Origin: a virus
Virus record (IMG/VR): IMGVR_UViG_3300025086_000139
Span: 1-30,939 of that record
Direction: 5' to 3' (one strand)
Length of the DNA stretch: 30,939 bases
This document shows, in pieces, positions 1 to 30,939 of the stretch. The stretch's first letter is position 1, and each line of letters begins with the position of its first letter. The notes beneath the pieces were generated by a model that saw only the letters and a program-made list of their open reading frames with translations, had not been told where the DNA came from and ran no database searches. The translations under genes were made by a program, and so were the position numbers.

Positions 1-1
1 T

Positions 2-3000
2 ACTTTTACTTTAGGAGAGAGCAACGATTCTACTACTGTTGCTGGTAATCTTACAGTAGCAGGAAATCTGACCATCAGTGGAAGTACAACTACAATTGAT
101 TCAAACAACGTCAACATAGGAGATAGCATAATCACTCTAAACTCTGATGAAACAGGTACACCATCACAAGACGCTGGTATAGAAGTAGAGAGAGGAAACC
201 AAACCAACAAGACACTATTTTGGGATGAGAGTGCAGGAAGATGGACAGTTGGCTCTGAGACATTCGTTGCAGGAACATTCATTGGTAATCTAACGGGAAC
301 TGTTTCTTCTGCTACTGCTTTGGCTAATGCTAGAAACTTCTCTATATCAGGAGACGTAACTGCTAATGCTGTATCCTTTGATGGAACTGGAAATGTTGCA
401 CTGGCTACTAGTCTTGCAGCAGGAGTTGTAGATACTGCGGAACTTGCTGGTTCAGCCGTTGAAACCGCTAAGATTGCTAATCTTAACGTTACCACTGATA
501 AGTTAGCAAATCAAGGTGTTACTTCTGCTAAGATAGCAAATGATGCAGTGATTAGTGCTAAGATAGCAGATGATGCTATTCTGACTGCTCATATCGCAGA
601 TGACCAAATTACTTCTGCACTAATAGCAGATGATGCTATAATATCTGATACGATTGCCAGTAACGCAGTTTTAGATGCCCACATAGCAGGTAGTATCTCT
701 CAGAATAAGATTACAGGATTGACATCTGCACTGGCAGGAAAGCAAGCAACACTGACTTATGGAACTGGTCTATCTAACTCAGGAAACACGGTAAATGTCA
801 ATATTCTTGAATTAAATGTTGAAAACGCAATAAATAGAACATTAGATTTCATAATGTTCAATGATGCAGATGGAGGGATAAAGAGAACCAATATCCTCAA
901 TATATTCAACAAAATGCAAGCATCTGACATACCTGACCTAAATGCCAGTAAGATTACAGGTGGTACTTTTGCTGATAGTAGAATACCAAGCCTAGCAACT
1001 AGCAAAATAACTAGTGGTACATTCGCTACTGCAAGAATCGCAGATAACGCAGTAACTTTCGATAAGGTTCAGGATATTGCATCAGGAGTGCTTCTAGGTA
1101 GAACTACTAGTGGTACAGGTGCAATAGAGACAATCTCTGCATCTGCCGCTAGAACATTCTTGAATGTAGATACTGCTGGAACGGACAATTCAACAAATGT
1201 CACTCTATCCGGTAGTAGAAACTATCTGACTCTAAGTGGACAACAAATAACTCTAGGTGAGATAGACATATCAGATGATACAAACTTGGTTGCAGGTAAT
1301 CGTGTCACGTTAAGTGGTGACACCTTGAATGTAGATGGTGACTTGGCTAACTATGACAACAGCAACAGTGGATTCCTAACAGCACACCCCACAATTTCCA
1401 GTGCAGCCAGTAGTTCCAATAATGAAGGTAGAACATACATTCAAGATATTACACTAGATAGCAACGGACACGTTGTAGGAATAGCAACTGGAACAGAGAC
1501 TGTTACTGATACTCAATACTCAGTAGGAGATGGAGGACTAACTCAAAATAACTTTACGAATGCATTGAAGAGTAAGTTAGACAGTATGGCTTCTAATGCC
1601 AACAACTACATTCTACCCAAAGCCACAGATTCGATTTTAGGTGGTTTCAAGGTTGGAAGCAATCTTACCATGAATGCTGTATCAGGAGTTCTGTCTGCTG
1701 ATACTCAGTCTGATGTCAACTTCACATCTGCTCTAAACACCAAGTTAGCAGGAATAGCAACTGGTGCAACGGCAGGTGCTAACTTCGCAACAAACGTTAG
1801 CAACATCTCAGTAACAAACGCTCAACTTGCTGGTAGTATTGCGAATAACAAACTGGCAAATTCATCAGTAACCGTGAACGGAAGCACTGTTGCTCTAGGT
1901 GGAAGTATTACTCTAACAACTGCAAACGTAGCAGAAGGAGCAAATCTATACTACACAGATGAAAGAGTGGATGATAGAGTCAACGCTTTAATTACTGATG
2001 GTGAGGGAATTACTACAACTTACAATGATGGGAACGGTACAATTGTCATAGATGTTGAGGATGCTACTGTATCTAACAAAGGAATCGCTTCATTTGCTAG
2101 TGCTGATTTTGACATATCTAGTGGAGCAGTCAGCATAAAATCAGGTGGTATAAGCAATGCACAACTCGCTGGTTCTATACCTAATAACAAATTAGCAGAT
2201 ATCGCACAGAGCAAGGTTACTGGTTTAGCCACTGCTCTAAACTCGAAAGTTGAGAACCTTGGTGATTTGAGTATAACTGCATCTGCTGCTGAAATTAACA
2301 TATTAGATGGAGTGTCAAATGTAAGTGCTGCTGAGATTAATCATCTAGATGGAGTAACATCATCTATACAGACACAACTCAATGCAAAACAAGCGGCTGG
2401 TAGTTACCTATCGACATCCTCAAGCATCTCAGACTTGTCAGATGTAAGTGGATTGGATACAAGTCTGACGAATATAGGTGGACATAACACATCCATTCCA
2501 ACCACCACTGCTGTAAAGTCATATGTGGATGTTCAGATATTCGATGCTATTGATACTCAGTATACGCTTAGGGCTGCTGATGGTGCTACATCAAATGCGA
2601 AGAAACTTGAACTCGCTGGAATAGATGGTTCAGTGACTAGCATTGGTTTCCAAGGAGTAGGAAACATTTCAGTTTCAAGAAACCACTTGGGGTTGACAAT
2701 CGATTCAGTAGCCAAGCCGATAAGTTCAGCAGCATTCAGTGGAAATACTCTAACTATAACGAAAACAGATAACACCACAGTTACCGCTACTATACCTGAT
2801 GCAACAACATCTGCTCATGGTCTGATGACTGACACCCAATTTGATAAACTGGCTGGAATTGAAGCGGGAGCAAATGTCACTGACAAAGCGAATGTTGTCG
2901 CTGCTCTTGCACTTCTCGATGAGACTGATACTCTACACATTGGCGATGCTGGTAATGATACTACTGTTAGGGTTAGGGGCAATCTCTTTGTTGATGGAAC

Positions 3001-5158
3001 AAGTACAACAGTAAATCAAACTAAAGTGAATGTTCAGAACGCATTCGTCTTTGAAGGTGCTTCTGCTGATGCTCACGAAACAACCCTGACAATAGTTGAC
3101 CCAACTGCTGACCGAACAATTAGCCTACCAAACATAAGTGGAACTCTAATTACAACTGGTGATACAGGGACAGTATCTTCAGGTATGATTGCAACAAATG
3201 CAATAACAAACGTCAAATTAGCCAACAATGCTGTTGATACTGCTGAGATAGCAGATAGTGCTGTTACTGCTATCAAGATGGCAACCGGAAGCGTAGTCAC
3301 TTCTAGACTAGCAGATGACAGTGTAACAACAGCGAAAATAGTGGATGATGCTGTTACCCCTGCTAAAATCAACATTATTGATGATTCAATTAGTGCAATT
3401 GATACACAAATCATGGTTGCAAACGGTACTCATTTCACAAACAAACCAGTTTCAGGAGATGCGACTATCAGCAACACTGGTGCTTTGACAATAGGGAACA
3501 ACAAAATCTCCACTGCGAAGATAATTGATGATGCAATAACCACTGACAAAATCGCTGCTGACCAAGTGACATATGCGAAGATTCAGAATGTATCTGCTGA
3601 TGAGAGGATACTAGGTAGGGTATCAGGTGCTAATGGAGTAATAGAGGAACTTACTGCAAGCCAAGTTCGCACAATGATAAATGTAGAATCAGGTGCTGAT
3701 GTAACTGTTGCTACTAATGTCGCAGCAGCCGGAGCAGTGATGGATTCAGATTTCAATTCTAATGGCTTAATGAAAAGAACTGGTGCAGGAACTTACACAG
3801 TAGTTGCAGTTGATTCTTCGGGACATCCTGACATATCCGCAGCAAGCGATAGTCTCAACTCAGGAAGAACATACATACAGGATATCGAACTTGATAGCAA
3901 TGGTCATGTAATTGGTTTGGCTACTGCTACCGAGACAGAGGTAAAGAGAACTCAGGAAGAGATTGAAGACTTCGTTGGTGGAATGGTCACAGGCAATACT
4001 GAGACATTCATCACAGTAGACTATCAAGATGGAGATGGTACGCTTGACTTCATAGTTCCAGTTCTAAATGAGAACAATTTGAACTCAAACTCTGCCACAC
4101 ATCTCGCTACCCAACAATCCATCAAGGCGTATGTGGATACCGAAATATCGGATTTAGTCAATAACGCACCTTCAACACTAGACACTCTGAAAGAAATAGC
4201 AGATGTGCTAGGAGATGATACTCAAATAGCGGGTACGATAATCGATGCTCTTGGAAACAGGGTGAGAACGGACACCGCTTCACAAGGTCTCGGTACGACA
4301 GCAAAGGCAAATGCTAGAGCAAACATAGGTGTAGATGTAGCGGGAACTGATAACTCAACAGATGTGACTCTTGCATCTGTGTCAAACAACTATCTCAGTA
4401 TTTCAGGACAGGCAATCACTGCTGGAACTGTGCCTCTCTCACTGGGAGGAACTGGGGCTACTTCAGCATCTGCCGCAAGAAGTGCATTAGGTGTTGATGC
4501 GGCTGGAACAGATAACTCCACTAATGTCACACTAACTGGCAGTGGAAACTATCTCAGTATCAGTGGACAAGCAATTACAGTTGACCCAATAGATATCTCA
4601 GATGATACTAACCTAACTGCTGGAACAGGGCTGACTCTAAGTGGAGATACACTGAATGTAAATGCAGCACAATCAGGAATCACAAGTGTTGGAACACTAT
4701 CTTCCCTAACTGTATCAGGAGATGTCACAGTAGACACTAACACATTCAAGATAGATACAACGAACAATCGTGTTGGTATTGGAACATCAACACCCGGATA
4801 CAAACTACAAGTAGAAGGCTCATTCGCTGCACAAACTAAGTCTTTCGTTATTCCACATCCTACACAAGAAGGTAAGACACTACAACATGGTTCTCTTGAA
4901 GGACCGGAACATGGAGTGTATCATAGAGGCAGACTAGAAGGAAGTGTGATACAACTACCTGAGTATTGGACAGAGTTGGTTGATGAGAATACAATTAGTG
5001 TTCAATTGACTGCTAATGGCGACTTTCAAATGCTCTATGTAGAAAAGATAGAAGACAACCAAGTGTTCGTGGCTAATGCAGCAGACGAGGGCATTGACTG
5101 TTTCTATCTGATTCATGGTGAGAGAAAGGATGTTGGAAAGATGGAGGTTGAATACTGA
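2..5158 (+). CDS. Giant repetitive tail-fibre-like structural protein (5' end outside window)
   Basis: The reading frame is open from the left edge, so the gene starts upstream. The first in-window start-like codon, a TTG at 320, is not the true start. At least 1718 residues are visible. The protein is low in Cys and Trp and rich in Ala, Thr, Ser, Asn and Asp. It is built of degenerate repeats typical of marine phage fibres: a GNLTVAGNLTISGSTTT block near the left edge, many IADDAI/AKIADDA units (about 440-720 and 3190-3590), AAEINILDGV units (2285-2370), and a VDPTADRTISLPN block (about 3098-3132). One VGIGTSTP unit occurs near 4773. The last ~105 residues (from about 4834) form a distinct non-repetitive domain with LEGPEHGVYHRGRLEG; I recall similar segments at the ends of cyanophage structural proteins. 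Its TGA overlaps the next start (TGATG), so the two fibre genes are probably co-translated. It likely forms part of the host-recognition fibre; the exact role is inferred. Confidence 0.75.
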   Translation, partial: TFTLGESNDSTTVAGNLTVAGNLTISGSTTTIDSNNVNIGDSIITLNSDETGTPSQDAGIEVERGNQTNKTLFWDESAGRWTVGSETFVAGTFIGNLTGTVSSATALANARNFSISGDVTANAVSFDGTGNVALATSLAAGVVDTAELAGSAVETAKIANLNVTTDKLANQGVTSAKIANDAVISAKIADDAILTAHIADDQITSALIADDAIISDTIASNAVLDAHIAGSISQNKITGLTSALAGKQATLTYGTGLSNSGNTVNVNILELNVENAINRTLDFIMFNDADGGIKRTNILNIFNKMQASDIPDLNASKITGGTFADSRIPSLATSKITSGTFATARIADNAVTFDKVQDIASGVLLGRTTSGTGAIETISASAARTFLNVDTAGTDNSTNVTLSGSRNYLTLSGQQITLGEIDISDDTNLVAGNRVTLSGDTLNVDGDLANYDNSNSGFLTAHPTISSAASSSNNEGRTYIQDITLDSNGHVVGIATGTETVTDTQYSVGDGGLTQNNFTNALKSKLDSMASNANNYILPKATDSILGGFKVGSNLTMNAVSGVLSADTQSDVNFTSALNTKLAGIATGATAGANFATNVSNISVTNAQLAGSIANNKLANSSVTVNGSTVALGGSITLTTANVAEGANLYYTDERVDDRVNALITDGEGITTTYNDGNGTIVIDVEDATVSNKGIASFASADFDISSGAVSIKSGGISNAQLAGSIPNNKLADIAQSKVTGLATALNSKVENLGDLSITASAAEINILDGVSNVSAAEINHLDGVTSSIQTQLNAKQAAGSYLSTSSSISDLSDVSGLDTSLTNIGGHNTSIPTTTAVKSYVDVQIFDAIDTQYTLRAADGATSNAKKLELAGIDGSVTSIGFQGVGNISVSRNHLGLTIDSVAKPISSAAFSGNTLTITKTDNTTVTATIPDATTSAHGLMTDTQFDKLAGIEAGANVTDKANVVAALALLDETDTLHIGDAGNDTTVRVRGNLFVDGTSTTVNQTKVNVQNAFVFEGASADAHETTLTIVDPTADRTISLPNISGTLITTGDTGTVSSGMIATNAITNVKLANNAVDTAEIADSAVTAIKMATGSVVTSRLADDSVTTAKIVDDAVTPAKINIIDDSISAIDTQIMVANGTHFTNKPVSGDATISNTGALTIGNNKISTAKIIDDAITTDKIAADQVTYAKIQNVSADERILGRVSGANGVIEELTASQVRTMINVESGADVTVATNVAAAGAVMDSDFNSNGLMKRTGAGTYTVVAVDSSGHPDISAASDSLNSGRTYIQDIELDSNGHVIGLATATETEVKRTQEEIEDFVGGMVTGNTETFITVDYQDGDGTLDFIVPVLNENNLNSNSATHLATQQSIKAYVDTEISDLVNNAPSTLDTLKEIADVLGDDTQIAGTIIDALGNRVRTDTASQGLGTTAKANARANIGVDVAGTDNSTDVTLASVSNNYLSISGQAITAGTVPLSLGGTGATSASAARSALGVDAAGTDNSTNVTLTGSGNYLSISGQAITVDPIDISDDTNLTAGTGLTLSGDTLNVNAAQSGITSVGTLSSLTVSGDVTVDTNTFKIDTTNNRVGIGTSTPGYKLQVEGSFAAQTKSFVIPHPTQEGKTLQHGSLEGPEHGVYHRGRLEGSVIQLPEYWTELVDENTISVQLTANGDFQMLYVEKIEDNQVFVANAADEGIDCFYLIHGERKDVGKMEVEY

Positions 5159-8100
5159 TGGGTAACTCGGACAAGGACATTCTAATTACGCCAAACAAAG
5201 GACAGAGTGCAAAACCAAAGATAGAGGTAACTGGTTTTGACAATACAACTAAGGCAATAGAAGTCAACAATGATGGTTCTCTGACATTCAATGCGAAGAT
5301 TGCAGCAACATCAGGTTCTGTTGCTGATGGCAACGCCAACTTAGTCACTGGTGATGCTGTATTCGATTACATAGCAGCACAGGGCTTCACTACGGAAGTT
5401 GGAGACATAACTAGAGTAATTGCAGGAACAGGGTTGTCAGGAGGAGGAGAAACAGGTGATGTCACACTGACTAACGCAGGTGTTACTTCGATTGTCGCTG
5501 GAAGTAATATATCGATTAGTGGTGGAACAGGTGCGGTAACGATAACAGGGACTGCTGACACTGATACACAATTGAGTAACTCAGAGGTAGAGACTGCTTA
5601 CAATGCTCAAGTGGGTCAGGTAAGTTCGACTGAGAGAACAAATGGGACTGAAACAGGAATCAGGAGATTCGCTCCTGCTGATGTCAAGAGTATGATAGAT
5701 ACTCATCAAACCGACACTAACACACAACGCACCGACTCACAGATTAAATCTGTCGTAGGAGCGATGTTCAGTGGCAATACAGAGACAGGAATATCTGCAA
5801 CATTCCAATCAGGTGACGGAACTATCGACCTAGTTGTTTCATCTGTTGGTGATACAACAGGAAACGCAGCGACTGCAACTAAACTACAATCAGCAGTAAA
5901 CATTGGAGGTGTAAGTTTTGATGGAAGTACAAGCATCAACTTACCCGGTGTAAACACAGGAGGTAATCAGAATACCACTGGTAATGCAGCAACCTCTACC
6001 CTTGCAAGCACAGTGACGGTATCTGATAGCACTGCTAACACTAACTTTCCAGTTGTATTCCATGATGAATCCAATGCACTTCTAGATGACACAAACGCAT
6101 TGAGATATAATCCTTCTACTGGAACTCTTTTAGTTCCTAACTTGAATGTAGCAGGAACTACGACACAGGTAAACACTGTGACAATGGAAGCAGCAAATGC
6201 CGTTGTATTTGAGGGAGCGACATCAGATGACTTTGAGACAACTCTAACTATCGTAGACCCTACTGCTGATAGAACCATATCTCTACCAAATGCAGGTGGA
6301 ACAGTAGCAGTATCTGCTTCGGGCGGAATAGCACTATCTTCTGCTGGTGATATCACAGCCAACTTGTCTGCTTCTCATATTCCTACCTTAAACGCATCCA
6401 AGATAACAGCCGGGACTTTCGGAACTGCAAGAATACCCACACTAAATACTTCAAAGATAACAGCAGGGACATTCAACGATAATAGAATAGCAGAGAGCAA
6501 CGTCACACAGCATCAGGCTGCTCTTTCAATAACAGAGTCGCAAATAAGTGACTTGCAATCTTATCTGACTGCACCTAGAACTGTGACTGCTGGTGGTCAG
6601 ACATTAGCAAACGGAGAGACTCTAGCCTTTACTGCCGGAACTGGAATTAGTATTTCTGAGAGCAATGGTGCAGTAACAATTACCAATACTGTTTCTGATA
6701 CCAATACCTTCAGACCTGTTACTGCTGGTGGCAACACACTCGCTTCAAATGAAACTCTTGCTTTTACAGCAGGTAGCAACGTGACGATAACAGAGGTAGA
6801 TGGAGCAGTTACTATTGCATCAACCGACACTAACACCGTCTACGTTCATCCTAACCATAGTGGTGAAGTAACCTCTACTTCTGATGGTGCTACTGTCATA
6901 GCAGACAACGTAATAGATGAAGCAAATCTAAAGGTAACAAATACTGCTGTGGATAACTATCTATTAAGTTATGATTCTGCATCAGGTGGCTTCACTTGGG
7001 TAGCAGCAGGTGCAGGTGGAGAGAACAATCAGAATGCCTTCAGCAATGTAGTAGTTGGTTCAGATACAATAGCAGCAGATTCAGCAACTGACACGCTGAC
7101 ATTAGCAGCAGGTTCTAATGTAACAATTACGGCTAATACATCTAACGATACTGTTACCATTGCATCCACAGATACTAGCCTAAGCACAGAGCAGGTTCAG
7201 GATATCGTAGGAGCGATGTTTGAGACAACAAACACTGAGAGTGGAATCACTGTCACATACCAAGACTCGACAGGAGACATAGACCTTTCAGTAGCAAGTC
7301 AAACAGACAACAACTTCACAACAACCCTCAAGAACAAACTAGATGGCATAGAAACTGCTGCTACTGCTGACCAAACAGCAGCAGAAATCAGAACACTAGT
7401 CGAGTCTGCCTCTGACTCAAATGTGTTTACTGACGCTGACCACACTAAGTTGAATGCTATTGAGACAGGTGCTACTGCTGACCAGTCTGCTGCTGAAATA
7501 AGGACATTGATAGAGTCAGCATCTGATTCCAATGTCTTCACAGATGCAGACCATACGAAACTGAATGCAATAGAGGCAAGTGCTACTGCCGACCAAACAG
7601 GAGCAGAGATAAAGACAGCACTATTCAACGAGTCTGACACAAACAACCTGACAGATACCCTACTAAGCAAACTCAATGCTATCGAGGCTAGTGCCACTGC
7701 TGACCAAACTGCGGCAGAAATTAGAACTCTAGTTGAATCGGCAACAGACTCCAATGTATTTACGGATGCAGACCACTCCAAGTTGAACGCCATTGAAGCA
7801 TCTGCAACAGCAGACCAAACGGCATCTGAGATAACTGCTCTACTGAATGATGTTGCCAGTTACTCACTTGGAACAACCAGCAGTGGAACTATCGCTGTAA
7901 ACAATGACATGACCGTAGCAGGAGATTTGACTGTAACGGGAACAACTACGACTAACAATGTAGAAACTGTAAGCACTAGCAATGGTGTGATATTTGAAGG
8001 AAATCAAGCAGATGGCAATGAGGTAACTCTACTAGCAGGTTCTGTAACAGCCGATAGAACAATTACATTGCCTGATGCAGCAGGAACAGTAGCGGTATCA

Positions 8101-11100
8101 GCGTCAGGAGGAGTGGCATTATCTGCTGCTGGTAACATAACAGCGAACCTATCAGCATCTCACATACCTACTATAACAGCAAGTAAGGTAACTGAGATAT
8201 CCAACTTAACAGCAGCAGAGGGAGCACAGTTAGAGAACATAGGTTCTACAACGATATCAGCAGCACAATGGGGATACCTTGGTGCAGCAACAGGAGCGAT
8301 AACTAACACAGACACTCAACTGTCTGATGCAGAGGTTATCGCTGCACTTAACTCAGACTTAGGTGGAGACATCGTATTCGGAACTCAGACCGATGATGAG
8401 GTCAGGTTCGGTGGAGATGTATCAGGTAGAGTGGCAAATGGAACAGGAAGCAATCTATATCGCTTCGGGGGTCTATACCTCACATGGGATGCAGATAACT
8501 ACGGAACAAACTTCAATCACTCAATCACTTCTACCGAGAATGGGTCTTTCAGTGACAGTCTAACCATCAACTCATACGACAAGATTCGTCTGAACATGGA
8601 CACCAACTCCAACAATAACGACTCGTATATTCAGTTCGGTAGGCATTCCACTGGTACGGGTGGAGACATCTTCATGACCATTGAAGATGGAGGTAAAGTA
8701 GGTATAGGAAGTACAAGTCCTGATGCTCAGTTAGAGGTAGTCGGTGCATTAGCACCATCATCTGCAACTCAATTCTCATATGCTGAGACATTGAAGTTGG
8801 ATGTAGCAGACGGTGGAACTGCCGAAGGTCCAGCAATCAGATTCAGACAAGGTGCGACTAGTGACCACAATGCTGCTGATTATATGTTCCAAGTGATGGG
8901 TGATGGTGGTAGTTCGGTTTCACACGAATACTCCTTCAACTATGGATGGAGAAAGTGGCATCATGCTACTGGTGCTGATGGCTTCAAGCCAGTAATGAGG
9001 TTCAAAGCAGCAGGAGACAGTAGTGCTAGTGGAACACAATACGGAGAGTTTATTCTAACTTCAACCGCTACTGCATGGGATGTCTATGATGGAACACATA
9101 CAGGACTTGAGCCTTCTACATTCGATACTAAGATAAAGTTGAGTGGTGGTGAGACATCATACATCAACAATGGACAGAACTTCGGAATAGGCACTACGAA
9201 TCCTGTATCTGAATTAGACTTGAGTACGGGTGCGTTGTCATTCGCTAACACCAACACACAACTCAAACTGTCCGGTGGGTCGAATGTAGATTTCCAACTT
9301 GGGCATTGGGGCAACACTCACATCCTCATAGACACAGATGGAAATGACTCAAGCAGATATTTCGCTGTAAGTCATGGTAATGCTACTGCTGGTTCTGCGA
9401 CTGAGTTAATGCGTGTGCAAGAGAATGGTAGGGTCGGAATAGGCACTACGAGTCCTGTCAGACCGCTTCACGTTGTCGGGGATGCCTATGTGCAGAATGG
9501 CGACATACTTCTCTCAAGAGGAAACTTCTACCTACAAGATGCAAGCGATGCTACCAAGCGAGGTAGTTTCACAAGCGATGGTGTTTGGGCTTGGGAGAAT
9601 GTCAATGTCGGAATAGGCACTACAAGTCCTAATGCTAAATTAGAGGTTGATGGAACTATAAAAGTAGACCCAACTGGAACATACTCAGCAGTAACAGGTA
9701 GTGGTAGTGATACGTCTACGGTAGCGGGTATAGTATTCGATGGCGATGCTGAACTCTTCAGGGAGTCAAATGGCTATCTCAGAAGGATAATCGGTGCTAG
9801 TAGCAGCACAATCACAATCGGTCAAACAGGAACTTCGATATGGGACACCATTGACCTGATACCCGGACATAGTGGAAAGGTCAGAATATACTCTGATGAC
9901 CCTTCTACTAACGCAAGTAACCTACTTACGCTAACAGCAGATGATGGAGTTGTAAACACTCGCCAGTTACAAGTTGGAAGTGGTGCGACAGTCACTTCAA
10001 TCAACACTTCTTTCTCCGACAATGATACTTCCCTGATGACTTCCCAAGCAATCAAGGAGAAGATTGAGAATTACGGATACATCACTTCTCAAATGACATT
10101 CATTCTAGAGGATGATGATGGCACTGAGGTCTCTATATCAAATGCTGAAGAGGTTAAGTTTTTCAGTAGCGATACAAGTATTGACATTAATTACACCGAC
10201 ATATCTCCGGGTTCAGACTCAGACCCATTCGATTTGAGTTTCAAAACTCTACACGCTCCTTATCTACATACAGTAGATGATAGAGACTTTGCTCCTGAAG
10301 ATTTAACCACTACCCAAAGACAAATATTCGGATTGTTCTCTACAAAGACAGGATTAGAAGATGGTTCAACCACCAACGGTTCTGACTATACTGATACTCT
10401 AATATTCGACACTTACACAGGTGACTCAGGTGGAGAGGCTAACCTACTAGCACTATCTAAGAATAGTACACAAAGAATCTATCATTATCGTGCTGCTAGA
10501 GATGCTACTGATTGGGGAACTGCCTCTACTTTAGCATACACAAGTGATGTCCCAACAACGGAAGCGATTCAGGATATCGTTGGAGGTATGTTCTCTAGTA
10601 ACACTGAGACAGGTATAACGGCAACATATCAAGACAGCGATGGTACAGTTGACTTAGTAGTTGGCACATTGAATCAGGATACGACAGGGAATGCAGCGAC
10701 AGTAACAGTTGCTCTTGATGAATCTACAAGTGCCAACAATGCTATCGTATTCCATAGAAGTGATGGGTCATTAGCAAGAGATGGTGGTTTCAGATTCAAT
10801 CCGGGTAGCGATGCAATGATTGTGCCAAAGATTTCTGCGTCAGGAGCAGTAACTGTTGGTACTTTAGAAATTGGTGGTAGTGGTGTTGTCGCTACAACTA
10901 TTTTAGATGAAGATAATATGTCTTCAAACTCTGCTACTGCTTTAGCATCTCAACAGTCTATCAAAGCATATGTGGATGCAAATGCAGGTGGTGGTGGTGG
11001 TTCTCCCGGTGGTTCAGACACTTTCATTCAATACAACAATGGCGGTTCTTTCGGTGCTACTACTCTCTCCTATGATGACACATCAGGTGCAGAACAATAC

Positions 11101-11997
11101 AAGATAGACGTATCATCAAGCGAAACCCCGTTTGTTATAGTGCAGACTGGTGCTGGAAATTCGTTTGAGGTTCATGATGCTGCTGACCCCGATAATAACA
11201 GGTTTCAGATTTCTAATTCAGGTAATGTCACAATAAAAGGTCTAAACGGTGGAGGTTGGGGTCAAGCGTTATATGTGGCTGGAAATACTATAAGTTCTAG
11301 ATTTAGGGCTGAACAAAGTTCTGCTGCTAATCCGGCATTTGTTAGTGCTTATGATTTAGATACAGGAATGCTCTTCCCTGCTGCTAATACCGTAGGATTT
11401 TCAACAGGTGGAACTGAAAGATTAAGATTAGGTTCTAGTGGTGAAATATTAGTTGGTGGTACGGCTGCTGGAAGTAGTGGTCAAGTATTAACTTCCGGTG
11501 GTAGCGGTGCTGCTGTTTCTTGGACTAGTGTTAGTGGTGGTTCTTCCACTACTGGTTCTTTCTACTTAATTGCAGAAGAAAGTAACTGGCAACTGAATGT
11601 TGGTTCTTCAAATGGTTTCCATTGGTCTTTCGGTAATGGTTCTGATATAGGAGATGCACCGTCTTCTAATGCAAAGAACGAAGGTATTGCACTACCTATT
11701 GATTGTACGTTGAAGTTCTTGCACTTGAACTGTGCAAATGACGGTAATGAAACCGCAGGTAACAGTGCAACTGTTCAGATATACAAAGCAAATGCTGCCA
11801 ATTCAAGTCAATCAGCAGTTTCCGGTACTGCAATAACCGCTACTGTTGCTACTAATGGACACGGTATATCTGCTACTGGTGACTACGATGTTGATTTTGA
11901 CAAGGGAGATATCGTTCTGTTCAGGTCTACTACGGCTAATCAATCAGGAATATATCTAGGTAGAGGAACAATATCAGCATACTTTGTGGAGAGGTGA
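5158..11997 (+). CDS. Second giant tail-fibre / adhesin-like protein, 2279 residues
   Basis: Starts at an ATG overlapping the previous stop, with GGAGG about 10 bases upstream. It shares modules with the preceding protein, including two copies of a [FE]EG...TADRTI[ST]LP block, each followed by AGGTVAVSASGG or a close variant and NLSASHIP (about 6205-6380 and 7988-8165). A 37-residue tandem repeat lies at residues ~727-898. Four VGIG[ST]T[SN]P-type units sit near residues 1180, 1342, 1426 and 1483, as in many marine phage fibres. A glycine linker (AGGGGGSPGGS, residue ~1944) precedes the last third. The C-terminal ~150 residues (from about 11553) are non-repetitive and probably form a globular tip that contacts the host. 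Codon choice changes over roughly the last kilobase. No enzymatic motif was seen. Fibre function is inferred from repeat type, size, and adjacency to a tail-chaperone-like gene. Confidence 0.75.
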   Translation: MGNSDKDILITPNKGQSAKPKIEVTGFDNTTKAIEVNNDGSLTFNAKIAATSGSVADGNANLVTGDAVFDYIAAQGFTTEVGDITRVIAGTGLSGGGETGDVTLTNAGVTSIVAGSNISISGGTGAVTITGTADTDTQLSNSEVETAYNAQVGQVSSTERTNGTETGIRRFAPADVKSMIDTHQTDTNTQRTDSQIKSVVGAMFSGNTETGISATFQSGDGTIDLVVSSVGDTTGNAATATKLQSAVNIGGVSFDGSTSINLPGVNTGGNQNTTGNAATSTLASTVTVSDSTANTNFPVVFHDESNALLDDTNALRYNPSTGTLLVPNLNVAGTTTQVNTVTMEAANAVVFEGATSDDFETTLTIVDPTADRTISLPNAGGTVAVSASGGIALSSAGDITANLSASHIPTLNASKITAGTFGTARIPTLNTSKITAGTFNDNRIAESNVTQHQAALSITESQISDLQSYLTAPRTVTAGGQTLANGETLAFTAGTGISISESNGAVTITNTVSDTNTFRPVTAGGNTLASNETLAFTAGSNVTITEVDGAVTIASTDTNTVYVHPNHSGEVTSTSDGATVIADNVIDEANLKVTNTAVDNYLLSYDSASGGFTWVAAGAGGENNQNAFSNVVVGSDTIAADSATDTLTLAAGSNVTITANTSNDTVTIASTDTSLSTEQVQDIVGAMFETTNTESGITVTYQDSTGDIDLSVASQTDNNFTTTLKNKLDGIETAATADQTAAEIRTLVESASDSNVFTDADHTKLNAIETGATADQSAAEIRTLIESASDSNVFTDADHTKLNAIEASATADQTGAEIKTALFNESDTNNLTDTLLSKLNAIEASATADQTAAEIRTLVESATDSNVFTDADHSKLNAIEASATADQTASEITALLNDVASYSLGTTSSGTIAVNNDMTVAGDLTVTGTTTTNNVETVSTSNGVIFEGNQADGNEVTLLAGSVTADRTITLPDAAGTVAVSASGGVALSAAGNITANLSASHIPTITASKVTEISNLTAAEGAQLENIGSTTISAAQWGYLGAATGAITNTDTQLSDAEVIAALNSDLGGDIVFGTQTDDEVRFGGDVSGRVANGTGSNLYRFGGLYLTWDADNYGTNFNHSITSTENGSFSDSLTINSYDKIRLNMDTNSNNNDSYIQFGRHSTGTGGDIFMTIEDGGKVGIGSTSPDAQLEVVGALAPSSATQFSYAETLKLDVADGGTAEGPAIRFRQGATSDHNAADYMFQVMGDGGSSVSHEYSFNYGWRKWHHATGADGFKPVMRFKAAGDSSASGTQYGEFILTSTATAWDVYDGTHTGLEPSTFDTKIKLSGGETSYINNGQNFGIGTTNPVSELDLSTGALSFANTNTQLKLSGGSNVDFQLGHWGNTHILIDTDGNDSSRYFAVSHGNATAGSATELMRVQENGRVGIGTTSPVRPLHVVGDAYVQNGDILLSRGNFYLQDASDATKRGSFTSDGVWAWENVNVGIGTTSPNAKLEVDGTIKVDPTGTYSAVTGSGSDTSTVAGIVFDGDAELFRESNGYLRRIIGASSSTITIGQTGTSIWDTIDLIPGHSGKVRIYSDDPSTNASNLLTLTADDGVVNTRQLQVGSGATVTSINTSFSDNDTSLMTSQAIKEKIENYGYITSQMTFILEDDDGTEVSISNAEEVKFFSSDTSIDINYTDISPGSDSDPFDLSFKTLHAPYLHTVDDRDFAPEDLTTTQRQIFGLFSTKTGLEDGSTTNGSDYTDTLIFDTYTGDSGGEANLLALSKNSTQRIYHYRAARDATDWGTASTLAYTSDVPTTEAIQDIVGGMFSSNTETGITATYQDSDGTVDLVVGTLNQDTTGNAATVTVALDESTSANNAIVFHRSDGSLARDGGFRFNPGSDAMIVPKISASGAVTVGTLEIGGSGVVATTILDEDNMSSNSATALASQQSIKAYVDANAGGGGGSPGGSDTFIQYNNGGSFGATTLSYDDTSGAEQYKIDVSSSETPFVIVQTGAGNSFEVHDAADPDNNRFQISNSGNVTIKGLNGGGWGQALYVAGNTISSRFRAEQSSAANPAFVSAYDLDTGMLFPAANTVGFSTGGTERLRLGSSGEILVGGTAAGSSGQVLTSGGSGAAVSWTSVSGGSSTTGSFYLIAEESNWQLNVGSSNGFHWSFGNGSDIGDAPSSNAKNEGIALPIDCTLKFLHLNCANDGNETAGNSATVQIYKANAANSSQSAVSGTAITATVATNGHGISATGDYDVDFDKGDIVLFRSTTANQSGIYLGRGTISAYFVER
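7336..7851 (+). repeat. Tandem 111-bp (37-residue) repeat, about 4.6 copies
   Basis: Within the second fibre gene, units begin at the KLDGIE/KLNAIE motif and recur every 37 residues. The shared core is ATADQ[TS]xAEI[RK]T, followed in most copies by ESASDSNVFTDADH. The third unit diverges in its second half. Protein identity is high, but the DNA copies differ at many synonymous third positions. They are therefore old or selectively diversified repeats rather than fresh duplications. Confidence 0.85.
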
Positions 11998-12001
11998 TTA
12001 A

Positions 12002-12262
12002 ATGACAGAAGAAACAGACATGGATTTAATGTGGGAAAAAATGAGAAAGGTAAGGAATGCATTATTATTACAGTCAGATAAGTATGTATTGCCTGATTTA
12101 TGGGAAGGATATACAGATGCACAGAAAGGTGAAATTAGAAGATATAGAATGGAACTGCGAGATTGGCCTGAGACGATTGACACTCCATTGAGTCTAGGAA
12201 GTAAACTACCTGCTAAACCATCATTTGTGAAAGATGTAGACACATACAAACTTAGACCTTGA
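12002..12262 (+). CDS. Small protein resembling phage tail assembly chaperones
   Basis: 86 residues, starting four bases after the fibre stop, with GAGGTGAT three bases upstream of the ATG; translation is probably coupled to the fibre gene. The pattern WEKMRKVRNALLLQSD, then LPDLWEGYTDAQKGEIRRYR, then ELRDWPET matches what I recall of the short family found downstream of phage fibre genes (Phage_tail_APC type: W..IR..R..LL..sD, then LPD, then YR..LRD.P). These proteins are thought to help fold or attach fibres. There is no signal peptide or membrane segment. It is the last rightward gene before the convergent junction. The assignment rests on motif resemblance and position only. Confidence 0.55.
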   Translation: MTEETDMDLMWEKMRKVRNALLLQSDKYVLPDLWEGYTDAQKGEIRRYRMELRDWPETIDTPLSLGSKLPAKPSFVKDVDTYKLRP

Positions 12263-12334
12263 AGGAAGTTAGCGGCAACTAGTTCGCAATGACACTGAAA
12301 TTTTTGCATAAAAAAAGGCAAAGTGGCCGAAGGA
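12263..12334. terminator. Convergent intergenic junction with T-tracts on both strands
   Basis: This 72-base gap separates the rightward structural genes from the leftward replication operon. On the leftward strand, seven consecutive T (complement of 12310-12316) follow a short GGC/GCC stem, soon after the last leftward stop. On the rightward strand there are five T at 12301-12305. Archaeal RNA polymerase can terminate at T-tracts without a strong hairpin, so this is a plausible bidirectional terminator. The leftward signal is the stronger. Confidence 0.5.
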
Positions 12335-12481
12335 TTATTCCTCCGACCACAGTGCTTTACATTCTCTACAACGCCAAATGTGTAGAGTCTCTTGTGAACC
12401 CACAACCTTACCCTTTATTCTTTGAGGGATGGTGTCCTCAAAACAATAAGGGCATTTTTTAGTTAGAGCCAGTTCGACCAC
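12335..12481 (-). CDS. 48-residue zinc-ribbon micro-protein, last gene of the leftward operon
   Basis: Reads MVELALTKKCPYCFEDT and ends RCRECKALWSEE. Two Cys pairs (CPYC and CREC, about 25 residues apart) make a minimal zinc ribbon. The best start is a GTG inside the end of the preceding gene (23-base overlap); no ATG lies in frame upstream of the first Cys pair. The stop is followed by the operon's T-tract. Such ribbons often bind nucleic acid or RNA polymerase, but nothing here fixes a role. The intact frame, the paired cysteines and the position directly before a terminator argue that it is a gene; the GTG start is uncertain. Confidence 0.55.
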   Translation of the reverse strand: MVELALTKKCPYCFEDTIPQRIKGKVVGSQETLHIWRCRECKALWSEE

Positions 12482-12617
12482 GCTCTTCGCTAATTAGGTT
12501 CTCCATGTATTCATCTATGCTTTCTTCGGTATACTTTGAATTACCGAATGCAGCAAAGAACAACAGAGAAACTAGCATGACGAAGATTATCCAGCCGAGC
12601 CATTCCCACGGTGACAT
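12459..12617 (-). CDS. 52-residue single-pass membrane micro-protein
   Basis: Starts at an ATG that overlaps the TAA of the exonuclease gene (TAATG), with GGAGGT about nine bases upstream. Residues ~3-25 (WEWLGWIIFVMLVSLLFFAA) form one hydrophobic helix. The remainder is a polar, acidic tail with EESIDEYMENLISEE. The shape suits a membrane-anchored protein with a soluble tail, but no family is recognised. The overlap and the good ribosome-binding site make translation likely. A holin-like or membrane-tether role would be guesswork. Confidence 0.6.
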   Translation of the reverse strand: MSPWEWLGWIIFVMLVSLLFFAAFGNSKYTEESIDEYMENLISEERGRTGSN

Positions 12618-13210
12618 TACCAATCCACCTCCAATTCTTTCATTATTTCTTCATCTATGGAAAAGCCCTTCACCATCTTGTTTTCCTTTCCATGAATCCA
12701 CAAATCATATACGAGTTCACAATCCTTAAGGCAGTAGTCTGCAACTTCTGAGAATCTACCATCTTTCCAAACCAAAGGAGCATCTGCACTATCCATGAGT
12801 TTCTCAGTACCTAATGTATTTTGAACTAAGTTATTCAAGGAATATCTTTCACCGTATGATTTATTCAATATTCTACTAGTATCGATGTATGCTTTATCAT
12901 CCAAGTATTTCTTGATGCAATATATGTCCATAGCATTTTTTAAAACTGCCAAATCAAATGAAACGATGTTGTGTCCCAAGAGAATACCATTGTTCTGATG
13001 GTGGTCATCTAAATCAAACTTCAACTGTGAAAGTGGTTTTACTGATACACCTGACTTACGAATCGACTTGATTGGCTCATCAATGTATACAGTTCCGTGA
13101 TTGCCATCCCATGTGCAGACAGTAGATACCTCAAACATATGAGTATTACCCCAACCCCCAATTTCATGAGAGTAGTTTTTCGTTTCTATGTCTAGGGCTA
13201 GAACATTCAT
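12617..13210 (-). CDS. Stand-alone DEDDy 3'-5' exonuclease
   Basis: 197 residues of the RNase H-like exonuclease fold. Motif Exo I is LALDIET (D7, E9). Exo II is GHNIVSFDL (N81, D86). Exo III is DYCLKD (Y159, D163), which marks the DEDDy subtype. These are the metal-binding residues used in the proofreading domains of family A and B polymerases. There is no polymerase domain, so it acts alone. Likely jobs are end trimming, mismatch removal or host DNA degradation. The start overlaps the preceding stop by four bases (ATGA). It is notable beside a polymerase whose own Exo II motif lacks the usual Asn. Catalytic type is well supported; the substrate is unknown. Confidence 0.85.
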   Translation of the reverse strand: MNVLALDIETKNYSHEIGGWGNTHMFEVSTVCTWDGNHGTVYIDEPIKSIRKSGVSVKPLSQLKFDLDDHHQNNGILLGHNIVSFDLAVLKNAMDIYCIKKYLDDKAYIDTSRILNKSYGERYSLNNLVQNTLGTEKLMDSADAPLVWKDGRFSEVADYCLKDCELVYDLWIHGKENKMVKGFSIDEEIMKELEVDW

Positions 13211-13458
13211 TCCTTTCCACTATCCCCTGTCCAAAGATTTGCGAGTTTCTTAGCCTGAGCCTCTGCTGGATTTGGTGCTTGGATTAGGTTTGGTTTACAC
13301 ATCCATGCTACTAGGTGTTCTCCACCGCCAACTGTTATCATTGTCGATAGATACCACCCATCCTTCCCATATGTATTCAGGGACTCATTTATCACTTTTG
13401 GGCCATCACTCACGTTGAACACCAAGAATTGATGTTCGTATGTATCTTTTTTACTCAT
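13207..13458 (-). CDS. Small protein, possibly DUF4177-like
   Basis: 83 residues. The first ~55 (YEHQFLVFNV, LNTYGKDGWYLSTMI, HLVAWMCKP) follow the pattern of short DUF4177-type domains: an opening strand, then LN..G.eGWel, then a closing strand. The C-terminal ~28 residues are Ala/Lys rich. GGAGG lies about nine bases before the ATG, and the gene overlaps the end of the upstream AAA+ ATPase gene by eight bases. The function of that family is unknown, and the match is by eye, so treat it as hypothetical. Confidence 0.55.
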   Translation of the reverse strand: MSKKDTYEHQFLVFNVSDGPKVINESLNTYGKDGWYLSTMITVGGGEHLVAWMCKPNLIQAPNPAEAQAKKLANLWTGDSGKE

Positions 13459-14914
13459 TTTTCTTTTCCTCCTTTATCTTCAAATACGTTCTTACTCCAA
13501 TTTTCTTGGTATCGAACATACTGGAAATCTTTTTGAAGTTGTTGTAAACCGTAGTTTGCCCCTTCTTCGTGTCCTCCCGAACATGTGATAGTAGAAGAGT
13601 CTTGTTCACCCAACCTTCATCACCTTTCTTTCTCAGCCCCTCGTATGCTTCTCGGAACGCATTAATGCCTACTCGTTCATGCAACGCATGTGTTTTCACC
13701 TTCAATGCTACGTCTAGCCACGACACAAGCGATTTATAGCATTGTCGAATAAGAGAAGAGGCTTGTCGTGCATGTCTTTCAGTCACAATGTACCTTTTAC
13801 TTGGGTCTTTGATGTTAGGTGCTTCTGCTATACAACATAGAACAGATAGTCTTGTCATCGTCTGATTTAGCCTCGTTATGAAGTTTCCAGCAATCTCAAA
13901 CACTTCAGGTCTGCTATTAGCGACATAGTTTCTCATTTTAATTGACTCATTCTTCAAAGCGTCATTATATCCCTTACCAAACGTTATCGTCTGCAATGGG
14001 TCTCTTCCGCTTTCCTCAAATCTTTTTCTCAGTGATTCATAGATAATAACAAAATTCTGTGCGAACTTTTTGATAGGAGCATCCTTCGGTTTGATAGTTC
14101 CAACTTCATCAAGAACCTTCTCTCTCAATTCATCTTGAACTTCCTGTGGAACTTCCTTGATGTAGATTAGAGTTCTTTGAATAACACCCTTCTCAGCAAT
14201 AACATTTGTTAATGTCTTTGGTATGTATGTAGTAGCATAGATACTTCTCTGACATCTGCACTCTATGATATCACCATCACGAAGTTTTTTTCTGATAATC
14301 CAGTTCTCTCCGTGTAGAGTATTCATGAACTTATTCAGATACATGATAACGTTCTCTTTATGTTGGGATTGCTTGAATACACCTGAGTATTCAAACTCGT
14401 CATATGCAACTAAACCACTTCCCTCAAAGCCGCCATCGATTTGCGTTGGTATCTCAACCCACTGCATCTCACCATCATCGTCTTCTACTCTCTCTTTATC
14501 TATCTTCATAGACCCAATAAGAGCAGCATCGGTTGTATCATCAACACCAAAAACATCATAGTTAACATTATACTTTTCATTCAGTATTCTAAATGTTTCA
14601 TTAGCAACAGGTCCAAAGAAGTTATACATCTCAGTTTTACCTGTTCCCGATGTTTGCATCCATATGAATTGTATTCTACAATCATCAACTCTTCTGCCAC
14701 TCGGTATAGCAACCATATCCTTACACAGTTGACCAAGTATAACGAAGAAGCCGATTGCAGCAGGTATCTCGTTATACTTTGAGACATCTGCTGCACTCTT
14801 CACATATTGCTCAACCACCTTTGGTAAACCAATTGTCTTTGGTTGAACTAGTGGTAGTTCTTCTCCTAATCCTTCATAATACATCCTATCTTCATCATAT
14901 TCATTTTCATTCAT
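13451..14914 (-). CDS. AAA+/P-loop ATPase, candidate replicative helicase
   Basis: 487 residues. Walker A is QTSGTGKTE (G90-T94) and Walker B is GLVAYDEFE (D172, E173). An ATTYIPKTL stretch and a following GVIQRTLIYI with a candidate arginine finger resemble sensor and finger regions. The layout (an N-terminal helical region, a central ATPase, a C-terminal winged-helix-like end around residues 415-480) is what I recall of DUF3987-type phage helicase-like proteins. No MCM, DnaB or superfamily 2 helicase is seen in the window, so this is the best candidate to unwind DNA for the replisome. It begins at an ATGA overlap with the XPF-like gene, with GGTGAT upstream. ATPase activity is well supported; helicase activity is inferred. 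Confidence 0.7.
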   Translation of the reverse strand: MNENEYDEDRMYYEGLGEELPLVQPKTIGLPKVVEQYVKSAADVSKYNEIPAAIGFFVILGQLCKDMVAIPSGRRVDDCRIQFIWMQTSGTGKTEMYNFFGPVANETFRILNEKYNVNYDVFGVDDTTDAALIGSMKIDKERVEDDDGEMQWVEIPTQIDGGFEGSGLVAYDEFEYSGVFKQSQHKENVIMYLNKFMNTLHGENWIIRKKLRDGDIIECRCQRSIYATTYIPKTLTNVIAEKGVIQRTLIYIKEVPQEVQDELREKVLDEVGTIKPKDAPIKKFAQNFVIIYESLRKRFEESGRDPLQTITFGKGYNDALKNESIKMRNYVANSRPEVFEIAGNFITRLNQTMTRLSVLCCIAEAPNIKDPSKRYIVTERHARQASSLIRQCYKSLVSWLDVALKVKTHALHERVGINAFREAYEGLRKKGDEGWVNKTLLLSHVREDTKKGQTTVYNNFKKISSMFDTKKIGVRTYLKIKEEKKNE

Positions 14915-15603
14915 GTTATCACCATTTTATCTTCTTTATTCAGCACATCGATTACCCTCTTGGCAATCACTTTACCGAAGCCTTCCAGTTCACATATCTC
15001 CTCAACTGATGCTTCTCCTATCTCCATGATAGAGCCGAATCTTTCTATCAGGAGTTTTGCTTTCTTCACACTGATTCCTTTTATTGTGCAAAGAACATCT
15101 ATTCTCAAGTCTGTTGTAGCAATACGCTTTCTTATCAAACTTGGAGTGTGTATCTCTCTATCTATTGGTTGCATCTTACAAACGACTGATATAATTCTAG
15201 CAGCCTCCTTTGCAGATGAGACCCATATTATGTTACAGTCAGTGTCTAATATTATCTTACCAATAGCACCATCGAACTTGTTTCTCAACAGTCTAGCATT
15301 CTGTTTGTTATTCACATACATCAAATAGTTCTCAACTGCATCTCTGAAGTCACCATAAACTATCACTATGTTATTCATGAACTTCGCATCCATATTGTCT
15401 AGTTGATTCCACAGTCTCTTGTTAATAACAGACTGTAAGAAGTCAAACGCAGACTTTGCCTCAAAACAAACATCACCAAAGGTATAGTCACCTATGTCTA
15501 GCCATTCCTTCTCGTAGGGAACATTAATCTCCCTACAATTATGAATAACCATCTCTGCTAATTCTGAGTGTTCTCTACTGTCTATTTTCAGTTTAAGCAC
15601 CAT
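14911..15603 (-). CDS. XPF/ERCC4-family structure-specific nuclease
   Basis: 230 residues from the chosen ATG, which has GGAGG seven bases upstream; a longer frame beginning 24 bases further upstream lacks this support. The ERCC4 nuclease domain shows IDSRE (residues 7-11), GDY (38-40) and FEAKSAFDF (E48, K50, D54). The usual ERKxxxD signature is EAKxxxD here: Arg is replaced by Ala, but the metal-binding Glu, Lys and Asp remain. The C terminus has a tandem helix-hairpin-helix pair (IKGISVKKAKLLIERFG and LEGFGKVIAKRV). XPF, Mus81 and Hef proteins cut branched DNA. Lying between primase and helicase genes, this one probably resolves forks or recombination intermediates. There is no helicase domain, unlike Hef. 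Confidence 0.85.
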   Translation of the reverse strand: MVLKLKIDSREHSELAEMVIHNCREINVPYEKEWLDIGDYTFGDVCFEAKSAFDFLQSVINKRLWNQLDNMDAKFMNNIVIVYGDFRDAVENYLMYVNNKQNARLLRNKFDGAIGKIILDTDCNIIWVSSAKEAARIISVVCKMQPIDREIHTPSLIRKRIATTDLRIDVLCTIKGISVKKAKLLIERFGSIMEIGEASVEEICELEGFGKVIAKRVIDVLNKEDKMVIT

Positions 15604-16606
15604 CGTAATACCTCCAACATTTTCCAATGCAGTATCCTTGTGGGATAAGCACGTTAGAACACGAAGGGGCGTTGTATCCCTTATCTACAATTCCTCTAAC
15701 ATACTTTGAAGATGTCCTAGAATCCCAATCTAACCAAACATCTTCCTTTGAAGCGATGACTTCTAACTCATCCATAATCGTCTTGTGAATTTGGTCATTC
15801 TGCTCAGAAGAAAGAATTCTCTCACCCATACTCAGTAGGTCTCTATACCACTGAACCAAATATACTCTAGCATAGTGGCTAGGGTTCTCAACCATAACTG
15901 CGTTATGCAGACATGGAAGTATTGGTAGTTTACCGATTGGAACAGGTATCTCAACTTCTACTTCTGACATCTCGATTGCTTCCATCTCAGGAAACACTAC
16001 TAGTTTACTACCATTGTTTGAGGATATCTTTCTAGGTCTCTTAGCCATAGAAAGTATCTCGTTCAAAGAACCTGATAGGTCTTCAATTACAAGAGGAATA
16101 CAGAAATACGGATTTCCGTTCTCATCCGAACTACTTAGGTTCATTGAGTTAGGAACTCTTCTCAATCTATTAGTTTGGATACCCGTTCTATCAAGCGTAG
16201 CAACACCATTACTGACTTTGGAATAATACTGCTGAATGCTTCTGATATCATCTACTGGTTCTCCATAGACAAAGACATGGAAACCCTTGCCACTAAAATA
16301 CATTTTGAAGATGGTATCTTCAGCGACTAATTCAGAAACTACTTTCTTGAGGTCATTATAGGCATTTTCCAGTGGTTCATCATGAGCATCGAAATCTAAG
16401 AATGCTCTATCCAACACAACCGAGAAGTCTAGTTTGACTCCATTATTGAAGTCATCAAAGTCATACACTGTCGTATAGCAGTTCATCTTCCCGTTATAGG
16501 AATTGAACCAGTTGACAAACTCACTCCGATTCTTTACTACTGTCCTTCTCATTTGTGGTGCGTTTCTTAGATGACTTCCTGCCCACACTTCTCTTGGCAT
16601 TCTCAT
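15593..16606 (-). CDS. Archaeo-eukaryotic primase fusing PriS-like and PriL-like Fe-S domains
   Basis: 337 residues from an ATG with AAGGAGGAG seven bases upstream. The catalytic DxD is FLDFDAHD (D71, D73). The nucleotide-binding SxG-x-H motif is YFSGKGFHVFV (residues 103-113). A TLDR (D139) and RLRRVPNSMN follow, matching the third motif region of AEP primases. The C-terminal part has PCLHNAV (C232), then APSCSNVL (C316) and YCIGKC (C326, C330). The four Cys and their contexts resemble the PriL C-terminal 4Fe-4S domain, which in cellular primases is a separate subunit. It would synthesise primers for the polymerase encoded upstream. The catalytic domain call is strong; the PriL-type domain is inferred from cysteine pattern. 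Confidence 0.85.
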   Translation of the reverse strand: MRMPREVWAGSHLRNAPQMRRTVVKNRSEFVNWFNSYNGKMNCYTTVYDFDDFNNGVKLDFSVVLDRAFLDFDAHDEPLENAYNDLKKVVSELVAEDTIFKMYFSGKGFHVFVYGEPVDDIRSIQQYYSKVSNGVATLDRTGIQTNRLRRVPNSMNLSSSDENGNPYFCIPLVIEDLSGSLNEILSMAKRPRKISSNNGSKLVVFPEMEAIEMSEVEVEIPVPIGKLPILPCLHNAVMVENPSHYARVYLVQWYRDLLSMGERILSSEQNDQIHKTIMDELEVIASKEDVWLDWDSRTSSKYVRGIVDKGYNAPSCSNVLIPQGYCIGKCWRYYDGA

Positions 16607-16895
16607 TTTTATTCTCCTCCTTGAAAGAGACCTTTGCTTCAAGCAATTCCTCCCTTACAACTTCTGCTATTTTTATTTTCAATTGTGACATTATTGTGTT
16701 CATGTATATTTGCCCGAAAGGAGTTCTCTCTTCAGCAAACACATCTGTATCCCATACCATCTTCAGTTTATCAGTGGTAGGCATTTTCTCATACAATATC
16801 TCTGCTAGATTGCTTACTGTATCAGATACATTTGCAATCTCCGAAAAACTCCATACCTTTTGTTTTAATTCTTCTTTTACCATTTTATCTATCAT
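16521..16895 (-). CDS. Hypothetical protein with basic tail, overlapping the primase start
   Basis: 124 residues. The first ~90 look helical and mixed in charge. The last ~30 are rich in Lys, Arg, Ser and Glu (KRSVGRKSSKKRTTNEK), likely disordered and possibly DNA-binding. The start has GAGAGG seven to eight bases upstream and overlaps the stop of an 18-codon frame (TAATG). Its 3' end overlaps the primase gene by 86 bases in another frame, which is long for this operon. The position suggests a primase accessory protein, but no family is recognised. Confidence 0.65.
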   Translation of the reverse strand: MIDKMVKEELKQKVWSFSEIANVSDTVSNLAEILYEKMPTTDKLKMVWDTDVFAEERTPFGQIYMNTIMSQLKIKIAEVVREELLEAKVSFKEENKNENAKRSVGRKSSKKRTTNEKDSSKESE

Positions 16896-16951
16896 TATTT
16901 ATTCCTCTCTCTATATTCTTTTTTTCTTCTAAAGTATTCTTTCCATTTCAT
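16895..16951 (-). CDS. Candidate 18-residue basic micro-ORF
   Basis: Reads MKWKEYFRRKKEYRERNK. Its ATG overlaps the TGA of the Cas4-like gene (TGATG) and its TAA overlaps the next ATG (TAATG), so it exactly bridges what would otherwise be a gap. It is strongly basic and probably helical. It may be a real peptide, or a short coupling frame that carries ribosomes to the next start. Length alone cannot prove coding. Confidence 0.3.
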   Translation of the reverse strand: MKWKEYFRRKKEYRERNK

Positions 16952-17832
16952 CAGAACCAACTCTCCGTGTTAGCAGCATCACATATACCAAAGAAACTGC
17001 AATTTGAACAGGTCTTTGCGAAATACTTCGTTGGGAATATACCCGTTTCGTATGAGTGAATCAATTGTGCAATACCCTTCTTCACTGCCGTTATGCTACT
17101 TTTCTTGACTTCCTCAACATAGATGTAGTTAGCCGCAGGATAGTACCAACCCCAATGAGAGATAGGTATCTCAGGGTCTAATCCCCATTCTCTCAACTTC
17201 TCATCGGGTGTATTCTCAAAGAGAATCTTGTAGAAGGCCATCTCCTTACGCATCATAGTAGTCTTCCAATCCTTCCAACCACCAGTCTTTAATTCCATAG
17301 GAATGTATCTTTCCCCTTCTTTGAACATACGGTCAATGATACCTTGAAGATGAACAACATAATCTTGCTTTAACGGATACTTTGAATTCTCATCCTTGTT
17401 GATTACAATCTTCGCATCTAACATTATCTCATTGATAACTGGAACAAAGTCTTCAATTGTTCCTTCATCTCTTGCTTCTATGAATCTGTTCGCCTCAAAG
17501 ATAGACATTGCCTCATACATCTCATCATAGTCATCTATGGGATGAAGTTCCATACAGTAATTAACAAGTTCTTCGTAAGACATGTCCTCTGCTTTCTTTA
17601 CATCGAAAGTATTGAAGAAGTCCTCTCTTGCATTGTGTATGATACTTCCCTTAATCATGACCTCAGTTGTTTCTATTGGCATTCTTTCCTTATATTGAAA
17701 CTCATACCTCTTAGGACACCACTGGAAAGAACCAAGCGATGACTTGGATATCTTCAATATAGGATACTCTTCATCCCCGTAATACTCAGGTTGCCATTGA
17801 TATGTGTATTCATTTGTATTGCTTTGTCTCAT
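16951..17832 (-). CDS. Cas4/RecB-like PD-(D/E)XK nuclease with iron-sulphur cysteines
   Basis: 293 residues from an ATG overlapping the polymerase stop (TAATG), with GGAGG nine bases upstream. Motifs in order: SSLGSFQWCPKRYEF (first cluster Cys, C39), GSIIHNARE (H66), LQGIIDRMF (D167), YIPMELKTGG (E180, K182), and CSNCSFFGIC (C275, C278, C284). This is the Cas4/AddB arrangement, with one N-terminal and three C-terminal cysteines holding a 4Fe-4S cluster. No cas genes or CRISPR array are nearby, so a CRISPR role is unlikely here. It is more likely a replication or recombination exonuclease. The C terminus ends ESWF, faintly like a PCNA-binding tail. Confidence 0.87.
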   Translation of the reverse strand: MRQSNTNEYTYQWQPEYYGDEEYPILKISKSSLGSFQWCPKRYEFQYKERMPIETTEVMIKGSIIHNAREDFFNTFDVKKAEDMSYEELVNYCMELHPIDDYDEMYEAMSIFEANRFIEARDEGTIEDFVPVINEIMLDAKIVINKDENSKYPLKQDYVVHLQGIIDRMFKEGERYIPMELKTGGWKDWKTTMMRKEMAFYKILFENTPDEKLREWGLDPEIPISHWGWYYPAANYIYVEEVKKSSITAVKKGIAQLIHSYETGIFPTKYFAKTCSNCSFFGICDAANTESWF

Positions 17833-18713
17833 TAAAACCATTCCTCCAACGTTTTTTGTCTACTATCCACTGATATCTTCCTGATATCCCAACCCATCGC
17901 TCGATAGATTGGTTCTGCTTTTTTAATAACTGATTCAGAATAGTGTGACCAGTCAGGCTCGTAATCGTAGAAGTCATCTTCTACTAGCAAGGACACATAC
18001 GTTGCTTTAACGTTCTGTCCAGTTATTGGATTGTAGAATGTTTCTTTGCTGCTTATTTTTAGATACAAGTATGTATCAGTTATCTCCTCATAGCCTTTGG
18101 AATGGCTGAACAGTACACCTGCTATACCTGAACCAACAGTAGGTCTCTTACCCTTTGTTGTTGTGAAGTTCAAGTTATTTGCTGCACAACATGGCTTCTC
18201 CATCAAACTGAACATAGAATTTCTCCTACGACAGTTCTTACAGTCAACCATGAACCTCTCTTCACGGTATCTACTTCTCTGAAGTATGTCTGATAGAGGA
18301 ATCTCACCTCTGAGAACTTGATTATACATATCTTTCAGATATTTTGTCACTTCTTCTTCAGATTTACCTTCTACCCACATGTTTAGCACTGAAAGTTGAA
18401 CATCTTTGGCTAATTTAGTCAAGGAAACCCTCTTTGCAGTGAATCCAGTCATAACAAACTCCTCTTTATCGAGAAATTCACCGTCTTTCCATGTAATCAG
18501 ACCTGCATTTCTGTTTTTTGTTGCTCCAACACCCAAAGTTCTGAAGTATTTCTCAAACTCTAGTGTTACGGGATGCTCTTCTAGTCCCATAACGTTAGGA
18601 AATGACTTTCTAACGTGTTCATTCAGTATTTTTAGGGTCTTTTCAGCAGTTTCGATGCTGTTGTCCTCAATATCAACGTAAATTGAGTCAGTATGACCAT
18701 AAACCACCTTCAT
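17832..18713 (-). CDS. polB: Family B DNA polymerase, C-terminal fragment (motif C to PIP box)
   Basis: 293 residues starting MKVVYGHTDS. This is polymerase motif C (usually YGDTDS), with His in place of the first Asp (H7) and the key second Asp (D9) kept. The rest is palm end and thumb, including a FTAKRVSLTKLAKDVQ region. A Cys-rich insertion (CKNCRRRN...KPCCAA) lies about halfway. The last residues, SRQKTLEEWF, are a textbook C-terminal PIP box for binding the sliding clamp. I reject a longer GTG start 99 bases upstream: the ATG here overlaps the preceding micro-gene stop (ATGA) and has GGAG eight bases before it. Joined with the N-terminal fragment it makes about 847 residues, normal for an archaeal PolB, with almost nothing missing at the break. 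Confidence 0.88.
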   Translation of the reverse strand: MKVVYGHTDSIYVDIEDNSIETAEKTLKILNEHVRKSFPNVMGLEEHPVTLEFEKYFRTLGVGATKNRNAGLITWKDGEFLDKEEFVMTGFTAKRVSLTKLAKDVQLSVLNMWVEGKSEEEVTKYLKDMYNQVLRGEIPLSDILQRSRYREERFMVDCKNCRRRNSMFSLMEKPCCAANNLNFTTTKGKRPTVGSGIAGVLFSHSKGYEEITDTYLYLKISSKETFYNPITGQNVKATYVSLLVEDDFYDYEPDWSHYSESVIKKAEPIYRAMGWDIRKISVDSRQKTLEEWF

Positions 18714-18826
18714 GCTAACAACTCCACTGCTATAATTGATGCAATAATCACTTTTACAAGACTGAACACTGTCCTTAGTAGTGCAAGTGTTGCAAATCTG
18801 TCCTGTGACCACTTTTCTATACTCAT
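18710..18826 (-). CDS. 38-residue membrane micro-protein between the polymerase halves
   Basis: Begins MSIEKWSQDR and continues as a hydrophobic helix (LVKVIIASIIAVELLA at the end). It overlaps the upstream gene by ATGA and the downstream polymerase fragment by ATGA, giving an uninterrupted coupled chain. A longer reading of the polymerase fragment would hide this gene in another frame. One membrane span is likely. No family is recognised. Confidence comes from the double overlap and the hydrophobic pattern. Confidence 0.55.
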   Translation of the reverse strand: MSIEKWSQDRFATLALLRTVFSLVKVIIASIIAVELLA

Positions 18827-19029
18827 ATTACATTCACATCCTGTAAAAGTGAAAACAAACCGTAAATGAAGATAGAAACGAACAAAACCTTACTTGAAAT
18901 GCTCAAAAACTTCCTTGCATCCTTAAAAATCTGATTCATAGCCTCTTTTCTTAACTCAGACTCTGATTTCTCAGGTTTCTCTTCTTTTTTACTCTTTAAA
19001 AAATCAATATTCGCACTTTTTATTGGCAT
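18823..19029 (-). CDS. 68-residue tail-anchored membrane protein between the polymerase halves
   Basis: The first ~40 residues are highly charged (KSKKEEKPEKSESELRKEA). A hydrophobic C-terminal helix follows (VLFVSIFIYGLFSLL). The topology suggests a soluble helical head anchored by its C terminus. The ATG overlaps the polymerase N-terminal fragment's TAA (TAATG) and the TGA overlaps the next micro-gene (ATGA). No family is recognised. The position inside a split polymerase suggests, without proof, a link between replisome and membrane. Confidence 0.65.
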   Translation of the reverse strand: MPIKSANIDFLKSKKEEKPEKSESELRKEAMNQIFKDARKFLSISSKVLFVSIFIYGLFSLLQDVNVI

Positions 19030-20693
19030 TATAATTCCCTCACTTTGAATGCAGCAGTTCTGATTGCTTCTCTAGCACTAGCAGTTATACTAGCAGCCAA
19101 ATCAACATCAGCCCACCCAAATCCTTGAAATGCAACGATTCCATAGAATGAAGCCATTAATCTCTTGACCGCAAGTTGATTGTTGTTCCACTTAACATAG
19201 TCGGATTTGTTTTTACTTTCTTTCATCATTTTCTTGTATTCGTTTCTTAATACTTTCAGGTCTAGAACTGCTTGTGGTAGTAGACCTAGTTTGTCTGTCT
19301 TGTAATATCTCATATCATAGTCTTCTATATCTGAGAAGTCTTTTGGTGTTTTTATGTTCACCCCAAACTCAGTTGGTTCAGTAGACTTAGTTTCCCAAGA
19401 TATATTCCTAGCAATCATCATACTTGGATATAGACCTGCGAAATCAAATGCTGCAACTCCCAAGTGAAGACCATTTGTAGCCTCACTGAGAGGGTCATAG
19501 ACCATCGCACCATCGTAGTCTACCCTGTCACCTTTCATGCCCGTAGGGGCTTTCCAAGAGGCATTACGCATGAAGTATATTCCACCCATGTTAGAGGCGT
19601 AGAAACATGCATCGAATGGTGCAATCAGCAAACGTTGTAACGATAGTATCGCTTCAGTTGTAAAGTTCTCATCATCTATCCTCTTGATTAACTCAACGTC
19701 TTTCAAAGCATACTCTAGATAGGTTTCAGTGTCTTCTTGCCAGCCTCTCCTGAAGAACTCGTTCTTATCAGGAAACTTATCGCTGACTAACTTCTTCTCA
19801 CCTAGAACACTCTCAGATACATAGTCTAGAGATAGTGAAGGAAGTGTTCCCCTCTGTGCATCATTCCATTGTCTCTCAAAGGCTAGGTCTAATGGTACGC
19901 ATATTCTACCTTTGATTGGTTGATTGATAGGGCTATACCCATCAATACCATACTTACCATAAGACAGTTTAACTTTAGACTCAGATAAGGAAAAAGATAC
20001 ACCATCCACTTCCATACAAGGAGATAGTATTCTTGGGTCTATCTCATTTTCATGTAGTCTCTCAATCAACTTAGGTAGGTCGAACTTCCAACCGAACCAA
20101 GAGATTAGCATGTCAGGGTCTTTCTCCCTAATCATTAGAACAAACTCCTCAAGCATTTCCTTCTCCGTTCCCGAATCAGGTTGCCAAGTAAGAGTGTGAT
20201 ACTCATCATCAAAGTTATCGTAGACAACAATGGCCGTGATAGCACCATCATGTTCACCACCTTGCATCCACTCCATGTCCCAATACCACTTACGCATATC
20301 ATACTCAGGAAGTTCATTCATCATGTCAACGGCATATCTGTAATGGTGTCTGACATCTGCTTCGTATGTTCTATCTCCTCTATCATGGAAGAAAGCCTTC
20401 ACCTTATTCATGTACTTGCTATGGCTAGGTGTCCAAGTTACTTTTACGAGTTCTCTACCCTGAAGATTCTTCCAACCTCCTTGATGATACTCAAGACTCA
20501 TACTGAATGAAGCATTTCTCTTACTCCTAGTTTCTTTGATGTAGATAGTATCGCCGTCAAGTTTTACAGAACGTGCGTTTCTCTCAACAAAGAAGTGGGG
20601 TTGGAAGTCGTAGAAAGAAACTAACTCTTCTCTACGCTTACCATCCTCACGCCATCTAAGACATATACCTGCATTCGTATTCGTAATTATCAT
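19029..20693 (-). CDS. polB: Family B DNA polymerase, N-terminal fragment (exonuclease and motifs A, B)
   Basis: 554 residues. Proofreading domain: Exo I WYWDMEWM (D139, E141), Exo II SWFGWKFDLP (D205, but Phe at 200 where Asn is usual), Exo III YALKDVE (Y328, D332). Polymerase domain: motif A AFDFAGLYPSMM (D417) and motif B KRLMASFYG (K510, Y517; Ala514 where Asn is usual). The frame stops at residue 554, about 36 residues after motif B, exactly before motif C should appear. Motif C opens a separate gene 316 bases downstream. Split PolB enzymes are known in Methanothermobacter and Nanoarchaeum. The start follows the clamp gene, with AAGGTGAT upstream. It should be active only when joined with the C-terminal fragment. 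Confidence 0.92.
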   Translation of the reverse strand: MIITNTNAGICLRWREDGKRREELVSFYDFQPHFFVERNARSVKLDGDTIYIKETRSKRNASFSMSLEYHQGGWKNLQGRELVKVTWTPSHSKYMNKVKAFFHDRGDRTYEADVRHHYRYAVDMMNELPEYDMRKWYWDMEWMQGGEHDGAITAIVVYDNFDDEYHTLTWQPDSGTEKEMLEEFVLMIREKDPDMLISWFGWKFDLPKLIERLHENEIDPRILSPCMEVDGVSFSLSESKVKLSYGKYGIDGYSPINQPIKGRICVPLDLAFERQWNDAQRGTLPSLSLDYVSESVLGEKKLVSDKFPDKNEFFRRGWQEDTETYLEYALKDVELIKRIDDENFTTEAILSLQRLLIAPFDACFYASNMGGIYFMRNASWKAPTGMKGDRVDYDGAMVYDPLSEATNGLHLGVAAFDFAGLYPSMMIARNISWETKSTEPTEFGVNIKTPKDFSDIEDYDMRYYKTDKLGLLPQAVLDLKVLRNEYKKMMKESKNKSDYVKWNNNQLAVKRLMASFYGIVAFQGFGWADVDLAASITASAREAIRTAAFKVREL

Positions 20694-20697
20694 ATTA

Positions 20698-21453
20698 TCA
20701 CCTTGCTATGTATGGGGCTTTAATCAGCACCCTATCTTCTGCTTTCCAAACAATAGGAGACTCATCCTTCAAGAATATCTTGACCTCTGTGTTCTTAGGA
20801 AAGAACTTGTGAAACTGTCCAGTAACCTCGACAGTAGAGGGGTCTCCACTTATGTCAGTAGTTGCAACAGTCGTTACCACCTTATCAGTGATAGACTTCT
20901 CACTACTCATTGTGAATGTCTCATCAACATTGAAGTGATACCTTGCATTGTTAATCACATCACATCTCTTCACGGCATCAGTTAGATTATCTGAGTTAGT
21001 TGTTATCACTGTCTCAAACTCAACACTACCAAACATGGGATTGTTTTCATCTATCTCATAACCTTGAAGTCTCGCAATCATTGCGGTACTAGGATGAGAT
21101 ACAACAAGAGGAAGTGAGGCAGTGCTACTGCCATCACTAACCTTGACGTAATCTCCAATCTCGATTAGAACCGTTTCATTGAAGGTCTTAAGATACTTCA
21201 GAGTCTTTTCTATCTCTATCGTTACTAGACCTACATCCTGTTTCTCAGAAGTCAGAGTCTCTATTGTTAGACCACAGACAGTTGTGTTATCTGCATTATA
21301 CAATGTTATTGTTGAGTTGTCACAATCTAGTTCTAGCATTGCATAGTCAGAAACTTGACTGTTCTTTGCATTGTCTCCATTGTGATATTTCCCTTTCATC
21401 TGTATATCTATTAACGCATCAGATAGCGTTTTTGTATTCATTCGTATTCTCAT
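20698..21453 (-). CDS. PCNA-like DNA sliding clamp
   Basis: 251 residues, the usual length of archaeal or eukaryotic PCNA (about 245-260). The N terminus has KTLSDALIDI where PCNA has its first helix. The C terminus (VKIFLKDESPIVWKAEDRVLIKAPYIAR) follows the PCNA ending: a strand, the Pl.w segment, and a final AP. The middle is divergent. It would encircle DNA as a ring and tether the polymerase, whose C terminus carries a PIP box. It lies directly upstream of the polymerase, with four bases between them. The start has GAGGAATAAAT before the ATG. A divergent trimer-forming clamp is the best reading. Confidence 0.8.
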   Translation of the reverse strand: MRIRMNTKTLSDALIDIQMKGKYHNGDNAKNSQVSDYAMLELDCDNSTITLYNADNTTVCGLTIETLTSEKQDVGLVTIEIEKTLKYLKTFNETVLIEIGDYVKVSDGSSTASLPLVVSHPSTAMIARLQGYEIDENNPMFGSVEFETVITTNSDNLTDAVKRCDVINNARYHFNVDETFTMSSEKSITDKVVTTVATTDISGDPSTVEVTGQFHKFFPKNTEVKIFLKDESPIVWKAEDRVLIKAPYIAR

Positions 21454-21466
21454 ATTTATTCCTCAT

Positions 21467-22330
21467 TCAAAGTTCACCTGCTTTAATCTCAGGGAAACCA
21501 TTCCAATCTACCTTGCCATCATCGATGGTCAAGACCTTCAATCTCTTACCAATCATCTCAGGCTTCCTAGCACTTGCTTCAACCATAGCGTTGAAGGTTG
21601 CACCGTTCTTCCTGATGTCTCTAGACATCCTTACTGTTGCAGTAAAGATATCTTCAGTTGAAGAATGCCAGTTAGCCTCAACACCAATAGGGTTTGGATT
21701 ACCAGCATACTTGTCCTTAGAGTGTGCAATCACAATTCTGTGACATGGCATCTCTAGTATCTGCTTATGCAAGAAGTTCTTGTAAGGAGTGTTTCTGTCA
21801 CCCCAAACATACGGCGGTTGCTTGATAACTGTATCAGCATCCATACCATGCTTCTCACGCATCTTAGTCTCACATACATCTGTCAGGAGTTTGTCTGCTC
21901 CATCTACGATGACTGCCTTCAACTTGTCTTCCTCTAGTATCTCTAGAGCCATTTGATAGAATGCTCTCGCATTATCCATAGTCTCATCGAAGTCAACTAG
22001 ACTTCCATCTTTCCTAACTATCGGGTTGTATACTATCAGGTTCTCTATGTTTCCATAGTGATTCCTCTTTACATCTATTGCTCTGTTATCAAAGTCAAAC
22101 ACTAGAACTTTCATATCGTTCTTGATGTCTTCTTCCGTCAACAAATCCATAGCCGTTGCCGACTTAGCAGACTTGGGTTCTCCCCAAATACCAAGACACA
22201 GGAATGACTTGTTGTTATCCTGTGCTTGCTTTATCTGCTCAAGCATGGCCTTCTTGCGAAGAGCATACTTACCCTTATCAGATTCTTTCGTTTGCACTGC
22301 CTTTGTTTTATCGTTGTTTGTCCAACTCAT
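21467..22330 (-). CDS. RecA-like P-loop ATPase, Sak4/RadA-related recombination protein candidate
   Basis: 287 residues from an ATG within the end of the previous gene; ATGs 12 and 24 bases further upstream are possible. Walker A is GEPKSAKSA (residues 50-58), where Ala replaces the usual Gly before the Lys. Walker B is LKAVIVDGADKL (D143). A following stretch, CHRIVIAHSKDK, resembles the third RecA core strand. Phage ATPases of this compact type (Sak4, AAA_24) help strand annealing and recombination. Its neighbours are the clamp and an SSB candidate, which fits. Whether it anneals, recombines or loads a helicase is open. Confidence 0.65.
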   Translation of the reverse strand: MSWTNNDKTKAVQTKESDKGKYALRKKAMLEQIKQAQDNNKSFLCLGIWGEPKSAKSATAMDLLTEEDIKNDMKVLVFDFDNRAIDVKRNHYGNIENLIVYNPIVRKDGSLVDFDETMDNARAFYQMALEILEEDKLKAVIVDGADKLLTDVCETKMREKHGMDADTVIKQPPYVWGDRNTPYKNFLHKQILEMPCHRIVIAHSKDKYAGNPNPIGVEANWHSSTEDIFTATVRMSRDIRKNGATFNAMVEASARKPEMIGKRLKVLTIDDGKVDWNGFPEIKAGEL

Positions 22331-22580
22331 ATCTATCACCATTCTTATATTCATCAGGATTAAATGAAATCCCTTTCCATTGTTTTAGTAGTTCATTAAG
22401 TTCTACAAGAGACAATTTAACTCTTACATCTTTGGATTCAAAGTGAAACTTTGTCCAATAGTCACCCGTATCAGGGTTGTACTTCCAAGTTAGGAAGTCT
22501 ACGCTATCCATGCGAAAAGCAAAACTTCTCCCATGAATAACGAGACCTCCATTGGAATCAGTAACCATACTGTATTCCAT
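22308..22580 (-). CDS. Hypothetical protein, 90 residues
   Basis: The chosen ATG has GAGGTG six to seven bases upstream; an in-frame GTG nine bases earlier sits inside that site. The sequence alternates short strands (GGLVIHGRSFAF, YWTKFHFESKDVRVKLS) with a C-terminal helix (LVELNELLKQWKG). No family is recognised. It lies between an SSB candidate and a RecA-like ATPase, and its 3' end overlaps the ATPase gene by 23 bases. A role in recombination or replication is only positional inference. Confidence 0.6.
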   Translation of the reverse strand: MEYSMVTDSNGGLVIHGRSFAFRMDSVDFLTWKYNPDTGDYWTKFHFESKDVRVKLSLVELNELLKQWKGISFNPDEYKNGDRYELDKQR

Positions 22581-22590
22581 TACGAACACC

Positions 22591-23808
22591 TCAGTCGAAG
22601 AACCAATCTTCGTCTTCTTCTACGACATCAATCTGCTCAGGACTTCCGCCACGATTGCTCACGACATACAGACCTGAAACGTTGATACTTGTTGGGTTCT
22701 CAGCAGACTGAGAAGTTCTACCCACTACGATTATCGAAGAACCGATACCGAAGTTGATGTCTACGTTCTCAGGTATCCAGCAGGTTGTGCCACTGAAACC
22801 ATCTCCATCCCAATCAATCTCTGTATTGAAGTCATCCAAGTTAACAATCCTGTTACCATTGCTGGTTGCTCTCATGTTGATACTTGTAACACTACCATCA
22901 GTAAAGACGAATCTATCTGCATAGTTCTTGCTCATAGCAGAAGCATGGTATCTGTCAATGTCTACCAATGGGCTATAATTAGATTCACAGAACTCCATCA
23001 AAGTGTCTTGTATTTCTATCTGAGATACATCTCTGTAAGTCTCAGAGTCAGTAGATAGGTCTGCATTGTATACCAATGAGGTAAGTGTAGTGTCAGTTCC
23101 ACCGCTTATTGCACCTGCTCTGAAAGAGTTAGGTATGCAACTGAAGTGAACAAACTCAAACGTCTTTGGCTCAAAGTGGACACAGGATGTGCCTTTGTAG
23201 GAGAAGTCCCACTTACCCATCTGTCCATCAACTTCACCAACGAATACACCGCTTCTTCGGTATTCTTCCTTTGGTAGTGGTTTACCGTAGTTCTTGTTCC
23301 AGTCACCTTCTCTTGTATCAAGAGGAACAATGAACCTACCTGTATCAACTTCTACGTTGTTATCAGGAAGTTTGCCCATGTGCTTCACAATCTCTTCGCC
23401 ACTTCTCATCATCCTTGCTTCATAACCATCTCCGTCTTCGGTGAAGATAGCAACTCTACCCAAGTTGTATGTCATTTCACTGTCTCTCATATATTCATTC
23501 GTTAGCCTGTCTCTATTCATAGCACCCATATCTCTTGCTTCATTCATCGAGATAAAGAAGCCAAATGCATCTTTGAATAGACCGCCACTGTTGTTAGTGG
23601 TTTGTGGTGAATCTTGTCGCTTCATTGCTGCACGACTATTCACATAGAATGCTTTCCAAAGACCCCTCGCTAGTTGGGGTTCTTCGGTTGCGTTGACGTT
23701 GTTCTTGGAACATATATCCTCAAACCTCGCCATAGCATCCTCTTGGCTCATGCCAAGTATTTCTGCGGCTTTCTCAATATCATTTTTTATTTCATCATTC
23801 ATTTTCAT
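22591..23808 (-). CDS. Candidate single-stranded DNA-binding protein (RPA-like)
   Basis: About 405 residues; ATGs at 23808 and 23802 both follow a strong AAGGAGG, and the second has the better spacing. The N terminus is helical. Residues ~330-390 (INFGIGSSIIVVGRTSQ, INVSGLYVVSNRGG) look like OB-fold strands. The C terminus is acidic with aromatic ends (VVEEDEDWFFD), the kind of tail that SSBs of bacteria and T7-like phages use to recruit partners. A replisome this complete would be expected to have an SSB, and no other gene in the window fits. The call is inference from fold pattern, tail and context. Confidence 0.55.
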   Translation of the reverse strand: MKMNDEIKNDIEKAAEILGMSQEDAMARFEDICSKNNVNATEEPQLARGLWKAFYVNSRAAMKRQDSPQTTNNSGGLFKDAFGFFISMNEARDMGAMNRDRLTNEYMRDSEMTYNLGRVAIFTEDGDGYEARMMRSGEEIVKHMGKLPDNNVEVDTGRFIVPLDTREGDWNKNYGKPLPKEEYRRSGVFVGEVDGQMGKWDFSYKGTSCVHFEPKTFEFVHFSCIPNSFRAGAISGGTDTTLTSLVYNADLSTDSETYRDVSQIEIQDTLMEFCESNYSPLVDIDRYHASAMSKNYADRFVFTDGSVTSINMRATSNGNRIVNLDDFNTEIDWDGDGFSGTTCWIPENVDINFGIGSSIIVVGRTSQSAENPTSINVSGLYVVSNRGGSPEQIDVVEEDEDWFFD

Positions 23809-24049
23809 TTTCCTCCTTTGTTTTCATTTTCTTTCTTTCGTGTTTTATTTCCACTAATCCTTCTGTCAGCATGACTACGCCACACAATATCCAAAAGAAA
23901 TTGGAATCTACGCTGATGTAACCTAGCGTGTTTAGTATAGGCAGTACAATCAGCAATGCACCGCCTAACGCTATTATCTCATACCGAAGTAGTAGATGTT
24001 TGATATCTTCAAAATCCACTACACCGTCTTTGTTCAAATCCATTTTCAT
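23795..24049 (-). CDS. Membrane protein with N-terminal EF-hand/dockerin-like calcium loop
   Basis: 84 residues. The N terminus MDLNKDGVVDFEDI matches the DxNxDGxVxxxD calcium loop of dockerins and EF-hands. Two hydrophobic helices follow (IIALGGALLIVLPILN and FFWILCGVVMLTEGL). The end is a charged tail (EIKHERKKMKTKEENENE). The start has GAGGTATAAAT immediately before the ATG. The next gene begins within its last 14 bases. A two-pass membrane protein with a single calcium loop is unusual in a replication operon. A holin-like or calcium-sensing role would be speculation. Confidence 0.65.
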   Translation of the reverse strand: MKMDLNKDGVVDFEDIKHLLLRYEIIALGGALLIVLPILNTLGYISVDSNFFWILCGVVMLTEGLVEIKHERKKMKTKEENENE

Positions 24050-24063
24050 ATTTATACCTCATT

Positions 24064-24141
24064 TCAAAATCTCCTTTTAGGTGAGTCTAACCATCTCAAT
24101 AATTGTCTTAATACTACTATACCTATCAGGAACTCAATCAT
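24064..24141 (-). CDS. Candidate 25-residue membrane micro-protein
   Basis: Reads MIEFLIGIVVLRQLLRWLDS and ends PKRRF. The ATG overlaps the TGA of the clamp-loader gene (TGATG), and the frame fills an otherwise empty 91-base gap. It has one hydrophobic, partly amphipathic helix and a basic tail. The overlap style matches its neighbours. At this length coding is not proven. Confidence 0.42.
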   Translation of the reverse strand: MIEFLIGIVVLRQLLRWLDSPKRRF

Positions 24142-25052
24142 CAAATCATCTGTCCTATCATCCAAGATGCAAGCAGTTTTGGAGTCATGCTACTACTTCT
24201 CCACTCTGCCTCTCCGACAACCCTAAGCAATTTGAACTTCTTGGTTGCTGGCATATCTGTTTTGATGATTACATCGTGCAAGTTAGTGCATATAGTTCTC
24301 ATGTCTACTGATTCATATAACAAGTCATGCACCTTACCTAAAGAATTTTCATAGTTATTTTCATCAATCATTTGTAATATTTCAGTATAGGGTTCTTGAT
24401 TCTTGTTGATTTGATTCAATATGGAGGACTTACTATAAGTAGCAGCCTGAAGTTCAGTAAGCCCCCGCCTCATATCTCCGTGTAGAGACTCTATGAAGAT
24501 TTCCAAATCATCACTGGAAATGTGACTTATTCCTTCCTTTTCTAGAATATCTGATAGCAACTTATGCATTGTTCTATCCTGCAATCTATTGAATCTGTAA
24601 TTCGCACATCTAGATTGAAGAGGGTGTATTATCCTAAATCTATCATTACATGTAATTAGGAATCTGCAATTGTCTGCATACCTCTCCATGATTCTCTTCA
24701 GTGCGTTTTGAGCATCCTTAGTCATACCATCCATTTCATCAAGAAGTATAATCTTGAATGGAGCATCACCAATCTTCTTGGTTGAAGCAATCTCTTTGAT
24801 TTGATTTCTGACTGTCTCTAGTCTTCTGTCATCTGATGCATTAATCTCAAAGAAGTTGTTATCCACATCTTCCTTGAGCATACCGTTTGCTAATGCAATA
24901 CCAGCAGCAGTCTTACCCACACCTGCTATTCCATAGAGTAGAACATTAGGCATGTTACCTTGTTCTACCCAACTCTCTGCATCAATTGTGAAGTTGTATT
25001 GTCCAACAACCTCACTAAGTTTCTTAGGTCTATATTTTTCTGTCCATAACAT
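24141..25052 (-). CDS. Clamp-loader small subunit (RFC-S)
   Basis: 303 residues. MLWTEKYRPKKLSEVVGQ at the N terminus is the archetypal RFC box. Walker A is GIAGVGKT (residues 41-48). Walker B is ILLDEMD (105-108). The arginine-finger SRC motif is LQSRCANYRF (147-149). An INASDDR stretch also matches RFC. It would open and load the PCNA-like clamp using ATP. I prefer the second ATG at 25052, which has GAGG seven bases upstream; the first, two codons earlier, lies too close to it. The preceding gene is a probable partner subunit. Assignment is firm. Confidence 0.95.
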   Translation of the reverse strand: MLWTEKYRPKKLSEVVGQYNFTIDAESWVEQGNMPNVLLYGIAGVGKTAAGIALANGMLKEDVDNNFFEINASDDRRLETVRNQIKEIASTKKIGDAPFKIILLDEMDGMTKDAQNALKRIMERYADNCRFLITCNDRFRIIHPLQSRCANYRFNRLQDRTMHKLLSDILEKEGISHISSDDLEIFIESLHGDMRRGLTELQAATYSKSSILNQINKNQEPYTEILQMIDENNYENSLGKVHDLLYESVDMRTICTNLHDVIIKTDMPATKKFKLLRVVGEAEWRSSSMTPKLLASWMIGQMI

Positions 25053-25067
25053 TTTCATTCCTCATTT

Positions 25068-25919
25068 TTAATCAAGCCACTTTGACAGTGTGGCAACTGG
25101 TTGAACCGGAGTTCGTTTCGTTTGTCTATCTTTACGGAGTTTAAGTATTCTCAAATCCGTGGTTGAGAGCGTCTTTCTACAATACTCCTTGAAATCATTG
25201 TTTTTCAATAAGTCTTTCAAAAGATATCTCTGAAAAGGCCGCATTTTTAACTTCCTCAAAATTTTCGGTATTGAAGAATACGCCTTTCTTTGTGGTGGTG
25301 TCATCTTTCGATGCATTCTACCATCGTGAGCATAAGCCAACATCTCGTAGAAGTATGTCTTACTCCATCTTCTCTTCACTTTAGCATCCAAGAACATCAG
25401 TTTGTTCGGATGTAAGTTAGGTGCTAACCAAGATATGAACTGGACATCAGCAGGTTCACTGACTTTCAGTTGATTCATTATCACTTCTCTATCCGGGTTT
25501 CTTAGATAGTCTCCAACCATAGTGAATATATCTACATCGTAGTTGTAGGGTTCATCTGAACGTGGAGCAATCTCCTTGATTTCATCAAACAGAGACTTCT
25601 TCGTTGCTCTGTTTAACTTGCACATACCAAACAGTTTCTTTGGTACGTCTTTCTGATTGATTGAAGTCAACACAACCTGCCCTTTGTATTCAAGGATAGT
25701 CTTCCTAATTGCCTCTGTGTTAGGCTTGTAGTTGCACTCTCTGATAATTATTCCTCTATCAGCAGGTATAGAGTGGTTATCCTCTATGTCATACTCATTA
25801 GCATACATTATGATAGGGTCACTTGAAACGAGTTTACTCGCCTTCTCCATCTTGTCTGTTCCGTCTTTTCCTACGACTATTACTGTTCTATTCTGATTCT
25901 TCATATTTATTAGGCTCAT
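25068..25919 (-). CDS. Probable clamp-loader partner (divergent large-subunit-like protein)
   Basis: 283 residues from an ATG with AAGGA nine bases upstream; a TTG three codons earlier and an ATG five codons later are alternatives. The N terminus (RTVIVVGKDGTDK) looks like a broken P-loop. A middle segment (MVGDYLRNPDREVIMNQL, then DVQFISWLAPNL) recalls the helical part of clamp-loader proteins. The C terminus is basic and ends QPVATLSKWLD, similar to a PIP box. Adjacent to the RFC small subunit, it may play the part of RFC-L or of phage T4 gp62, an ATPase-dead partner. This is inference; no clear family match is visible. Confidence 0.5.
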   Translation of the reverse strand: MSLINMKNQNRTVIVVGKDGTDKMEKASKLVSSDPIIMYANEYDIEDNHSIPADRGIIIRECNYKPNTEAIRKTILEYKGQVVLTSINQKDVPKKLFGMCKLNRATKKSLFDEIKEIAPRSDEPYNYDVDIFTMVGDYLRNPDREVIMNQLKVSEPADVQFISWLAPNLHPNKLMFLDAKVKRRWSKTYFYEMLAYAHDGRMHRKMTPPQRKAYSSIPKILRKLKMRPFQRYLLKDLLKNNDFKEYCRKTLSTTDLRILKLRKDRQTKRTPVQPVATLSKWLD

Positions 25920-26220
25920 TTGTATCAATCCTTATTTCCATTATTTCTTCGTATGCTTTGCCACAAGCACCGCAGTCAACTAAAATGATAAACCATTTTA
26001 ATCCATTTTCTTGTTTAACACCTGCTTCATATGCAAATGCTTTACTCTTACATTCTCTACACCCTTCCTGCACTCTCTTCAGTACATGATGGGATAGTAT
26101 CTCATCATCGGATACCTGACTCTGTTTGTCTAATCTCATCTTCAAAATGCAAATACTGCAAATCTGTTTGAGTTCTGAGTCAACCTCACGGAGACTACAT
26201 CTCTTACACATAGTTGCCAT
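25888..26220 (-). CDS. Zinc-binding protein with two paired-Cys sites
   Basis: 110 residues. Four CxxC pairs are present: CKRC and CSIC near the N terminus, CREC and CGAC in the second half (about 25 residues apart, as in zinc ribbons). The N-terminal pairs could form a second finger. It starts at a TGATG overlap with the LAGLIDADG-like gene. Possible roles include transcription control or DNA binding; none is shown. Confidence 0.65.
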   Translation of the reverse strand: MATMCKRCSLREVDSELKQICSICILKMRLDKQSQVSDDEILSHHVLKRVQEGCRECKSKAFAYEAGVKQENGLKWFIILVDCGACGKAYEEIMEIRIDTNEPNKYEESE

Positions 26221-26612
26221 CAGAGAACCCCCTTCATCTTGAGTATCTTGTCAAGACCATCTTGAGTAAGATGTTCCTTCTGCATAACCATGAAAGTAGT
26301 CTTCGCTAGTATATCCCAATCTGCATTTGACGGTAGATTTAGTGGGAGCATGTTGATGAGTTTCATGACCTCACTGAGTTTGCTCACTATCAGTATCGGT
26401 TTACGTCTAGCAGAGTGTTCCTCTTCTTTGTACTTGGAGTCAATCTCATGTTGAAGCAGACTTCTCTGCATTCCAAGAAGAAAGTCTTTACTCCCTCTCA
26501 GACATATTCTGATTCGCACTCTGTATCCTATCTCTGTACCATTTCTGACAATGCTGACTTCAGGATTTCCATGAGAAAGGAATGCTCCCTGAATGAACTC
26601 CTTGCTATACAC
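26220..26612 (-). CDS. Degenerate LAGLIDADG-like protein
   Basis: 130 residues from a GTG with GGAG four bases upstream; no ATG is in frame before it. EFIQGAFLSHGNPEVSI sits where a LAGLIDADG helix (typically GFFDADGS) would be. It is followed by IRICLRGSKDFLLGMQRSLL and KPILIVSKLSEVMKLINML, matching the later strands and helices of single-motif homing endonucleases. The acidic catalytic position appears to be His, so cleavage is unlikely. It could be a domesticated DNA-binding protein. The match is by eye and moderate; it follows the DNA ligase gene. Confidence 0.5.
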   Translation of the reverse strand: MYSKEFIQGAFLSHGNPEVSIVRNGTEIGYRVRIRICLRGSKDFLLGMQRSLLQHEIDSKYKEEEHSARRKPILIVSKLSEVMKLINMLPLNLPSNADWDILAKTTFMVMQKEHLTQDGLDKILKMKGVL

Positions 26613-26636
26613 AGGTCTCCGAGTGGAAGCCTGTCA

Positions 26637-28169
26637 TTATATGTTACTACAATATCGCTCAATATCCTGTATTGTATTACAATCACTAGGATACTTGTCT
26701 TCTCTGATTCTGATTATTCTTGGGAATCTCAAACCATACGTTCCGTCTTGATTCTTAGTGACTGCATCAGAGGTTATCTCCAAGACTATTCTAGGTAGGA
26801 AGAAGTATGTCCCATTGTCATATGACTCAACTATCCTTTTTAGTTTTACAGATAGTGCATCCATCTCAATCTCTGAGATACCTGAACCCACACTTCCTAC
26901 TTGCACATATCCTGCACCTTCTTCCTTGACAGATACCCCATATGTGGCGACTACTCCTGCTCTCTTACCACTACCATGCTTGCCTGAAGTGATGACAACA
27001 TCCAACTCAATTCTAGGTGGCTTGTGTTTTAACAGAGCCTTAGACCTCTTGGATTCATAGGTAGCATCCAAGTCTTTAATCATGATTCCTTCAAAGCCAC
27101 CATTGATTGCTACGTTATACGCTGCCTCAATATTACCATGCTCAAACATTCTAGCCTGATAGTCTTCAGGAACGAACTTCTTCATTACTTCTAGCCTCAC
27201 ATCGTATGGCTGATTCAACTGAGCGTTACCCATGTAAGACATGCAATCGAAGACAACTAGTTGAACAGGACAGTCAGACACTGCTTTCTGTTTGTCCTTT
27301 GAGTGAACCCTTGTTCCTAGTTTCTGATGTGCAGTAGGATTACCCACTTCATCAATAGGAAATATCTCACAATCAATGACGAACTTGTTAGCATCGAATT
27401 CAGAAACCCATGAGACAACATCAGGATACTGGTCTGTCACAACCTTGCCCTTTCTGTTGAAAACTATTATGTCATCAGCCTTGTGTATCTGATATCTGTT
27501 CCCATCATACTTAGTGTCGATGATGAATCTATCAGGTAACTTTCCTGTGTATGATTTGGCAAGCATTGGTTTGATGTAAGCACCATGAGTATGTTCAGGT
27601 GGGTCTTTGTCGTTATCCAAATACATCACCATAGAACTGAGTGAATTCGTTTTAGCGAATTTTGAGATGTCTTTGTCATATAGAAGTGACATTGACTTTC
27701 TAACCATACTAGTATTGATTCCATTTCTAGGTGTTCTCAACCAGTATCGTATAAACCACTTTATCTGCAAGTTGGACATACTTGTTATGTTTCTACTTAT
27801 CTCACTGTAAGCATCAGACTTCATACTCGAACAATCTAACTCAAGCAGTGATATCATCTGTTGAAGTGACATGTCCAAATGTTCTTTGTCATAGTAAAGG
27901 TACTGTAACATTCCCTCTCCTAAATCCAACCACTTCTCTGCCTCTTCCTCTATCTCATCCTCAAACACATTGTAGATGTTAGCCAACCACTTGATTGCTT
28001 TCTTCTCGCCAATGTTGTTGTTATCATATTCCATCGCTAGTATCTTTATCATAGCAATTCTATCGTTAGTAGATAGACTTGACAGTGTTGCTGATATTAT
28101 CTCTTTCTTTCTTGTTGGTGTGACGTTTTCTATCGACTCACACATCCTGCTCATTATTGTCATACTCAT
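26637..28169 (-). CDS. ATP-dependent DNA ligase
   Basis: 510 residues. An N-terminal helical DNA-binding domain (about 1-195) is followed by the nucleotidyltransferase core. Motif I is DTKYDGNRY, with nucleophile K220. Motif III is FVIDCEIF (E268; Cys where Gly is common). Motif IV is GFEGIMIKD. Motif V is LLKHKPP. Motif VI in the OB domain is RFPRIIRIREDK. This matches archaeal/eukaryotic replicative ligases in order and length. It would seal Okazaki fragments or repair nicks. GAGG lies seven bases before the chosen ATG, which overlaps the previous gene by 32 bases. Confidence 0.95.
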   Translation of the reverse strand: MSMTIMSRMCESIENVTPTRKKEIISATLSSLSTNDRIAMIKILAMEYDNNNIGEKKAIKWLANIYNVFEDEIEEEAEKWLDLGEGMLQYLYYDKEHLDMSLQQMISLLELDCSSMKSDAYSEISRNITSMSNLQIKWFIRYWLRTPRNGINTSMVRKSMSLLYDKDISKFAKTNSLSSMVMYLDNDKDPPEHTHGAYIKPMLAKSYTGKLPDRFIIDTKYDGNRYQIHKADDIIVFNRKGKVVTDQYPDVVSWVSEFDANKFVIDCEIFPIDEVGNPTAHQKLGTRVHSKDKQKAVSDCPVQLVVFDCMSYMGNAQLNQPYDVRLEVMKKFVPEDYQARMFEHGNIEAAYNVAINGGFEGIMIKDLDATYESKRSKALLKHKPPRIELDVVITSGKHGSGKRAGVVATYGVSVKEEGAGYVQVGSVGSGISEIEMDALSVKLKRIVESYDNGTYFFLPRIVLEITSDAVTKNQDGTYGLRFPRIIRIREDKYPSDCNTIQDIERYCSNI

Positions 28170-28380
28170 TTCTATTCCTCAATATTTTTTCCAGTGCCTT
28201 ATGCACATCTTCCATTTCCTTCATGTTCATTCTTATGCCCTTCTTAGTGGGCTGACTGTTTACATGCCAACGAATATCTACAATGTCAATATTGTAGAAG
28301 TTCCCTGTCCTAACTACCATTTCATTAGTAGCATCTCTTGCTATTCTTAGTATTATTTTTTCATCCTTCAAACCAACCAC
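28138..28380 (-). CDS. PC4/Sub1-like single-strand DNA-binding coactivator
   Basis: 80 residues from a GTG; a TTG three codons later is an alternative start. The segment VDIRWHVNSQPTKKGIRMN, then a helix (EMEDVHKALEKIL), follows the PC4 signature: vDIReyy...g...ptkkGIsl, then helix. PC4-fold proteins bind single-stranded DNA as dimers and act in transcription and replication. Neighbouring DNA ligase and zinc-protein genes fit a replication or transcription role. The fold call is from motif pattern and size. Confidence 0.7.
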   Translation of the reverse strand: MVGLKDEKIILRIARDATNEMVVRTGNFYNIDIVDIRWHVNSQPTKKGIRMNMKEMEDVHKALEKILRNRNEYDNNEQDV

Positions 28381-28759
28381 CCTTAAATTGTTGTAGATTT
28401 TTCCACGACTTAAAGTATCGTGGAGACTCTTGTGCGTCTACTCTGTGTGCTATCCATACAACCCCGCCGAGACTACTAATCTTGACTAACTCATATGTTT
28501 TATCTTCCACTTCAAACATGTCCTCTGTCTGAACATCAGGAACTAAACCGAACTTTTGTGATAGTTCATTAGCAACCTCATCCATATGTTCAGCGATATA
28601 CTGAACAATCAGATGGCGTTGTATTGGTACTTTAGCATCCACTGTAACTTTGATTTTACCCTGCATCTCACATACCCTGCACTTATTACCCTCACAAATG
28701 GGACAAGGTATCTCCGCAGGAAGTGGAGCAGGAAAGCGTATTGTCACTGCTTTCTTCAT
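28361..28759 (-). CDS. Small zinc-knuckle protein
   Basis: 132 residues from the ATG that overlaps the lipoprotein stop (ATGA); an in-frame ATG five codons earlier is inside that gene. Near the N terminus CPICEGNKCRVC is a compact C-x2-C-x4-C-x2-C zinc site like half of a DnaJ-type finger. The rest is soluble and mixed alpha/beta with no recognised family. It probably binds nucleic acid or protein; no catalytic motif was seen. Confidence 0.65.
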   Translation of the reverse strand: MKKAVTIRFPAPLPAEIPCPICEGNKCRVCEMQGKIKVTVDAKVPIQRHLIVQYIAEHMDEVANELSQKFGLVPDVQTEDMFEVEDKTYELVKISSLGGVVWIAHRVDAQESPRYFKSWKNLQQFKGGWFEG

Positions 28760-29238
28760 TGTCTGCCATCCCACACTCTGTAAATCACTTCATATTCAAC
28801 TGTGACATCGAATGGGAAGGCTGCAAAGTGCAGGGTAGCATTGCCGAACTCAGGAGCAAAACCACTTGACCAATAGTTACTACCTTGAATCAAGTAGCCC
28901 TGCATGTTTACCCAACTGTAATTGTTGAATATAACTGAGTTGTTTATCACCTCAAATGAGAGGTGTGTAATGTTATACTTGAACGACTGAAGTTCAATCG
29001 CTCCATAACTTGTGTTCACATCCAACCAAATAGTCGGTGCGTGAATTAGTGTTTCATTGGTGGTGTTATCCATGACAAGAGTAAACTCTCCTGTTAATGA
29101 CATCCAATCTGCTTGCGTTGTTTGGCCTTCAAACTCTTCTTCAGGTGGGTCGGGTAATGCCTCTGTGCATCCTGCTAGGAATGCTGCCACAATTAAAAGC
29201 GTCAAAGCCTTGTTGATGTTGGTCTTCATCTTCATCAT
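28756..29238 (-). CDS. Secreted lipoprotein candidate
   Basis: 160 residues. The N terminus is MMKMKTNINK followed by a hydrophobic stretch and a lipobox-like LAGC, then an acidic Pro-rich linker (TEALPDPPEEEFEG). The mature part is rich in Asn, Thr and aromatic residues with several N-x-S/T sites, typical of an archaeal surface protein. I choose 29238 because it gives a clean signal peptide and lies 24 bases from a TATA box; ATG at 29229 is also possible, with GAGGT nine bases upstream. It might modify the host surface, for example in superinfection exclusion, but that is speculation. Confidence 0.7.
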   Translation of the reverse strand: MMKMKTNINKALTLLIVAAFLAGCTEALPDPPEEEFEGQTTQADWMSLTGEFTLVMDNTTNETLIHAPTIWLDVNTSYGAIELQSFKYNITHLSFEVINNSVIFNNYSWVNMQGYLIQGSNYWSSGFAPEFGNATLHFAAFPFDVTVEYEVIYRVWDGRQ

Positions 29239-29257
29239 ACCTCGCACATACAGGTAG

Positions 29258-29267
29258 GATATATATC
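29258..29267 (-). promoter_or_regulatory. TATA box for the lipoprotein gene
   Basis: GATATATATC, centred 24-25 bases upstream of the proposed ATG. Archaeal TATA boxes sit about 26 bases before the transcription start, so this predicts a leaderless or nearly leaderless message beginning at the ATG. It would give the lipoprotein and downstream genes a promoter separate from genes to the right. Confidence 0.5.
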
Positions 29268-29276
29268 TTACACCAT

Positions 29277-29348
29277 TCACTCAAAGGTAAACCCAAATTC
29301 TTCCAGTGTTGTTTGCCTACTGTTTTCCATAGTTAATCTAACTCTCAT
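29277..29348 (-). CDS. 23-residue micro-protein with a PCNA-interacting (PIP) motif
   Basis: Reads MRVRLTMENS then RQTTLEEFGF then TFE. QTTLEEFGF follows the Qxx(L)xx(F) PIP-box pattern, and SRQ-x-TLEE-[FW] is shared almost residue for residue with the polymerase C terminus (SRQKTLEEWF). The ATG overlaps the stop of the upstream small gene (ATGA), as throughout this operon. If translated, it is little more than a clamp-binding peptide. It could compete with clamp clients, of host or virus. Coding at this length is not certain. Confidence 0.5.
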   Translation of the reverse strand: MRVRLTMENSRQTTLEEFGFTFE

Positions 29349-29479
29349 AATTCATCCTCCATCATTTCTGTAAATGCCAAACCAGTTAGCACCTTTGTCT
29401 GTATCTTAAGCAACTCAAGTATCTCATCTAGTTTTCTCTCGACTGCTCTTTCATGTCTTTCGTATCTTCCGTTCTTCAT
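29345..29479 (-). CDS. 44-residue helical micro-protein
   Basis: Reads MKNGRYERHERAVERKLDEI and continues through LELLKIQTKVLTGLAF to an acidic end. It is predicted to be one amphipathic helix, perhaps a coiled coil. It overlaps both neighbours by ATGA, supporting real translation. No family is recognised. Confidence 0.55.
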   Translation of the reverse strand: MKNGRYERHERAVERKLDEILELLKIQTKVLTGLAFTEMMEDEL

Positions 29480-29706
29480 TCTTTCACCACCGACTTAGGG
29501 AAGAACACATCCTCCCATACTGTCATCTCTGCTTCTGTCATCTTGGTTGTGAAGATAGTACCACTTCGTAGATGTACCTCTACCTCATAGGTGTTCTTCT
29601 TCAACATACCTTCCTGAACCTCAACGACAGAATAGGCAGATACCTCTGCCATATTCAATGTCGTCTGTCCTGCTGTTGTTGTTAGTTTGTAAAATCTCTC
29701 TTTCAT
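29476..29706 (-). CDS. Hypothetical protein, 76 residues
   Basis: A beta-rich small protein: strands around RFYKLTTTAG, YSVVEVQEG, YEVEVHLRSGTIFTTKM, then a short helix (EAEMTVWEDVFF). No cysteines, signal peptide or membrane span. It overlaps both neighbouring genes by ATGA. No family is recognised; the operon places it with the JAMM protease and tiny proteins. Confidence 0.6.
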   Translation of the reverse strand: MKERFYKLTTTAGQTTLNMAEVSAYSVVEVQEGMLKKNTYEVEVHLRSGTIFTTKMTEAEMTVWEDVFFPKSVVKE

Positions 29707-29897
29707 TTCTTAGCACCTTCCTCGATTGTTCTCATTATCTTCTTGTCAGCGTATCCGTAAGATACATCCATGCCGAATCCTATCTCATGCATCATTTGCA
29801 TGAGCATGACCATCCTATCTTCAATGTGATGTGGTGGGTCACATGGCTCACCATCAATATCATACTGCAATGCTATCGTGTAGAACTTCTTACTCAT
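29703..29897 (-). CDS. Hypothetical protein, 64 residues
   Basis: Soluble, Met-rich in the middle (DRMVMLMQMMHEIG), with an N-terminal strand and DGEPCDPPHH. Starts at an ATGA overlap with the JAMM-protease gene and ends at an ATGA overlap with the next. A His/Cys/Asp cluster could bind metal, but no motif is recognised. Confidence 0.55.
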   Translation of the reverse strand: MSKKFYTIALQYDIDGEPCDPPHHIEDRMVMLMQMMHEIGFGMDVSYGYADKKIMRTIEEGAKK

Positions 29898-30445
29898 TCC
29901 TCTTCACCTTCCAATACGTCTTCTGCTGCTTTGACCCACTCAGGTTTCTCGACAGGCTCTTGTCTGTAAATACCATAGTGAACCTTCTTCGCTATCTCAG
30001 TGTTAACATCATAAGCGATGAACTGATTGTCTCCTAGAACAGTTGCACTTTCCAACATGCTCTTCCATGTGTTGATTGTCTTCCAATCAGTTCCACTGAA
30101 GAAAGCCTGACCGAATGGGTGTGTATGTATCCAGCACTTCAATGGCAACTTCATGCCACCTAGTTGTTCTTCTTGGTCTTTGAAACTCACAAAGCCAAAC
30201 GTTCCAACGCTGATATACAAGTCATCTTTGGCATCTACGATAACCTGAACCTCTCTTGGCGAATCAAACGCCTCAATAGACTTGTTCCAAATCACTGTGT
30301 AGAATGCCTCCGTCTGTATGTCGGGGAACGGATACGAGAACTCAACCTGCTCAAACACAGTCTTGATGTCCTCTTTCCAGTTCTCATCTACTATCTCTAA
30401 TCCTTGTATTCCATTTTCATTATATTCTGTTTCATCTGTTTTCAT
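29894..30445 (-). CDS. JAMM/MPN-type metalloprotease-like protein
   Basis: 183 residues. WIHTHPFGQAFFSGTD gives the JAMM zinc signature HxHx(7)Sx(2)D (H107, H109, S117, D120), with exact spacing. The upstream Glu that completes the active site is not certain; a few Glu lie in the N-terminal half. Family members include deubiquitinases, archaeal enzymes acting on SAMP modifiers, and phage tail-tip proteases. Its setting among small zinc and hypothetical proteins, away from tail genes, fits removal of a host ubiquitin-like tag better than tail assembly, but this is inference. AGGAGG lies eight bases before the ATG. Confidence 0.75.
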   Translation of the reverse strand: MKTDETEYNENGIQGLEIVDENWKEDIKTVFEQVEFSYPFPDIQTEAFYTVIWNKSIEAFDSPREVQVIVDAKDDLYISVGTFGFVSFKDQEEQLGGMKLPLKCWIHTHPFGQAFFSGTDWKTINTWKSMLESATVLGDNQFIAYDVNTEIAKKVHYGIYRQEPVEKPEWVKAAEDVLEGEEE

Positions 30446-30446
30446 T

Positions 30447-30686
30447 TTATGCTCCTCCTAATTTATTTACTATCAAATCCATTTCATTCTCAAACTCATG
30501 AAATGCTCTGTGACCTGCAATGAACCCACCTGCATGTCTCTTTGTTCCCATGAACTCTTCACCACAAACAGGGCAAGTTACTTTGACTATCGTTGCCTGT
30601 TTGTAGTAGCCATCGGTAGCAATTATGTTAGTAATGTTACCAATGTCTTCTTCTGTCAATTCGTCTATGTTTGCGTCTTCTGTCAT
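30447..30686 (-). CDS. C2H2-type zinc-finger protein
   Basis: 79 residues. CPVCGEEFMGTKRHAGGFIA then GHRAFH gives C-x2-C-x17-H-x3-H, a C2H2 finger with a longer loop than the classical x12. The N-terminal half is acidic and Ile-rich. It begins at an ATGA overlap with the partial gene to the right. A DNA-binding or regulatory role is plausible and unproven. Confidence 0.65.
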   Translation of the reverse strand: MTEDANIDELTEEDIGNITNIIATDGYYKQATIVKVTCPVCGEEFMGTKRHAGGFIAGHRAFHEFENEMDLIVNKLGGA

Positions 30687-30939
30687 ACTTTCACCTTCAT
30701 ATATTGTCGAAGTGATTTGATTCGTCTTGGTGCGACTAATCGAGGTTCTTCGACTATAACCTCTGTCTCTTCTATTTCGTTCTGTACTTGTTTGATGTCC
30801 ATTCCCTTTTGTAAGGGGAGAAGTACACTCCTTCTATACTGTTCCTTCCACATGGCCTGAACGCAGCCGTCACAGAACTCAGCAGTCTCTGCCTTACTCT
30901 TGGTGATAGGCTCTGCTATCGCTCCGCATAGCGTCTTGC
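30683..30939 (-). CDS. Partial Cys-containing small protein (5' end outside window)
   Basis: The frame is open to the right edge; 84 residues are visible. KTLCGAIAEP and EFCDGCVQAMWKEQYRR supply three Cys that probably belong to a zinc site completed beyond the window. The C-terminal part is charged and ends with a basic stretch. It joins the next gene by ATGA. No family is recognised. Confidence 0.55.
   Translation of the reverse strand, partial: KTLCGAIAEPITKSKAETAEFCDGCVQAMWKEQYRRSVLLPLQKGMDIKQVQNEIEETEVIVEEPRLVAPRRIKSLRQYMKVKV

Follow-up and report, generated by a model that had tools for sequence, protein, structure and literature searches.

The window, a 30,939-nucleotide magrovirus-like contig (IMG/VR record IMGVR_UViG_3300025086_000139), encodes its family B DNA polymerase (PolB) in two pieces, with two small genes lying between them. 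We consider it highly probable that this is the replicative PolB of magroviruses (viruses of the Poseidoniales, abundant marine archaea), that it works permanently as two chains made from coupled genes, and that the ancient break between its halves now serves as a site of micro-gene exchange. The gene order on the minus strand is clamp-like gene, PolB N half, 68-aa gene, 38-aa gene, PolB C half, and Cas4/RecB-like nuclease gene. The coordinates and sizes given in a first-pass annotation of this DNA proved correct, and the features are as follows.

20698..21453, minus strand: clamp-like gene, probably a sliding clamp to judge from its sequence, adjoining the N half upstream; weak profile match to the bacterial beta clamp (E = 0.011)
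19029..20693, minus strand: PolB N half, 554 aa; N-terminal domain, 3'-5' exonuclease, palm motif A, and fingers motif B
19027..19031, minus strand: TAATG stop/start overlap between the N half and micro-gene 1, read from the DNA
18823..19029, minus strand: micro-gene 1 (family F2), 68 aa; one predicted membrane segment; dN/dS 0.30
18823..18826, minus strand: ATGA stop/start overlap between micro-gene 1 and micro-gene 2, read from the DNA
18710..18826, minus strand: micro-gene 2 (family F7), 38 aa; predicted membrane segment; dN/dS 0.16
18710..18713, minus strand: ATGA stop/start overlap between micro-gene 2 and the C half, read from the DNA
17832..18713, minus strand: PolB C half, 293 aa, with its ATG start at 18713 and its stop at 17832; palm motif C, thumb with a Cys cluster, and a C-terminal PIP-like box
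18684..18701, minus strand: motif C, YGHTDS, with His replacing the first Asp of DTDS
17835..17858, minus strand: PIP-like box QKTLEEWF at the end of the C half
16951..17841, minus strand: PD-(D/E)XK (Cas4/RecB-like) nuclease gene, downstream of the C half

The two halves matched complementary stretches of the Pfam DNA_pol_B profile (PF00136; N half 38-195, E = 3e-20; C half 212-363, E = 2e-11), which places the protein in family B. The phrog_262 polymerase profile was covered from 18 to 560 by the N half and from 574 to 721 by the C half, and Foldseek searches with the structural models led to archaeal PolB for both (best E = 4e-16 for the N model and 2.5e-7 for the C model). In the single-chain AlphaFold models, the N-terminal plus exonuclease part and the thumb were confident, and the palm was of low confidence in each half; this pattern is consistent with the palm taking shape only once the two chains come together, although the shallow 20-sequence alignments could give the same result. 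As the first-pass annotation had it, Exo I (D139/E141), Exo II (D205), Exo III (D332), motif A (DFAGLYPS), and motif B (KRLMASFYG) all lie in the N half, and motif C and a PIP box lie in the C half. D139, E141, D205, D332, D417 of motif A, and D9 of the C half are invariant among relatives, in which the YGHTDS motif and the PIP-like C-terminal tail of the C half, QxxLxxW[FW], are also conserved. Exo II lacks the usual Asn, an observation absent from the earlier annotation. A mechanical ORF of 326 aa with a GTG start at 18812 was considered as the C half and rejected, since it overlaps micro-gene 2 and relatives conserve the ATG at MKVVYGHTDS.

When aligned with Tgo Pol, an archaeal polymerase of solved structure, the N half reached residue 527 and the C half began at residue 535. 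Judging from this alignment and that with phrog_262, the junction lacks only about 2 to 10 connecting residues, from the loop preceding motif C, bearing out the earlier statement that almost nothing has been lost relative to intact archaeal PolB. The break site is predicted to be a short loop linking the post-motif-B helix to the motif C beta-strand, within the palm. Scanning IMG/VR and searching all retrieved loci with a profile yielded 116 distinct loci carrying both halves. The polymerase was split at the identical point in all 116 and intact in none, and a search for a continuous polymerase frame returned none among the magroviral contigs found. The C half began with [M/L/V]KVVY[G/A]HTDS at the same codon in all loci except two incomplete cases at contig ends, and median dN/dS values of 0.129 and 0.137 for the two halves indicate strong purifying selection on both. 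An artefact of assembly or sequencing can effectively be excluded as the cause of the split, as can pseudogene decay, because the same break recurs in 116 of 116 distinct loci, drawn from many metagenomes, catalytic residues are conserved, and dN/dS is low; the one point in favor of such a cause is a truncated N frame at a single locus (L199). Together with the few residues missing at the junction, these results uphold the original reading of a functional split rather than decay.

In the haloviral relatives HGTV-1, VOLN27B, and HVTV-1, PolB is encoded by a single uninterrupted gene, and in a tree with a haloviral outgroup the split was placed on the stem of the sampled group. Four loci (L046, L049, L059, and L064) are empty, with the N half joined directly to the C half by ATGA or TAATG; they belong to three or more lineages that branch among insert-bearing ones, and their two frames are still separate, with no re-fusion. 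At these direct joints the C half is read in the -1 frame, as might be expected if ribosomal frameshifting joined the halves into one chain in the cell. We regard such joining as very improbable, however, as whole genes intervene between the halves in most loci and none of the four empty N-C joints contains a slippery heptamer. Repair of the empty loci by an intein, an intron, or a frameshift was likewise considered and rejected, as the joints leave no room for it and have no such heptamer.

Motif C reads HTDS, not DTDS, in every split copy (67 of 67 in one alignment, and all copies in locus-wide checks), and the haloviral relatives carry GDTDS. The replacement of the first Asp by His had not been remarked on in the earlier annotation. 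Loss of polymerase activity cannot be assumed from this change, while the His residue leaves open a reduced or altered activity.

The first-pass annotation described two membrane micro-genes coupled to both halves by stop/start overlaps, and the overlaps, TAATG, ATGA, and ATGA in gene order, were confirmed. Across loci, 335 of 481 joints were 4- or 1-base overlaps, and an SD-like 4-mer was present upstream of 80% of these overlap joints, compared to 33% in shuffles. The C-terminal ends of 57 micro-proteins from 19 families are EE or EEE, and where the underlying codons were inspected they form a purine-rich Shine-Dalgarno-like stretch ahead of ATGA. Given the overlaps and the Shine-Dalgarno-like sequence in the terminal part of each upstream gene, both halves would be produced by reinitiation, regardless of the genes lying between them. 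Each micro-gene may carry the start signal of the next gene, which would explain how micro-genes can be gained or lost without cutting off the C half.

In our working model, the N and C chains would bind non-covalently, the palm active site would be re-formed from motif A of the N chain and motif C of the C chain, and the C chain would dock on the viral clamp via its PIP-like tail. The 68-aa and 38-aa proteins would have a separate, infection-related role and would not be polymerase subunits. Such an assembly would have precedents in the split gp43 of Aeromonas phage 25 and the split PolB of Methanobacteriales, described below. One locus, L009, has an N half identical to that of L010 and a C half 96% identical to that of the window; unless this locus is a chimeric assembly, it suggests that lineages about 25% diverged can exchange halves in nature.

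To describe what lies between the halves, we took a census of 115 loci using a chained-ORF heuristic that prefers coupled ATG starts, with gene counts that are accordingly approximate: 366 micro-genes in 72 sequence families, with a median length of 58 aa and 0 to 9 genes per gap. Predicted membrane proteins account for 98 of the 366, and 69 have Cys-pair patterns. Lengths above 60 b were seen for the N-C gap in 97% of loci, compared to 21% for the neighboring clamp-N junction, 32% for the RecA-like-clamp junction, and 41% for the C-Cas4 junction; the Cas4-primase junction, which always exceeds 60 b, is not comparable because a further ORF occupies it in the window. The set of genes in the gap changes more quickly than the polymerase does, and even among pairs of loci with N halves at least 95% identical, only 39% had the same family set. 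The 38-aa gene is cleanly absent from a locus whose N half is 95% identical to that of the window (L001), and the difference ends at the ATGA joint. For six gap families, matches also occur downstream of the C half at other loci; one of the six is the 38-aa family of the window, with such matches in seven loci. These comparisons show that the N-C junction has become a tolerated exchange site, where small genes with an SD-ATGA end of their own come, go, and replace one another without any change in the split, and the 68-aa and 38-aa membrane proteins of the window are, on this evidence, two such passengers. The earlier suggestion that the small genes reflect an old insertion is therefore correct as to the split, which is ancient, but not as to the present gap contents, which are young and exchangeable.

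The membrane prediction for the 68-aa and 38-aa proteins is by hydropathy only (best 19-residue mean of 1.9 and 2.4, respectively), and neither protein had a match in Pfam or PHROGs. Their dN/dS values (0.30 and 0.16) indicate that both genes are coding and selected. It had been suggested that such proteins might anchor the polymerase at the membrane. We considered the corresponding proposal that they belong to the machine, bind both polymerase halves, and tether replication to the cell membrane. The position of both genes between the halves with coupled starts and the purifying selection on them fit this proposal, as does the presence of at least one predicted membrane gene in 70 of the 115 gaps; by a crude comparison, membrane genes also make up a somewhat larger share of the genes in the gap than of coupled small ORFs elsewhere (27% vs. 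15%). However, predicted membrane genes are missing from 45 of the 115 gaps, four gaps are empty, and the membrane genes that do occur belong to mutually unrelated families whose identity differs from clade to clade. The occurrence of the 38-aa family after the C half, the lack of the 38-aa gene in the 95% identical relative, and the rapid change of gap contents relative to the polymerase also count against it. Because gap contents vary in this way, membrane anchoring fails as a general reason for the split, and we consider it improbable that the two proteins of the window are polymerase machine parts; a role in replication at the membrane is possible for some gap proteins.

How the break arose is a separate matter from how the split polymerase works today. 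A free-standing homing or nicking endonuclease may have inserted at the conserved motif C region and later been lost and replaced by small genes, an origin that is compatible with our explanation of the present-day system and that we take seriously while leaning against it. Endonucleases that split phage replication genes provide a precedent (PMC2988022). A few gaps contain genes of this type: a Viral_Rep HUH domain is encoded in the gap of L031 (PF02407, E = 4.4e-17), an HNH protein directly follows the N half in L253 (PF01844, 21.6 bits against a cut-off of 21.4), and a weak HNH match occurs in the gap of L281, whose protein has a relative in L232. In addition, an HNH gene in HVTV-1 and a LAGLIDADG gene in HGTV-1 lie directly upstream of the intact PolB gene. 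By analogy with T4-like phages, these genes support the endonuclease route, but those in the gaps do not suffice to demonstrate it: endonuclease-type genes occupy only about 4 of 115 gaps, are of unrelated kinds, are nested in the tree, and look like late arrivals that entered after the gene had split. The window itself has no endonuclease gene at the break.

Alternatively, an intein at the motif C site may have been lost imprecisely and left the break behind, which we judge unlikely. Such a route has been proposed for the split archaeal PolB3 of Methanobacteriales (PMC4104785), and the break here is likewise close to motif C. No intein remnant was noticed among the listed gap proteins or found in a Pfam scan of gap proteins, and the empty loci have an N-C joint without room for splicing elements. 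There are also no split intein parts at the fragment ends in the window, where the N half ends in ..FKVREL and a stop codon and the C half starts with MKVVYGHTDS, without an extra domain. The pol-c intein site lies inside the motif, whereas the present break lies before it, which counts against an intein origin. An intein route that left no remnants is possible.

Polymerases of this family in two chains are also found in cellular archaea. The split PolB of Methanothermobacter is reportedly active as a complex (Kelman 1999, cited in PMC4104785), and the halves of the Nanoarchaeum PolB are trans-spliced by a split intein. Both are archaeal-type PolB in two chains, as here, but theirs is the cellular PolB3, and we know of no micro-gene exchange in either. 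The Methanobacteriales enzyme has been described as split (PMC4104785).

Among viruses, gene 43 of T4 is intact (PMC4177764), but in some T4-like phages (ZZ1; Aeromonas phages 25 and 44RR) the polymerase is divided into gp43A and gp43B, so that, as in magroviruses, a viral PolB is encoded by two genes. The halves of the split gp43 of Aeromonas phage 25 co-purify and are active (PMC2988022). Acinetobacter phage ZZ1 has six small ORFs between gp43A and gp43B; its break lies between motifs A and B, unlike the magroviral break, and its motif C is DTDS. We regard the split in T4-like gp43 as an event independent of that in magroviruses. B5, T4-like, and Magro PolB groups have been placed together (Kazlauskas 2020; PMC7544198), and the best matches in the phage collection, which held no close magrovirus, were haloviral and T4-like polymerases at about 24% identity. 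The haloviral B5 polymerases among these best matches (HGTV-1, VOLN27B, and HVTV-1) differ from the magroviral enzyme in having one gene and GDTDS. A scan of genome contigs returned only one viral contig, which had been binned in a Maricaulis MAG.

The figure legend of the ICTV Aoguangviridae profile (Poseidoniales virus YSH_150918; PMC10768690) labels PolB-NTD and PolB-CTD. As labeled there, this exemplar, from the same virus order, has the same two-gene polymerase, and the window matches it in having two separate PolB genes in a viral replication module. The part of the profile text available to us contains no discussion of the position of the break, its conservation, HTDS, or the gap genes. 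The claim of novelty in the first-pass annotation thus has to be narrowed: the split itself is already known in magroviruses, and a split with small ORFs between the halves is known from ZZ1 at a different place. In the accessible literature, which did not extend to the primary papers on magroviruses, we found no description of a group-wide fixed break, of changing gap contents, of loci that are empty but still split, or of HTDS in the group.

More speculatively, the break may act as a recombinase-free capture site, at which small genes ending in a Shine-Dalgarno-like sequence and ATGA can be swapped without disturbing the C half, and the split has perhaps been kept as useful for trade in accessory genes; we put this forward only tentatively. 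The fixed HTDS offers a natural test of the need for the first Asp of motif C in PolB. A replicative polymerase can evidently stay split through the palm, beside a catalytic motif, with no re-fusion in 116 loci, even where the gap is empty. Two questions thereby become testable: is the split state of a polymerase favored by selection or simply tolerated, and by what means do compact viral genomes acquire small genes?

All of the split magrovirus polymerases, in which the family B enzyme is divided into N and C halves just before motif C, carry HTDS as motif C (positions 18684-18701 of the window and 116 related loci), whereas this motif is DTDS in the intact haloviral relatives. The thumb region of the window's C half contains a Cys cluster (CxxC ... 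CC; residues 158-175) with two invariant cysteines. The pattern was present in 88 of 115 C halves, and the cluster is possibly a zinc site.

The N half of related locus L009 is identical to that of L010, and its C half and downstream nuclease are 96% like those of the window, with a breakpoint near the C-half start. L009 is either a natural chimera or a chimeric assembly. Another magrovirus contig, L290 (NZMJ01000151.1), is assigned to a Maricaulis MAG, a placement that probably reflects binning contamination.

In one virus, a CRESS-type HUH domain lies between the polymerase halves:

L031:5410-5754, gap gene of family F37, CRESS-type HUH endonuclease domain, 114 aa (PF02407, E=4.4e-17)

HNH-type proteins encoded in the gaps of L253 and L281, immediately 3' of the N half, are candidate homing endonucleases. 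Among the gap micro-genes, 57 micro-proteins from 19 families (e.g., in L034, L036, and L079) terminate in EE/EEE, apparently because the final codons spell a Shine-Dalgarno-like sequence ahead of the ATGA stop/start overlap.

Elsewhere, the window encodes:

320-5158, (+), giant repetitive protein, 1612 aa
5158-11997, (+), giant repetitive protein, 2279 aa
29894-30445, (-), protein carrying the JAMM-like motif HTHPFGQAFFSGTD, matching Prok-JAB only below the cut-off

The two giant proteins are likely of the tail-fibre type.
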